DNA from: Rhodococcus sp. SGAir0479
Lineage (GTDB): Bacteria > Actinomycetota > Actinomycetes > Mycobacteriales > Mycobacteriaceae
Direction: 5' to 3'
Length of the DNA stretch: 64,000 nucleotides
Assembly (NCBI RefSeq): GCF_005484805.1
Contig: NZ_CP039432.1
Span: 2,790,001-2,854,000 of the forward strand
Position numbers and translations under genes: made by a program. Within the stretch, counting starts at the first letter, position 1; every line of letters begins with the position of its first letter. Under the pieces are notes generated by a model. The model ran no database searches. It was not told the origin of the DNA and saw nothing but the letters and a program-made list of their open reading frames with translations. This document shows, piece by piece, positions 1 to 64,000 of this stretch.

Positions 1-3400
<3,400 letters not shown>

Positions 3401-3403
3401 CCC

Positions 3404-4189
3404 GTGCCCGAGGGAGACACCGTCTGGCAGGCGGCGCAGCGGCTCGACGCCGCGCTCACCGGCCACACACTGACCGAGTGCGACGTCCGGGTCCCGCGGT
3501 ACGCCACCGTCGACCTCACGGGCCTGCGGGTGGACGAGACCGTGGCCAGGGGCAAGCATCTGCTCACCCGCGTCGGTGAGTTCACGATTCACACCCACCT
3601 GAAGATGGAGGGGGTGTGGCACGTGTATCCCCGCGGCGCGCGCTGGAAACGCCCCGCCCATCAGGCCCGGATCATCCTCGGGACCGACGACACGGTGGCC
3701 GTCGGGTTCGCGCTCGGGATCACCGAGGTGATCGAGCGTGCCCACGAGGGGGACGTCGTGGGATATCTCGGACCCGACCTCCTCGGCCCCGACTGGGATG
3801 CCGACGCCGCGACGGCCAACCTGGTGGCCGCGGGCGATCGCCCGATCGGCGAGGCCCTCCTGGACCAGCGGATCATGGCCGGGATCGGCAACGTGTACCG
3901 CAACGAGATCTGTTTCCTGCGCGGCGTCGACCCGCGTACCCCCACCGCGCGGGTCCCGGACCTGCCTCGCACGGTCGACCTCGCGTACCGGCTCCTGCAG
4001 GCCAACCGGGCCCGGGTCGCGCGGGTCACCACCGGCGATCGTCGGCCCGGCCGGCGCAGCTGGGTGTACGGGCGCGGGGGCAAGCCGTGCCTGCGATGCG
4101 GAACGACGATCGTGGCCGGCGAGCTCGGGGAGACGCCCGGGCGCGAACGGTCGATCTTCTACTGCCCCCGGTGTCAGCCGCCGCGCTGA
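3404..4189 (+). CDS. nei: Fpg/Nei family DNA glycosylase (endonuclease VIII, Nei2 type)
   Basis: A bifunctional DNA glycosylase/AP lyase that removes oxidised bases. The protein has 261 residues, the usual size. It starts MPEGD: after Met removal Pro2 is the Schiff-base nucleophile and Glu3 the general acid. A beta-strand lysine follows in ARGKHLL (about residues 47-53). The helix-two-turn-helix region has GIGNVYRNEI (about 163-172). The C-terminal zinc finger has two CxxC pairs (CLRC and CPRC, about 228-257). The GTG start is 3 bp after the lhr stop. The 3' end overlaps the convergent TetR gene by 16 bp. It corresponds to M. tuberculosis Rv3297 by sequence character and position. Confidence 0.93.
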   Translation: MPEGDTVWQAAQRLDAALTGHTLTECDVRVPRYATVDLTGLRVDETVARGKHLLTRVGEFTIHTHLKMEGVWHVYPRGARWKRPAHQARIILGTDDTVAVGFALGITEVIERAHEGDVVGYLGPDLLGPDWDADAATANLVAAGDRPIGEALLDQRIMAGIGNVYRNEICFLRGVDPRTPTARVPDLPRTVDLAYRLLQANRARVARVTTGDRRPGRRSWVYGRGGKPCLRCGTTIVAGELGETPGRERSIFYCPRCQPPR

Positions 4190-4779
4190 CCCGCCGCCGC
4201 GAGCAGCGTGACGCAGTGCGCGACGAAGCGGTCCCGGGGCGCGGTGATGGTGCCGTCGAGAAGTCCGATGAACAAGCTGGTCAACGCGCCCACCAGCCCG
4301 ACGGCGGTCATCTGCCGCTCGTCCGGGTCCGTGATGTGTGACAGCTGCTCGTGCACCAACAGCACGAAGGCCGGCGCGAGTTCGAGGCCCTGCCCGCCGA
4401 GGGCCGGTTCCGTCAGCGGTGCCAACAGCAGAATTCGACCGCGGGCCGGGTGGTCCACCATCAGTTCCACGAACGCGGTCACGGCCGCCGCGGCCCGCTC
4501 CCCTGGTGACCGCGGCGAACCGAGCGCTCCGACGAGCGCCTCCTGCGCCTGCCGACCGACGTGGTCGTACACGGCTCGCACGAATTCGTCTCGGTCGGAG
4601 AAACTCTCGTAGAAATACCGTTCGGTGAGCGCGGCGGCGCGGCACACCGCACGCACGCCGACCGCGGCCCCGTCCCCGGCTCCGAGGAGGTCGACACCCG
4701 CGGCGAGCAGTGCGTCACGCCGCGCGGCACGACGCTCCTCGATGCCCCTGCCGGCCGACGTGCGCCGCTCGGTCGCCAC
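4174..4779 (-). CDS. TetR-family transcriptional regulator
   Basis: A 201-residue repressor-like protein. The N-terminal third is a TetR helix-turn-helix: alanine-rich helices, then the typical recognition helix and tail LTERYFYESFSDRDEFVRAV (about residues 39-58). The rest is an all-helical ligand-binding domain without recognisable ligand signature. I chose GTG at 4779 because GGAGGA lies 6 nt upstream; the frame stays open further upstream to 4944, but that part is arginine-rich and not TetR-like. It diverges from a small membrane-protein gene 94 bp away, the probable target. The 3' end overlaps nei. The ligand is unknown. Confidence 0.88.
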   Translation of the reverse strand: MATERRTSAGRGIEERRAARRDALLAAGVDLLGAGDGAAVGVRAVCRAAALTERYFYESFSDRDEFVRAVYDHVGRQAQEALVGALGSPRSPGERAAAAVTAFVELMVDHPARGRILLLAPLTEPALGGQGLELAPAFVLLVHEQLSHITDPDERQMTAVGLVGALTSLFIGLLDGTITAPRDRFVAHCVTLLAAAGQRGG

Positions 4780-4857
4780 TCGTCCTCCAGACCTCGATCC
4801 CGCTCCGGCGATCCTAGCGACGACCTGCGTCACTACGCGCCGCCCGCGGGTCGTCTG

Positions 4858-4874
4858 TGCGACGCTTTGTCGCA
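4858..4874. promoter_or_regulatory. 17-bp palindrome, candidate TetR operator
   Basis: TGCGAC-5nt-GTCGCA lies in the divergent TetR/membrane-protein intergenic region and ends on the first base of the ATG at 4874. Size and position fit a TetR operator, but the arms are GC-rich and only 6 bp, so chance is possible. A second, wider repeat (GACGACC 4819-4825 / GGTCGTC 4849-4855) is also present. Confidence 0.35.
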
Positions 4875-5413
4875 TGGAATCGGATCTGCGTTCGTTGATG
4901 CACCGACCGCTGCTCAGCCGGTCGGTTCCGCTCGACAAGGACAATGCCGCGAGCCGGATCAGCGCCTACGTGTACGGAAACATCCTGATCCTGGCGGCGC
5001 TGATCCCGGAAACCATCTCGCGCAGCGATTCCCGCACGATCGCGATCGTCGCCGGCACCGCGATCTCGACCTTCATCGCGCACGTCTTCGCCGAGGGGGT
5101 CGGCCGATCGGTGCGATCCGGGCGCCAGCTCACCACCGCCGAGCGGCTCGCCGAACTGCGCGATTCGGTGCCGGTACTCAGTTCCGCCGTCGTCCCGATC
5201 GTCGTGCTGGCCACGGCCTACTTCGGCTGGGTGGAGGCCTTCACCGCGCAGGTGATCGCCGAGGTCGCGATCCTGGTGCGCATCGCGTCGATGGTGTTCG
5301 TCATCACCCGACTGCGCGGCGAACGTCCCACCGGCAACACCCTGATCGCCGCGGTGGCGCTCGCCGTCGTCGCCACCGCGGTGGTGGTCGTCAAAGTCGT
5401 GTTGACCCACTAG
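4874..5413 (+). CDS. Small multispanning membrane protein, unknown function
   Basis: A 179-residue protein with four or five predicted membrane spans (about residues 32-47, 55-75, 98-120, 125-143 and 153-176) joined by short charged loops. I recognise no catalytic or binding motif. ATG 4874 is preferred because the residues upstream are arginine/alanine-rich and not membrane-protein-like; no clear ribosome-binding site precedes it, so it could be leaderless. It diverges from the TetR gene and is probably controlled by it. The last 23 bp overlap the convergent glpD. Confidence 0.8.
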   Translation: MESDLRSLMHRPLLSRSVPLDKDNAASRISAYVYGNILILAALIPETISRSDSRTIAIVAGTAISTFIAHVFAEGVGRSVRSGRQLTTAERLAELRDSVPVLSSAVVPIVVLATAYFGWVEAFTAQVIAEVAILVRIASMVFVITRLRGERPTGNTLIAAVALAVVATAVVVVKVVLTH

Positions 5414-7145
5414 CGGCCGCGCCCGGGACCGGCTCGAGAATCTCCGCGCGCGCTTCGGGCGCGGCCACGCGCAGGGCGTCGGCGGAGGCGTCGTCGGGTT
5501 GGGCCTGCGACATGATCTCGGCCTCGACGCGCGCGCGGTAGGTCTCGACCTCCCGCTCGATCGCGGCGTCGTCCCAGCCGAGGACCGGTGCCACCAGTCG
5601 GGCCACCTGTTCGGCGCAGTCGACGCCGCGGTGCGAGTACTCGATCGAGATGCGGGTGCGCCGGGCCAGGATGTCCTCGAGGTGGAGGGCGCCCTCGGCC
5701 GCCGCGGCGTACACGGCCTCCACCTGCAGGTAGTCGGGTGCCTCGGTGATCGGCTCGAGCAGTTCGGGTGACTCGTCCGCGAGTTCGAGCACCTCGTCGA
5801 TCAGCGAACCGTACCGGTCCAGCAGGTGCTTCACCCGATACGGGTGCAGTCCGTGCACCTGTCCCAGATGCACCGCCTGATTGACCAGTGCGAAGTAGCC
5901 GTCGGCGCCGGCCAACGGCACCTTCTCGGTGATCGACGGCGCCACCCGCGCCGGGATGTCCTCGGCCGCGAGGTCGACGGCGTCCTTGCCCATCACCCGG
6001 TAGGTCGTGTACTTGCCGCCGGCGATCGCGACCAGGCCGGGCGCCACCCGCGCCACGGCGTGCTCACGCGAGAGCTTCGACGTCTCGTCGCTCTCCCCCG
6101 CCAGGAGCGGGCGCAGGCCGGCGTAGACGCCGTCGATATCCTCGGGGGTGAGCGCCGTGGCCAGCACCTTGTTGACGTGACCGAGGATGTAGTCGATGTC
6201 GGCCTTGGTCGCGGCCGGGTGCGCGAGATCGAGGTTCCAGTCGGTGTCGGTGGTGCCGATGATCCAGTGGTTGCCCCACGGGATGACGAACAGGACCGAC
6301 TTCTCGGTACGGAGGATGATGGCGGAGTCGCTCACGATGCGATCGCGCGGGACGACGATGTGGACGCCCTTGGACGCCCGCACCCGGAACCGGCCGCGCT
6401 GGTGCGAGAGCGCCTGGATCTCGTCGGTCCACACGCCGGTCGCGTTGATGACGACGTGCCCCTTGACCTCGGTGGTCTCCCCCGACTCGGAGTCGCGCAC
6501 CCGGACCCCCGAGACCCGGTCCGCCTCGCGGAGGAACCCCACCACCTGCGTGGACGTGCGGACCACGGCCCCGTAGTGCGCCGCCGTGCGCGCCACCGTC
6601 ATGGTGTGCCGGGCGTCGTCGACGACGGTGTCGTAGTACCGGATTCCGCCGACGAGCGCGCCCCGCTTGAGACCCGGCGCCATCCGCAGCGCTCCGGCGC
6701 GGGTCAGATGTTTCTGCGCCGGAACAGTTTTCGCTCCGCCCATCCGGTCGTAGAGGAAGATCCCGGCAGCCATGTAGGGCCGCTCCCACACCCGATGAGT
6801 GAGGGGGAAGAGGAATTTCAACGGTTTGACGAGGTGCGGGGCGAGCGTCGACATCGACAGCTCGCGCTCGTGCAGGGCCTCGGCCACCAGCCCGAACTCG
6901 AGCTGCTCGAGGTAGCGCAGGCCGCCGTGGAACATCTTCGACGACCGCGACGAGGTGCCGGACGCGAAATCGCGGGCCTCGACGAGTGCGACCTTGAGAC
7001 CGCGCGTCGCGGCGTCCAGCGCGGCACCCGCGCCGACGACTCCGCCGCCGATCACCACCACGTCGAACTGCTCGGTCCCCAACTGCTCCCAGGCCCGCTC
7101 GCGCTGCTGCGGACCCAGGAATTGCACACCAGGCTGCTTGTCCAA
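5391..7145 (-). CDS. glpD: Glycerol-3-phosphate dehydrogenase, FAD-dependent (aerobic)
   Basis: Oxidises sn-glycerol 3-phosphate to dihydroxyacetone phosphate and passes electrons to the membrane quinone pool. 584 residues, as in the family. The FAD dinucleotide fold is VVVIGGGVVGAG near residue 26, followed by FASGTSSRSSKMFHGGLRYL, the substrate/FAD signature. The middle has IIGTTDTDW, and the C-terminal 150 residues form the DAO_C helical domain. I prefer TTG at 7145 (GGGAGA 8 nt upstream, length fits M. tuberculosis GlpD2). An in-frame ATG at 7202 would add 19 residues but has a weak ribosome-binding site. Divergent from glpK, it forms a glycerol catabolism pair. The 3' end overlaps the membrane-protein gene by 23 bp. 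Confidence 0.92.
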   Translation of the reverse strand: MDKQPGVQFLGPQQRERAWEQLGTEQFDVVVIGGGVVGAGAALDAATRGLKVALVEARDFASGTSSRSSKMFHGGLRYLEQLEFGLVAEALHERELSMSTLAPHLVKPLKFLFPLTHRVWERPYMAAGIFLYDRMGGAKTVPAQKHLTRAGALRMAPGLKRGALVGGIRYYDTVVDDARHTMTVARTAAHYGAVVRTSTQVVGFLREADRVSGVRVRDSESGETTEVKGHVVINATGVWTDEIQALSHQRGRFRVRASKGVHIVVPRDRIVSDSAIILRTEKSVLFVIPWGNHWIIGTTDTDWNLDLAHPAATKADIDYILGHVNKVLATALTPEDIDGVYAGLRPLLAGESDETSKLSREHAVARVAPGLVAIAGGKYTTYRVMGKDAVDLAAEDIPARVAPSITEKVPLAGADGYFALVNQAVHLGQVHGLHPYRVKHLLDRYGSLIDEVLELADESPELLEPITEAPDYLQVEAVYAAAAEGALHLEDILARRTRISIEYSHRGVDCAEQVARLVAPVLGWDDAAIEREVETYRARVEAEIMSQAQPDDASADALRVAAPEARAEILEPVPGAAASGSTRL

Positions 7146-7226
7146 CTCGGTCTCCCGTGGTTGTCGGCGAATCTGCTCCCAGGCTAGTAGCTTCGTGCGC
7201 ATACCGCCCGAGAGACGAGGACGACC

Positions 7227-8738
7227 GTGACGCAGTACATCGCCGCCATCGACCAGGGAACGACGTCGAGCCGATGCATGATCTTCGACCACGACGGGCG
7301 GGTCGTGGGTGTGGCGCAGAAGGAACACGAGCAGATCTTCCCGAAACCGGGATGGGTGGAACACGATCCGGAGGAGCTCTGGAGCAACACCCGCGAGATG
7401 GTCGGGTCGGTGCTCGCGAAGACGAATCTCACCGCCAAGGACATCGCGGCCGTCGGGATCACCAACCAGCGGGAGACCACCGTGGTGTGGGATCGCGAAA
7501 CCGGCAAGCCCGTCTACAACGCGATCGTCTGGCAGGACACGCGCACCGACCGCCTGTGCACCGAACTGGCCGGCGACGAGGGCCGCGGCCGGTTCCGCGA
7601 CGCCACCGGGCTGCCGCTGTCCACGTACTTCTCCGGCCCCAAAGCCCGGTGGATCCTCGACAACGTCGACGGCGCCCGTGAGCGCGCCGAGGCGGGCGAG
7701 CTGTGCTTCGGCACCGTCGACTCGTGGATCCTGTGGAATCTCGCCGGGGGCCTGCACGTCACCGACGTCACCAACGCCTCGCGCACACTACTGATGAATC
7801 TCGAGACCCTCGACTGGGACCGCGACGTCTGCGACGCGATGGGCATTCCCGTCTCGATGCTGCCCGAGATTCGCAGTTCGTCCGAGGTGTACGGCGAACT
7901 GGAACTGCCCGGCATCTCGGCGGGTATCCCGGTGGCCGGCATTCTCGGCGACCAGCAGGCGGCGATGTTCGGCCAGGCGTGCCTGGCGGAGGGGGATGCC
8001 AAGAACACGTACGGCACGGGCAATTTCCTCTTGGTCAACACCGGAACCACACCGGTGCACAGCGAACACGGCCTGCTCACCACCGTCTGCTACAAGCTGG
8101 GCGACAAGCCCGCGGTGTACGCGCTCGAGGGCTCGGTTGCGGTCACCGGCTCTCTCGTCCAGTGGTTGCGCGACAATCTGGGAATCATACAGTCCGCCAA
8201 GGAGATCGAACCGCTCGCGAAGACGGTCGACGACAACGGCGGCGCGTACTTCGTCCCGGCGTTCTCGGGACTGTTCGCGCCGCGCTGGCGTCCCGATGCC
8301 CGGGGGGTCATCGCCGGACTGACGCGTTTCGTCAACAAGGGGCACCTCGCGCGGGCCGCGCTCGAGGCGACCGCCTACCAGACGCGGGAGGTGATCGAGG
8401 CGATGCGCGCCGACTCCGGTGTGGAACTGAGCACGCTCAAGGTGGACGGCGGCATGGTGGTCAACGAGACGCTGATGCAGTTCCAGGCCGACATCCTGAA
8501 CCTTCCCGTCACCCGGCCGGTCGTGAACGAGACCACGGCGCTCGGCGCAGCCTACGCGGCCGGCCTGGCCGTCGGCTTCTGGGAGGGCGAGGACGACATT
8601 CGCGACAACTGGGCCGAGGACAAGGCCTGGGAACCGCGGATGGAGGACGACGAGCGCGAGCGCCTGTACGCCGGATGGAACCGCGCCGTCGAGCGGACCT
8701 ACGACTGGACCGACGAGGACGACAGCGCCTCCGCGTAG
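7227..8738 (+). CDS. glpK: Glycerol kinase
   Basis: Phosphorylates glycerol with ATP to sn-glycerol 3-phosphate, the substrate of the divergent GlpD. 503 residues, standard length for FGGY-family GlpK. The N-terminal phosphate-binding loop is DQGTTSSR (residues 9-16). GITNQRET (about 77-84) and WQDTRT (about 106-111) line the glycerol site. The second domain has GILGDQQAA and NTYGTGNF (about 238-270) and the adenosine-binding DGGMVVN near 410. GTG start at 7227 with GACGAGGA upstream. The 3' end overlaps the convergent Phd-SRPBCC gene by 40 bp. A regulator was not seen beside the pair. Confidence 0.96.
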
Positions 8739-9289
8739 TCGCGCCACGCCGCCAACCGTTCGAGCCAGTAGTCCGCGCCGGGCCCGGCACCCTCCTGCTG
8801 GATCCGGACCACGGTGCCCGGCGCGGCGTCGGACAGAGCGATCGCGTCGGACAAACCGATGCGCACCTCGACACTATCGGCGGCTGAGCCGCTCCCCCAC
8901 ACCATCGTGATCGACTCGCCCGGGTCGCACTCGACCACGCGGCCGGTCCGCTCGTCCCACTCCGCGATGGCCTCACCGTGCAGGTACGTGTCGACCATGA
9001 GTTCCCCCCACCAGGGAACGCGATAGCGGTGCTGCGAGAAGACGCCCCACACCATCCCGCGCGACGCCCGGATCACGACGGACTCGTCGACCGTCGCGAG
9101 GTGCTCGGGCACGGCCGTCGAGGGGTCTGCGAGAGCTTCCAGGACACGGAGATCCTCGAGTGAGACCAGTGCGGCCGCAGGGGAACCGTTGCGCGTGATG
9201 GTGATCCGCTCCCCCGCGTACGCCGCGCGGCACACCAGGTCGCGCAACTGGGCCCGCGCCTCGCCGAACGGAATTCTCGTCGTCCTCAT
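8699..9289 (-). CDS. Phd/YefM antitoxin-like N-terminus fused to an SRPBCC (AHSA1-like) domain
   Basis: A 196-residue protein of two parts. Residues 1 to about 55 match Phd/YefM antitoxins in pattern: [15 protein letters not shown], then [22 protein letters not shown], the usual beta-hairpin. Residues about 65-190 look like a START/SRPBCC fold: alternating strands ending in [10 protein letters not shown] and a C-terminal amphipathic helix ([16 protein letters not shown]), a common ending of AHSA1-like proteins. No toxin ORF (Doc, YoeB or PIN type) lies beside it. It may therefore be a DNA-binding, ligand-sensing regulator rather than an antitoxin. ATG start at 9289. The 3' end overlaps glpK by 40 bp. 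Domain calls are by pattern only. Confidence 0.72.
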
Positions 9290-9373
9290 GGCGGCAGAGT
9301 AGGCGCGGGCACCGACAGCGCCGACAGCGGCGACAGCAGCGCGCGCTCCGGCGGAAAAGAGTGCCCGCCGCGA

Positions 9374-9416
9374 AATCGAAAATGTACAGAATCTCGTGAT
9401 CTGTACATTTTCGATT
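9374..9416. terminator. Perfect 17-bp AT-rich inverted repeat (terminator or operator)
   Basis: Arms 9374-9390 and 9400-9416 are perfect complements (core AAAATGTACAGA) around a 9-nt loop. The right arm touches the stop codon of the minus-strand aminotransferase. Transcribed leftward, the second arm ends CATTTTCGATT, so it can serve as an intrinsic terminator. Its low GC content is striking here, and a TGTACA core could equally be an operator for the Phd-SRPBCC gene, whose start is 84 bp downstream. Confidence 0.65.
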
Positions 9417-10624
9417 CACCGGGGAATCAGTTTTTCGGCGCGGGCGTCGTACGCCGACCGCAGCCGCGCGACACCCTCGACCAGCACCGCCTCCTCGTAG
9501 GTCGCGAAGCACAACCGGGCCGCGTGCGGATGGGCGTGCGCCACCCCGAACGCGCCGCCCGGCACGTAGGCGACGTCGTGCGCGAGGGCGGTGTCGAGCA
9601 ACGCGGTGGTGTCGACGCCGTCGGCGAACTCGATCCAGCAGAACATGCCGCCGTGCACGGTGGCATGCGAGATGCGGGGGCCGAAGGTCGACTCGAGTGC
9701 CCGGACCAGCGCACCGGCCCGGGCCGCGTAGGACCCGCGCACGGTGGCGAGGTGCTCGTCGAGCCACTCGTGGTCGTCCAGCAGTTCGGTCGCGATCTGC
9801 TGTGTGAGGGACGAACCGCACAGGTCGGCGCCCTGCTTGAGCAGTTCGACGGCCTCGCACACGCGGCGGTCCCCGTGCAGCCAGCCGATGCGCAGTGCCG
9901 GCGCGAGCGTCTTGGAGCCGCTCGACAGTCGCAGCACCCGGTCCGAGTGGGCGGCGACCGGCGCGGGCGCCGGAGTGTCGAACCACAGTTCGCCGTACGG
10001 GTCGTCCTCGATGACCCAGAACCCGTACCGGTCGGCGAGAGCCGCCAGATGCCGGCGCCGCCGCGCGGACAACACCACACCGCGCGGGTTGTGGAAATTG
10101 GAGACGGTGTGAACCACCTTGGGCCGCAGACCTTCCCGCAACGCATGTTCGAGAGCGGCGGTGTCCATCCCGTCCTCGTCGAGCGCGACGGGTGCCAGCG
10201 CAGCCTGCGCGGTCCGGAACACCTGCAGCGCACCGGTGTAGCCGGGCTCCTCCACGACGACGGTGTCGCCCGGGTCGATCAGCACCTGCGCGAGCAGGCT
10301 CAGCGCCTGCTGCGAGCCGTGCGTGACGACCACCTCGGCCGGATCGACCACGCGTCCGACCTTGCCGCTCTCCCGGACCGCGACGGTCTCGCGCAGCGGC
10401 GCCCACCCCGACGTCTCGCCGTACTGCACCGTCCGCGGGTCGTCGAGCGCACGAAGCGCGGCCTGCGAGATCCGTTCGCGGGGAACGAGTTTCGTTGCGG
10501 GAAGCCCTCCGGCGAGACTGATCACCGAAGGTCGAGCGGTGAGGGTGAGCAGGTCGCGGATGGCGGAGCTGCGCAGGTCGGCCATCCGCGCGGACAGCTG
10601 CAGGGGCGTCGAATCGAGTGACAT
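9416..10624 (-). CDS. PLP-dependent aminotransferase, class I/II (2-aminoadipate aminotransferase-like)
   Basis: A fold-type I aminotransferase of 402 residues, resembling the LysN/ARO8-like branch and the catalytic domain of MocR proteins but without the GntR domain. The N-terminus has SVISLAGGLPATKL (about residues 33-46) and VQYGETSGWAPLRE, the usual substrate-arm signature. VVTHGSQQALSLLAQVL (about 98-114) is the phosphate-binding region. NFHNPRGVVLS holds the cofactor-ring Asn and IEDDPYGEL the Asp that pairs with the pyridine nitrogen. SSGSKTLAPALRIGW carries the Schiff-base Lys (about residue 237). The amino-acid substrate cannot be read from the sequence. It stands alone, facing the same way as the Phd-SRPBCC gene. 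Confidence 0.85.
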   Translation of the reverse strand: MSLDSTPLQLSARMADLRSSAIRDLLTLTARPSVISLAGGLPATKLVPRERISQAALRALDDPRTVQYGETSGWAPLRETVAVRESGKVGRVVDPAEVVVTHGSQQALSLLAQVLIDPGDTVVVEEPGYTGALQVFRTAQAALAPVALDEDGMDTAALEHALREGLRPKVVHTVSNFHNPRGVVLSARRRRHLAALADRYGFWVIEDDPYGELWFDTPAPAPVAAHSDRVLRLSSGSKTLAPALRIGWLHGDRRVCEAVELLKQGADLCGSSLTQQIATELLDDHEWLDEHLATVRGSYAARAGALVRALESTFGPRISHATVHGGMFCWIEFADGVDTTALLDTALAHDVAYVPGGAFGVAHAHPHAARLCFATYEEAVLVEGVARLRSAYDARAEKLIPR

Positions 10625-10718
10625 ACGGCGACTTCCGTGGTCGAGGGGCCGTCACACACGACGGCACAGGACGAAGGCAGGAACACCCAGGTCGTCCCGG
10701 ATCCACGGGGCGGAGAGC

Positions 10719-10756
10719 GATGCGAGGGGGCCGATGGTTCTCGGCCCCCTCGCATC
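10719..10756. terminator. 16-bp GC-rich hairpin downstream of lpdA
   Basis: Perfect arms 10719-10734 and 10741-10756 (core GCGAGGGGGCCGA) with a 6-nt loop. It lies 60 bp past the lpdA stop and 95 bp upstream of the aminotransferase start. There is no T-run on either side, common for actinobacterial terminators. Probably ends lpdA transcription and insulates the next gene. Confidence 0.6.
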
Positions 10757-10770
10757 ATGTCACGACGTCA

Positions 10771-10802
10771 CCACGATGTGAACTGTGGTTCTCACATCGT
10801 GG
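10771..10802. terminator. 11-bp hairpin directly after lpdA
   Basis: CCACGATGTGA (10771-10781) and its complement (10792-10802) around a 10-nt loop start 14 bp past the lpdA stop. With the second hairpin at 10719 this makes a tandem terminator. The TGTGA...TCACA halves recall a CRP/GlxR site, but the 10-nt spacing is wrong for that. Confidence 0.55.
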
Positions 10803-10815
10803 GCAATCTCTCGCG

Positions 10816-12222
10816 TCAGTCCAGATCGTCGTGGCGCATGAGCTGGCGTGAGGCCTCGGTGATCGAGCCCGACAGCGAGGGGTACACCGAGAAGGTCTGC
10901 GCGAGGTCGTTCACCGTGAGGTTGTTCTGCACCGCGATCGCGATCGGCAGGATCAACTCGGATGCGGTCGCCGCGACGACCACACCGCCGATGACCACAC
11001 CGGTGGCCGGACGGCAGAAGATCTTCACGAAGCCGCGGCGCAGCCCGGACATCTTGGCGCGTGGGTTGGTGTTGAGCGGCAGCATGACGGTGCGCGCCGG
11101 CACGTCACCGTTGTCGATCGCCGCCTGGCTGACGCCGACGTTGGCGATCTCGGGACGCGTGAACACCGCCGAGGCCACGGTCTTGAGCTTGATCGGGCTG
11201 ACACCCTCGCCGAGCGCGTGGTACATCGCGATGCGGCCCTGCATCGCCGCGACGGAGGCCAGCGGCAGCAGGCCGGTGCAGTCGCCGGCCGCGTAGATGC
11301 CGGACACCGACGTCCGCGAAACCCGGTCCACCCGCAGGTAACCGCCCCGGTCGAGTTCGATACCGACCTTCTCGAGCCCCAGCCCGGTGGTGTTCGGGAC
11401 GGAACCGACGGCCATGAGGGCGTGGCTGCCGAACACGGTGCGCCCGTCCGACAGCTTGACCACCACGCCGCCGTCCTCGGTGCGTTCGACGGCGTCGGCG
11501 CGCGCGTGCTTGACGAGCGTCACGCCGCGCTCGGCCAGCACGTCCTCGAGCACCAGGGCGGCGTCGGCGTCCTCGTGCGGCATGACGCGGTCGCGGCTCG
11601 ACACCATCGTCACCTTGACGCCCATCTCGGTGTACGCCGACACGAACTCGGCGCCCGTGACACCCGAGCCGACGACGACGAGGTGCTCCGGCAGGTCCTC
11701 GAGGTCGTAGAGGTGGCGCCAGGTGAGGATGCGTTCGCCGTCCGGGAGCGCGCCGGGCAGCTCCCGGGGGCTGGCGCCGGTGGCGATGAGGACGACGTCG
11801 GCGTCGAGGATCTTCTCCTCGCCCGTCGACAGCGTCGCGCGGATCTGGTGGGCGGCCATGCCGATCTGCCGATCGATCACCTCGCCCTTGCCCGAGAGGA
11901 GCTGGACACCGACGCTCTGCAGCCGGGCGCGAATGTCGGAGGACTGAGCCTGGGCGAGGTTCTTGACGCGGGTGTTGATCTGCGGGAGGGAGATGGTGGC
12001 GCTCGACGGATCGAGCGCGATCCCGAGGTCGGTGGCGCGGCGCATGTCGGTACGGATGCCGGTCGACGCGATGAAGGTCTTGGACGGCACGCAGTCGTAC
12101 AGCACACATGCTCCACCGATGCCGTCCGAGTCGATCAGTGACACGGAGGCGCCGTGCTGGGCAGCAACCAGAGCTGCCTCGTATCCGGCTGGTCCGCCAC
12201 CGATGATCACGATCCGGGTCAT
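10816..12222 (-). CDS. lpdA: NAD(P)H:quinone reductase LpdA, dihydrolipoamide dehydrogenase-like flavoprotein
   Basis: A 468-residue pyridine nucleotide-disulfide oxidoreductase. The FAD fold is VIIGGGPAGYEAA (residues 5-17), followed by ACVLYDCVPSK (about 38-48) with the CX4C redox pair. The NAD(P)H fold is VVVGSGVTGAEF near 180. AAGDCTG (about 317) is the second FAD motif. The C-terminal dimerisation domain lacks the His-Glu pair of true lipoamide dehydrogenases, as in M. tuberculosis LpdA (Rv3303c), which reduces quinones and adds to oxidative-stress defence. That role is inferred from family and position: lpdA also lies between glpD and the Rv3304-like gene in mycobacteria. ATG at 12222 with a GGAGGA site just upstream. 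Confidence 0.88.
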   Translation of the reverse strand: MTRIVIIGGGPAGYEAALVAAQHGASVSLIDSDGIGGACVLYDCVPSKTFIASTGIRTDMRRATDLGIALDPSSATISLPQINTRVKNLAQAQSSDIRARLQSVGVQLLSGKGEVIDRQIGMAAHQIRATLSTGEEKILDADVVLIATGASPRELPGALPDGERILTWRHLYDLEDLPEHLVVVGSGVTGAEFVSAYTEMGVKVTMVSSRDRVMPHEDADAALVLEDVLAERGVTLVKHARADAVERTEDGGVVVKLSDGRTVFGSHALMAVGSVPNTTGLGLEKVGIELDRGGYLRVDRVSRTSVSGIYAAGDCTGLLPLASVAAMQGRIAMYHALGEGVSPIKLKTVASAVFTRPEIANVGVSQAAIDNGDVPARTVMLPLNTNPRAKMSGLRRGFVKIFCRPATGVVIGGVVVAATASELILPIAIAVQNNLTVNDLAQTFSVYPSLSGSITEASRQLMRHDDLD

Positions 12223-12367
12223 TCGTCCTCCAAGCTCACCGCGTCCGCCGGGATCTCCGGCACACCCGCGTACAACGCTATTCCAGTGACCGGGAACACG
12301 CAGGCTAGGGCCCCCTGGTGACTCTCCGGCTACCCGTGCACGACGGACACGGATTAGGCTTGCCGCC

Positions 12368-12838
12368 GTGCCGATCTATGCCGCCTACGGGTCCAACATG
12401 CATCCCGATCAGATGCTCGAGCGCTGCCCGCACTCCCCGATGGCGGGCACGGGCTGGCTGCACGGGTGGCGGCTGACGTTCAGCGGTGGCGACATCGGCT
12501 GGGAGGGCGCACTCGCGACCGTCGTCGAGGATCAGGACGATCCGGACGCCAAGGTGTTCGTCGTCCTCTACGACGTCCCGAGCGAGGACGAGGAACGACT
12601 CGACCGTTGGGAGGGCTCGGAACTCGGTATCCACCGCAAGATCCGGCTGCGCGTCGACACCGCCGACGGCCCCGTGCTGGCCTGGTTGTACGTCCTCGAC
12701 GCGTACGAGGGCGGGCTGCCCTCGGCCCGCTACCTCGGGGTGATGGCCGAGGCGGCGGAGATCGCCGGCGCCCCGGCCGACTACGTCCGCAACCTCCGCA
12801 CCCGCAACAGCCGCAACGTCGGACCCGGCACGTCCTAG
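12368..12838 (+). CDS. Gamma-glutamylcyclotransferase-like protein
   Basis: A 156-residue protein of the GGCT/AIG2-like fold. The substrate-binding loop YAAYGSNM is at residues 4-11 and the core has VFVVLYDVPSEDEERLDRWEG (about 60-80), where a Glu typically acts as base. Family members release 5-oxoproline from gamma-glutamyl amines or dipeptides; the substrate here is unknown. It matches M. tuberculosis Rv3304 by position, between lpdA and the amidohydrolase pair. GTG start at 12368 follows a 145-bp divergent region. TAGGCT (12354-12359), 8 bp before the GTG, looks like a -10 element, so the mRNA may be leaderless. Confidence 0.8.
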   Translation: MPIYAAYGSNMHPDQMLERCPHSPMAGTGWLHGWRLTFSGGDIGWEGALATVVEDQDDPDAKVFVVLYDVPSEDEERLDRWEGSELGIHRKIRLRVDTADGPVLAWLYVLDAYEGGLPSARYLGVMAEAAEIAGAPADYVRNLRTRNSRNVGPGTS

Positions 12839-12878
12839 CCCCGACGGCGCGGAGCCACCGGCCCCGCGCCGCGGCCGG

Positions 12879-14030
12879 TCAGGACTGCAGCACCAGATTC
12901 GTCAGCACCCGCACGCCGGTCGCGAGCGCCCGCTCGTCCAGGTCGAACGTCGGCTGGTGAATGTCCAGTTGCGGACCGTGACCCGACCAGACACCCAGCC
13001 GCGCCATCGCACCCGGAGCCTCCTCGAGGTACCACGAGAAGTCCTCGCCGCCGCCCGACTGCGGAGTGTCCGCGAGCGCGTCCGGCCCGATCGCGCGGAC
13101 GGCGTCCTCGAGCATCCGAGCGGACACCTCGTCGTTGACGACGGGCGGCACCCCGCGCCGGTAGTTGAGTTCGTATCGCACGCCGGTGGGTGCGAGCAGT
13201 CCGTGCACGATCTCGCGGACCGTCGGTTCGAGCAGCGCCCACGTGTCGTGGTCGCCGGTGCGGACCGTTCCGGTGAGGATGCCGCTGCGCGGGATGGCGT
13301 TGGGCGCCTGCCCGGCGCTCACCGCGCCCCAGACCATGACGGTGCCGCTGCGCGGGTCGATCCGGCGGCTGAGCATCCCGGGCAGTCCGGTGATCACCGT
13401 GCCGATCGCGTAGACCAGGTCGGTGGTCAGGTGCGGCCGGGACGTATGTCCGCCCGGCGAGTCCAGCACGAGTTCGACGGTGTCCGCGGCGGACGTGATC
13501 GCGCCCACCCGGACTCCGATGCGTCCGGCTTCGAGTCGCGGATCGCAGTGCAGCGCGAAAACTCGCGACACGCCCTGCATGCCGCCGGCCGCGACGACGT
13601 CCAGCGCACCTCCCGGCATCACTTCCTCCGCGGGCTGGAAGATGAACCGCACGCCGATCGGCAACTCCGGCAACGAGTTCAACGCCAGCGCGGTACCGAG
13701 CATGATGGCGGTGTGCGCGTCGTGGCCGCACGCGTGCGCGACGCCGGGCACCGTGGACGCGTACGGCGCGCCCGTCGCCTCCTGCAGCGGCAGCGCGTCC
13801 ATGTCGGCGCGCAGCGCGATCCGCATGCCGCCGGGCCCGATGTCACAGACGACCCCGGTCCCGCCGGGCAGCAGCAACGGCGACATCCCGGCGGCCGACA
13901 GGTGACTCGCGACGAACGTGGTGGTCCCGAACTCGTGCCGGGCCAACTCCGGGTTGGCGTGGAAGTGGCGACGCCAACGAGACAGGTCGATCCTGTGCTC
14001 GTCCAGCCACTTCTCGATTCCCTCGTTCAC
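12879..14030 (-). CDS. M20-family amidohydrolase (AmiA-like)
   Basis: A 383-residue metallopeptidase-fold amidohydrolase that likely cleaves N-acyl or carbamoyl amino acids; the substrate is not known. Two-metal site residues are visible: Asp in LRADMDALP, HACGHDAHTAIMLG (about residues 99-112), the catalytic Glu pair in FQPAEEVMPGG (about 132-142) and His in FALHCDP. The middle holds the dimerisation (lid) domain. The GTG start overlaps the stop of the next upstream gene by 4 bp (GTGA), so the two are translationally coupled. The pair corresponds to amiA1-amiB1 (Rv3305c-Rv3306c). Confidence 0.88.
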   Translation of the reverse strand: MNEGIEKWLDEHRIDLSRWRRHFHANPELARHEFGTTTFVASHLSAAGMSPLLLPGGTGVVCDIGPGGMRIALRADMDALPLQEATGAPYASTVPGVAHACGHDAHTAIMLGTALALNSLPELPIGVRFIFQPAEEVMPGGALDVVAAGGMQGVSRVFALHCDPRLEAGRIGVRVGAITSAADTVELVLDSPGGHTSRPHLTTDLVYAIGTVITGLPGMLSRRIDPRSGTVMVWGAVSAGQAPNAIPRSGILTGTVRTGDHDTWALLEPTVREIVHGLLAPTGVRYELNYRRGVPPVVNDEVSARMLEDAVRAIGPDALADTPQSGGGEDFSWYLEEAPGAMARLGVWSGHGPQLDIHQPTFDLDERALATGVRVLTNLVLQS

Positions 14031-15196
14031 CGTCGTTCCACCCCTTCGAGTAGCCGGGTTCTGTGGTCGGTGTCGAGCGCCGCTCGAATCACCGTGCGTG
14101 CCAGCGCGATCGCGCCGTCGACGACCGCGACGTCGGCCGACTCCGAGACCGCGGCGGCCGCGAACTCGGGTTGATGCGTCACCGCGCCGCGGGAGTCGAG
14201 TCCGATGACCGGATGGATGCCCGGCAGCACGTGGGTGACGTTACCCATGTCCGTACTGCCCAGCGGGCGCGTCGATTCCAGCTCCACCGGCAGCGGGACG
14301 CGGCCCAGGTCGACGACCTCCTCGCGGAAGACGTCGACGAGCCACGGATCCGGGCGCAGTTCGGTGTAGGGCGGTGAGACCGTGCGGACGTCGTGAGTGC
14401 ACCCGGTGGCGAGCGCTCCGGCCGCGAAGCACGCCTCCGCCCGGACGGAGAGTTCGTCGAGCGACTCCGCGGTGCGGGCCCGCAGGTAGTACAGCATCTC
14501 GGCCCGGGCGGGGATGATGTTCGGCGCGGTGCCGCCGTCGCTCACGATGCCGTGCAGCTGCTGCCCCGGCGAGAGCTGCTGACGGAGCAGCGCGAGCGCC
14601 ACCTGGGCGACGATGACCGCGTCGGCGGCGTTGCGCCCGAACTCCGGTGCGGCCGAAGCGTGCGCCTCCCGGCCGCCGAACGTGATCGCCAGATCCGCGA
14701 GCGCGAGCGACGTCGCACCCACGATGTCGAACGGCCCGGGATGCACCATCAGCGCGACGGCGACGTCGTCGAAGACACCCCGCTCGAGCATGACGATCTT
14801 GCCGCCGCCGGTCTCCTCCGCAGGTGTACCGATGATCCGGACGGTGATCCCCAACTCGTCCGCGATCGGCGCGAGCGCGAGACCCGCACCGACGGCGGAC
14901 GCGGCAATGATGTTGTGGCCGCAGGCATGCCCGATCTCCGGCAGGGCGTCGTACTCGGCGAGGATGCCGACGACGAGTTCGCCGCTGCCGTAGCGCGCCT
15001 CGAACGCCGTGGGCAGCCCGGCGATCCCCGTGCGCACGTCGAAACCCCGACCGCGCAGGAACTCGACCAGTTTCGCGGCGCTGCGGTGCTCTTCGAACGC
15101 TAGTTCCGGCTCGGCATGGATCGAGTGCGACAGCGCGATCAGGTCCGATCGCGCGGCCAGCACCCTGTCCGGCACAGTGGGGGATCCTGATCTCAC
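14027..15196 (-). CDS. M20-family amidohydrolase (AmiB-like)
   Basis: First gene of the coupled amidohydrolase pair. 389 residues from GTG 15196, which has GGGG 8 nt upstream; the longer open frame to 15385 is arginine/serine-rich and unlikely to be translated. Metal-site motifs: AEYDALPEIGHACGHN (about residues 69-84), GTPAEETGGGKI (about 116-127) and MVHPGPFD. It resembles p-aminobenzoyl-glutamate hydrolase/amidohydrolase AmiB proteins. With its partner it may recycle peptides or acylated amino acids, but no transporter neighbours them to show the substrate. Confidence 0.87.
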   Translation of the reverse strand: MRSGSPTVPDRVLAARSDLIALSHSIHAEPELAFEEHRSAAKLVEFLRGRGFDVRTGIAGLPTAFEARYGSGELVVGILAEYDALPEIGHACGHNIIAASAVGAGLALAPIADELGITVRIIGTPAEETGGGKIVMLERGVFDDVAVALMVHPGPFDIVGATSLALADLAITFGGREAHASAAPEFGRNAADAVIVAQVALALLRQQLSPGQQLHGIVSDGGTAPNIIPARAEMLYYLRARTAESLDELSVRAEACFAAGALATGCTHDVRTVSPPYTELRPDPWLVDVFREEVVDLGRVPLPVELESTRPLGSTDMGNVTHVLPGIHPVIGLDSRGAVTHQPEFAAAAVSESADVAVVDGAIALARTVIRAALDTDHRTRLLEGVERR

Positions 15197-15233
15197 AGTC
15201 CCCAGTGTCTCATTCCTGCGAGCCGGGCCCCGA

Positions 15234-15932
15234 TCAACCGAACTTGAAGTTGCTCTCGTCGGTCTTGGTCGCGAGCGCGTCGAGGATGTCGCGGTGCATG
15301 CCCCGCTTGATTCCGGTGAGGTTGGCACCGCGCGTCGAGACGAGTGCGGAGGCGCGGGCCACGGCGGTGTCGAGCACCCGGTCACCGTCGACGGCGTCGT
15401 CGACGATCCCGGCCGCGAGCGCGTCGGGTCCGCCGTAGCGTCGGCCGGTGGTCATCGCCTCGACCGCCGTCTGTCGCGTCAGGCGGGACGTGAGCAGCGT
15501 CGACATCCCGACGGTGAAGGGCATGTTCAGGTTGACCTCGGGCAGGCAGTAGTAGCCCCGGTCGCCCCGCATGACCCGGAAGTCCTGCGCGATCGCCAGC
15601 ATCGCGCCGGCGCCGAACGCGTGGCCCTGCACGGCCGCGACGGTGGCCATCGGGAACTCGAGCAGCCGGGTGAAGACCGTGTGGACGCGATCGAGATAGC
15701 CGGGCAGCCGGTCGAGATTGCCGAAGATCCAGTCGGTGTCGAGGCCGTTGGTGTAGAACTTGCCGGTCGCCGTGGTGACCAGCGCCGCCGGTCCCTCGTG
15801 CGCCTCGACCTCGTCCAGCAACGCGTGCGTGGCGTCGATCCAGTCGGGGTGGAACCGATTCTCGTTGTCCGTCTCCCCCTCGTTGCCGAGGTACAGGACG
15901 AAGACGTCGCCTTGGCGATTCAGGTATGGCAT
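15234..15932 (-). CDS. Enoyl-CoA hydratase/isomerase family protein
   Basis: A 232-residue crotonase-fold protein, shorter than the usual 255-265. The CoA-binding and oxyanion-hole segments are TTATGKFYTNGLDTDW (about residues 53-68) and VQGHAFGAGAMLA (about 101-113). The catalytic Glu pair of hydratases is not obvious; the region reads YYCLPEVNLNMPF, as in delta3,delta2-enoyl-CoA isomerases of the peroxisomal ECI type. An isomerase role in unsaturated fatty-acid oxidation is therefore as likely as hydration. It diverges from the PNP gene, 53 bp away. ATG start at 15932. Confidence 0.84.
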   Translation of the reverse strand: MPYLNRQGDVFVLYLGNEGETDNENRFHPDWIDATHALLDEVEAHEGPAALVTTATGKFYTNGLDTDWIFGNLDRLPGYLDRVHTVFTRLLEFPMATVAAVQGHAFGAGAMLAIAQDFRVMRGDRGYYCLPEVNLNMPFTVGMSTLLTSRLTRQTAVEAMTTGRRYGGPDALAAGIVDDAVDGDRVLDTAVARASALVSTRGANLTGIKRGMHRDILDALATKTDESNFKFG

Positions 15933-15985
15933 GGCGCGATACTACCCGCGAGTAACATCGGGTGTCGCCACTACTGTGTCGGTTC

Positions 15986-16771
15986 ATGGGCACACTCGAG
16001 CAGCAGGCCGCGGACGTCCTCGCGGAGCACACCGGAATCGCGAAGCACCGCGCCGCCGTCGTCCTCGGATCGGGATGGCACGCCGCCGCCGACGCGCTGG
16101 GCGACGCACTCACCACCGTGCCGATGGCGGACCTGCCCGGCTTCGCCACACCGTCCGCCGTCGGGCACGCCGGCACGGTGCGATCGCTCCGGGTGGACGA
16201 CACCCCGGTGTTGGTCCTGCTCGGGCGTACCCACGCGTACGAGGGGCACGACCTCGCGCGCGTGGTGCATCCCGTGCGCACCGCGATCGCGGCCGGCGCC
16301 GAAACGATCGTCCTCACCAACGCAGCCGGCGGGATCCGCGCCGACATGACCGTGGGACAGCCGGTGCTCATCAGCGACCACCTCAACCTCACGGCGCGTT
16401 CGCCGCTCGCCGGCGCGCAGTTCGTCGACCTGGTCGACGCCTACAGTCCCCGGCTGCGTGCCCTCGCCCACGAGATCGATCCGACGCTCACGGAGGGCGT
16501 GTACGCGGGGCTGCCGGGACCGCACTACGAGACCCCCGCGGAGATCCGGATGCTCCGCACGTTGGGCGCCGACCTGGTCGGCATGTCGACCGTCCACGAG
16601 ACCATCGCCGCGCGCGCACTCGGCGCGGAGGTCCTGGGCGTCTCGCTCGTGACGAACTTCGCGGCCGGCATCACCGGCGAGCACCTCGATCACGCCGAGG
16701 TACTCGCGGCCGGGCAGGCGTCGGCCGCCCGGATGGGTGAACTGCTGCGCGAGCTGCTGGCCCGGCTGTGA
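15986..16771 (+). CDS. Purine-nucleoside phosphorylase (trimeric type)
   Basis: Cleaves purine nucleosides with phosphate to free base and ribose 1-phosphate. 261 residues, close to the 268 of M. tuberculosis PNP (Rv3307, called deoD). Phosphate and base contacts visible: VLGSGWHA (about 27-34), [11 protein letters not shown] (about 75-85), TNAAGGI (about 110-116), [16 protein letters not shown] with the purine-binding Glu, MSTVHE (about 207-212) and TNFAAGI. ATG 15986 is chosen over an in-frame ATG 24 nt upstream because it fits the family N-terminus. The stop overlaps the pmmB GTG (GTGA), so product and ribose-phosphate isomerisation are probably coupled. Confidence 0.92.
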
Positions 16772-18258
16772 CGGATCTGCGATTCGGCACCGCCGGCCTG
16801 CGCGGTCCCGTCGGTGACGGACCCGGTCACATGAACGTCGGTGTCGTCGAGCGCACCACGGCGGGGCTGGCGCAGTGGCTGCGCGACCGGAACGCGGGCG
16901 GGGGCGTCGTGGTCGTGGGCCGCGATGCCCGCCGCGGCTCGGAGGAGTTCGCGTCCGCGGCGGCGGAGGTGCTCGCCGCCGAGGGCTTCGAGGTGGTACT
17001 GCTGCCGCGCCCACTGCCGACGCCCGTGGTCGCCTTCGCGGTTCGCCGGTCGGGGGCGGCCGCCGGTGTCCAGATCACCGCGTCGCACAACCCGCCCGCC
17101 GACAACGGCTACAAGGTGTACGTGCACGGCGGCGAACCGCTCGCCGCGCCCGCCGACCGCGAGATCGAGGACGCGATCGCGCGCGTCGGGTCGATCCGGC
17201 GCAGCCCCGTCACCCCGGCGGACGACGCGATCGTCACCGCGTACCTCGAGCGCGTGGCGACCCTGCCGTTCGGCCATCGGCGCGACGTCCGCATCGCGCT
17301 GACGGCCCTGCACGGCGTCGGCGGAGCGCTCGCGGTCGCGGCGCTGCGGGCGGCGGGCTTCACCGACATCCACACGGTGGCAACCCAATTCGACCCCGAC
17401 CCCGACTTCCCCACCGTCGCGTTCCCGAACCCCGAGGAACCCGGAGCCACCGATGCACTGCTCGCGCTCGCCGCGGCGGTGGACGCCGACGTCGCGATCG
17501 CGCTCGATCCCGACGCCGACCGCTGCGCTGTCGGGGTCCCCGGGCCGGGCGGCTGGCGAATGCTCACCGGCGACCAGACCGGGGCCCTGCTGGGCGACCG
17601 GATCCTCGCGCACGCCGCCGACGGCGCGCTGGTCGCGACGACGATCGTGTCGTCGACGCTGCTCGGCCGGATCGCGCAGGCGCGGGGATTCCGGTCCACG
17701 CGCACCCTCACCGGGTTCAAGTGGCTCGTCCGCGCCGGGACCGGCCTGGTGTACGCGTACGAGGAGGCCGTCGGCCACTGCGTGGACCCCGACGTCGTGC
17801 GGGACAAGGACGGGATCTCCGCCGCCGTGCTGATCGCCGATCTGGTGGCCGATCTCCGGGCGGCGGGCCGGACACCGAGGACCGCGCTGGACGAGCTCGC
17901 CATCGAGTTCGGTGTGCATCTCACCGGGCAGGTGTCGCGCCGCTTCGGCGACCTCGACCGGATCGCGCACGTCATGGGCCGGCTGCGCACGCATCCCCCG
18001 ACCGAGATCGCCGGGACGGCGGTCGAGACGACCGATCTGGCGGCGGTCGACGGTCCGCTGCGGACCGACGCGGTGGCGTGCGCGGGGGCCGGACTGCGCG
18101 TCACGATCCGCCCCTCCGGCACCGAACCCAAGCTCAAGGCCTACTTCGAGGTGATCGAACCGGTGGCCGGGGCCGGCGGGCTGCCCGCCGCCGAGGCGGC
18201 CGCCCATGCGCGCGCCGACCGGGTGCGTGCCCGGCTGGAGACGATCGAGACGTGGTGA
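16768..18258 (+). CDS. pmmB: Phosphohexomutase (phosphomannomutase/phosphoglucomutase family, PmmB type)
   Basis: An alpha-D-phosphohexomutase of 496 residues. Members next to PNP often act as phosphopentomutases on ribose 1-phosphate or deoxyribose 1-phosphate; substrate here is inferred, not seen. Motifs in order: [12 protein letters not shown] (residues 5-16), [14 protein letters not shown] (about 105-118) with the phosphoserine, DPDADRC (about 248-254) for the metal, [14 protein letters not shown] for sugar binding and [12 protein letters not shown] (about 449-460) for the phosphate. The N-terminus is about 35 residues shorter than M. tuberculosis PmmB (Rv3308). GTG start in a 4-bp overlap with PNP. 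Confidence 0.88.
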
Positions 18259-18348
18259 CCGGCGCCCGGGCACTTGCCCGCGGCCCGGGCCCCGGCACAT
18301 CCTGAGAGACGCGCCCCTCGTCACGGCCGACCGCGGACGGAGAACCCG

Positions 18349-18969
18349 ATGGCTTCCAGGACCCTCGCCCCACCGCACCGGAGGACGGCAGTCCTCGTAC
18401 TCGCCGGCAGCGCGCTCGTCCTCCTCGCCGGCTGCGGCGACGGCGACGACTCGCAGCCGGCCCCGACCCCGGCGGTGACCTCCCCTTCGCCATCCCCGTC
18501 GTCGACGCCGGCCGGCGCCACCGGCGCGCCGTCTCCGGACGGGCAGGCACTCGGACGCGCCGGCGCCGCCGCCGTGGCCGCGGTGCCGGGCGGCACCCTC
18601 GTGTCGATCGAGACGGAGCACGACGGCACGTGGGAGGCCCAGGTCGTCACGCCCGACGGCGTCGAGCACCACGTCGACGTGTCCCCCGACGGCGCGACCG
18701 TCCTCGGCGCGCCGCGCGTCGACGAGGAGGACGAGTCCGACCGCGCCAAGCATCGGGAGCGGGTGCAGGCCGCGGTGCTGGACTACGCCGCGGCGGCCGA
18801 TGCCGTCCGCGCCGAGGTCCCCGGCGGCGCCGTCACCGAACTCGACCTCGACTCGGACAACGGTGTCACGGTGTGGGAGGCCGACGTGATCGACGGTTCC
18901 GGCACCAAGCACGAGGTCACGATCGACGCGGCCACGGGTCAGGTGCTGGCGAACACCACCGGTCGCTGA
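18349..18969 (+). CDS. PepSY-domain lipoprotein
   Basis: A 206-residue predicted lipoprotein. The signal peptide has an Arg-rich start, a hydrophobic core and the lipobox LLAGC (Cys about residue 28). A Pro/Ser/Thr linker follows (about 36-60). Then come two tandem PepSY-like units (about 63-120 and 130-206), each with the pattern AAxAAVPGG...E...WEAxVxxxDGxxHxVxxxxxGxxL. PepSY domains bind or inhibit peptidases or act as periplasmic/wall scaffolds. ATG 18349 has ACGGAGA upstream. It faces the convergent upp, 9 bp away. Function is not known beyond export and anchoring. Confidence 0.84.
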   Translation: MASRTLAPPHRRTAVLVLAGSALVLLAGCGDGDDSQPAPTPAVTSPSPSPSSTPAGATGAPSPDGQALGRAGAAAVAAVPGGTLVSIETEHDGTWEAQVVTPDGVEHHVDVSPDGATVLGAPRVDEEDESDRAKHRERVQAAVLDYAAAADAVRAEVPGGAVTELDLDSDNGVTVWEADVIDGSGTKHEVTIDAATGQVLANTTGR

Positions 18970-18978
18970 GAGGCGGCT

Positions 18979-19602
18979 CTAGCGGGGGCCGAACTGGCGG
19001 TCCCCGGCGTCGCCCAGGCCGGGAACGATGAACGCGTTCTCGTCGAGTCCCTCGTCCACGGACGCCGTGATCAGGCGCACCGGGTGGCCCGAGTTCGCGA
19101 GAGTGTCGACCCCGCGCGGGGCCGCGACGACGCACACCGCGGTGACGTCGGATGCGCCGCGGGCGACGAGCAGGTCGATCGTGTGGACCATCGAGCCGCC
19201 GGTCGCGAGCATCGGGTCCAGCACGTACACCGGCAGCCCCGACAGGTCGGCCGGCAGCGATTCCAGGTACGGCACCGGCTGGTGCGTCTCCTCGTCGCGG
19301 GCCATGCCGACGAACCCGACCTGGGACTGCGGGATCAGTGCGCTGGCCTGCTCGATCATCCCGAGCCCGGCACGCAGCACCGGCACCAGCAGCGGCGGCT
19401 TCGCCAACCGGAACCCGTCCGTGACGGCCACCGGTGTCTTCACCTCGAACTTCTCGATCGGCGCGTCCCGGATCGCCTCGTAGATCAGCATCTGGGTGAG
19501 CTGCCGCAACGCCGACCGGAACGTGGCGTTGTCGCTGCGTTCGTCGCGCATCCTCGTCAGAAGTGCTGCTGCCAGAGGATGGTCGACCACGTGCGTTTCC
19601 AT
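18979..19602 (-). CDS. upp: Uracil phosphoribosyltransferase
   Basis: Converts uracil and PRPP to UMP in pyrimidine salvage. 207 residues, standard length. The PRPP-binding loop is [19 protein letters not shown] (about residues 127-145). The uracil-binding end is [11 protein letters not shown] (about 196-206). [15 protein letters not shown] (about 68-82) is the family signature. ATG 19602. It keeps its Rv3309c position after pmmB, and with PNP it makes this a nucleoside-salvage neighbourhood. Confidence 0.95.
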
Positions 19603-19720
19603 GACTGCACAGGATAGTGGCGACCGCACCGGCCCCCGGCCACGCCCCGAGACCCGGCGGGAACCGAACGCCCGTTTCGTGCGTCCAACCCATCGACGAA
19701 CGAAGTATCGAGGGGGATGC

Positions 19721-20044
19721 ATGAGTGAGTTCGCTGCCGAGACGACCGGTATCGCCGCGTTCGCCGACACCGCGGCGGAGATGGCCCGGCGGGTGCAGAC
19801 GGCGGGTGCGGGCGTGACGGCGGATGCCGGAATCCTGGGCGCGGTCTTCGGGATCATCGGCGGCGGCTTCGTCGCGGCCTACACCGACGCCCGCGGCGCG
19901 CATCTGCGCGAGCTGGACCGTCTCGCCTCCACGTGGGACGCGATGAGCACCACCGCGGCGACCACCGCCGTCGCCTACGACGCCACCGACGCCGACATCG
20001 TGGCCGGTCTGGGTGCCGCCGGATCGCCGGGGGGCTCGCGGTGA
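19721..20044 (+). CDS. ESX/type VII secretion-associated small protein (EspC-like)
   Basis: A 107-residue helical protein without a Sec signal. It resembles EspC/WXG100-superfamily substrates: two helices around a Gly-rich turn, a Trp at residue 72, and YDATD at residues 86-90, matching the C-terminal YxxxD/E type VII export signal. Between them is a hydrophobic stretch (about 38-53). GAGGGGG lies just before the ATG. Its stop overlaps the GTG of the NlpC/P60 gene, so the two are coupled and may be exported together. No EccC-type ATPase or membrane core is nearby, so any export would use an apparatus coded elsewhere. Assignment by pattern. Confidence 0.7.
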
Positions 20045-21129
20045 TCGACACCATGGCCCGCCCCCTCGTCGAACTGCTGGGGGTGTTCGGCACCGGCCTG
20101 CTGCCCGCCGGCTCCCCGGCCGACGCCCTGCGCGCCGCGTCGGACGCGCTCGACGCGGGATACGCACTCGCGCGCACCGCCATCGGCGAACTCGACGCCG
20201 GCTGGACCGGCGTCGCCGCCGACGCAGCGATCGGCAGGGCCCGGAACACACAAGCGGCGAGCGTCGAACTGTCGGACCGGGGCCGCGAGATCGCGGTCGT
20301 CGTCGAGGCCGCCTCCGAGACGGTCCGGGTGGGCACTGCCGAACTGCAGACGATCCTCGAGTCCTTCCTCTCGCTCGCGGCGTCGGCGCTGCCGCTGCTG
20401 GGCACCCCCGCGGGACAGACGATGTTGATCACCGCGGCGGTCGATCACGTCGGGCGCGCATTGGCGGTCGTCGAGCGGGTACGGGGGGAACTCGCCGCCG
20501 ACACCGCACGGATGGTCGAGCTCACCGCGCCCGATCCGGTGCCTGCGCAGTCCCGGCCGGTGGAGGTGGCCGGCCGCGTGCTGTCGGCGGTGTCGGCTGC
20601 ACACCCGGCGGCCTCGACGGCGGTCTTCGACGGCTCGGGCGCCGCCACGGCAGTCGACTTCGGGTCGGCGGGGTCCACCGCCGAGGTGGGCAGCGCGGGT
20701 GGATCGAGCTCCTACGACCCCCGGTTCGGCGGCCGCGGCGTCGAGATCCTGCTGCCGGACGGCAGCACCGCGGTCGCGCCGAACCAGGAGGCCGCGAACG
20801 CCGTCCGCGCCGCCCTCAGTCAGCAGGGTGTGCCCTACCAGTGGGGCGGGACCACGCCGGGCCAGGGGCTGGACTGCAGCGGCCTGACGCAGTGGGCGTA
20901 CGGCGAGGCCGGGGTGGGCCTGCCCCGCCTGGCACAGGAACAGAGCGTCGGCGTTCCGGTCGGCCAGGAGGATCTGCTACCCGGCGATCTCGCGGTGTGG
21001 GACGGCCACGTCGCGATGGTGATCGGGAACGGCCAGATGATCGAGGCCGGGGACCCCGTCAGCGTCAGCTCGATCCGAACCAGCAACAGCGGCATGGGCT
21101 TCCACGGCTTCTACCGACCGACCGAATGA
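20041..21129 (+). CDS. NlpC/P60 peptidoglycan hydrolase with type-VII-like helical N-terminus
   Basis: A 362-residue protein. Residues 1-165 are helical with WTG at 55-57, a WXG-like turn, and no Sec signal peptide. A Gly/Ser/Ala-rich linker spans about 165-230. The C-terminal domain (about 245-360) is NlpC/P60: catalytic Cys279 in LDCSGLTQWAYG, His323 in WDGHVAMVIG and a third polar residue in MIEAGD (about 333-338). Such enzymes cut D-glutamyl-meso-diaminopimelate links in peptidoglycan. The GTG start overlaps the EspC-like gene by 4 bp. The WXG-like N-terminus plus this partner suggests export by a type VII system, with a role in wall remodelling for secretion or in cell-cell competition. 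Confidence 0.85.
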   Translation: MIDTMARPLVELLGVFGTGLLPAGSPADALRAASDALDAGYALARTAIGELDAGWTGVAADAAIGRARNTQAASVELSDRGREIAVVVEAASETVRVGTAELQTILESFLSLAASALPLLGTPAGQTMLITAAVDHVGRALAVVERVRGELAADTARMVELTAPDPVPAQSRPVEVAGRVLSAVSAAHPAASTAVFDGSGAATAVDFGSAGSTAEVGSAGGSSSYDPRFGGRGVEILLPDGSTAVAPNQEAANAVRAALSQQGVPYQWGGTTPGQGLDCSGLTQWAYGEAGVGLPRLAQEQSVGVPVGQEDLLPGDLAVWDGHVAMVIGNGQMIEAGDPVSVSSIRTSNSGMGFHGFYRPTE

Positions 21130-21139
21130 CCGGAGAATC

Positions 21140-21487
21140 ATGACGACCGAACAGACCCCCTTGGCCGCCGCGACCGTCGCCGCCGCCGTCAACCACACCC
21201 GCACCGTGGCGATCCGCGCCACCGAGACCGGACTGCCGGTCGACATCCGCATCGACCGCCGCGAGATGCGGTTCGGTGGCGAACATCTTGCGCGCGAAAT
21301 CCTTCGGCTCTGCCGCGAGGCCGGGCGGGAGGCCGGCGCCCGCCGGCGCGACGAACTCGCCCGGGCGGGCCTGTCCGGCGAGGTACTCGACCGGTTGGGC
21401 CTGCCGACCCGCGACGACATCGCTGCCGCGGAGCACGCCGCGGCCGAGGACACGGACGCCCCCGCCAGCTGGATGCGGCCGCTGTGA
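21140..21487 (+). CDS. Small helical protein of the type-VII-like cluster, unknown function
   Basis: A 115-residue protein, third in the cluster, 10 bp after the hydrolase gene. Short strands (TVAIRATETGLPVDIRI, about 22-38) are followed by a long charged helix (GGEHLAREILRLCREAGREA, about 46-65) and an acidic Ala-rich tail. The strand-then-helix order recalls YbaB/EbfC-like proteins that often accompany ESX substrates in Nocardiaceae, but similarity is too weak to name it. Its stop overlaps the next GTG by 4 bp. Confidence 0.72.
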   Translation: MTTEQTPLAAATVAAAVNHTRTVAIRATETGLPVDIRIDRREMRFGGEHLAREILRLCREAGREAGARRRDELARAGLSGEVLDRLGLPTRDDIAAAEHAAAEDTDAPASWMRPL

Positions 21488-21789
21488 GCGCGCACGAAAT
21501 GGACGCCGTCGTGGAACGCGCGGCGGCACAGTTGAATCTGTTCGACGACGCGCTCGCGGCGCTGCACGCGATCCGGGCCGAGGCGGTCAGTGACGACGGC
21601 CGGGTCCGGGTGGAGGTCGACGGCCACGGCAGCCCGACCGCGTTGTGGCTGAGCGAATCCCTCCACGACCTCGACCCGCGTGTCCTCGCCCGATCGGTGG
21701 TCGCCACCGCTCACCGCGCCGCGGAGGAGGCCGCGGCGGAGCGGACACGGATCACGAGCGCGTTGTTCGACACACCCGACCGACATTGA
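21484..21789 (+). CDS. YbaB/EbfC-fold small protein
   Basis: A 101-residue protein with the YbaB/EbfC pattern: N-terminal helix (AAAQLNLFDDALAALHAI, about 13-30), strands with VRVEVDGHGSPTALWLSE (about 41-58), then a long C-terminal helix. Classic YbaB proteins bind DNA as dimers; the actinobacterial versions beside WXG100/EspC genes have no proven role and may be partners of secretion substrates. GTG start in a 4-bp overlap with the previous gene; last of the four-gene cluster. Confidence 0.72.
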   Translation: MSAHEMDAVVERAAAQLNLFDDALAALHAIRAEAVSDDGRVRVEVDGHGSPTALWLSESLHDLDPRVLARSVVATAHRAAEEAAAERTRITSALFDTPDRH

Positions 21790-21837
21790 CCGGTGTCCGG
21801 CTATATCTTCGGCCGCGACGTGGCTAGGCTTCCGGCC

Positions 21838-23070
21838 ATGGCTGGAGACATCGTCCCGATCGAACTCGGTCTGACCCGAGGCGACCTCGTCACGTTGTGG
21901 GCCCCGCGCTGGCGCGAGGGTGACGACGAGTGGGAGGCGTTCCTCGGCCACGAGGAGGACCTCTACGGGTTCGGCTCGGTCGCCGCGCTGGCCGCCTTCC
22001 TGCGCACGGACGACGACAACGATCTCGTCGAGCACCCGTCGTGGCCGGTGTTCTCCAAGCTGGCCGCACCGGAACTCGAGCCGGAGGAGGACGACTCGTT
22101 CGACCTGATCGGCGTTCCCGAACTGGCCGCCGGTGATCCGGAGCCGCTCACGATCGCCGAACTTGACGCCACCCTGGACATGGTGCGCAGCATCGGGGAG
22201 GTCTGCGACCTCGAACCGGTGGTGAAGTTCTTCGAGAACCATCCCGAGATCGGTTACCTGCGCGGGGGCGTCGACCAGTTCGTCGGCCGCGACGGCGAAG
22301 CGCTGTGGGACCGGATCGGCGGCGCCGTCGCCCAGGACTGGGACGCGGTGCTCGACGCCATCGACGCGATCGTCACCACCCCGGACGTCGATGCGGAGGC
22401 CCTGGCGGTCGCCGAGGCGGAGATCCTCGCCGCCGAGGAGAACGTGGTGGACGCGGACGACGACGCGGAGACCGACGAGGACTTCGAGGACCTCGACACC
22501 GACGAGGACGAGGAGGCCGAGGAGACCTTCTGGACCGGCGTCGGCATCGACCCGATCAAGATCATCACCTCCGAGACGACCTACTACTCACTGCGCTGCT
22601 ACCTCGACGACCATGCGGTGTTCCTGGGCCGCGGCGGGCAGATCTCGGTTTTCGGTTCCGAGCGCGCACTGGCCCGCTACCTCGCCGACAACCACGAGCA
22701 CGACCTGGCCCGCGTCAGCACGTACGAACAGGTGCAGACCGCGGCCGTCGACGGTTCCCTGGAGGTGGAGGTCACCGACGAGAACATCTACGTTCTCCCC
22801 GGGCTGGCCGATGACCTCGCCGAGGGCCCCGACGCGGTGGACGCCGATCAGCTGGAGCTGGCGGTCGAGCTGTTCACCGATGCGGCGGACTTCGCGAGGG
22901 ACGACGCCACCGACGCCGCGCTGGCGGCGTCGACCCCCCTGGGTTGGTACGTCTCGTACATTCTCGAGCCCACCCCGGGCCGCCTGGCCCCGAGCCCGCC
23001 GTTCCAGGCGGAGGCCGAGGCATGGCGGGCGCTCGAGCACGAGTTCGAGGCCCGCCTGCGCCCGGAGTAG
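21838..23070 (+). CDS. satS: SatS-like SecA2-pathway export chaperone
   Basis: A strongly acidic 410-residue protein. By position (upp - X - satS - add), length (M. tuberculosis Rv3311 is about 420 residues) and overall character it corresponds to SatS, the chaperone that stabilises and helps export a subset of SecA2-dependent proteins, including SapM. Visible: an N-terminal domain starting LTRGDLVTLWAPRW (about 10-23), an acidic low-complexity hinge (about 196-235, mostly Asp/Glu), and a C-terminal domain with KIITSETTYYSLRCYLDDHA (about 241-260). No signal peptide, so cytoplasmic. ATG 21838 lies 4 bp after TAGGCT(T), a -10-like element, so it may be leaderless. SapM itself is absent from this locus. 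Confidence 0.75.
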   Translation: MAGDIVPIELGLTRGDLVTLWAPRWREGDDEWEAFLGHEEDLYGFGSVAALAAFLRTDDDNDLVEHPSWPVFSKLAAPELEPEEDDSFDLIGVPELAAGDPEPLTIAELDATLDMVRSIGEVCDLEPVVKFFENHPEIGYLRGGVDQFVGRDGEALWDRIGGAVAQDWDAVLDAIDAIVTTPDVDAEALAVAEAEILAAEENVVDADDDAETDEDFEDLDTDEDEEAEETFWTGVGIDPIKIITSETTYYSLRCYLDDHAVFLGRGGQISVFGSERALARYLADNHEHDLARVSTYEQVQTAAVDGSLEVEVTDENIYVLPGLADDLAEGPDAVDADQLELAVELFTDAADFARDDATDAALAASTPLGWYVSYILEPTPGRLAPSPPFQAEAEAWRALEHEFEARLRPE

Positions 23071-23080
23071 CCGCGCCGGG

Positions 23081-24169
23081 TCAGCCGATCAGCACCGCGT
23101 AACCGGGCTTGATGACGTCGTCGATGAGCGCGAGCCGCTGGTCGAAGGGGATGAACGCGGACTTCATGGCGTTGATGGTGAAGCGTTCGAGGTCGCTCCA
23201 GCCGTAGCCGAAGGTCCGCACGAGCGCGAGCATCTCCCGGCTCATCGTCGTGTCGCTCATCAATCGGTTGTCGGTGTTGACGGTGACCCGGAACCGCTGG
23301 CGGGCCAACAGGTCGAACGGGTGCGACTCGAGGTCCGGCACGGCGCCCGTCTGCACGTTGGAGCTGGGGCAGAGTTCGAGCGGAATCCGCTTGTCGCGGA
23401 CGTAGTTCGCGAGCAGACCGAGCGTGACGTCGCCGTCCGCGCCGACGGTGATGTCGTCGGTGATGCGCACCCCGTGCCCCAGCCGGTCGGTGCCGCAGAA
23501 CGCGATGGCCTCGTGGATCGACGGCAGTCCGAAGGCCTCGCCGGCGTGGATAGTGAAATGCGCGTTGCAGTTCCTCATGTACTCGAACGCGTCGAGGTGC
23601 CGGCTCGGCGGGTAGCCCGCCTCGGCTCCGGCGATGTCGAAACCGACTACTCCGCGATCACGGAACCGGACCGCGAGTTCGGCGATCTCACGGGAACGGG
23701 CGGCATGCCGCATCGCCGTGAGCAGGCATCCGATGCGGATCTCGTGGCCGGCTGCACGGGCCGCCGCCTCGCCTTCCCGGAAGCCCGCGAGGACGTGGTC
23801 GACCACCTCGTCCAGACTCAGCCCGTCCTCGAGGTGCTGCTCGGGGGCGAACCGCACCTCGGCGTAGACGACGCCGTCGTCCGCGAGGTCCTCGGCGCAC
23901 TCACGCGCCACCCGGCGCAGGCCGTTCGGCGTCTGCATAACGGCGACGGTGTGCGCGAAGGTCTCCAGGTAGCGCTCGAGCGACCCACTGTCGGCGGCGG
24001 CGCGGAACCACTCGGCCAGCTCGTCCGGGTCCTCGGCCGGCAGATCGGCGTATCCGCACTCGGTGGCCAACGCTGCGACGGTGGCCGGGCGCAGTCCCCC
24101 GTCGAGGTGATCGTGCAGCAGGACCTTGGGTGCCCGGCGCAGGTATTCGAGATCCAACGGCGCTGTCAT
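23081..24169 (-). CDS. add: Adenosine deaminase
   Basis: Hydrolyses adenosine and deoxyadenosine to inosine and deoxyinosine, feeding PNP. 362 residues, family length. Zinc and catalytic motifs: [12 protein letters not shown] (about residues 17-28), [10 protein letters not shown] (about 202-211) with the metal His and proton-shuttle Glu, [11 protein letters not shown] (about 223-233), and [13 protein letters not shown] (about 290-302) with the metal Asp. The last motif reads NTDN where many bacterial enzymes have NTDD; the actinobacterial relatives I recall (Rv3313c) share this. ATG 24169. deoA and cdd, which follow add in M. tuberculosis, are missing. Confidence 0.93.
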
Positions 24170-24552
24170 GGATCGACGGTAGCGGTGGAATGCGTCGAAC
24201 GTGCGTCACTCCGGGGCCGGGTGTCGGAACCGCGGACGACGCCCGGGTGTACGACCGAGCCGGTGCCCAGTGACCGGTCACCACCACGCAAAATGAAGTT
24301 ACCGGCGGGTACACACTCCCTACACGGCGTCGGACCCATGAGACATTTTCCACATTGCATCCTGCGCCCGAGCGGAGATCGTCCGTGCGTGCGACCCGGA
24401 GCTCCGCGCGCCCCGACTGTCACGCGCGGAGCCATTCGGCGAGCCGACCACCATTGTCGCGCAACATCTTCCGCCCGAACAGGGCCCTTGGTCCCCACCC
24501 GATCGGGCACCCCGGAACGGCAGTGGGGACCGACGGCCGGATCACCGACCGT

Positions 24553-24571
24553 TATGGGAAGGCAAACCTAA
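24553..24571. promoter_or_regulatory. IdeR/DtxR iron-box-like site upstream of sdhCDAB
   Basis: The 19-mer here matches the consensus TTAGGTTAGGCTAACCTAA at 14 positions. The right half, AGGCAAACCTAA, matches 11 of 12. It lies about 70 bp upstream of the likely sdhC start of transcription, where IdeR sites of activated genes such as mycobacterial bfrB are found. TAACAT (24569-24574) overlaps it and could be a second -10, which would make it a repressor site. Strength and sign of control are inference. Confidence 0.45.
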
Positions 24572-24607
24572 CATGCATTTTCGGAGCCGTACGAACCGCA
24601 ACGGGAA

Positions 24608-24637
24608 TTAGTTCCCGGATTCGGTTGGGTTTAGAGT
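24608..24637 (+). promoter_or_regulatory. Predicted promoter of sdhCDAB
   Basis: TTAGTT (24608-24613) and TAGAGT (24632-24637) are spaced 18 bp apart in a locally AT-richer stretch. Transcription would start near 24644. The fit to sigma-A elements is moderate. Confidence 0.4.
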
Positions 24638-24741
24638 TCACAGAAGTCGGTTCAGGTCCTCGTCGAGCCCGAGCTGCGGTAAATCCGAAATGCTGTGCAG
24701 GCTCGACGCGCCCACCAAAGACGTTGGAGGCACAGCACTCG

Positions 24742-25146
24742 ATGAGCAGCACGACGGAAGCCGCTCCCGCGAAGGAGCGCACCCGGTCGCTTTACCGGGG
24801 CGACCCCGGCATGTGGTCCTGGGTTCTACACCGGATCACCGGCGTCGCAACATTCTTTTTCCTTTTCGTCCACGTCCTGGACACCGCGCTCGTGCGCGTC
24901 AACCCGGACACCTACGACCGGGTCATCGAGACCTACAAGAACCCGGTCGTCGGCCTCATGGAGCTCGCGCTCGTGGCCATGGTGCTGTACCACGCCCTCA
25001 ACGGTGTGCGCGTGATGCTGATCGACTTCTGGTCGAAGGGCCCGCAGTACCAGCGCGTCATGCTCTGGGTCATCATCGCGGTCTGGTTCGTGGTCATGAT
25101 CCCGGGCGCGGGTCGCATCTTCTACAACATGTTTGCGGGGCACTGA
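24742..25146 (+). CDS. sdhC: Succinate dehydrogenase, cytochrome b556 subunit
   Basis: First gene of the sdhCDAB operon. A 134-residue membrane anchor subunit of complex II with three spans (about residues 32-52, 70-92 and 105-126). HRITG (about 29-33) is the SdhC quinone/heme signature, and the His in MVLYHALNGVR (about 83-93) is the likely heme b ligand. It binds quinone and holds SdhAB to the membrane. ATG 24742 with GGAGG about 13 nt upstream; the frame is open further 5' but not protein-like. Only 1 bp separates it from sdhD. Confidence 0.94.
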   Translation: MSSTTEAAPAKERTRSLYRGDPGMWSWVLHRITGVATFFFLFVHVLDTALVRVNPDTYDRVIETYKNPVVGLMELALVAMVLYHALNGVRVMLIDFWSKGPQYQRVMLWVIIAVWFVVMIPGAGRIFYNMFAGH

Positions 25147-25147
25147 C

Positions 25148-25591
25148 ATGACGACAGAAGCCAAGACTCTCGGCAAGGCGTTCGACCGCCCGGCCAGCCT
25201 GGACAACCCGCGCTCCCCGCGCCGCGCCGCCAAGAACAACTTCGAGCTCTACGCATGGCTGTTCATGCGTTTCTCGGGCCTGGCGCTGATCATCCTGGTC
25301 CTGGGCCACCTGTTCATCATGTTGATGCTCGACGACGGTGTGCACCGCATCAACTTCGCGTTCGTCGCGGGTCGCTGGTCCAGCCCGTTCTGGCAGTTCT
25401 GGGACCTGGCGATGCTCTGGCTCGCCCAGCTGCACGGTGGCAACGGTCTGCGGACGGTCATCGCGGACTACTCGCGTAAGGACTCCACCCGGTTCTGGCT
25501 CAACACGATCCTGGTCGTGTCGATGATCCTGATCATGGGCCTGGGCACCTACGTCATCTTCACCTTCGACCCCAACATCTCGGCGAGCTAG
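25148..25591 (+). CDS. sdhD: Succinate dehydrogenase, hydrophobic membrane anchor subunit
   Basis: The second membrane anchor of complex II, 147 residues. Three spans are visible (about 38-58, 78-98 and 117-140). The first contains LFMRFSGLALIILVLGHLF with the conserved Ser/Arg and His used by SdhD for quinone and heme. GNGLRTVIADY (about 98-108) is the conserved loop. ATG 25148, 1 bp after the sdhC stop, 15 bp before sdhA. Confidence 0.93.
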   Translation: MTTEAKTLGKAFDRPASLDNPRSPRRAAKNNFELYAWLFMRFSGLALIILVLGHLFIMLMLDDGVHRINFAFVAGRWSSPFWQFWDLAMLWLAQLHGGNGLRTVIADYSRKDSTRFWLNTILVVSMILIMGLGTYVIFTFDPNISAS

Positions 25592-25606
25592 GGGAGCAGA
25601 GACTTC

Positions 25607-27358
25607 ATGCAGGAACATCGTTATGACGTCGTCATCGTCGGCGCCGGTGGCGCTGGCATGCGCGCAGCCATCGAGGCCGGCCCCCGCGCCCGCACCGCGG
25701 TCCTGACCAAGCTGTACCCCACGCGTAGCCACACCGGCGCCGCCCAGGGCGGTATGTGCGCGGCGCTCGCCAACGTCGAGGAAGACAACTGGGAGTGGCA
25801 CACCTTCGACACCGTCAAGGGTGGCGACTACCTCGCCGACCAGGACGCGGTCGAGATCATGGCCAAGGAAGCCATCGACGCGGTGCTGGACCTCGAGAAG
25901 ATGGGTCTTCCGTTCAACCGCACCCCCGAGGGCAAGATCGACCAGCGTCGTTTCGGTGGTCACACCCGCGATCACGGTAAGGCCCCGGTTCGTCGTGCGT
26001 GCTACGCCGCCGACCGCACCGGCCACATGATCCTGCAGACGCTCTACCAGAACTGCGTCAAGCACGACGTCGAGTTCTTCAACGAGTTCTACGCGCTCGA
26101 CATCGCGCTGACCGAGACCCCCGAGGGTCCGGTTGCCACCGGCGTCATCGCGTACGAGCTCGCGACCGGTGAGCTCCACGTCTTCCACGCGAAGTCGATC
26201 GTGTTCGCCACCGGTGGCTCGGGCCGCATGTACAAGACGACGTCCAACGCGCACACCCTCACCGGTGACGGCATGGGCATCATCTTCCGCAACGGCCTGC
26301 CGCTCGAGGACATGGAGTTCCACCAGTTCCATCCGACGGGACTCGCGGGCCTGGGCATCCTCATCTCGGAGGCCGTGCGCGGCGAGGGCGGCATCCTCCG
26401 CAACGTCGACGGCGAGCGCTTCATGGAGCGCTACGCCCCCACCATCAAGGACCTCGCGCCGCGCGACATCGTCGCCCGCTCGATGGTGCTCGAGGTGCTC
26501 GAGGGTCGCGGTGCCGGTCCGAACAAGGACTACGTCTACATCGACGTCACGCACCTCGGCGAGGACGTGCTCGAGGAGAAGCTCCCCGACATCACCGAGT
26601 TCGCCCGCACCTACCTGGGCGTCGACCCGGTCACCGAGCTGGTGCCGGTGTACCCCACGTGCCACTACGTGATGGGTGGCATCCCCACCAAGATCAACGG
26701 TGAGGTGCTGCGCAACAACGAGGACCACGTGCCCGGCCTGTACGCCGCCGGCGAGTGCGCGTGTGTCTCGGTCCACGGCGCCAACCGTCTCGGCACCAAC
26801 TCGCTGCTCGACATCAACGTCTTCGGGCGCCGTGCCGGCATCGCCGCCGCGGAGCACGCCGAGAAGACGGACTTCGTGCCGCTGCCCGAGAACCCGGCCG
26901 AGAAGGTCGAGAAGTGGCTCGAGGTCATCCTGTCCGACCACGGTCACGAGCGTGTCGCGGACATCCGCACCGAGCTGCAGCAGTCGATGGACAACAACGC
27001 GTCGGTGTTCCGCACCGAGGAGACCCTGACGCGGGCGCTGAAGGATATCCACGCCCTCAAGGAGCGCTACAACCACATCACGGTCCAGGACAAGGGCAAG
27101 CGCTACAACAGCGACCTGCTCGAGGCCGTCGAGCTGGGCTTCCTGCTCGAGATGGCAGAGGTCACGGTCGTCGGTGCGCTCAACCGCAAGGAGTCGCGCG
27201 GCGGCCACGCCCGCGAGGACTACCCGGATCGCAACGATGCCGAGTACATGCAGCACACGATGGCGTACAAGGAGGGATCGGAGCTCATCTCGCCGATCCG
27301 TCTGGACTACAAGCCGGTGGTCCAGACCCGCTACGAGCCGATGGAGCGTAAGTACTGA
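25607..27358 (+). CDS. sdhA: Succinate dehydrogenase, flavoprotein subunit
   Basis: Oxidises succinate to fumarate on covalently bound FAD. 583 residues. FAD fold: VVIVGAGGAGMRAA (residues 9-22). RSHTGAAQGG (about 44-53) holds the His that takes the 8-alpha covalent FAD. RRFGGHTRDHG, RACYAADRTGH and FHQFHPTG are active-site segments; the proton-delivery Arg lies in ISEAVRGEGG (about 254-263). GECACVSVHGANRLGTNSLL (about 383-402) closes the FAD site. It starts 15 bp after sdhD with GGGGAGCAGAGA upstream, and overlaps sdhB by one base (TGATG). Codon use is of a highly expressed gene. Confidence 0.97.
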   Translation: MQEHRYDVVIVGAGGAGMRAAIEAGPRARTAVLTKLYPTRSHTGAAQGGMCAALANVEEDNWEWHTFDTVKGGDYLADQDAVEIMAKEAIDAVLDLEKMGLPFNRTPEGKIDQRRFGGHTRDHGKAPVRRACYAADRTGHMILQTLYQNCVKHDVEFFNEFYALDIALTETPEGPVATGVIAYELATGELHVFHAKSIVFATGGSGRMYKTTSNAHTLTGDGMGIIFRNGLPLEDMEFHQFHPTGLAGLGILISEAVRGEGGILRNVDGERFMERYAPTIKDLAPRDIVARSMVLEVLEGRGAGPNKDYVYIDVTHLGEDVLEEKLPDITEFARTYLGVDPVTELVPVYPTCHYVMGGIPTKINGEVLRNNEDHVPGLYAAGECACVSVHGANRLGTNSLLDINVFGRRAGIAAAEHAEKTDFVPLPENPAEKVEKWLEVILSDHGHERVADIRTELQQSMDNNASVFRTEETLTRALKDIHALKERYNHITVQDKGKRYNSDLLEAVELGFLLEMAEVTVVGALNRKESRGGHAREDYPDRNDAEYMQHTMAYKEGSELISPIRLDYKPVVQTRYEPMERKY

Positions 27359-28134
27359 TGTCCGCACCTGTCATGGACAAGGACGCACCCACGCTGCCGC
27401 CCGTTCCCGAGGGCGCCGTCATGGTCACCCTCAAGATCGCCCGGTTCAACCCGGAGGACGGCGAGGGCCAGCGCTGGGAGAGCTTCCAGGTCCCCACCCT
27501 GCCGACCGACCGTCTGCTGAACCTGCTGCTGTACGTGAAGGGCTACCTCGACGGCACGCTGACGTTCCGTCGCTCCTGCGCGCACGGCGTGTGCGGCTCG
27601 GACGCGATGCGCATCAACGGCGTCAACCGTCTGGCCTGCAAGGTCCTCATGCGTGACATGCTGCCCAAGGACGGCAGCGCGCTCACGATCACCGTCGAGC
27701 CCATCAAGGGTCTGCCGGTCGAGAAGGACCTCGTCGTCGACATGGAGCCCTTCTTCGACGCGTACCGCGCCGTGAAGCCGTTCCTCGTCACCACCGGCAA
27801 CGAGCCCACCCGCGAGCGCATCCAGTCGCAGGCGGACCGTGCCCGGTTCGACGACACCACCAAGTGCATCCTGTGCGCCTGCTGCACCACCTCGTGCCCG
27901 GTGTACTGGAGCGACGGCAGCTACTTCGGCCCGGCCGCGATCGTGAACGCGCACCGTTTCATCTTCGACAGCCGTGACGAGGGCGCCGCCGAGCGTCTCG
28001 ACATCCTGAACGACAAGGACGGCGTGTGGCGCTGCCGCACGACCTTCAACTGCACCGACGCGTGCCCCCGTGGCATCCAGGTGACGAAGGCGATCCAGGA
28101 AGTCAAGCGCGCGCTGCTGTTCGCCCGCAAGTGA
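27358..28134 (+). CDS. sdhB: Succinate dehydrogenase, iron-sulfur subunit
   Basis: Carries electrons from FAD to quinone through three clusters. 258 residues. The [2Fe-2S] ligands are in SCAHGVCGSDAMRINGVNRL plus the next AC (about residues 75-96). The [4Fe-4S] set begins CILCACCTTSCP (about 170-181), and the [3Fe-4S] set is in CRTTFNCTDACPRGI (about 226-240). The ATG overlaps the sdhA stop by one base, so translation is coupled. Last gene of the operon, followed by a long stem-loop. Confidence 0.97.
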   Translation: MSAPVMDKDAPTLPPVPEGAVMVTLKIARFNPEDGEGQRWESFQVPTLPTDRLLNLLLYVKGYLDGTLTFRRSCAHGVCGSDAMRINGVNRLACKVLMRDMLPKDGSALTITVEPIKGLPVEKDLVVDMEPFFDAYRAVKPFLVTTGNEPTRERIQSQADRARFDDTTKCILCACCTTSCPVYWSDGSYFGPAAIVNAHRFIFDSRDEGAAERLDILNDKDGVWRCRTTFNCTDACPRGIQVTKAIQEVKRALLFARK

Positions 28135-28161
28135 TGCTCTCGTAAGCACACAGCACCCCGT

Positions 28162-28215
28162 TTTGCGCACTTGTCGCAGCTCCCGACCGGTTCGGGCGCT
28201 CGGCAAGTGCGCAAA
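28162..28215. terminator. Stem-loop after sdhB
   Basis: A perfect 12-bp stem, TTTGCGCACTTG (28162-28173) with its complement (28204-28215), encloses a 30-nt loop that can fold further. It starts 27 bp past the sdhB stop and is followed by CGCGTTTCC, without a long T-run. Most likely the operon terminator. Confidence 0.6.
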
Positions 28216-28312
28216 CGCGTTTCCAGGACGGTCGTGCGGTGGCGGCGCGACACACCTGTGACGAGGCCCGCCACGACACGGTGATCGGCCTTCCATACGC
28301 TGGAGAGTCGAT

Positions 28313-29650
28313 ATGGCTGCTCTCCCGAAAACCGCACGGCGACGAATCCTCCTGACCGCCACCGCCTCCGCACTCGTCCTCGGTGCCGGGGGCGCTCCCG
28401 CCGTGGCCCTGCCCCTCCCGGAGCAGGCTCCCCTCGCGGCCGACCAGCCCGTCGCGCCCACCACCACTCCCCCGTTCAGCACCCCGAACACCGACGCGTG
28501 CCCGCACCGGCAGTCCCCTCCCCCGGCGATCGACCTCTCCGAGGTACCGCGCCCGGGACAGGACGCACCGGCGCCCGTCCCGGTCCCCGACTCCCCCGTC
28601 GGCGGTGCAGCCCTCGGCAGCTGCGGGGTGGTCACCGCCCCCGGCACGCCGCCGCTGCCCGCCGACATCTCCGCGACCGCGTGGGTGCTGTCCGACCTCG
28701 ACACCGGGGACGTGCTCGCGGCCAAGGACCCGCACGGCCGCTACCGGCCCGCCAGCACCATCAAGGTGCTGCTCTCGCTCGTCGCGCTCGACGAGCTCGA
28801 TCTGAACCGCACCGTCACCGCCACCTCGGAGGACGCGGCGATGGAGGGCAGCTCCGTGGGGCTCGGCGCCGGCGGTACGTACACCATTCTGCAGCTGATG
28901 CAGGGGCTGGTGATGCGCTCGGGCAACGACGCCGCCCACGCCCTCGCAGCGCAACTCGGCGGGGAGGACGCGACCGTCGCCAAGATGAACGCCGAAGCCG
29001 CATCCCTGGGCGCGCTGGACACCCGGACGGCGTCGGTGTCCGGCCTGGACGGCCCGGGAATGTCGACGTCGGCGTACGACCTGGCGCTGTTCTTCCGCGC
29101 CGCGATGCGGAACCCGACCTTCGCGCAACTGATCACGACGGAGTCGGTCCTCTACCCGGGGCACCCGGCGGATCCCGCCAAGCCCGACGACAAGCCGGTC
29201 GAGCCGTACCCGATCTTCAACGACAACCAGCTGCTGATGAACTATCCGGGCGCGCTCGGCGGCAAGACCGGGTACACCGACGACGCCAGGCAGACATTCG
29301 TCGGTGGGGCCGTCCGGGACGGCCGCCGACTCGGGGTCACGCTGATGGCCGCGGACGTCCTCCCGATCCGGCCGTGGGAGCAGGTCGCCCGCCTGCTCGA
29401 CTACGGGTACGGGCTCGATCCCGCGACCGCGGTCGGCACGCTCGTCGAGCCGGACACCGCGACGTCGGAACCGGCCGCCGAGGTGGCCGGACCCGACACC
29501 CACGGCCCCGGCGGCATGGACCTGGCGTCGGGCTCGGACCTGCCGGACAAGGATCTCGCCGGCCGCGTCGCGGTCGGTCTGGTGGGAACGGGTGTCGTGG
29601 TCGGGCTGCTCGTGTGGGCGCGGGTGCTCGTCCGCCGACGCCGGCGCTGA
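28313..29650 (+). CDS. dacB: D-alanyl-D-alanine carboxypeptidase (penicillin-binding protein, DacB1-like)
   Basis: A class C-type low-molecular-weight PBP that trims D-Ala from peptidoglycan pentapeptides outside the membrane. 445 residues. Signal peptide at 1-32 (RRRI, then a hydrophobic core ending AVA). A Pro-rich linker runs to about 120. The peptidase S11 domain shows the SxxK nucleophile in STIKVLL (about 145-151), the SxN motif SGND (about 203-206) and KTG in GGKTGYT (about 318-324). A C-terminal span (about 422-438) followed by RRRRR anchors it. ATG 28313 with CTGGAGAG upstream. Corresponds to Rv3330, which also lies downstream of sdhB in mycobacteria. Confidence 0.92.
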   Translation: MAALPKTARRRILLTATASALVLGAGGAPAVALPLPEQAPLAADQPVAPTTTPPFSTPNTDACPHRQSPPPAIDLSEVPRPGQDAPAPVPVPDSPVGGAALGSCGVVTAPGTPPLPADISATAWVLSDLDTGDVLAAKDPHGRYRPASTIKVLLSLVALDELDLNRTVTATSEDAAMEGSSVGLGAGGTYTILQLMQGLVMRSGNDAAHALAAQLGGEDATVAKMNAEAASLGALDTRTASVSGLDGPGMSTSAYDLALFFRAAMRNPTFAQLITTESVLYPGHPADPAKPDDKPVEPYPIFNDNQLLMNYPGALGGKTGYTDDARQTFVGGAVRDGRRLGVTLMAADVLPIRPWEQVARLLDYGYGLDPATAVGTLVEPDTATSEPAAEVAGPDTHGPGGMDLASGSDLPDKDLAGRVAVGLVGTGVVVGLLVWARVLVRRRRR

Positions 29651-29653
29651 CGG

Positions 29654-30679
29654 TCAGTCGCCGCGTCGCCGCCACAGGCCGGCGAGTCCGATCGCTGCGA
29701 GCGCCCCGGCACCGGTCAGGGCCGCGGCCTCCTTCGCCGACATCCCCTCGCGCACCTGCACGCGGGGTCGGATCACGGCCGACTCCGGCGGCGGGACGAA
29801 CGCCTTCTCGAGGTTCTCCCGGGCGGTGGCGGCCCACGCGGTCGCGAACAGGATCAGCCGCGCGGTCACATTGCTGAACACCAGGAGACCGATGATGGGA
29901 CCGAACGCGACACCGGCAGGGCCCCGGCTGACCGCCGCCAGGTAGATCGCCCCTACCTGGCGGAAGATCTCGAACACGATGGCCGCGGCGAACGCGGCCC
30001 GCAGTGCGCTGCGCAGCGTCACCGGCTCCCGCGGCAGTCGCGCGATGACCCAGGACAGCAGCGCCCACGTCGCCAGCAGCCCGATCGCGAACGACACGAT
30101 CCGCAGCAGCACGCCGACACCGGTCAGGTGCTCGGCACCGAGCCGTTCGACCACCCATCCGGCGACCGGGCCGTTGCTGAGCGCCGACAACCCGAAGGTC
30201 ACCAGCATCGCCACACCGAGGCCGAGCAGCGCGCCGAAGTCCTTGACCTTGGTGACCACGAAGTTCCCGGCCTGGTGGGTGTGCTCCCACATGGCGGTCA
30301 ACGCGTCGCGCAGATTGGTGATCCACCCCAGGCCCGCGTACACGGCGCCGAGCAGACCGAACACGCCGACGCTGGTGCGCGCCGAGATCGCCGCATCGAT
30401 GAGGTCGTTGACGGTGTCCCCGAGCCCGCCCGGCATGTTCTGGCTGACCTGGTCCCGGATCTCGACGAGCCACTCCGGATGACCGGCGAGCACGAAACCC
30501 GCGACGGCGAACGCGACCATGAGGATCGGGACGATCGCGAGGATCGTGAAGTAGGTGATCCCGGCGGCGTAGTAGTCGCCCTTCTGCGTCTGGTAGCGCC
30601 CGCCCGCCCGGACGAGGTGATCGAGCCACGGCCGGCCCGCACGCTGCCTGTCGAGGAAGCCCGGTGCGTCGTCGGCCAT
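29654..30679 (-). CDS. YhjD/YihY/BrkB-family inner membrane protein
   Basis: A 341-residue polytopic protein with about six spans (near 45-66, 104-124, 150-168, 185-210, 222-243 and 253-278). AAGITYFTILAIVPILM (about 38-54) is the family signature. The short C-terminal tail carries a last hydrophobic patch and WRRR. Members were once called RNase BN; that activity is not theirs, and YhjD has been linked to lipid A precursor export in E. coli suppressors, which does not apply to this wall type. Role unknown. It is 7 bp after trpS in the same direction, as Rv3335c-Rv3336c. The end faces the convergent dacB 3 bp away. Confidence 0.85.
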   Translation of the reverse strand: MADDAPGFLDRQRAGRPWLDHLVRAGGRYQTQKGDYYAAGITYFTILAIVPILMVAFAVAGFVLAGHPEWLVEIRDQVSQNMPGGLGDTVNDLIDAAISARTSVGVFGLLGAVYAGLGWITNLRDALTAMWEHTHQAGNFVVTKVKDFGALLGLGVAMLVTFGLSALSNGPVAGWVVERLGAEHLTGVGVLLRIVSFAIGLLATWALLSWVIARLPREPVTLRSALRAAFAAAIVFEIFRQVGAIYLAAVSRGPAGVAFGPIIGLLVFSNVTARLILFATAWAATARENLEKAFVPPPESAVIRPRVQVREGMSAKEAAALTGAGALAAIGLAGLWRRRGD

Positions 30680-30686
30680 GTACGGA

Positions 30687-32687
<2,001 letters not shown>

Positions 32688-32688
<1 letters not shown>

Positions 32689-33491
32689 CAGCGGAACTGC
32701 ACGGTGACGGGCGCATGGTCCGACCAGCGCTCGGCGTAGGTGGCGGCGCGTTCGACGCGGGCCTCCTTCGCGCGGGCCGCCAGTGCGGGCGTGGTCAGGT
32801 GATAGTCGATGCGCCACCCGGCGTCGGTGTCGAACGCCTTGCCGCGGTACGACCACCACGAGTACGGCCCGTCGGTCTCCGGGTGCAGTTCCCGGACCAC
32901 GTCCACCCAAGCGCCGCCGGTCAGCAGCGCCGCGACCCACTCGCGCTCGCCCGGCAGGAACCCGGACTTCTTGAGGTTGCCCTTCCAGTTCTTGATGTCG
33001 CGCTCGGTGTGCGCGATGTTCCAGTCGCCGCACACCAGCACGTCACGGCCCGCGGCGCCGGCGGCCTCGGCGCTGCGCGTCAGGTGCGCCGCGAACGACG
33101 CCATGAAGCGTTCCTTCTGCTCCTGCTTGGGCGTCTCGGCCTCGCCGGTCGGCAGGTAGAGGCTGCCGACGGTGAGCGCGTCGAAGTCCGCCTCGATGTA
33201 GCGGCCCGCGTCGGCGAACTCGTCGTCGCCGAAGCCGATGCGCACCGCGTCGGCGGGGCGCCGCGACAGCACCGCCACGCCGTTGCGGCCCTTCGCCGAC
33301 GGTTCCGCCGACGCCACGTGCCAGCCGGCGTCGAGGGCGGGCGCCAGGGTCTCGTGCAGTTGCTTGTCGGACGCCCGCGTCTCCTGCAGGCAGACGACGT
33401 CGGCCTGGGAGCCGGTGAGCCAGTGGAGCAGGCCCTTGCGGGCGGCGGCGCGGACGCCGTTGACGTTGACGGTGGTGATGATGTGCGGCAC
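32688..33491 (-). CDS. xthA: Exodeoxyribonuclease III / AP endonuclease
   Basis: An endonuclease/exonuclease/phosphatase-fold enzyme that cuts at abasic sites in base-excision repair. 267 residues. Motifs in order: TVNVNGVRAAARKGL (about residues 7-21), the metal Glu in CLQETRASDKQ (about 34-44), GRNGVAVLS, LYLPTGE, the catalytic Asp-Asn of GDWNIAH (about 147-153), WRIDYHL (about 222-228) and the catalytic His in SDHAPV. GTG 33491 gives the family N-terminus; upstream frame to 34127 is only a shadow of the MFS gene. Its stop overlaps the RNase start, an odd operon partner for a repair gene. Confidence 0.92.
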
Positions 33492-33511
33492 GCGGAGAAC
33501 CGTAGCGGACG

Positions 33512-34711
33512 CTACCGACGCGCCGTCACCACCGCGACGGCCAGTACCGCCAGGCCCGCAGCCGCGAGCGCCGACCCGACCAGCGCCGGCGCGGTGTACC
33601 CGAACCCGGCCGCGATGACCGCGCCGCCGATCCATGCGCCGAACGCGTTCGCGATGTTGAGCGCCGAGTGGTTGAGCGCGGCGGCCAGGGTCTGCGCGTC
33701 CGCCGCGACGTCCATCAGCCGGGTCTGCAGACCCGGCACCAACGCCGAGCCCGCGGCGGCGACGAGGAACAGCACCACCATCGCGGTGTACGGGTTGTGC
33801 GCGGCGACCGCGAAGAGGGCGAGCAGTCCGACGAGCGCCCCGAGCATCGTGAACAGTCCGGACGTCAGCGCCCGGTCGGCCAGGCGTCCGCCCAGCACGT
33901 TGCCGACGACCATGCCGAGGCCGTAGACCATGAGGGCGACCGGGATCAGCGCCTCGGGCAGTCCCGCGACGTCGGTCATCGTCCAGCCCACGTACGTGTA
34001 GACGGCGAACATTCCGCCGAATCCGACGGTGCCGATCACGAGGGTGAGCCACACCTGCCCGCGCCGCAGCGCCGCGAGTTCGGTCCGCGGATCGGTGGTG
34101 CGGACGTCGCGCAGTGCGGGCACCCACGCCGTGACGGCCGCGACGGTGAGCGCCCCGATCAGGGCGACGACGGCGAATGCACTGCGCCAGCCGAGTCCCT
34201 GCCCGATCCAGGTGGCTGCCGGCACTCCCACGACGTTGGCGATCGCGAGCCCGCTCATGACCGTCGCGACGGCCTTGGCCCGCCTCCCGGGCCCGGCGAG
34301 GTGGGCGGCGACCAGCGACGCCACCCCGAAGTAGGCGCCGTGCGGCAGGCCGGCGACGAAGCGGGCCACCAGCAGTCCGCCGTAGTTCGGCGCGACGATG
34401 GTGGCGGCGTTGCCCACCGTGAACGCGACCATGAGCGCGATCAGCAGCGTCTTACGCGGCATCCTCGCCGTCAGTGCCGCGATCACCGGGGCGCCGACCA
34501 CGACGCCGAGGGCGTACGCGGTGATGACGTGTCCCGCGGTGGGCTCGGAGATGTCCAGGCCCCCGGCGATCTGCGGCAGCAGTCCCATCGCGACGAACTC
34601 GGTGGTGCCGATGCCGAACCCGCCCATGGCGAGCGCGAGCATCGCGCGCCGGCGCCCGGAGGACGGGAGGTCTGCGGCGACGGACGAGGGAGCGGTGGCC
34701 GAGACGGTCAA
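33512..34711 (-). CDS. Major facilitator superfamily transporter (DHA1 family, AraJ/CmlR-like)
   Basis: A 399-residue drug:H+ antiporter-type exporter with twelve predicted spans. GFGIGTTEFVAMGLLPQIA (about residues 31-49) is the first-span signature of the AraJ/CmlR branch. Motif A-like LTARMPRKTLLI (about 80-91) and motif C-like GLAIANVVGVPAATWIG (about 153-169) follow. Relatives export arabinose, chloramphenicol or purine analogues; substrate unknown. No regulator lies beside it. ATG 34711. Confidence 0.86.
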   Translation of the reverse strand: MTVSATAPSSVAADLPSSGRRRAMLALAMGGFGIGTTEFVAMGLLPQIAGGLDISEPTAGHVITAYALGVVVGAPVIAALTARMPRKTLLIALMVAFTVGNAATIVAPNYGGLLVARFVAGLPHGAYFGVASLVAAHLAGPGRRAKAVATVMSGLAIANVVGVPAATWIGQGLGWRSAFAVVALIGALTVAAVTAWVPALRDVRTTDPRTELAALRRGQVWLTLVIGTVGFGGMFAVYTYVGWTMTDVAGLPEALIPVALMVYGLGMVVGNVLGGRLADRALTSGLFTMLGALVGLLALFAVAAHNPYTAMVVLFLVAAAGSALVPGLQTRLMDVAADAQTLAAALNHSALNIANAFGAWIGGAVIAAGFGYTAPALVGSALAAAGLAVLAVAVVTARR

Positions 34712-34804
34712 GAGCAGTGGAGCCTTCCGAGCACGGTACGAAACGAACGACGATCGAGCGGGCGCGAGTCGAACGCGCGACGCCCGAGGGTAGTGGAGAA
34801 AGGG

Positions 34805-34839
34805 AAACGGGACGTTCCCGTGAGGGGAACGTCCCGTTT
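34805..34839. terminator. 15-bp hairpin, terminator of icd
   Basis: AAACGGGACGTTCCC (34805-34819) pairs perfectly with 34825-34839 across a 5-nt loop. It starts 18 bp past the icd stop on the minus strand. Read leftward the stem ends CCCGTTT followed by CCCTTTCTCC, a modest T-rich tail. It also separates icd from the MFS gene. Confidence 0.8.
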
Positions 34840-34857
34840 ACCGTGCGGAGCGACGCT

Positions 34858-36075
34858 TTACGCGCGCGCCTTCTGCAGGTTCTCGTCGAGGGTCGCGAGG
34901 AACTCCTCGGTGGTCTGCCAACCCTGGTCCGGGCCCACCAGCAGTGCGAGGTCCTTGGTCATCTGACCGTTCTCGACGGTCTTGATGACGACGTCCTCGA
35001 GCTGCTGCGCGAACTCGATCAGCTCAGGGGTGTTGTCCAGCTTGCCGCGGTGCTCGAGACCACGGGTCCAGGCGAAGATCGACGCGATCGGGTTGGTCGA
35101 CGTCGGCTTGCCCTGCTGGTGCTGACGGTAGTGGCGCGTGACGGTGCCGTGCGCGGCCTCGGCCTCGACGGTCTTGCCGTCCGGCGTCATCAGCACGGAG
35201 GTCATCAGGCCCAGCGAGCCGTAGCCCTGCGCGACGGTGTCGGACTGGACGTCGCCGTCGTAGTTCTTGCAGGCCCAGACGTAGCCGCCCTCCCACTTGA
35301 GCGAGGAGGCGACCATGTCGTCGATGAGGCGGTGCTCGTAGGTGAGGCCCGCGGCGTCGAACTCCGCCTTGAACTCCTCCTCGTACACGCGCTGGAACTC
35401 GTCCTTGAACATGCCGTCGTAGGCCTTGAGGATCGTGTTCTTGGTCGACAGGTAGACCGGGTAGTTCTGCTGCAGGCCGTAGGACAGAGAGGCCCGCGCG
35501 AAGTCCTGGATGGACTTCTTGAAGTTGTACATACCCATGACGACGCCGCCGTCCTCGGGCATGCGCACGACCTCGTGCTGGATCGGCTCGGAGCCGTCCT
35601 CCGGCGTGAAGGTGAGGGTGACGGTGCCGGCCTGGTGGACCTTGAAGTCGGTGGCGCGGTACTGGTCACCGAACGCGTGACGGCCGACGATGACCGGCTT
35701 GGTCCAGCCCGGCACCAGACGCGGCACGTTCGAGATCAGGATCGGGGCACGGAAGATGGTGCCGCCCAGGATGTTACGGATGGTGCCGTTCGGGGAACGC
35801 CACATCTTCTTCAGGCCGAATTCCTCGACCCGGGCCTCGTCCGGGGTGATCGTCGCGCACTTGACGCCGACGCCGTGCCGCTTGATCGCCTCTGCAGCGT
35901 CGATGGTCACCTGGTCGTCGGTGGCATCGCGATGCTCGATCCCCAGGTCGTAGTACTCCAGATCGACATCCAGGTACGGATGGATCAGCTTGTCTTTGAT
36001 GAACTGCCAGATGATGCGAGTCATCTCGTCGCCGTCGAGTTCGACGACCTTGCCTTCGACCTTGATCTTGGACAT
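34858..36075 (-). CDS. icd: Isocitrate dehydrogenase, NADP-dependent (homodimeric type)
   Basis: Converts isocitrate and NADP+ to 2-oxoglutarate, CO2 and NADPH in the TCA cycle. 405 residues, the eukaryotic-like dimeric type (M. tuberculosis Icd1, Rv3339c). [13 protein letters not shown] (about residues 11-23) starts the fold. [20 protein letters not shown] (about 91-110) binds isocitrate phospho-site residues, and [11 protein letters not shown]-like [11 protein letters not shown] carries the metal Asp (about 275). [13 protein letters not shown] (about 306-318) and [18 protein letters not shown] bind NADP. ATG 36075 with AGGAGGA 12 nt upstream. Confidence 0.95.
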
Positions 36076-36277
36076 GGGGGCTTCGCGTCCTCCTAGGAAG
36101 TTTCCCTGGTTCCGTTCCCTGCGTACTGGGGTGCGCAGATCACTTTGTGAGTGACCCCGCCAACGGTTCAATTATCAAACGTATCCGGTTCGGATCGCCC
36201 CTGTCAGGCCGACCCAAACATGACGAGCGTACTGCTATCCGAGACGGAGGCAACCACTGGGCCGAAAACCGCTCACC

Positions 36278-37687
36278 CTACCGCTCGGTAACCTCGGGCC
36301 GGTGCGGCGAGGGGGTCCGGGTCCGCGCCGCGTGCGCCGGCCGCGCCCAGCGGCGGTGGGCCACGGCCAGCAGCACCAGCCACACGGCGCCCACCACCAG
36401 CGCCACCCGGCTGTCGGCGTCGAACGCCAGCAGCGCGATCACGAACACCAGGAAGCCGATCGCGACCAGCTGTCCGTACGGCCAGAACGGCACCGGGAAC
36501 TTCAGCGCGGCGGCCGCCGCGGGGTCCATCCGCCGGCGCGAGCGGTACTGCGCGAGCAGGATCATCAGCCACACGAAGACGGTCGCGAAGGTCGCGATGG
36601 ACGCGATCACCAGGAAGACCCGATCGGGTATCGCGTAGTTGAGCAGGACACCGAGCAGCAGCGCGGCGATCATGACGATGACCGTCATCCACGGCACCCC
36701 GCTGCGCGAGACCCGTCCCATCACCGCGGGCGCCTGGCCGCGCTGCGCCATGCCGTACATCATGCGGCCGGCGCCGAAGATGTCGCTGTTGATCGCGGAC
36801 AGTGCGGCGGAGATGACGACCACGTTCAACACCGCCGCGGCCGGCCCGAGACCGAGGCCCTCGAAGATCTGCACGAAGGGGCTGCCCTCGGAACCGATCG
36901 TCTGCCACGGACTGATCGCCATGATCACCGCCAGCGTGAGCACGTAGAACACGATGATCCGGACCGGCACCGTGTTGATCGCCCGAGGGATCGTGCGCTC
37001 GGGATCCTCGGCTTCGCCCGCGGTGATACCGATGATCTCCGTACCACCGAATGCGAACATCACGATCGCGAAGCATCCGACGAAGCCGCCGAGCCCGGTC
37101 GGGAAGAAGCCTCCCTCGCTCCACAGGTTCGACACGCCCTCGCCGGTGTCGTGCAGGCCGAACCCGAAGACGAGGACGGCGACACCGGCCGCGATCATCG
37201 CCACGATGGCGACGATCTTGACGATCGTGAGCCAGAACTCCACCTCGCCGAACACCTTGACGCTCAGCAGGTTGACGGCGCCGACGAAGAAGATGACGGC
37301 CAGCACCCAGATCCACCGCGGCACGTCCGGGAACCAGAACCCCATGTAGACGCCGAATGCCGTCACGTCGGCCAGGCAGACCACGACCATCTCGAACGTG
37401 TAGGTCCACCCCGTCGCGAAGCCGGCGAGCGGGCCCAGGTGCCGGGTGGCGTATTCCCCGAACGAGCCCGACACCGGGTCGCTGACGGCCATCTCGCCGA
37501 GCGCACGGAGCACGATGTAGATCACCGCCCCGCCGATCAGATAGGCCAGCAGCACCGACGGCCCCGCCCGGTCGATGGCCTCCGCGGAACCGTAGAAGAG
37601 CCCGGTACCGATGGCGGACCCGAGGGCGATGAAACGGATGTGGCGGGCCGTGAGACCTCGGGTCAGCACCGAGGTGGTGTCTTTCAC
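36278..37687 (-). CDS. Amino-acid permease, AAT/APC family (proline- or GABA-permease-like)
   Basis: A proton-coupled amino-acid transporter of 469 residues with twelve spans. The first span has the APC signature [20 protein letters not shown] (about 15-34), where the unwound GSAIGTG segment binds the amino-acid backbone. [22 protein letters not shown] (about 212-233) is the conserved loop of the family. The C-terminus is Arg/Pro-rich. GTG 37687 has GGGAG 7 nt upstream; the frame runs on to 37849 without a better site. It diverges from the metZ riboswitch leader. Substrate (Pro, GABA, Lys or aromatic) cannot be told. Confidence 0.87.
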
Positions 37688-37798
37688 GATCGAACTCCCT
37701 GTCTGTGCGTGCCCACCGAGTTTGCCTGCCACGTCCTTTTCGACCTTCCTGCCCGCCCTCCTTCCAACCGCACGGTCGATACCGCTACTATCGGCGGA

Positions 37799-37901
37799 GG
37801 TCATGAGTGCCAGCGTCAAGCCCCGGCTCGCTGGTCGGCAACCCTCCAACCGCGGTGGGGTGCCCCGGGTGATGACCAGGTCTTCCGGCGAGAGCCGGAG
37901 G
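37799..37901 (+). promoter_or_regulatory. SAM riboswitch, SAM-IV type, upstream of metZ
   Basis: The S-adenosylmethionine aptamer fold of the SAM-I/SAM-IV clan is visible. P1 is GGTCAT (37799-37804) with ATGACC (37872-37877). P2 is CCAGCG (37810-37815) with CGCTGG (37829-37834), enclosing the conserved TCAAGCCCCGGCT loop. Next come GTCGGCAACC, the P3 arm with GGTGGGG, and the core GCCCCGGGTGATGACC. A 9-bp hairpin directly 3' of P1 (37881-37901, TCTTCCGGC...GCCGGAGGA) fits P5 of SAM-IV, the actinobacterial class. High SAM should lower metZ-metX expression. The class is from structure and lineage, not from a covariance search. Confidence 0.88.
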
Positions 37902-37909
37902 ACAAGCGC

Positions 37910-37929
37910 GGGTCCGCTGGGACGGACCC
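37910..37929 (+). promoter_or_regulatory. Hairpin between riboswitch and leader ORF
   Basis: GGGTCCG (37910-37916) and CGGACCC (37923-37929) form a 7-bp stem with a 6-nt loop just after the riboswitch. No T-run follows, so it may be part of the expression platform or a Rho-type/pausing element rather than a simple terminator. Confidence 0.5.
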
Positions 37930-37962
37930 ACTGACCGGGCCATGCCCCACCGGAGGTTCATC

Positions 37963-37983
37963 ATGTGTTGTTGTCACGAGTAG
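37963..37983 (+). CDS. Cysteine-rich leader peptide (6 residues) of metZ
   Basis: A minimal ORF ATG-TGT-TGT-TGT-CAC-GAG-TAG, peptide MCCCHE. GGAGG (37952-37956) sits 6 nt before the ATG, an ideal spacing. Three successive Cys codons in 6 are far from random in this GC-rich genome (TGT is the rarer Cys codon). It lies after the SAM riboswitch and 78 bp before the metZ ATG. Polycysteine upstream ORFs are known in mycobacteria as cysteine-responsive attenuators of sulfur genes. ACCGG (37949-37953), which overlaps the ribosome-binding site, can pair with CCGGT (37984-37988) just past the stop, so a ribosome halted on the Cys codons would change folding. Function is inferred. Confidence 0.62.
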   Translation: MCCCHE

Positions 37984-38061
37984 CCGGTCCCCCGAGCGCG
38001 CGCCTGCCGCTGCGCACCCTCTCATCTGCCGAACACTTCCCGAACCTGGAGTAGACGACTC

Positions 38062-39376
38062 ATGACCGAAATCACGGACGCCGCGACCGACCCGACGGCC
38101 GACTGGAGCTTCGAGACCAAGCAGGTCCACGCCGGCCAGTTGCCCGACGGCACCACCAACGCGCGTGCACTGCCGATCTTACCAGACCACGTCGTACACG
38201 TTCAACAGCACCGACCACGCGGCCGCACTGTTCGGCCTGGCCGAGCCCGGCAACATCTACACCCGCATCATGAACCCGACGCAGGATGCCGTCGAACAGC
38301 GTATCGCCGCGCTCGAGGGCGGCGTCGCGGCCCTGCTGCTCGCGTCCGGCCAGGCCGCCGAGACCTTCGCGATCCTCAACCTCGCCGAGTCGGGCGACCA
38401 CATCGTGTCGAGCCCGCGCCTGTACGGCGGCACGTACAACCTGTTCCACTACTCGCTGCGCAAGCTGGGCATCGAGGTCTCGTTCGTCGAGGACCCGGAC
38501 GACATCGAGCAGTGGCGCGCCGCCGTCCGCCCCAACACCAAGGCGTTCTACGGCGAGTCGATCTCCAACCCCCGCAACGACATCCTCGACATCCCGGGGA
38601 TCGCGCAGGTGGCGCACGAGAACGGCATCCCGCTGATCGTCGACAACACCGTCGCGAGCCCGTACCTGATCCGTCCGTTCGAGCACGGCGCCGACATCGT
38701 CGTCCACTCGGCCACCAAGTACCTCGGCGGCCACGGCACCGCGGTCGCCGGTGTGATCGTCGACGGCGGCACGTTCGACTGGACCCAGGGCCGGCACACC
38801 AACTTCACGACCGCCGACCCGAGCTACCACGGCGTGGTCTACGCCGACCTCGGCGCGCCGGCGTTCGCACTCAAGGCGCGCGTGCAGCTGCTGCGCGATC
38901 TCGGCTCGGCCATCTCGCCGTTCAACGCGTTCCTCATCTCGCAGGGCATCGAGACGCTGAGCCTGCGGATGGAGCGCCACGTCGCCAACGCGAAGGCGGT
39001 CGCCGAGTACCTCGAGGCCCGCCCGGAGGTCGCGTCGGTCTCGTACGCCGGTCTGCCGTCGTCGCCGTGGCACGAGCGTGCCAAGACGATCGCTCCGCGC
39101 GGCACCGGCGCGATCGTCGCGTTCGAGCTCGCCGGTGGTGTCGACGCGGGCAAGAAGTTCGTCAACGCGCTCACGCTGCACAGCCACGTCGCCAACATCG
39201 GTGACGTGCGCTCGCTGGTGATCCACCCGGCGTCGACCACCCACTCGCAGCTCACCCCCGAGGAGCAGCTCGCTTCGGGTGTGACTCCGGGTCTCGTCCG
39301 CCTCGCCGTGGGCATCGAGGGACTCGACGACATCATCGCCGACCTCGAAGCCGGTTTCGCGGCGGCGGCATCTTGA
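38062..39376 (+). pseudogene. metZ: O-acetylhomoserine (thiol)-lyase / O-succinylhomoserine sulfhydrylase, frameshifted by one extra T
   Basis: Forms homocysteine from activated homoserine and sulfide; PLP-dependent Cys/Met metabolism family. From ATG 38062 (GGAG 10 nt upstream) the protein reads family-like to Ile39, then loses frame at ATCTTACCAG (38176-38185). Removing one T (38179 or 38180) restores IYQTTSYTFNSTDHAAALFG and gives 437 residues. The downstream frame is intact: Tyr/Arg in NIYTRIMNPT, ASGQAAETFA, SPRLYGGTYNLF, PLIVDNTVASPYL, SATKYLGGH with the PLP Lys, and [11 protein letters not shown]. It could be expressed from GTG 38165 but without the N-terminal arm or a ribosome-binding site. 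A read error is as likely as mutation. Overlaps metX by 4 bp. Equivalent to Rv3340. Confidence 0.85.
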
Positions 39377-40518
39377 CCGTCAGCTCCGTTCGCAACGCCC
39401 GTCCGGCCGGATTCCCTCCGCCGGACGGGCAGTTGGGCTTCGTCCACATCGGCTCGGTGCAACTCGAGAACGGTGCGGTGGTGCCCGACGTCACGCTCGG
39501 CGTCCAGCGGTGGGGTGAGCTGTCCACCGAGCGGGACAACGTGATCCTGATCGAGCACGCCCTCACGGGCGACTCGCACGTGAGCGGTCCCGCCGACGAC
39601 GAGCACCCCTCCCCCGGCTGGTGGGACGGCATGATCGGGCCGGGCGCGCCGATCGACACCGACGAGTGGTGCGTGCTCGCCACCAACGTGCTCGGCGGCT
39701 GCCGCGGCTCCACCGGCCCCGGATCGCTGGCCGCGGACGGCAACTACTGGGGTTCGCGATTCCCGGAGATCACGATCCGCGATCAGGTGACCGCCGAGGT
39801 CGCGCTGGCGGATCTGCTCGGCATCGAGCGTCTCGCCGCCGTCGTCGGCGGATCGATGGGCGGCATGCGGACCCTCGAGTGGATCATCGGGTACCCCGAC
39901 CGGGTCGCCGCGGCCCTGGTTCTCGCGGTGGGCGCCCGCGCCACCGCCGACCAGATCGGCACCCAGACCACCCAGATGCAGATCATCAAGAGCGATCCCG
40001 ACTGGCAGGGCGGCGACTACCACGGCACGGGCCGGGTCCCGCGCACCGGACTGGGCCTGGCCCGCCGGATCGCGCACCTGACGTACCGCACCGAGGGCGA
40101 ACTGGATTCGCGCTTCGCCAACACCCATCAGGACGGCGAGAACCCTTGGAGCGGTGGCCGTTACGCCGTCCAGAGTTATCTCGACCATCAGGCCGACAAG
40201 CTCGTCGGCCGGTTCGATCCCGGCACCTACGTGCTGCTGAGCGAGGCGATGAACCGGCACGACGTCGGTCGCGGCCGCGGCGGTGTGGCCGCGGCGCTGG
40301 CCTCGACGGACGTGCCGGTGGTCGTCGGCGGTGTCGACTCCGATCGGCTGTACCCGCTGCGGCTGCAGCAGGAACTCGCGGACGGGCTGCCCGGCTGCGA
40401 CGGACTGCGCGTGCTCGAGTCGAAGGACGGCCACGACGGCTTCCTCACCGAGGCCGACGCGGTGGCCGAGCTGCTGAAGGAGACGATGGAGCTGTCGCGG
40501 GCGGCGCGCCGCAACTAG
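39373..40518 (+). CDS. metX: Homoserine O-acetyltransferase
   Basis: Acetylates homoserine with acetyl-CoA, making the substrate of MetZ. 381 residues, alpha/beta hydrolase fold. [14 protein letters not shown] (about residues 56-69) is the oxyanion loop, the nucleophile Ser is in [13 protein letters not shown] (about 157-169), and the Asp and His are in GVDSDRLYP (about 317-325) and SKDGHDGFL (about 352-360). The TTG start lies inside the metZ stop (TTGA), so it depends on translation through metZ. The metZ frameshift therefore matters for metX expression too. Equivalent to Rv3341 (metA). Confidence 0.93.
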
Positions 40519-40548
40519 CCGGCCCACGCCCGCGTCAGTACACCCGGG

Positions 40549-40824
40549 TCAGTCGGTCCCGAGCGGATCGATCGACGTCGCGAGCGCGATGATCGCGGCC
40601 CCCACGACGGTCATCGCCGTCACGTCGAAGCCTCGGCCTCGCACCGCGAGCAAACCCACCCGATCGGGTGAGACCACGGCACGCAGGAACGCGGCGACCA
40701 GCATGGCGCCCCCGAGAACGAGGGCGCCGCGCCGCCAGCGGTCGGCCAGGACCAGCCCGAAGGCGCCCGCCACCACGAGGACGACGAGCACCATCGGCAG
40801 GTTCCTGCGCACGAACTGCGTCAC
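40549..40824 (-). CDS. DUF3017 small membrane protein
   Basis: A 91-residue protein with three spans (about 9-27, 32-48 and 65-84) separated by short basic loops (DRWRRG, SPDRVG, RGRGFD). It is the DUF3017 protein that follows folD in most Mycobacteriales (Rv3355c). Ten bp after folD, so co-transcribed. No function is known. Confidence 0.85.
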   Translation of the reverse strand: MTQFVRRNLPMVLVVLVVAGAFGLVLADRWRRGALVLGGAMLVAAFLRAVVSPDRVGLLAVRGRGFDVTAMTVVGAAIIALATSIDPLGTD

Positions 40825-40834
40825 GCGCGAGAAC

Positions 40835-41704
40835 CTAGCCGCGCGAACCGGCGAGCTGCTCGGCCCGCTCCACGACGTTGGTCAGCAGGAACGCGCGCGT
40901 CAGCGGTCCGACACCACCGGGGTTCGGGGAGACGAATCCGGCGACCTCACGGACGTCGTCGGCGACGTCGCCGCGCAGCCCGTCGGCGGTGCGGCTGACA
41001 CCCACGTCGAGCACCGCGGCACCCGGCTTGACCATGTCGGCGGTGATCAGGCCCGGCACACCCGCTGCGGCGATCACGATGTCGGCCTGCCGAACCTGCG
41101 CCGCGAGGTCCCGAGTACCGGTGTGGCACAGCGTGACCGTCGCGTTCTCCGAACGCCGGGTCAGCAGCAGGCCGATGGGACGGCCGACCGTGACACCGCG
41201 GCCGACGACGGCGACGTGCGCGCCGGCGATCGGAACGTCGTAGCGGCGCAGCAGGTGCACGATGCCACGCGGCGTGCACGGCAGCGGGGCTTCCTTGCCC
41301 AGCACGAGCCGGCCCAGGTTGACCGGGTGCAGACCGTCGGCGTCCTTCTCGGGATCGATGCGCTCGAGGGCGGCGTTCTCGTCGAGGTGCTTGGGCAGAG
41401 GGAGCTGCACGATGTAGCCGGTGCACTCCGGGTTGGCGTTGAGTTCGTCGATCGTGGCCTCGAGCTCGGCCTGGGTGATGTCCGCGGGCAGGTCACGGCG
41501 GATCGAGGTGATGCCGACCTTGGCGCAGTCGTTGTGCTTGCCCCGCACGTATGCCGCCGAACCGGGGTCCTCACCGACGAGGACGGTGCCCAGACCGGGC
41601 GTGATGCCCTTCTCCTTCAGGGCCGCCACCCTGGCCTCGAGGTCGGTGAAAATCTCGTCGCGGGTTGCTTTGCCGTCCAGGATCGTTGCAGTCACGGCGA
41701 CCAT
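40835..41704 (-). CDS. folD: Methylenetetrahydrofolate dehydrogenase / cyclohydrolase
   Basis: Interconverts 5,10-methylene- and 10-formyl-tetrahydrofolate, using NADP. 289 residues. The catalytic Lys is in [14 protein letters not shown] (about residues 52-65), followed by [12 protein letters not shown] (about 97-108). [13 protein letters not shown] (about 121-133) and [11 protein letters not shown] bind folate. The NADP fold is [16 protein letters not shown] (about 165-180), and [16 protein letters not shown] (about 258-273) is the family end motif. ATG 41704 has GGAAC close upstream; GTG 41695 is a possible shorter start. Divergent from the GNAT gene by 22 bp. One-carbon supply fits the nearby methionine genes. 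Confidence 0.95.
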
Positions 41705-41726
41705 TGTTCCAGGCTAGGGTCGCTGC

Positions 41727-42233
41727 GTGACATCGGCTCCGGAACTTCGCGGTCCACGTGTCGTGCTGGCACCCGTCCAGCCCGCCCACCACGAGCGGTT
41801 GCGCGAGATCCATCGGCTCCCCGAAGTGAGCCGATGGTGGAAGGAACCGGCCGCGGACTGGCCGTCCGCGGACCCCGACACGGTGGCCTACGCGGTGGTC
41901 CTGGACGACCGCGTCGTGGGTTTCGCGCAGTGGTACCAGGAGTCGGACCCCGAGTACCGGCATGCCGGCATCGACCTGTTCCTCGACGGCGCGGTGCACG
42001 GACAGGGGCTGGGCACGGAGGTGGTGCGGCTGCTGGCGACGCACCTCGTCGACGAGCGGGGGTTCCATCGCCTCGTCATCGACCCGGAGGCCGCGAACTC
42101 CGCGGCGATCGCGTGCTACCGCAGGGTGGGATTCCGCGACGTCGGCGTCATGCGGGAGTACTGCCGGGGCGCCGACGGCGGGTGGCGGGACGGACTCATG
42201 ATGGATCTGCTCGCCCGCGAACTGATCCGTTGA
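41727..42233 (+). CDS. GNAT-family N-acetyltransferase (AAC(6')-like)
   Basis: A 168-residue acetyltransferase. It resembles the AAC(6')-type aminoglycoside/RimJ-like branch: VSRWWKEP (about 34-41), DRVVGFAQWYQESDPEYRHAGIDLFL, and the acetyl-CoA pyrophosphate loop VHGQGLGTEVVRLL (about 91-104), then AANSAAIACYRRVGF (about 124-138). Substrate is not predictable; intrinsic aminoglycoside acetylation is possible. GTG start, 22 bp from divergent folD. TAGGGT (41714-41719) could be its -10 with a very short leader. Confidence 0.8.
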   Translation: MTSAPELRGPRVVLAPVQPAHHERLREIHRLPEVSRWWKEPAADWPSADPDTVAYAVVLDDRVVGFAQWYQESDPEYRHAGIDLFLDGAVHGQGLGTEVVRLLATHLVDERGFHRLVIDPEAANSAAIACYRRVGFRDVGVMREYCRGADGGWRDGLMMDLLARELIR

Positions 42234-42244
42234 GCGAGTCGCGG

Positions 42245-42850
42245 TCACCACGGCTCGACGACGAGGCCGTTCGCGGTCGCGTAGGCCACCGCCTGGGTGA
42301 GTTCCACCTGCGCGCCGCGCAGTTCCGCGGCGGTCCACAGTCCGGGGCCGACGTGGGCCCCGCGCAGGTCGGCCCCCTCCAGGCGCAGCCCCTCGACGCG
42401 GGCACCGAACAGATCCACCGAGCGCAGCACCGCGCCCCGCAGGTCCGCGTCGACGAGGTTCGCTTCCCGGAAGCGGCAGTCGGTGAAGTCGACGCCCTGC
42501 AGATCGGCCCCGCCGAACGAGACGAACGTGAAGTCCACCTCGTCGATCCGCAGCGGCCGCAGCCGGCAGTCCTCGAATACCGATCCGATGAGGCTCGAAC
42601 TGCTGAAACTGCTGTGCCACAGCGTCGTCCGGGCGAACGTGCACGACCGGAACGCAGTCGAGTGGTGGTGGGAGGCGCTCAGGTCGGTCCCCGTGAAGTC
42701 GCACTGGGTGAACACGCACGACTCGGTGCGCACCTCGCTGAGGTCGGCGCCCCGGAACGTGCACCGCGTGTAGTGCTGCCGGTTCCAGTGCTGCCCGGCG
42801 AGGCGCGCACCCGCGAAGTCCTCCCCCACGATCTCGACGAGCTCGGCCAT
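42245..42850 (-). CDS. mfpA: Pentapeptide-repeat protein, MfpA-like gyrase-protecting DNA mimic
   Basis: A 201-residue right-handed quadrilateral beta-helix: repeats of A(D/N)LXX such as GADLSEVR, GTDLSASH, GADLQGVD, DADLRGAV and GADLRGAH. The middle, FRSCTFARTTLWHSSF and CRLRPLRIDEVDFTF, closely follows mycobacterial MfpA (Rv3361c). MfpA mimics DNA, binds gyrase and can protect it from fluoroquinolones. It is slightly longer than MfpA (183) because of a different N-terminus. In mycobacteria mfpA ends a conservon operon (GTPase, roadblock and kinase-like genes); here it is alone between a GNAT gene and a convergent-free upstream gap. ATG 42850. Confidence 0.82.
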   Translation of the reverse strand: MAELVEIVGEDFAGARLAGQHWNRQHYTRCTFRGADLSEVRTESCVFTQCDFTGTDLSASHHHSTAFRSCTFARTTLWHSSFSSSSLIGSVFEDCRLRPLRIDEVDFTFVSFGGADLQGVDFTDCRFREANLVDADLRGAVLRSVDLFGARVEGLRLEGADLRGAHVGPGLWTAAELRGAQVELTQAVAYATANGLVVEPW

Positions 42851-42938
42851 GTCCCCATGGTCCCCTCGGAGTCCGACAATTACGACTGCCCGCCCTCCGG
42901 CGGGCGGCGGGCGGCCGCGGCCTGGCAAGCTGAAGGCC

Positions 42939-43403
42939 GTGTTCCGAGTGATGTTCCACGAGCCCCGCATCCCACCCAACACCGGGAACGCGATCCGCAT
43001 GGTCGCCGGCACCGGATGCGAACTGCACCTCGTCGGACCGCTCGGCTTCGACCTGTCCGAGCCGAAACTGCGCCGCGCCGGCCTCGACTACCACGACCTC
43101 GCGTCGGTGACCGTGCACGAGAATCTCGAGGCGGCCTGGGCGGCGCTGCAACCGGACCGGGTGTTCGCGTTCACCGCGCACGCGACCACGTCGTACGCCG
43201 ACCTCGCGTACCAGCCGGGTGACGTCCTGTTGTTCGGTCCCGAACCCACCGGGCTCGCGCCGGCGGTTCTCGAGGACCCGCACGTCACCGCACAGGTCCG
43301 CATCCCCATGGTGCCGGGGCGCCGCTCGTTGAACCTGTCGAACGCGGCCGCTGTCGTCACGTACGAGGCCTGGCGGCAGCACGGTTTCGCCGGCGGGGTG
43401 TGA
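42939..43403 (+). CDS. trmL: tRNA (cytidine/uridine-34 2'-O) methyltransferase, SPOUT family
   Basis: A 154-residue SpoU/TrmL-type methyltransferase that modifies the wobble base of certain tRNA-Leu. MFHEPRIPPNTGNAIRM (about residues 5-21) is motif 1. The C-terminal knot binding SAM is DVLLFGPEPTGL (about 94-105), IPMVPGRRSLNLSNAAAVVTYEAWRQ (about 121-146), read here as IPMVPGRRSLNLSNAA. GTG 42939 matches the family N-terminus (Rv3366, 154 residues). It is divergent from mfpA. Confidence 0.9.
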   Translation: MFRVMFHEPRIPPNTGNAIRMVAGTGCELHLVGPLGFDLSEPKLRRAGLDYHDLASVTVHENLEAAWAALQPDRVFAFTAHATTSYADLAYQPGDVLLFGPEPTGLAPAVLEDPHVTAQVRIPMVPGRRSLNLSNAAAVVTYEAWRQHGFAGGV

Positions 43404-43557
43404 CCCCACTCGGACGGTTGACCAGATCCGGTGTATCCAGCGCGCTCCGAACCCGCTAGAGTCCCCTCGAATGGCTGATGAGCAGGGGAAATGCGTGTGA
43501 CAGCGGGTGCGGTCCAGTCGGGGCGCCAAACCCCCTCGGGATCGAGAGGGATCACCT

Positions 43558-44562
43558 ATGTCTATTGGACGTCCGGGCCGCGTGTTTCTCGCGGCGCTGT
43601 CGATGGCGGTGCTCGCCGCCGGCGTGGTCGGGGGTGCGTCCACCGCCGGCGCCCGACCGGCGTCACACCTGGTCGGGGTGGACGACGCCGGGCCCCTCGC
43701 GGTCACCGCGCAGGTCTACTCGGCGTCGATGGATCGCGTCGTGCCCGTCCGCGTGCAGCGACCCGCGGACTCGGGTGTGCGGCCCACGCTCTACCTCCTC
43801 AACGGCGCCGGCGGCGGTGAGACGAACGCGACGTGGCAGCAGAACACCGACGTCGTGGACTTCTTCGCCGACAAGAACGTCAATGTCGTGACCCCGATGG
43901 ACGGCGCCGCCAGCTACTACACCGACTGGGAGCGTGACGACCCGGCGCTGGGGCGCAGCAAGTGGCAGACCTTCCTCACGCGCGAGCTGCCGCCGATCAT
44001 CGACGGCCGGTTCGGCGGCAACGGCGTCAACTCCATCGCGGCCATCTCGATGACCGCGACGTCGGTACTCAATCTCGCGATCTCGGCGCCCGGCCTGTAC
44101 CGGGCCGTGGGCTCCTACAGCGGGTGCGCCGAGACGAGCAGTCCGATGGGTTCGGCGTTCGTCGACCTGGTGGTGCGGTCGGCCAAGGGCGCCGATCCTC
44201 AGAACATGTGGGGCCCGCGCGGCGGTCCGGGCTGGGTCGCGAACGATCCGGTGATCAACGCCGAGAAGCTCCGCGGCACGGCGCTGTACATCTCGTCGGG
44301 CTCCGGTCTGCCCGGCCCGTACGACAACCTGGCCGCGCCGGGGATCGACGGAGACCTGAAGGACTTCGCGCGGCAGGTGTTCGTCGGCGGGGCGATCGAG
44401 GCCGCCACCAACCTGTGCACCCGCAATCTCGCGAATCGCCTGCAGCAGCTGAACATTCCGGCCACGTTCGATTTCGCGCCGACGGGATCGCACTCGTGGC
44501 GGTACTGGCAGGACGATCTGCACCAGTCGTGGCCGACGCTCGCCGGCGCGATGGGCGTCTAG
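43558..44562 (+). CDS. Secreted esterase of the antigen-85/mycolyltransferase family
   Basis: A 334-residue exported alpha/beta hydrolase. Signal peptide at about 1-32 (RPGR, hydrophobic core, ending AGA). The mature part resembles Ag85-type esterases that transfer mycolic acids to trehalose or arabinogalactan: PTLYLLNGAGGG (about 80-91), the strand VVTPMDGAASYYTDWE, and SHSWRYWQDDL (about 310-320) with the catalytic His. The nucleophile elbow reads AAISMTA (about 161-167) where Ag85 has GLSMAA, so Ser164 keeps its place but the preceding Gly is missing. Fits a mycolate-bearing cell wall. ATG 43558 with GAGAGGG upstream. Confidence 0.83.
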   Translation: MSIGRPGRVFLAALSMAVLAAGVVGGASTAGARPASHLVGVDDAGPLAVTAQVYSASMDRVVPVRVQRPADSGVRPTLYLLNGAGGGETNATWQQNTDVVDFFADKNVNVVTPMDGAASYYTDWERDDPALGRSKWQTFLTRELPPIIDGRFGGNGVNSIAAISMTATSVLNLAISAPGLYRAVGSYSGCAETSSPMGSAFVDLVVRSAKGADPQNMWGPRGGPGWVANDPVINAEKLRGTALYISSGSGLPGPYDNLAAPGIDGDLKDFARQVFVGGAIEAATNLCTRNLANRLQQLNIPATFDFAPTGSHSWRYWQDDLHQSWPTLAGAMGV

Positions 44563-44572
44563 GGCCCGGCGA

Positions 44573-45466
44573 TCACCCGCCCGCGCGGGCGATCTCGAGG
44601 AAGTCGCGGGCGGCGCCGCGCAGTCCGCGCGACTCGTCCCACACCGCGAGCAGCCGGCGCGGCAGCCGCAGTCCGGCGACCTCGACGGCGGCCAGCCGCC
44701 CGTCGTGCAGGTCCGCCTCGACCGCGAGGGACGAGAGCACCGCGGGCGCGTTGCCGGCGACCACGGCGGCCTTCACGGCCGTGCACGACGTCAGCTCGAG
44801 CAGCGGCTCGACGCAGCCCGGCACGGCGTGCTCGAGCGTCGTGCGGGTGCCGGACCCGGGCTCGCGCTGGATGAGCGGGGTGGTGGCGAGTTCGGCTGCG
44901 GCGATGGGTGCGCGCCGGGTCCACTCGTGGCCGGGCGGGACGATCACGACGAGTTCGTCGCGGGCGACCTCGACCGACCGCAGCCCGTTCGGGACGACGG
45001 GCCCCTCGACGAAGCCCAGGTCGGCCTCCCCCGCCCGGACCTGGGCGGCGACGTCGGTGGAGTTGAGCAGTCGCACCGAGGTCACCACGTTCGGGTGTTT
45101 GCGCCGCATCGCGACCGTCCACCCCGGGACCAGGTACTCGGCGATGGTCATGCTGGCGGCGACGGTCAGGTTGGCGTCCATCTCACCGCGCAGTGCCGCG
45201 ACGCCGGACGCCAGCTCCTCCGCCGAATCGAGGATCGCGGACGCCCACTCGAGCACGAGCGCCCCCTCGGCGGTGGGCTGGACCCCGCCGGCACCGCGGT
45301 CGAACATGCGGATCCCCAGCTGTCGCTCGGCCGACCGCACGCGGGCGCTGACGGCCTGCTGACTGAGCCCGTGCTCGCGGCCGGCGGCGCCCATGCTCCC
45401 GAGCCGGCCCACCGCGACCAGCACGTCGAGTGCAGCGAGTTCGGGGACACGGTTCGAAAGCGGCAT
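44573..45466 (-). CDS. LysR-family transcriptional regulator
   Basis: A 297-residue regulator. The winged helix-turn-helix is at 1-65 (LAALDVLVAVGRLGSMGAAG, then LSQQAVSARVRSAERQLG), followed by a hinge and a two-lobe effector domain (about 95-290) with VEVARDELVVIVPPGHEW. The effector is unknown. It diverges from a TDT-family transporter gene, the probable target, with a short palindrome between them. The 3' end lies 10 bp from the convergent esterase. Confidence 0.88.
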   Translation of the reverse strand: MPLSNRVPELAALDVLVAVGRLGSMGAAGREHGLSQQAVSARVRSAERQLGIRMFDRGAGGVQPTAEGALVLEWASAILDSAEELASGVAALRGEMDANLTVAASMTIAEYLVPGWTVAMRRKHPNVVTSVRLLNSTDVAAQVRAGEADLGFVEGPVVPNGLRSVEVARDELVVIVPPGHEWTRRAPIAAAELATTPLIQREPGSGTRTTLEHAVPGCVEPLLELTSCTAVKAAVVAGNAPAVLSSLAVEADLHDGRLAAVEVAGLRLPRRLLAVWDESRGLRGAARDFLEIARAGG

Positions 45467-45484
45467 ACTGCCAAGGCTAGACCC

Positions 45485-45499
45485 ACAAACGCGGTTTGT
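45485..45499. promoter_or_regulatory. Candidate LysR operator
   Basis: ACAAAC-GCG-GTTTGT, a 15-bp palindrome with 6-bp arms, lies 19 bp before the LysR start and 59 bp before the transporter start. Position and symmetry fit an autoregulatory LysR recognition site; it is one of few AT-richer motifs in the gap. Confidence 0.5.
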
Positions 45500-45557
45500 A
45501 GGCCGTCCACACCGAGGCTTCTACCGGGAAGAACGCCGCCGCGCCAGAGTTGTCTAC

Positions 45558-46622
45558 ATGCTCACCGCTCCCCGCCTCGCACACCTGACACCCAACTGGT
45601 TCGCCGTCGTGATGGGCACCGGCATCGTCGCCGTCGCCACCTCGTCGCTGCCGGTGAACGTGCCGGGTCGGCGCGCGATCGCGCTGGCCTTCTGGGGCCT
45701 GGCCGTGGTGTTGCTGGCGGTGCTCGCGACCGCCTTCGTGGGGCACTGGATCCGGCACACCGAGCACGCCCGCGGCTACGCGCGCAGCGCCGCGATGTTC
45801 CCGTTCTACGGGGCGTTGCCGATGGCCGTGCTCACGGTGGGCGCCGGCACCGCGGCGGTGGGTTCGACGGTCCTCGCACCCGGCGTCGCCTTCGGAGTCG
45901 CGGGAACGCTGTGGGCCGTCGGCACGGGCGGCGGGCTGATGACCGCGAGCGTGATGGGCCGACGACTGCGCGCGGTCACCGAGCGCGGGACGCCGACGCC
46001 GGCGTGGCTGATGCCGGTGGTCCCGCCCATGGTGTCGGCCGCGACCGGCGCTGCCCTGGTGAACCATCTGCCGGTCGGGTGGCCGCGCGTCGCGCTACTG
46101 GCCGGCTGCTACGCGCTGTTCACGCTCGCGCTCGTGTTCGCGCTGTTCGTCGTCGCCATGGTCGCCCGGGACATCGGCGAGCGCGGGCTGCCGCCACTGC
46201 AGGCGCTGCCGACGCTGTGGATTCCGCTCGGCATCGTCGGACAGTCCGTCGCGGCCGCGAACCTGCTGGGCACCGCGGCGCCGTCCGCCGTCGCCGCCGG
46301 CGCCGCCCACACCCTGCACGTGTTCGGGCTGGGTTACGGGCTGTGCATGGGCACGATCATGATCGTCGCGCTCGCCGGGGTCGGGGTCGTGACGGTGCGC
46401 GCCTTCCGGCGGGGCCTGACCTTCACGATGAGCTGGTGGAGCTTCACGTTCCCGGTCGGGGCATGTGCGGTCGGGATGGGCGCGTTCGGTGTCGCGGGCG
46501 ATTTCGAGATTCCGCGGCTCTTGTCGGCCGGACTGCTGGGCGCCCTGGTCGTCGCCTGGTGCGTGGTGGCAGGGCACACCGCGCACCGGGTTCGGACCAG
46601 GACGCTGCCGGCCCCGGCGTGA
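45558..46622 (+). CDS. TDT-family transporter (TehA/SLAC1/Mae1-like)
   Basis: A 354-residue membrane protein with ten predicted spans in five helical hairpins, as in TehA and plant SLAC1. LTPNWFAVVMGTGIVAVATSS (about residues 9-29) is the family's first span. FPFYGALPMAVLTVG (about 80-94) and SWWSFTFPVGACAVGMGAF (about 293-311) are conserved. Members move C4-dicarboxylates, tellurite, sulfite (SSU1 type) or anions. SSU1-like sulfite export would fit the sulfur genes downstream, but the sequence does not decide. Divergent from its probable LysR regulator. Confidence 0.82.
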   Translation: MLTAPRLAHLTPNWFAVVMGTGIVAVATSSLPVNVPGRRAIALAFWGLAVVLLAVLATAFVGHWIRHTEHARGYARSAAMFPFYGALPMAVLTVGAGTAAVGSTVLAPGVAFGVAGTLWAVGTGGGLMTASVMGRRLRAVTERGTPTPAWLMPVVPPMVSAATGAALVNHLPVGWPRVALLAGCYALFTLALVFALFVVAMVARDIGERGLPPLQALPTLWIPLGIVGQSVAAANLLGTAAPSAVAAGAAHTLHVFGLGYGLCMGTIMIVALAGVGVVTVRAFRRGLTFTMSWWSFTFPVGACAVGMGAFGVAGDFEIPRLLSAGLLGALVVAWCVVAGHTAHRVRTRTLPAPA

Positions 46623-46631
46623 GGGTGTCCG

Positions 46632-47018
46632 TCAGGCGAGCGCGTCGATCGCGGCCTGCAGACGCGTCGTCGCCTCCGCCGCGACGGCCTCGAGCTCCGG
46701 CTCGCCGGTCACCTCGACCATGAGCGCCGGGTTCATCGCCTCGACCACGACACCGTCGCCGTCGGACCGCACGACGACGTTGCACGGGAGCAGCAGCCCG
46801 ATCTGGCGATCCACGCCGACGGCGCGGTGGGCGAGCTGCGGATTGCAGGCCCCCAGGATCAGGTACTGCTCCATCTCGGCGCCGATCTTCGCCTTCAACG
46901 TGGCCTGCATGTCGATCTCGGTGAGCACACCGAATCCCTGCTTCCCGAGCGCGGCTCGGGTCTTGGCGACGGCGTCGTCGAATTCGGTGTCCAGGCGGGT
47001 CGAGATTCCCAGTTCCAT
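46632..47018 (-). CDS. DUF302-domain protein
   Basis: A 128-residue single-domain DUF302 protein. The conserved core is FDDAVAKTRAALGKQGFGVLTEIDM (in parts, about 14-38), YLILGACNPQLAHRAV (about 52-67) and IGLLLPCNVVV (about 73-83). The two Cys residues are in ACNP and LPCN. DUF302 proteins often accompany CsoR-family regulators and sulfur or metal stress genes; their activity is not established. It follows the CstR-like gene by 47 bp, with GAGGAG before its ATG, so it is probably in the same transcript. Confidence 0.85.
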   Translation of the reverse strand: MELGISTRLDTEFDDAVAKTRAALGKQGFGVLTEIDMQATLKAKIGAEMEQYLILGACNPQLAHRAVGVDRQIGLLLPCNVVVRSDGDGVVVEAMNPALMVEVTGEPELEAVAAEATTRLQAAIDALA

Positions 47019-47065
47019 CACTGACTCCTCACGGTTGTCCGTTCGGTTCCCGGTCGCGCCCGGTA

Positions 47066-49590
<2,525 letters not shown>

Positions 49591-49654
49591 GGGAGCTGCC
49601 TTTCGAGATCGTGGGTCTTCGGGTCCGGTATCCCTGCGTCTTGCAGGAGGAAAA

Positions 49655-49670
49655 ATACGGGTGGGGGTAT
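49655..49670. promoter_or_regulatory. CstR-type operator upstream of the MMPL gene
   Basis: ATACGGGTGGGGGTAT keeps the outer ATAC...GTAT and the N4 spacing of the site at 51774, but has GGG where the other sites have CCC in one half. On the minus strand it runs into TATTTT, a -10-like hexamer. Weaker than the other two sites. Confidence 0.5.
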
Positions 49671-49687
49671 ATGGGAGGGAAAAAGAG

Positions 49688-49721
49688 AACCCGGTCGACG
49701 ACCGCGGGCCTCGACCGGGTT
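49688..49721 (-). terminator. Intrinsic terminator after the rhodanese gene
   Basis: AACCCGGTCGA (49688-49698) pairs perfectly with 49711-49721; 12-nt loop. Read leftward the stem is followed by CTCTTTTTCCC, a true T-rich tail, rare in this window. It ends the CoA-disulfide-reductase/rhodanese transcript 9 bp past the stop and precedes the MMPL promoter. Confidence 0.85.
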
Positions 49722-49729
49722 CGGGTGAC

Positions 49730-50038
49730 CTAGCTGCCGGACTCGACGGCGCGGCCGGACTGCAACCAGGCCATGGTGCCGCCGGCCACGTTGACGGCGT
49801 CGACGCCGCGGGCCTCGAGGTACTGCGCGGCCTGGGCACTGCGGCCGCCGGCCGCGCAGATCACGTACACGGTGTCGTCGGCCGGAACCTCGTCGACGCG
49901 GGCGACGAACTCGCTGAGCGGGATCGAGACCGCGCCCGGTACGCGGACGTCGGCGAACTCGTCCGCCTCGCGGACGTCGACGAGCGGGGCGCCGGTGGCG
50001 AGCACCGCTTCGAGTTCGGTCACGTCGATTTCGCGCAT
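49730..50038 (-). CDS. Single-domain rhodanese
   Basis: A 102-residue rhodanese domain that moves sulfane sulfur via a Cys persulfide. The CH2 motif LVDVREADEFADVRVPGAVSIP (about residues 18-39, in parts) and the active loop VICAAGGRSAQAA (about 60-72) with the catalytic Cys are clear. ATG 50038 with GGAAGGAA upstream. It is 44 bp after the CoA-disulfide-reductase gene and shares its transcript. The 6-residue loop size is that of sulfur-handling (not arsenate/phosphatase-like) rhodaneses. Confidence 0.88.
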   Translation of the reverse strand: MREIDVTELEAVLATGAPLVDVREADEFADVRVPGAVSIPLSEFVARVDEVPADDTVYVICAAGGRSAQAAQYLEARGVDAVNVAGGTMAWLQSGRAVESGS

Positions 50039-50082
50039 AGGGGTTCCTTCCGGAGATGCTGTGTTGTCGTCGGGCTGTTGCG

Positions 50083-51744
50083 TCAGGCTCGGGACATGCT
50101 GGCGGTGGCGTTCGCACGCTGCCCGGCTTCCCACGTCCTGTACCCGCCGTCGAGGTTGACCGCGGGGCGGCCCAGCTGTCCGAGCAGGCGTGTCGCGGTG
50201 TGCCCACGCTGGCCCACCTGGCAGTGCACGATCAGGTCGCCGGCCGGCAGCTCCCCGACCCGGTCCCTGAGCTCGTCGAGCGGAACGTTGACGGCGCCGG
50301 GGATGGCGCCGGCCGCGAACTCCTCGGCGGTGCGGACGTCGACCAGCGACGCGCCGCCGTCCACCAGGGTATCGAGTTGGTGCCACTGCACCGTGCGGGT
50401 GGAGTCGGTGCGCAGGTTGTCGGCGATGTAACCGAGCATGTTCACCGGGTCCTTGGCCGAGCCGAACTGCGGCGCGTACGCCAGCTCGAGGTCGGCCAGG
50501 TCGGAGGCGGTGAGCCCACCGGCCATCGCGGTGGCGATGACGTCGATGCGCTTGTCGACGCCCTCGCCGCCGACGGCCTGGGCGCCCAGGATGGCGTCGG
50601 TGTCGGGATCGACGAGCAGCTTGATCGACATCTGCTCGGCGCCCGGGTAGTAGCCGGCGTGCGACTGCGGGTGGGTATGGATGACACGGTGCGCCCGCCC
50701 TTCCGCACGCAGCCGCTTCTCGTTCCAGCCGGTGGCCGTGACGATCAGCCCGAAGACGCCGACCACCGCGGTGCCCGTGGACGATCTCGCGTGGACGTCG
50801 CGGCCGGCGATGACGTCCGCCACGAGCCGTCCCTGTCGGTTGGCCGGGTTGGCGAGCGGGATCATCGTCGCCCCACCGCCCACCGCGTCACGCTTCTCGA
50901 CGGCGTCGCCGACCGCGAAGATGTGCGGCACCGAGGTGCGCATGCGCCCGTCGACCACGACACCACCGCGTTCACCCAGGTCGGCCCCGGCCATCTTCGC
51001 GAGCGCGTTCTCGGGCCGGACACCGATCGCCATGACGACGACGTCGGCCGGGATCGTGGGCCCGTCGGCGAGGTCCACGGTGTCGACGCCGATCGACGAC
51101 AGCTGCGTGCCGAGCTCGAGGCGCACGCCGCGTTCGCGCATGCGGTCCGCGACGGGGGCGGCCATTTCCGGGTCGAGCGGGGCCAGCACCTGGTCGGCCA
51201 GTTCGACGACGGTGACGTCGAGCCCGCGGGCGCGCAGGTTCTCCGCAAGTTCGACGCCGACGAACCCCGCTCCGACGATGACGGCGCTGGGCGCCCCGGA
51301 CATCTGCGCCGACTCGATCCGCTCCACCAGCCGGTCGACGTCCTCGACGTCGCGCAGCACCAGCGCCCGCTCGGCGCCGGGCAACGGCGGCACGATGGGG
51401 CTTGCGCCGGTGCTCAGCACCAGCTCGTCGTAGCTCTCGACGTACGTGTCACCGGACGACAGGTCGCGGACCGTGACGGTGCGGTCGTCGGGGTCGATCG
51501 CGACGACCTCGCTGCGCACGCGGACGTCGAGCCGGAACCGGGATCCCAGACTCTCGGGCGTCTGCAGCAGCAGTTCGTCGCGATCCTCGATGACGCCGCC
51601 GGCGTAGTACGGCAGGCCGCAATTCGCGAACGAGACGTGGGCGCCGCGCTCGAAGACGACGATCTGTGCCGACTCGTCCAGCCGGCGTAGGCGGGTGGCG
51701 GCGGACATTCCGCCGGCCACACCCCCGACGATGACAACCTTCAC
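50083..51744 (-). CDS. CoA-disulfide reductase/NAD(P)H-polysulfide reductase with C-terminal rhodanese domain (CoADR-RHD)
   Basis: A 553-residue fusion. Residues 1-445 form a single-Cys pyridine nucleotide-disulfide reductase: FAD fold VVIVGGVAGGMSAATRLRRL (2-21), active Cys43 in SFANCGLPYY, NAD(P)H fold VIVGAGFVGVELAENLRA (about 154-171), FAVGDAVE (about 276-283) and the C-terminal YAPQFGSAKDPVNMLGYIA (about 428-446). Residues about 455-545 are a rhodanese with VHCQVGQRGHTA holding the active Cys. Such enzymes reduce CoA-persulfide, CoA disulfide or polysulfide to sulfide and CoASH. GTG 51744 has a perfect AGGAGG 6 nt upstream. The promoter is overlaid by the palindrome at 51774. Confidence 0.9.
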   Translation of the reverse strand: MKVVIVGGVAGGMSAATRLRRLDESAQIVVFERGAHVSFANCGLPYYAGGVIEDRDELLLQTPESLGSRFRLDVRVRSEVVAIDPDDRTVTVRDLSSGDTYVESYDELVLSTGASPIVPPLPGAERALVLRDVEDVDRLVERIESAQMSGAPSAVIVGAGFVGVELAENLRARGLDVTVVELADQVLAPLDPEMAAPVADRMRERGVRLELGTQLSSIGVDTVDLADGPTIPADVVVMAIGVRPENALAKMAGADLGERGGVVVDGRMRTSVPHIFAVGDAVEKRDAVGGGATMIPLANPANRQGRLVADVIAGRDVHARSSTGTAVVGVFGLIVTATGWNEKRLRAEGRAHRVIHTHPQSHAGYYPGAEQMSIKLLVDPDTDAILGAQAVGGEGVDKRIDVIATAMAGGLTASDLADLELAYAPQFGSAKDPVNMLGYIADNLRTDSTRTVQWHQLDTLVDGGASLVDVRTAEEFAAGAIPGAVNVPLDELRDRVGELPAGDLIVHCQVGQRGHTATRLLGQLGRPAVNLDGGYRTWEAGQRANATASMSRA

Positions 51745-51773
51745 GGTCTACCTCCTCGATGTTGACACCGACT

Positions 51774-51789
51774 ATACCCCAGGGGGTAT
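51774..51789. promoter_or_regulatory. CstR-type operator of the CoADR-rhodanese transcript
   Basis: A perfect palindrome ATACCCC-AG-GGGGTAT, containing TACCC-N4-GGGTA, 30 bp before the GTG. On the minus strand its downstream half merges with TATAGT, a strong -10. This is the best of the three sites in the module and the classic form for CsoR/CstR-type repressors. Confidence 0.75.
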
Positions 51790-51821
51790 CGGTGGAGGCG
51801 GGTCGTGCTGTGAGGCTGCTC

Positions 51822-54800
51822 TCAGCGGAAGTCCCGCGACGTGCTCGATATCCGCAGGTCCATGCGCTGGAGACGGTCCGCCACGACCGTGACCGCGCCC
51901 TCCGCGTTCTGCACCCGCCCGCGGACCAGGAGCGCCGGGGCGCTGGTGGCCAGCTTGCGGTACTTCGCCCACAGCCCCACCGAGCACACGATGTTCACCA
52001 TGCCGGTCTCGTCCTCCAGATTGAGGAAGGTCACGCCGGCCGCGGTGGCGGGCCGCTGCCGGTGCGTCACCGCCCCGCCGACCAGCACCCGATCCCCGTC
52101 CGGCACGTCCAGCAGTCGCGACGCCGGGATCACCCCCAACGCGTCGAGCTGGGGACGCAGGAACTGCGTCGGGTAGTTGTCGGGCGAGACGCCGGTGGCC
52201 CACACGTCGGCGGCGGCCAGTTCCAGGTCGCTCATCCCGGGCAGGGTGGGCGCCCGGGTGGACGCGCCGGTACCCGGCAATCTGTCCGGGCGTTCGGCCG
52301 CCGCCGCACCGGCGGCCCACAGCGCCTCGCGCCGGGTGAGCCCGAAACAGCCGAGCGCGCCGGCGGTCGCGAGCGACTCGACCTGCGCGGTGGTCAGCTC
52401 GATCCGGCCGGTCAGGTCGAGGATGGACGTGAACGGTCCGTCCTCGGCGCGGGCCGAGACGATGCGCTCGGCGAGGGCGTCGCCGATGCCGCGCACCTCC
52501 CCCAGCCCCAGCCGCACCTCGGTGCCACGCGCCTCGAGGGTCGCGTGCGCGAGGCTCGCGTTCACGTCGGCCCCGTGCACCTGCACCCCGTGCCGCCGGG
52601 CGTCGGCGACGAGGGACTGCGGCGAGTAGAACCCCATCGGCTGCGCTCGGAGCAGTCCGGCGCAGAAGGCCGCCGGGTGGTGCAGCTTGAACCACGACGA
52701 GTAGAAGACGAGTGATGCGAAGGACTGCGAATGGCTCTCGGGGAAACCGAAATTCGCGAACGCGTGCAGCTTCTCGTAGATGCGGTCGGCCACCACGCCG
52801 GTGATGCCGTGCAACTCCCGCATGCCGTCGTAGAGCCGCCCGCGCAGGCGTTCCATCTTCTCGGGCGACCGTTTGGAGCCCATCGCCCGCCGCAGTTGGT
52901 CGGCCTCGGCGGCGCTGAATCCGGCGGCGTCGACGGCCATCTGCATGAGCTGTTCCTGGAACAGCGGCACCCCCAGCGTGCGCGCCAGCGCCTTCTCCAG
53001 ACAGGGGTGGTCGTAGGTGACGGGTTCGCGCCCGTTGCGGCGGCGAATGTACGGGTGCACCGAACCGCCCTGGATGGGGCCGGGACGGATCAGCGCGACC
53101 TCGACGACGAGGTCGTAGAAGTTGCGGGGCTTCAGGCGCGGCAGCGTCGCCATCTGGGCCCGCGACTCCACCTGGAACACGCCCACCGAGTCGGCCCGCT
53201 GCAACATCTCGTAGACCGCCCGTTCGGACAGGTCGAGCTGCGCCAGGTCCACCTCGATCCCCTTGTGCTCGGCGACCAGATCGATCATGTAGTGCAGTGC
53301 CGAGAGCATGCCGAGCCCCAGCAGGTCGAACTTCACCAGACCCACTGCGGCACAGTCGTCCTTGTCCCACTGCAGGACGCTGCGGTTCTCCATGCGCGCC
53401 CACTCGACGGGACACACGTCGGCGATGGGCCGGTCGCAGATCACCATGCCGCCGGAGTGGATTCCGAGGTGCCGGGGAAACCCCTCGATCTGCGCGGCCA
53501 GCTCCAGCACCGCGGGCGGGATGTCGGTGCCGGTCTCGGCGCCCACCCCGGTCCAACGACTGACCTGCTTGCTCCATGCGTCCTGCTGCCCCTGCGAGAA
53601 CCCCAGCGCCCGGGCCATGTCCCGCACCGACGACTTGCCGCGATAGGTGATCACATTGGCGACCTGCGCGGCGTACTCGCGGCCGTACTTGGTGTAGACG
53701 TGCTGGATGGCCTCCTCGCGTCGATCGGACTCGATGTCGACGTCGATGTCGGGCGGGCCGTCCCGCTCGGGCGAGAGAAACCGTTCGAACAGCAGCTGGT
53801 TGCGGACGGGGTCGACGTTGGTGATGCCGATCGCGTAGCAGACCGCCGAGTTGGCGGCCGATCCTCTTCCCTGACAGAGAATGTCGTTGTCCTTGCAGAA
53901 CGAGACGATGTCGTGGACGACGAGGAAGTAGCCGGGGAAGGTCAGCCGTTCGATGATCTCGAGCTCGTGCTCGATCTGGGCGTAGGCCGCCGGATTCGAC
54001 GACGGGGGGCCGTAGCGTCGGCGCGCGCCCCGCATGGTCAGCTCGCGCAGCCAACTCGCCTCGGTGTGTCCGTCCGGCACCTCGAACGGCGGCAGCGCCG
54101 GCGCGATGAGCCGCAGGTCGAAGGCACACTCGAGGCCCAACTCGGCAGCCCCCGCGACGGCCTCCGGGTAGCGCGCGAACAGGCGCGTCATCTCCGCCCC
54201 GGACCGTAGGTGCGCTCCCCCGGTGGGCGCGAGCCAGCCGGCGGCCTCGTCGAGGCTCTGCCGCGCCCGTACCGCGGCCATCGCCATCGCGAGCCGCCGC
54301 CGGGACGGTCCGGCGAAGTGTGCCGCGGTGGAGGCGACGACCGGAAGCTTCAGGCGGGACGCGAGTTCCGCGAGTCGGGCGTTGATCTCGTCGTCCTCGG
54401 GCAGCCCGCGGTGCGTGAGCTCGACGGCGACCCGCTCGCCGCCGAACCGGTCGACGAGGTCGCGCAACGCCGCCTCCGCGGCCTCGATCCCGCCCGTCGC
54501 GAGCGCGCGGCGCACGTGCCCCTTGCGGCAGCCCGTGAGGATCTGCCAGTGCCCGCCCGCCGCGTCGGTGAGCGCGTCGTAGTCGTATCGGGGCTTGCCC
54601 TTCTCCCCGCCCGCAAGGTGGGCGGCCGCGATCTGTCGGGACAGCCGCCGGTAACCCTCCTGCCCCCGGGCGAGTACGAGGAGGTGCGCGCCGTCGGGGT
54701 CGGGTGTGCCGGTGCGCGGGGCGCCGCCGAGCGACAATTCGGCCCCGAACACCGTTCGCATGCCCAGTTCCTTCGCCGCCTCGGCGAACCGGACCACGCC

Positions 54801-55103
54801 GTACATCCCGTCGTGGTCGGTCAGAGCGACGGCGTCGAGCCCCAGACGCACCGCCTCCTCCACCAGTTCCTCGGGCGAGCTGGCGCCGTCGAGGAAGCTG
54901 AAGGACGAGTGGGTGTGCAGTTCCGCGTAGGGCACGGTGACGCCGACCGGGCGCGCGGCGCCCTCCGCGAGGTACGCGCCACGCTTGCGGGACCAAGCCG
55001 GGCTGTCGCCGCCGTCGCCCGGGAACTGGCCGTCGCGTCCCGGGCGCCCGGACAGCACCCGCTCCATCTCCGCCCACGTCGGCGGACCGTTGCCCCAACC
55101 CAT
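51822..55103 (-). CDS. dnaE2: Error-prone DNA polymerase III alpha-type subunit DnaE2 (ImuC)
   Basis: The translesion polymerase of damage-induced mutagenesis, working with ImuA'/ImuB and the beta clamp. 1,093 residues; M. tuberculosis DnaE2 (Rv3370c) has about 1,090. N-terminus MGWGNGPPTWAEMERVL is diagnostic. PHP domain: AELHTHSSFSFLDGASSPEE (about residues 60-79). Polymerase core has GRGSAANSAVCYAIGIT (about 405-421), PDIDVDIESDRREE (about 446-459) with the catalytic Asp residues, then the tandem helix-hairpin-helix, and a C-terminal OB domain with TFLNLEDETGMVNIV (about 1014-1028). ATG 55103 with GGAAGG upstream. A perfect SOS box precedes it. imuA' and imuB are not in the window. Confidence 0.95.
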   Translation of the reverse strand: MGWGNGPPTWAEMERVLSGRPGRDGQFPGDGGDSPAWSRKRGAYLAEGAARPVGVTVPYAELHTHSSFSFLDGASSPEELVEEAVRLGLDAVALTDHDGMYGVVRFAEAAKELGMRTVFGAELSLGGAPRTGTPDPDGAHLLVLARGQEGYRRLSRQIAAAHLAGGEKGKPRYDYDALTDAAGGHWQILTGCRKGHVRRALATGGIEAAEAALRDLVDRFGGERVAVELTHRGLPEDDEINARLAELASRLKLPVVASTAAHFAGPSRRRLAMAMAAVRARQSLDEAAGWLAPTGGAHLRSGAEMTRLFARYPEAVAGAAELGLECAFDLRLIAPALPPFEVPDGHTEASWLRELTMRGARRRYGPPSSNPAAYAQIEHELEIIERLTFPGYFLVVHDIVSFCKDNDILCQGRGSAANSAVCYAIGITNVDPVRNQLLFERFLSPERDGPPDIDVDIESDRREEAIQHVYTKYGREYAAQVANVITYRGKSSVRDMARALGFSQGQQDAWSKQVSRWTGVGAETGTDIPPAVLELAAQIEGFPRHLGIHSGGMVICDRPIADVCPVEWARMENRSVLQWDKDDCAAVGLVKFDLLGLGMLSALHYMIDLVAEHKGIEVDLAQLDLSERAVYEMLQRADSVGVFQVESRAQMATLPRLKPRNFYDLVVEVALIRPGPIQGGSVHPYIRRRNGREPVTYDHPCLEKALARTLGVPLFQEQLMQMAVDAAGFSAAEADQLRRAMGSKRSPEKMERLRGRLYDGMRELHGITGVVADRIYEKLHAFANFGFPESHSQSFASLVFYSSWFKLHHPAAFCAGLLRAQPMGFYSPQSLVADARRHGVQVHGADVNASLAHATLEARGTEVRLGLGEVRGIGDALAERIVSARAEDGPFTSILDLTGRIELTTAQVESLATAGALGCFGLTRREALWAAGAAAAERPDRLPGTGASTRAPTLPGMSDLELAAADVWATGVSPDNYPTQFLRPQLDALGVIPASRLLDVPDGDRVLVGGAVTHRQRPATAAGVTFLNLEDETGMVNIVCSVGLWAKYRKLATSAPALLVRGRVQNAEGAVTVVADRLQRMDLRISSTSRDFR

Positions 55104-55172
55104 CCAGCAGTCACCTTCCCGCAGGACAGACGCCCGCGCGTACAGGAAGACGCGGAGGGGAAGACGCATCTT

Positions 55173-55188
55173 TCGAACTCGTGTTCGA
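55173..55188. promoter_or_regulatory. SOS box (LexA operator) of dnaE2
   Basis: TCGAAC-TCGT-GTTCGA matches the mycobacterial/Gram-positive LexA consensus TCGAAC-N4-GTTCGA exactly. It lies 70 bp upstream of the dnaE2 ATG, in the 145-bp gap after the SGNH gene. DNA damage should induce dnaE2 through RecA/LexA. Confidence 0.93.
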
Positions 55189-55248
55189 GTGTGCCACGCG
55201 TGTGCGGCAGGGTCAACGCGCGCATCTCCCGGCCGAGCAGTGGCGGCT

Positions 55249-55887
55249 CTACGACTCCGGAGTGCGAGGGGCAGCCGCTTCGCGTTCGGGCGATGCGGGG
55301 TGGGCCGTCCACTTCTCCCACGTGGGGCGGACCAGTTCCGCGAGCGCCCGGTAACCACCGCTGTCCGGGTGGGCTCCGTCCCCGTCCCGCACCTGCTGCA
55401 TCCAGACCGGGTCGGCGACCAGGGCGTCCACGACCGGGACGTACGCGACTCCGGCAGACCGGCAGACCGCGGCGAACCGGCGGTCGAGCGCGGCCGTGCG
55501 GGCGTTCTGGTCCACGTCGTCGATCGGCGGCGGTCCCACGACCAGTGCCCGCCAACCGCTCGCCGCGCACTCCGCGAGGATCGCGGCGAGGTTCTCCACG
55601 GACACCTCCGGGTCGACACGCGGCCCGTCACCCTCGACGGTCGTGTCGTTGACGCCGAACGAGAACACCACGCGCCGGTCGACATCCGCGGGCAGGCGCT
55701 GCGCGCACTCGTTCCGCCATCGGCCCCGGATGTCGCTCGACGTCTGTCGTCGCACCCCGAGGTTGTACGCCGTCAGCGCCGTCTCCGAGACACCCGCCGC
55801 GAGTCGGCCCGTCCAGCCGAGGAACTCGGAATCGCCTACTCCCGCAACGAAGGAGTCACCGACGAAGCACACTCGAACGTCATCCAT
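55249..55887 (-). CDS. SGNH/GDSL-family hydrolase
   Basis: A 212-residue esterase-like protein. The four SGNH blocks are visible: nucleophile Ser in CFVGDSFVAGVG (about residues 7-18), Gly in TAYNLGVRRQTSSD (about 38-51), Asn in VFSFGVNDT (about 71-79), and the Asp-His pair in DGAHPDSGGYRAL (about 176-188). No signal peptide, so probably cytoplasmic. Relatives include lysophospholipases and TesA-like thioesterases; substrate unknown. ATG 55887, chosen for the family N-terminus MDDVRVCFVGDS; the frame is open to 55938. Confidence 0.86.
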   Translation of the reverse strand: MDDVRVCFVGDSFVAGVGDSEFLGWTGRLAAGVSETALTAYNLGVRRQTSSDIRGRWRNECAQRLPADVDRRVVFSFGVNDTTVEGDGPRVDPEVSVENLAAILAECAASGWRALVVGPPPIDDVDQNARTAALDRRFAAVCRSAGVAYVPVVDALVADPVWMQQVRDGDGAHPDSGGYRALAELVRPTWEKWTAHPASPEREAAAPRTPES

Positions 55888-55980
55888 GCCCACGATCGTC
55901 TCAGTGGACGCCGCAGGGGATCGACGGGCGGTGCCCATGGACCGAGATGACGGGCCGGGCAGGTCGCTAGAGTCGCGGAA

Positions 55981-58101
55981 ATGACACGCTGGTCCTCGAT
56001 CGTCGTTGCACGCAAATGGTGGGTTCTGGCGGTCGTCCTGATCGCCGCCGTGGTGGCCGGAGTCTGGGGCACCGGGGTGTTCTCCAAACTCAGCCAGGGC
56101 GGCTACACCGATCCGGGCAGCGAGTCGGCCGAGGTGTCGCGGATCGTCGACGACAACTTCGGCCGGCAGGACCCCGACATCGTCGCGCTCTACACGGTGC
56201 CCACGGGGCAGACCCTCGCCGAATTGGAGCCGGTCGTCACCGAGACACTCGACCGGTTCGCGTCCGACGTGCCGACCCAGTCGGTGACGTCGTACTGGAC
56301 CGCCGTCCCGCCGGCGAAACAGTTGCTGCTCTCGAACGACGGGACGAAAGTGGCCGCGTCGATCGTGCTCTCACCCGACGCGGACGTGACCGTCGCCAAC
56401 TTCGGCGATCTCCTGCCGAAGCTCGAGATCGACGGCGTGGAAACCGAGTTCGCGGGCGGGGCCGTGGTGGGCGTCTCCCTCAGCAATCGGCTGCAGGCCG
56501 ATCTGGTGCGCGCCGAGGCCATCGCGATCCCGATCACGCTGGTGCTGTTGGTGTTCGTCTTCGGCGGACTGGCCGCGGCCGCGGTCCCGGTGTTCGTCGG
56601 CCTGCTCTCGGTCCTCAGTTCACTGGGCATCCTGCGTCTGCTCACCGACGTCACCGAGGTCAGTTCCTTCGCGCTCAACGTCGCATCGCTCATCGGCCTG
56701 GGGTTGGCGATCGACTACGGCCTGTTCATCGTGAGCCGCTTCCGGGAGGAGCTGGCGGCGGGATCCGCGCCCGCCGACGCGGCCCGCCGCACGGTGCTCA
56801 CCGCGGGACGCACCGTCATGTTCTCGGGCCTGCTGTTGGTGTGCGCGTTCGCCGGCATGCTGGTGTTCCCGCAGGCGGTGATCCGCTCGCTCGGGTTCGG
56901 TGCCATCGCGGCCGTGACGGGTGCGGCGGTGCTGTCGCTGACCGCCCTGCCGGCATTGCTGGCGATCCTCGGACGCCGCATCGACGCGCTGTCGTGGCGC
57001 AAGGGCGCGGCGCAGCGCGGCGAGGAACGGGCCCGGCGCTTCTGGGGCGCAGTCGTCACCAAGGTGATGGCGCGACCGGCGGTCGTCGCGGTCGGCATCA
57101 CCGCCGGACTGCTCGTGCTCGCCGCGCCGTTGACGAAGGCGACGCTCGGGGAGATCACCTACACCGCGCTGCCCGGTGACGATCCGGCCCGCATCGCCAC
57201 CGAGACACTCGCGACCGAGTTCCCGTCGACCGGCGAGGGCGCGACGCTGGTGCTGCGCGGCCCGGACGGGGCGCCCGCCTCGCCGGGCGACCTGTCGAAG
57301 GTCGTCGCGGCGGCCGGGCAGGTGGACGGCATCTCCCAGGCTGTGGTCCTCGCGACGAAGAACGACGTCACCGCGATCCAGGCGCTCTACGCGGAGGGTG
57401 TCGACGGCGCAGCGGCCGGTGACGCCGTGCAGGGCCTGCGGGCGATCGACGCCCCGTCCGGCACGGGGCTGCTCGTCGGCGGTGGTCAGGCGTCCGTCGA
57501 CGACGGCAATGCCGCGATCGTGCGCTGGTTGCCCGCGATGATCGCGATCATGGTGGTCTCGACGTTGGTGCTGATGTTCCTGGCGTTCGGGTCGGTGGTG
57601 CTGCCGGTCAAGGCCGTCGCGATGGCGGGACTGAGCCTCGCCGCGACGTTCGGTGTCCTCACCTGGATGTTCCAGGAGGGGCACGGTGCCGAACTCCTCG
57701 GCGTCACCCCGGCACCGCTCGAGGCCACGTTCGTGGTGCTCATCCTCGCGGTGGTGTTCGGACTGTCCACCGACTACGAGGTGTTCCTGATGTCACGCAT
57801 GGTGGAGGCCCGGGCCGCCGGCGCCACCACGGAAGAGGCCGTCCGGGTGGGCGCCGAGCGCACCGGCCGCGTGGTCACGGCGGCGGCGATGCTGCTCATC
57901 GTCGTCACCGGCGCCTTCACCGTGTCGGGGCTGTCGATCATGCGGTTCCTCGGCGTCGGCATGATTCTCGCGTTGATCATCGACGCGACGGTGGTGCGCA
58001 TGCTGCTGGTGCCGTCGCTGGTGAAACTCATGGGCGAGGCCAACTGGTGGGCCCCGGCCTGGATGCGGCGGGTGCACGAGCGCGTCGGCCTCGGGCACTG
58101 A
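55981..58101 (+). CDS. MMPL-family RND transporter
   Basis: A 706-residue MMPL exporter, twelve spans in two repeats. First span about 11-31; outer domain with GGYTDPGSESAEVSRIV (about 40-56), the usual porter-domain start; then LALDYGLF-like GLGLAIDYGLFIVSRFREEL (about 239-258) with the functional Asp-Tyr pair. Second half: FGLSTDYEVFLMSRMVEA (about 592-609). C-terminus EANWWAPAWMRRV. Related to mycobacterial MmpL and corynebacterial CmpL-type lipid or drug exporters. It lies 51 bp before a fatty acyl-CoA reductase gene in the same direction, which hints at lipid export. ATG 55981. Confidence 0.88.
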   Translation: MTRWSSIVVARKWWVLAVVLIAAVVAGVWGTGVFSKLSQGGYTDPGSESAEVSRIVDDNFGRQDPDIVALYTVPTGQTLAELEPVVTETLDRFASDVPTQSVTSYWTAVPPAKQLLLSNDGTKVAASIVLSPDADVTVANFGDLLPKLEIDGVETEFAGGAVVGVSLSNRLQADLVRAEAIAIPITLVLLVFVFGGLAAAAVPVFVGLLSVLSSLGILRLLTDVTEVSSFALNVASLIGLGLAIDYGLFIVSRFREELAAGSAPADAARRTVLTAGRTVMFSGLLLVCAFAGMLVFPQAVIRSLGFGAIAAVTGAAVLSLTALPALLAILGRRIDALSWRKGAAQRGEERARRFWGAVVTKVMARPAVVAVGITAGLLVLAAPLTKATLGEITYTALPGDDPARIATETLATEFPSTGEGATLVLRGPDGAPASPGDLSKVVAAAGQVDGISQAVVLATKNDVTAIQALYAEGVDGAAAGDAVQGLRAIDAPSGTGLLVGGGQASVDDGNAAIVRWLPAMIAIMVVSTLVLMFLAFGSVVLPVKAVAMAGLSLAATFGVLTWMFQEGHGAELLGVTPAPLEATFVVLILAVVFGLSTDYEVFLMSRMVEARAAGATTEEAVRVGAERTGRVVTAAAMLLIVVTGAFTVSGLSIMRFLGVGMILALIIDATVVRMLLVPSLVKLMGEANWWAPAWMRRVHERVGLGH

Positions 58102-58126
58102 GGTTCCCGTACCCCTGGTGGCACTC

Positions 58127-58142
58127 CTTACTTCAGAGTAAG
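58127..58142. promoter_or_regulatory. Candidate TetR-type operator before the acyl-CoA reductase gene
   Basis: CTTACT-TCAG-AGTAAG, a 16-bp palindrome with 6-bp arms, ends 10 bp before the ATG at 58153 and overlaps the space for the ribosome-binding site. TTACT...AGTAA is a common core of TetR operators that control actinobacterial lipid genes. No cognate regulator is adjacent. Confidence 0.5.
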
Positions 58143-58152
58143 TTCCGGAGGT

Positions 58153-60147
58153 ATGGCCACGTACATCGTCACGGGCGGCACAGGATTCCTCGGCAGACAC
58201 ACGATCGAACGGTTACTCGAGCGGGACCCGTCGGCGCAGGTGCACGTCCTGGTTCGGCCCGCATCGCTGTCGAAGTTCGAGCGTCTGGCCGATCGCTGGC
58301 CGGACCGCGACCGGGTCCACGCCCTCGTCGGCGACCTCACCGAACCGGACCTGGGACTCGAGACCGCGCCCCCGGCCGCCGACCACGTGCTGCATCTCGG
58401 CGCGGTCTACGACCTCACCGCGGGTGACGAGCAGGCGTCGACCAACGTCGACGGCACGCGCGCGGTGATCGGCCTCACCGACCGCCTGGGCGCGACGCTG
58501 CACCATGTCTCGTCGATCGCGGTGGCGGGCGATCATCGCGGCCGGTTCACCGAGGACGACTTCGACCTGGGCCAAGGGTTCCCGACGCCGTATCACCGCA
58601 CCAAGTTCGAGGCCGAACGACTGGTGCGCCGGTCCGGCGGGCAGTGGCGCGTCTACCGGCCGGCGGCGGTCGTGGGCAGTTCGGTGACCGGCGAGATGGA
58701 CAAGGTGGACGGCCCCTACTACTTCTTTCCCGCGCTGGCCGCGCTCGCGACGTTGCCGTCCGCACTGCCGATCGCCGTCCCGAAACTCGGCTACACCAAC
58801 GTGGTGCCCGTGGATTTCGTCGCCGCCGCGATCGTGGAACTGATGCTGCGGCCGGGCCTCGACGGTCGGACGTTCCACCTCGTCTCGCCCGCCGCCCAGC
58901 CGGTCCGCGAGATCTTCGCGGCGCTCGCCGAGGCCGCGCACGCTCCCACCCCGGTCGCTGATCTGCCGCGAGCGGTGGCCGCACCGCTGCTGTCTCCACC
59001 GGCCCGCCTGCGGGGGGTGCGAGACGTCGCCCTCCGCCGGATGGGGATCCCGCCGGTGCTGCTCGACCACCTCACGCTGCCGACCCGGTTCACCGCGGAC
59101 CGAACACGGGAAGCACTGCAGGACAGCGGTATTGCCGTACCGTCGTTCCGGTCCTACGCGGACAAGCTGTGGGCGTACTGGCGGGATAACCTCGACCCGG
59201 ACCGTGCCCGTCGCGACGACCCCGCGGGACCGCTCGTGCGTCGGCACGTCGTCATCACCGGCGCGTCGTCGGGGATCGGCCGGGCGGCCGCGATCGCCAC
59301 CGCAGCCAAGGGCGCGACGGTGCTGCTCCTCGCCCGCCGCGCCGACGAACTCGATGCGGTGGTGTCCCTGATCCGCGGGGCCGGCGGGTCGGCGTACGCC
59401 TATCAGTGCGATGTCACCGACGGCGAGGCCGTCGACCGCACCGTGAAGTCGATCCTCACCGAACACGGCCACGTGGACATGCTCGTCAACAATGCGGGCC
59501 GCTCCATCCGACGCGGGCTGTACCGCTCGACCGACCGGCTGCACGACTTCGAGCGCACCATGGCGGTGAACTACTTCGGCGCCGTGCGGATGGTGCTGGC
59601 GCTGCTGCCGCACATGCGCGAACGCCGATTCGGTCACATCGTCGACATCAGCACCGCGGGTGTGCAGGCCCGCACCCCCCGCTTCGCGGCCTACGTCGCG
59701 AGCAAGTCCGCACTCGACGCCTTCGCGGACGTCGCCGCGGCCGAGACACTGTCGGACGGCATCACGTTCACCACCATCCACATGCCGCTCGTCCGGACCC
59801 CGATGATCGCGCCCACCGGCCAGTACAACGCGGGCCCCGCCGCCAGCCCCGAGAAAGCGGCCGCGATGGTGGTGCGGGCCCTCATCGAAAAGCCCAAACG
59901 GATCGACGTCCCCGTGGGGACTCTCGCCGAATTCGGCGGTATCTTCGCGCCGCGGCTCAAGGACCGGGCACTGTCGCAGATGTATCACGCCTTTCCCGAT
60001 TCCCCGGCGGCGCGCGGTGAGGCCGACCCGGTGGACGAACCCGCGCCTCAGCCGTCCTCCCCCGCCCCGAAGCCGACCGGTCCGATCGCTTCCGCGGCCC
60101 GTCTCGGCCGTCGTCTGACCCGGCTCGTCCCCGGCGCGCACTGGTGA
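58153..60147 (+). CDS. Two-domain fatty acyl-CoA reductase (AcrA1/FcoR-like)
   Basis: A 664-residue fusion of two Rossmann modules. The N-terminal half is an extended SDR of the FAR type: VTGGTGFLGRHTIERLL (residues 6-22), HLGAVYDLTA (about 81-90), and YxxxK in YHRTKFEAE (about 148-156). The C-terminal half (about 370-610) is a classical SDR: VITGASSGIGRAAA (about 370-383), NNAGRSIRR (about 449-457), catalytic Ser in DISTAG and YVASK (about 515-519). This matches M. tuberculosis Rv3391 (AcrA1), which reduces long-chain acyl-CoA via aldehyde toward fatty alcohol for wax esters. GGAGG lies 5 nt before the ATG. The C-terminus is Pro-rich. Confidence 0.88.
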   Translation: MATYIVTGGTGFLGRHTIERLLERDPSAQVHVLVRPASLSKFERLADRWPDRDRVHALVGDLTEPDLGLETAPPAADHVLHLGAVYDLTAGDEQASTNVDGTRAVIGLTDRLGATLHHVSSIAVAGDHRGRFTEDDFDLGQGFPTPYHRTKFEAERLVRRSGGQWRVYRPAAVVGSSVTGEMDKVDGPYYFFPALAALATLPSALPIAVPKLGYTNVVPVDFVAAAIVELMLRPGLDGRTFHLVSPAAQPVREIFAALAEAAHAPTPVADLPRAVAAPLLSPPARLRGVRDVALRRMGIPPVLLDHLTLPTRFTADRTREALQDSGIAVPSFRSYADKLWAYWRDNLDPDRARRDDPAGPLVRRHVVITGASSGIGRAAAIATAAKGATVLLLARRADELDAVVSLIRGAGGSAYAYQCDVTDGEAVDRTVKSILTEHGHVDMLVNNAGRSIRRGLYRSTDRLHDFERTMAVNYFGAVRMVLALLPHMRERRFGHIVDISTAGVQARTPRFAAYVASKSALDAFADVAAAETLSDGITFTTIHMPLVRTPMIAPTGQYNAGPAASPEKAAAMVVRALIEKPKRIDVPVGTLAEFGGIFAPRLKDRALSQMYHAFPDSPAARGEADPVDEPAPQPSSPAPKPTGPIASAARLGRRLTRLVPGAHW

Positions 60148-60288
60148 CGCGTTTGCACTGGTGAAGCGCCCTGTTTCGGACGCTGGATCACACAGAATCT
60201 CCATTCGCGGAGGGTCCGCGAATTGGCCAAACCGTCTTTCGCTGTGCTAAGCAAGATAGGAGGGACCAACGAAAATAGGGAGAAAACT

Positions 60289-61740
60289 TTGACGCCAAGG
60301 ATCGCGATTTTGGGAGCCGGTCCGAGTGGCCTCGCACAGCTGAGGGCATTCGAGTCGGCGCGTAAATCAGGTCTTGGGTCGATGCCCGAAATTGTTTGTT
60401 ACGAAAAGCAGAGCGATCTGGGCGGCATGTGGAACTACACGTGGCGCACGGGTCTCGATCAACACGGCGAACCGGTACACGGAAGCATGTACCGCTTCCT
60501 CTGGTCGAACGGGCCGAAGGAATGCCTCGAGTTCGCCGACTATTCTTTCGAAGAACATTTCGGCCGACCGATTCCGTCGTACCCACCGCGTGCCGTGCTG
60601 CACGACTACATCATGGGACGAGTGGACCAGGACGACGTCCGCAAGTACATCCGCTTCGACACCGCCGTCCGGTGGGTCGAATACGTCCCCACCGAGGACG
60701 GCACCCCGGGCCGCTTCGCGGTGACCGTGGCGGACCACCGCAGGGGTGTGCTCGAAACCGAGTTGTTCGACCACGTGGTGGTCGCGACCGGACATTTCTC
60801 GACCCCCAACGTGCCGCATTTCGACGGTATCGAGGACTTTCCGGGCCGTGTCCTGCACGCGCACGACTTCCGCGATGCGCGGGAATTCACAGGTAAGCGC
60901 CTCCTGCTCGTCGGCAGCAGCTATTCCGCCGAGGACATCGGCACGCAGTGCTTCAAGTACGGCGCCGCCGAGATCACCTTCAGCTACCGCTCGAACCCGA
61001 TGGGTCACGACTGGCCCGCGGGCTTCTCGGAGGTGCCGTTGCTCACCGAGATCGACGGCAACACCGTCCGGTTCCAGGACGGCAGCGAGCGCGAGGTCGA
61101 TGCCATCGTCCTGTGCACCGGCTACCGGCACCACTTCCCGTTCCTGCCCGACGAGTTGACGTTGCGGACGAACAACCGGCTCTACCCGCGGGGCATGTAC
61201 AAGGGTGTCGTCTCCCAGGCGAATTCGCAGCTGCTGTTCCTGGGAATGCAGGACCAGTACTTCACATTCAACATGTTCGACGCTCAGGCCTGGTACGCCC
61301 GCGACGTGATTCTCGGACGCATCGAATTGCCCGACCACGAAACGCGCGAACGGGACATCGAGTCGTGGCGCGCACGGGAGGAAAAACTGCGTACCGCCGT
61401 CGAGGAGATCGATTTCCAGGCGGCCTACATTCGGGACCTGGTGGATCGCACCGACTATCCCGAATTCCACGTCGAGAAACAGGGCGAGCTGTTCAAGAAG
61501 TGGAAGAAGGACAAGAAGAACGACATCATGGGTTACCGGAACTGCAGTTACGTTTCGACGCTCACCGGGACGGTCGCTCCCCCGCTGCACGACGAGTGGA
61601 TGAACATCCTCGACGATTCGGCGGAATCGTTCCTCGACAACAATTTCGGAATCGAGGAACGGACGGGCGCGCCCCGGAAGGTGACGCCCATCGGCTCGCC
61701 GCACACGCGTCCCGCGGCGCGCGTGGAGCGCTCGAGCTGA
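60289..61740 (+). CDS. Flavin-containing monooxygenase, trimethylamine monooxygenase (Tmm)-like
   Basis: A 483-residue group B flavin monooxygenase. From TTG 60289 (GGGAG 6 nt upstream) the N-terminus is [20 protein letters not shown] with the FAD fold. [20 protein letters not shown] (about 47-66), [20 protein letters not shown], the FMO signature [11 protein letters not shown] (about 185-195), the NADPH fold [13 protein letters not shown] (about 206-218), [13 protein letters not shown] and [15 protein letters not shown] follow. These segments are those of bacterial Tmm, which oxidises trimethylamine to its N-oxide. No Tdm or TMAO-uptake genes are nearby, so another tertiary amine or sulfide could be the substrate. 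The 140-bp region before it is AT-richer than its surroundings. Confidence 0.83.
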
Positions 61741-61779
61741 CCCTGAACGGATCGCCGGAGGCAGTCCCCCGAACCAGGG

Positions 61780-62700
61780 CTACACGGAGCTCCCCGCCGG
61801 AATCTCGGCGGGGAGCTCTCGTACGTCGACCGCGACCACCGGCCGGACCGCCTTGGCGGCGGCGCCGCAACTGGCCGGCCGCGGCTCCAGTTCCCGGCGC
61901 GTGAGGCCGACCTGCCAGCGCCGGCCGTCACGATGGACCACCACCGGACCGCCCTCGGAGTCGTCGACGGTGAGGTCGTCGATTCCGGCACGCACGTCCT
62001 GACGCACCGCCACCTCGGCGACCTGTCCGCCCGGCCCCCAGTAGCTGCGCCCGCGCAGTCCGGGCAGGTACACCTCTGCGCGCGCGGCGGCCTGCACGGC
62101 GCGCACGCTCTCGTCGGGATCGAGCCGGCCGTAGGTGTACCCACTCGGCAGCAGAATCATCGAGGGCGCGAACCGGTGTCCGCCGGTGTGCGAGCACTCC
62201 CAGACGTCGTCGGCGAACTCGGCGGCCAGTGCTGCCGCCACGAGACGCCCCAGCACCGCACAGCACCGGTCCCGCTTGCCGTGCGCGCAGACGAGCACGA
62301 TCGGGCCGTCCACCCGTTCGCCCAGCCCGGGGGCGGAGCCGGCGAGCACCGCGAAGTCGAGGCCCAGCAGGCCGGCAACGTCGTCGATCTCGAACCGTTC
62401 GCACCACGCGTGTGCGGGATCGGAGTTGGCCAGTAGCACCGTGCGGGCTTCCCCGGTCTGCTCGGTGCGTCCCGGACGGCGAATGAACATGATGCGGACG
62501 CCCGCCGCATCGGCGCGCTCGGCGAGGGCCTCCGCGAGTTCGGTGCCCAGTGCGGTGCCGTCGAGCACGTCCCTGCCCCACGCCCCGGGGAACTCGACGC
62601 ACACCCACCCGGTGACGTGCGCGGCGGTGCCGGGCAGCGGTTCGGCCGCGGAGAGTACCGAGCACGTGGCGGGGTCGGTCCGGGAAGGCGATTCACTCAC
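61780..62700 (-). CDS. Sucrase/ferredoxin-like (Apd1-family) protein
   Basis: A 306-residue protein of the sucrase/ferredoxin-like family, a thioredoxin-fold group that includes yeast Apd1. Cluster-ligand motifs are visible: VCAHGKRDRCCAVLG (about residues 137-151) and SHTGGHRFAPSMILLPSG (about 170-187), giving the Cys and His set that binds a [2Fe-2S] cluster in Apd1. A C-terminal part (about 230-306) is poorly conserved. The sucrase label is historical; a redox role is more likely. The last codons carry a 13-bp hairpin shared with tmm termination. ATG 62700. Confidence 0.82.
   Translation of the reverse strand: MSESPSRTDPATCSVLSAAEPLPGTAAHVTGWVCVEFPGAWGRDVLDGTALGTELAEALAERADAAGVRIMFIRRPGRTEQTGEARTVLLANSDPAHAWCERFEIDDVAGLLGLDFAVLAGSAPGLGERVDGPIVLVCAHGKRDRCCAVLGRLVAAALAAEFADDVWECSHTGGHRFAPSMILLPSGYTYGRLDPDESVRAVQAAARAEVYLPGLRGRSYWGPGGQVAEVAVRQDVRAGIDDLTVDDSEGGPVVVHRDGRRWQVGLTRRELEPRPASCGAAAKAVRPVVAVDVRELPAEIPAGSSV
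61787..61818. terminator. 13-bp hairpin between tmm-like gene and convergent neighbour
   Basis: GAGCTCCCCGCCG (61787-61799) pairs with 61806-61818 around a 6-nt loop, 46 bp past the stop of the monooxygenase gene. It lies inside the last 13 codons of the convergent sucrase/ferredoxin-like gene, so one hairpin may serve both directions. No T-run on the plus strand. Confidence 0.65.
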
Positions 62701-62721
62701 CCCGCCATTGTGTCCCGACCC

Positions 62722-63297
62722 TCATTCGTAGAACTTCCGGCCCTCGGCGAACTGCGCCACGAAGGTCGCGATCCGGCGGGCGCGGGTCTCGGGACGCTTG
62801 GCGTCCTGGATGCGGTACAGCGCCGCGAACCGGTTGCGGCTGTCCAGGGTGGTGAAGAAGGCCTCCGCGGCAGGGTTCGCCGCCAGCGCCTCGCGCAGGT
62901 CCTGCGGCACCTGCGCGTCCTTGGGCCCCGCGTAGGCGCGCTCCCACCGTCCGTCGGCCTTGGCGGCCTCCACCGCCGACAGTCCGGACGGCTCCATCGC
63001 TCCGCGCGCGAGGAGCGCTTCCACCGCCTCGCGGTTGCGCTTGGACCACGGGCTGCGGGCGCGGCGGGGCGTGAACCGCTGCACCCGGAAGTCGTCGTCG
63101 AGTCGTCGGGCCTGACTGTCGATCCAACCGAAGCACAACGCCACCTCCACCGCCTCGGCATAGGTGACCGATGTGTGCGGAGATCCCTTCTTCGCGAGCT
63201 TCACCCACACCCCGGGTGAAGACGACACGTTGGCGCGCAACCACTCCCGGAACTCGGACTGGTCCGCGAAGTACTGCACCGGCAGGTCGTCCGCCAC
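62722..63297 (-). CDS. YdeI/OmpD-associated family protein
   Basis: A 191-residue protein of the YdeI/OmdA type. The conserved N-terminal half has FADQSEFREWLRANVSSSPG, WVKLAKKGS, TYAEAVEVALCFGWIDSQAR (about 46-65) and RFTPRRARSPWSKRN (about 74-88). The C-terminal part has FTTLDSRNRFAALYRIQDAK (about 146-165). The family is linked to resistance to cationic peptides in enterics, but its biochemical role is not known. GTG 63297 gives the family N-terminus and lies 1 bp after the stop of the upstream gene; the open frame to 63351 is within that gene. Confidence 0.82.
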   Translation of the reverse strand: MADDLPVQYFADQSEFREWLRANVSSSPGVWVKLAKKGSPHTSVTYAEAVEVALCFGWIDSQARRLDDDFRVQRFTPRRARSPWSKRNREAVEALLARGAMEPSGLSAVEAAKADGRWERAYAGPKDAQVPQDLREALAANPAAEAFFTTLDSRNRFAALYRIQDAKRPETRARRIATFVAQFAEGRKFYE

Positions 63298-63298
63298 G

Positions 63299-63820
63299 TC
63301 ATCCCTGCTTTCCCGCGCGCAGGAAACCGCGGACGAGGTAGGCCAGGGCACCGAGCCCGAGCACCCACTTGGTGGTGCTGACTGCAGTGGTGAGGCGGAC
63401 GGTGCGGTCGGTGATGCGGTACCGGTGATCGAGCAGATACAGACCGGCGACGTTCTCGACGTAGTCGCCGGCGGCCGCGACGACCGGGGCGGCCGACAGC
63501 ACCCGCTTGGCGGCGGGAGACAGAGGTGCGAGCGCGTCGAGCCGTCGCGCCCCGGCCCGCAACGTCGCCGCGTAGACGATCGGGTGCAGGAAGTCCGGGT
63601 AGAAGTGGCTGCGATAGCGTTCGATCTCCCCCGCGTCCATCCGGTCGAGCACCGCCCGGTACGCCTGGGCCGACGTGGCCGTCTGCGTCATCAGTACCCG
63701 GACGCCGACGGGTCCGAGCACACGCATGATGTTGGCCTGCGAGACAACGAAGGCCGCCGACCAGGCGACGAGCTCGGCGTTCGCGCGAACAGAATCCACC
63801 CGAGAACCCATGTTCCGCAT
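63299..63820 (-). CDS. Conserved protein of unknown function with C-terminal hydrophobic segment
   Basis: A 173-residue mostly helical protein. I recognise no family motif. A helix-rich N-terminal part (about 1-95) has AELVAWSAAFVVSQANIM, and the C-terminus holds a likely span (about 147-168) followed by RAGKQG. ATG 63820 is used; ATG 63811 (three codons later) is equally possible. It ends 1 bp before the YdeI-type gene, so the two are co-transcribed. Confidence 0.7.
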   Translation of the reverse strand: MRNMGSRVDSVRANAELVAWSAAFVVSQANIMRVLGPVGVRVLMTQTATSAQAYRAVLDRMDAGEIERYRSHFYPDFLHPIVYAATLRAGARRLDALAPLSPAAKRVLSAAPVVAAAGDYVENVAGLYLLDHRYRITDRTVRLTTAVSTTKWVLGLGALAYLVRGFLRAGKQG

Positions 63821-63841
63821 ACTGCCACGTCGCAGCGCGGT

Positions 63842-64000
63842 TCAGGGCGCCATCAGGAAGGGCAGCACCGTCGATTCGAAGTCCCGGAACCGGTCGCGGT
63901 GGATGCTGTGGCCGCACGCGAACGAGACCACCTCGCAGTCCGGGATGGCCGCGACCGCCACCTCGAGCAGCCGCGGGTCGACCATGCCGGTGGGGCCGCC
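63842..64000 (-). CDS. Alpha/beta hydrolase, C-terminal 52 codons (start lies beyond the window)
   Basis: The minus-strand frame is open from the window end to a TGA at 63844-63842. The visible end contains GGPTGMVDPRLLEVAV and SFACGHSIHRDRF, the latter with the catalytic His of alpha/beta hydrolases (GHS-H-R-F pattern), then FLMAP at the C-terminus. The nucleophile and Asp lie upstream. It is 21 bp before the start of the next minus-strand gene. Too little is present for a substrate. Confidence 0.78.
   Translation of the reverse strand, partial: GGPTGMVDPRLLEVAVAAIPDCEVVSFACGHSIHRDRFRDFESTVLPFLMAP

Follow-up and report, generated by a model that had tools for sequence, protein, structure and literature searches.

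Why should one mRNA leader carry both a riboswitch for SAM and a short reading frame rich in cysteine codons? The question arises from a single locus in the window, by which we mean the whole 64,000-nucleotide stretch of Rhodococcus DNA analysed here. The SAM aptamer, the 7-bp hairpin and the GGAGG-led six-codon ORF MCCCHE that the original prediction had placed in one leader are all present (Table 1). The gene behind them had been called metZ; it is indeed a sulfhydrylase gene, but NCBIfam models assign it to the metY type, and the O-succinylhomoserine model that usually marks MetZ reached 359 bits, below its cut-off of 510. In this assembly, the metY frame is shifted by one near 38180 (38160-38190), and the other 13 leaders of the genus are in frame; the shift may be an assembly error or a recent mutation.

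Table 1 Features of the metY-metX leader and the genes behind it, in positions of the window
Feature	Position	Strand	Basis
Possible -10 element TACTAT	37786..37791	+	Tentative reading of the sequence
SAM-IV riboswitch aptamer	37799..37914	+	RF00634, full-length match (model positions 1-116), 125.1 bits; Rfam gathering score 38
Post-aptamer hairpin GGGTCCG/CGGACCC	37910..37929 (37910-37916/37923-37929)	+	7 bp, kept through two-sided changes
Small GGGC/GCCC hairpin	37937..37947	+	Immediately 5' of the leader ORF ribosome-binding site
Leader ORF Shine-Dalgarno (SD) GGAGG	37952..37956	+	Kept in 14/14 genus leaders
Leader ORF MCCCHE, ATG TGT TGT TGT CAC GAG TAG	37963..37983	+	SD-led Cys ORF, conserved
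C-rich, G-poor spacer from leader ORF to metY ribosome-binding site	37984..38046	+	Candidate Rho-loading region
metY ribosome-binding site GGAG	38048..38051	+	Read from the sequence
metY-type bifunctional O-acetylhomoserine/O-acetylserine sulfhydrylase gene	38062..39376	+	NF005872 (NCBIfam), 804 bits over 38165-39376, cut-off 703
metX, homoserine O-acetyltransferase, next gene	39373..40518	+	NF047917, 604.9 bits, cut-off 475

This aptamer is the only SAM-IV riboswitch above the gathering score in the window and one of two in the whole genome, the second lying upstream of a gene that, from its sequence, we take to be desulfurase-like. A scan with the sigma-70 consensus gave no promoter match near the leader; TACTAT, if it is a -10 element, would possibly have transcription begin right at the aptamer's 5' boundary. 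The ATG of the leader ORF stands 48 nt past the aptamer, and 78 nt separate the end of the ORF from the metY ATG. A search for GGAGG-N4-8-ATG-TGY-TGY-TGY gave a single match in the window and none in 100 shuffles. A second in-frame ATG upstream, without an SD (37942-37962), could lengthen the leader peptide to 13 residues. This upstream ATG is out of frame in L013, and the leaders of g20 have ACG in its place, which makes the GGAGG-led ATG the conserved one of the two.

The Cys ORF is conserved. In the genus (g1), the SAM-IV metY leaders of all 14 genomes retain the SD and the start codon together with two or more Cys codons, so that no member of the genus has lost the ORF; in five of them Ser stands in for one of the three Cys (the peptides are MCCCHE, MCCCLE, MCCCRR, MCCCRT, MMCCCRR, MCSCHE, MCSCRE, MCCSPP and MCCSHH). 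Family-wide searches found SAM-IV in 144/151 genomes and MetY in 151/151. The family sample comprised 139 metY leaders from 132 of 154 genomes, leaving out all 10 of g3, the single g5, 7/10 of g4 and four others. The SAM-IV 3' motif was carried by 107 of the 139 leaders; in the 80 leaders added later, SAM-IV was recognised by the motif CAAG[CT]GC and not by the Rfam model. We called a leader long when metY starts at least 75 nt past the aptamer, and the short leaders span 42-67 nt. By this definition, 18 genera contribute the 72 long leaders and 8 genera the 35 short ones, g28 having both. The leader ORF was picked by SD strength, never by content, with a rule that also accepted GGGGG and so included L072 and L151. 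The metY starts were set by rule, with ten corrected by hand (L001, L049, L037, L052, L162, L168, L176, L224, L225 and L226).

An SD-preceded short ORF was found in 71 of the 72 long leaders, and it contains Cys in 69 of the 72 (17/18 genera), with at least two Cys in 59. A Cys ORF is missing from three of the long leaders, a g8 pair (MWYPS..) and L061 of g28. The long leaders thus have what defines a poly-Cys leader ORF, namely a short frame with conserved Cys codons ahead of sulfur genes. No SD-led short ORF was found in any of the 35 short SAM-IV metY leaders, so that eight genera have ORF-less leaders, and no Cys ORF was found in the 59 SAM-IV leaders of the desulfurase type. Among the 32 metY leaders lacking SAM-IV, seven of which belong to second metY copies, one has an SD-led ORF with at least two Cys. 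From genus to genus the peptides diverge and Cys stays, as in MSRCR, MCRDC, MRCRHC, MCRTCR, MRVRVLCCRRG and MFSHRLCCSRR. Across 49 distinct genus-peptides, Cys accounts for 119/435 codons, against 2.2% of spacer trinucleotides, in a comparison uncorrected for kinship. Most of the peptides have five to seven residues and Cys is codon 2 in 55/71; 10/71 have a single Cys, and Cys-to-Ser changes are tolerated. By eye, GATAGGCCCC or a close variant recurs 3' of the Cys codons in long leaders of g6, g14, g20, g22, g25 and g30, including some of g6 in which it lies in a different reading frame, and this stretch may be an RNA element in its own right.

The pairings that had been proposed to join the two sensors fared less well than the ORF. 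In the original prediction, the heptamer CCGGAGG, present both in the 3' strand of the riboswitch P5 and at the leader ORF ribosome-binding site, let the P5 5' strand pair with either copy. Both copies exist (37895-37901 and 37950-37956), but the repeat by itself says little, since the window holds 20 copies against 26 expected. In P5, the heptamer is found in 1/14 genus members, all of which keep the Cys ORF, and in 2/71 leaders with a uORF. The duplicated heptamer looks like a coincidence of this species, and for want of conservation we reject the shared pairing strand. A second proposed pairing, between the ORF start and a CCGGT right after the stop, is a local feature, CCGGT being present in 9/14 genus members and 9/71 of all uORF leaders. 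The larger idea survives without the shared strand: because a SAM aptamer and a maintained Cys ORF stand in one leader, a two-input leader is likely.

We also looked for the combination elsewhere. A scan of the whole collection for SD-led MCCC gave, among the matches listed, 80 loci that were inspected (L230-L309). Three have an upstream CAAG[CT]GC (Rhodococcus yunnanensis and two Nocardia), followed by metY in two of the three; the other inspected matches look mostly like chance. Inside the family, a g21 genome, probably a Nocardia (G033), has a locus (L380) where SAM-IV is followed first by an ORF that begins MCRCW.. and next by a metX-like frame. A metY copy read from the same genome (L188) has no SAM-IV motif upstream. 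The order sample held 61 genomes, 35 with SAM-IV; 25 of the 30 listed loci were read, 23 of them outside the family. In 18 of these 23, no Cys ORF precedes the first long frame. The other five, from two families, have a Cys ORF behind SAM-IV. Four are the four SAM-IV loci of f13 (L376, L384, L385 and L386), each with an SD-led Cys leader of the type ..RRHVD(L/M)MRVCS..; in the one case checked, the gene behind it encodes a family-3 solute-binding protein. To judge from these sequences, the f13 arrangement is a second, separate pairing of SAM-IV with a Cys leader. The fifth, in f4, has SAM-IV, VADRMCCRS and then metY, and is the only one of four SAM-IV metY leaders outside the family with a Cys ORF; those without are two of f3 (45-46 nt) and one of f4 (L379, 85 nt).

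The window's own genome holds a longer Cys ORF, MTDTGVRLVARRHVDLKRVCSCCCLPCGV (L356 933-1022; G000 C1 about 2244532-2244621), which contains RRHVDLKRVCS and is a peptide of the type seen in f13. It stands ahead of a gene pair made of a sulfite-reductase-like gene, presumably sirA, and a PAPS-reductase-family gene. This ORF is of the same kind as the leaders upstream of mycobacterial cys operons, as these are described in the cited passages (PMC1262725). Whether SAM-IV with a Cys ORF is a recurrent two-input module in Mycobacteriales-related actinomycetes, in which the riboswitch would license a UGU-based tRNA-Cys readout and which would have been assembled more than once (before metY, before metX and, with the longer RRHVDL-type peptide, before a solute-binding transporter gene of another family), is to us an evenly balanced proposition.

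How might the aptamer act on the ORF? The sequence GCGCGG (37906-37911) probably forms the 3' strand of the second pseudoknot in the aptamer, and the 5' strand of the post-aptamer hairpin abuts or overlaps it. In SAM-IV, this 3' strand is placed at the 3' end in the passages cited (PMC6890682). The stem GGGTCCG/CGGACCC becomes GGGCCCG/CGGGCCC in the long leaders of g6, g11, g13 and g19. No stem of at least 5 bp was found behind the aptamer in 9/72 long leaders, where the ORF closely adjoins the aptamer. Because all 35 short, uORF-less leaders have the hairpin, it belongs to the SAM-IV platform and not to the Cys part. A consensus fold built from 29 selected leaders of 7 genera recovered the small hairpin as GGG/CCC; it is mostly invariant and hence weak evidence. 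Of the strong SD-led starts found past the aptamer, that of the leader ORF comes first, and in g14, g21, g25 and g30 it is 13-16 nt past the aptamer. For both reasons, the aptamer most plausibly controls the start of the leader ORF, and the leader has the layout of a riboswitch-uORF relay, with an SD-led uORF between aptamer and gene.

We consider it probable that metY-metX has a two-input leader in which SAM-IV gates the uORF and the Cys codons sense charged tRNA-Cys, with Rho and/or masking of the metY start perhaps setting the output. SAM on the aptamer would limit ribosome entry at the leader ORF. At low SAM, the ORF would be translated, and its start-proximal UGU codons would hold the ribosome if charged tRNA-Cys were short. 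The place where the ribosome waits would then decide the output of metY, either by keeping leader RNA off the metY start site or by altering how readily Rho reaches the C-rich spacer. The enzyme predicted here yields cysteine as well as homocysteine, which leads to methionine and SAM, and the two sensors would report both end products. Since these products are natural feedback signals, metY is most likely raised when SAM and cysteine are both short.

Among the 71 leaders, 62 have spacers of at least 25 nt, and C exceeds G in all 62 (C 45.5%, G 22.9%). C is at least 1.5 times G in 54/62, against 13/62 for the first 100 nt of metY. A simple consensus scan found no terminator-like site in 37690-38070, and thus none of the terminator/antiterminator arrangement with an intrinsic terminator that makes a classical transcription attenuator. 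A C-rich spacer without an intrinsic terminator in that scan suits Rho-dependent attenuation, which has been shown for another Mycobacterium riboswitch leader (PMC12810186), and by analogy Rho may bind the spacer. Masking was assessed by folding 60 of the 71 leaders (peptides of at most 20 residues, metY at most 300 nt away). With a ribosome at the first Cys codon, the predicted masking of the metY start was lower than in a sliding-window control in 13/17 genera (Wilcoxon p 0.011), g1 being among the 13 by a margin of only 0.1 kcal/mol, and relief was predicted strongly in g20, g23 and g24. In g1 itself, a waiting ribosome left the predicted masking unlowered relative to none (mean 7.6 to 7.7 kcal/mol; 5.7 to 7.4 kcal/mol in the window's leader). 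The consensus fold of g1 and g20 together differs from that of g1 alone, and single folds vary. A duplex permutation test of leader ORF against metY start in 39 leaders, with a few ORFs mis-picked, gave no sign that cognate pairs are preferred (overall p 0.45; by genus, 0.21). Given this result, and with folding in favour in 13 genera but of no real effect in g1, we did not adopt masking by the Cys codons as a general rule for the metY start.

In six of the 71 leaders (L162, L168, L174, L106, L224 and L225), the leader ORF runs into metY, its stop and the metY start overlapping as NTGA. This suggests that the two are translationally coupled in those lineages, possibly with the opposite sign of response. 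The same overlaps lend themselves to a different account of the whole set, a SAM-gated relay through translational coupling or Rho protection in which metY is made only when the ORF is translated. Cysteine shortage would then stall ribosomes at the ORF start and lower metY, sparing sulfide for cysteine synthesis. There is a precedent in M. tuberculosis, where PPE2 expression is described as needing its uORF through such an overlap (PMC11260477), and the short distance from aptamer to ORF start in the four genera named above fits as well. Still, the other 65 ORFs end 9-293 nt ahead of metY (median 75), metY in the window has an SD of its own, and the enrichment of Cys and of UGU goes unexplained unless stalling is used. 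We regard this relay as unlikely. For the two-input leader, conservation supports the sensor well, and lineages may differ in the output step.

Codon choice bears on what the sensor reads. The Cys codons of the leader ORFs are UGU in 149 cases and UGC in 20 (88% UGU), whereas 33 long GC3-rich ORFs of the window, chosen by length and GC3 alone, have 22 UGU and 101 UGC (18% UGU), kinship being uncorrected in this comparison. Such minor, start-proximal Cys codons fit a sensor role, and the preference for UGU may come from a need for weak structure near the start codon. With UGU the minor Cys codon of the window (22/123), one might instead see the ORF purely as a device of the expression platform, slowing ribosomes constitutively whatever the cysteine supply. 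We find this improbable, as what is conserved tracks cysteine: Arg, second in frequency, shows no more than a mild enrichment (binomial p 0.03, uncorrected for kinship), Cys leader ORFs are known ahead of cys genes in Mycobacterium (PMC1262725), and a Cys leader also precedes the sulfite-reductase-like gene of this genome. That the ORF is incidental and AUGUGUUGUUGU is kept as an RNA pairing element rather than as coding sequence is hardly credible, for although nucleotides around the SD are strongly conserved within g1 and g20 and masking is predicted in some genera, the RNA varies across genera while Cys persists along with the SD, the start and a stop no more than 40 codons on, and the duplex test showed no preference for cognate pairing.

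If the two-input leader is real, SAM status and cysteine status would be computed on one and the same mRNA. Such a leader would show how a riboswitch and a leader peptide are combined to weigh two metabolites from the same pathway, and it offers a reason for the length of many SAM-IV metY leaders. The natural variants (long with a Cys ORF, short without, and those with overlapping stop and start) could separate the Rho, masking and coupling models.

Cys leader ORFs, SAM-IV riboswitches and riboswitch-uORF relays are each known already. The Cys leader ORFs of mycobacterial cys operons were reportedly the subject of Canestrari et al. (2020). They are read from leaderless mRNAs, with the start codon at the 5' end, and their Cys run, as long as no ribosome is waiting on it, masks the ribosome-binding site of the gene that follows. 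The leader studied here is not of the leaderless type, its start lying 48 nt past an aptamer behind a GGAGG, as judged from the sequence. For the mycobacterial cys operons, the cited passages describe an upstream short ORF with a run of Cys codons, propose cysteine sensing through ribosome pausing and give no conserved terminator hairpin; for the methionine operons of Actinobacteria, they report no conserved upstream RNA structures (PMC1262725). A short Cys-codon ORF ahead of sulfur genes, proposed sensing by pausing and the lack of a conserved terminator hairpin are common to both systems, but ours is SD-led, mostly five to seven residues long, has Cys directly behind the start in 55/71, is placed behind SAM-IV and is followed by metY-metX.

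On the riboswitch side, the M. avium SAM-IV is located upstream of an O-acetylhomoserine sulfhydrylase (PMC3774663), and the window shares this arrangement with a full match to RF00634. It differs from the 35 SAM-IV metY leaders of the family sample that lack the ORF in that its first strong SD-led start belongs to the Cys ORF and not to metY. The original prediction had known of no earlier description of the combination, and in the openly licensed full-text literature, as far as its accessible passages go, we likewise found no report of SAM-IV joined with a Cys leader ORF.

Other systems come close from different directions. The SAM-I riboswitch of Xanthomonas campestris also senses uncharged initiator tRNA, so that one met leader answers both SAM and a tRNA signal, as is proposed here, although the cited passages mention no leader ORF (PMC7270179). 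In Rhodobacterales, cysS is preceded by uORFC-8-2, a leader ORF with Cys codons in tandem; such codons are shared with our case, but that alphaproteobacterial system uses an intrinsic terminator, and no riboswitch is mentioned in the passages cited (PMC8632094). Similar in layout are two M. tuberculosis relays from riboswitch to uORF, B12/uPPE2 (PMC11260477) and Mbox/Rv1805A with Rho (PMC12810186), in which an SD-led uORF likewise stands between aptamer and gene and intrinsic terminators are scarce. Their uORF codons are not taken, in the cited passages, as a second metabolite sensor. The uORF1 of the Mbox leader has rare Cys codons that are read there as slow translation (PMC12810186), and it is perhaps also a Cys-sensing ORF behind a riboswitch.
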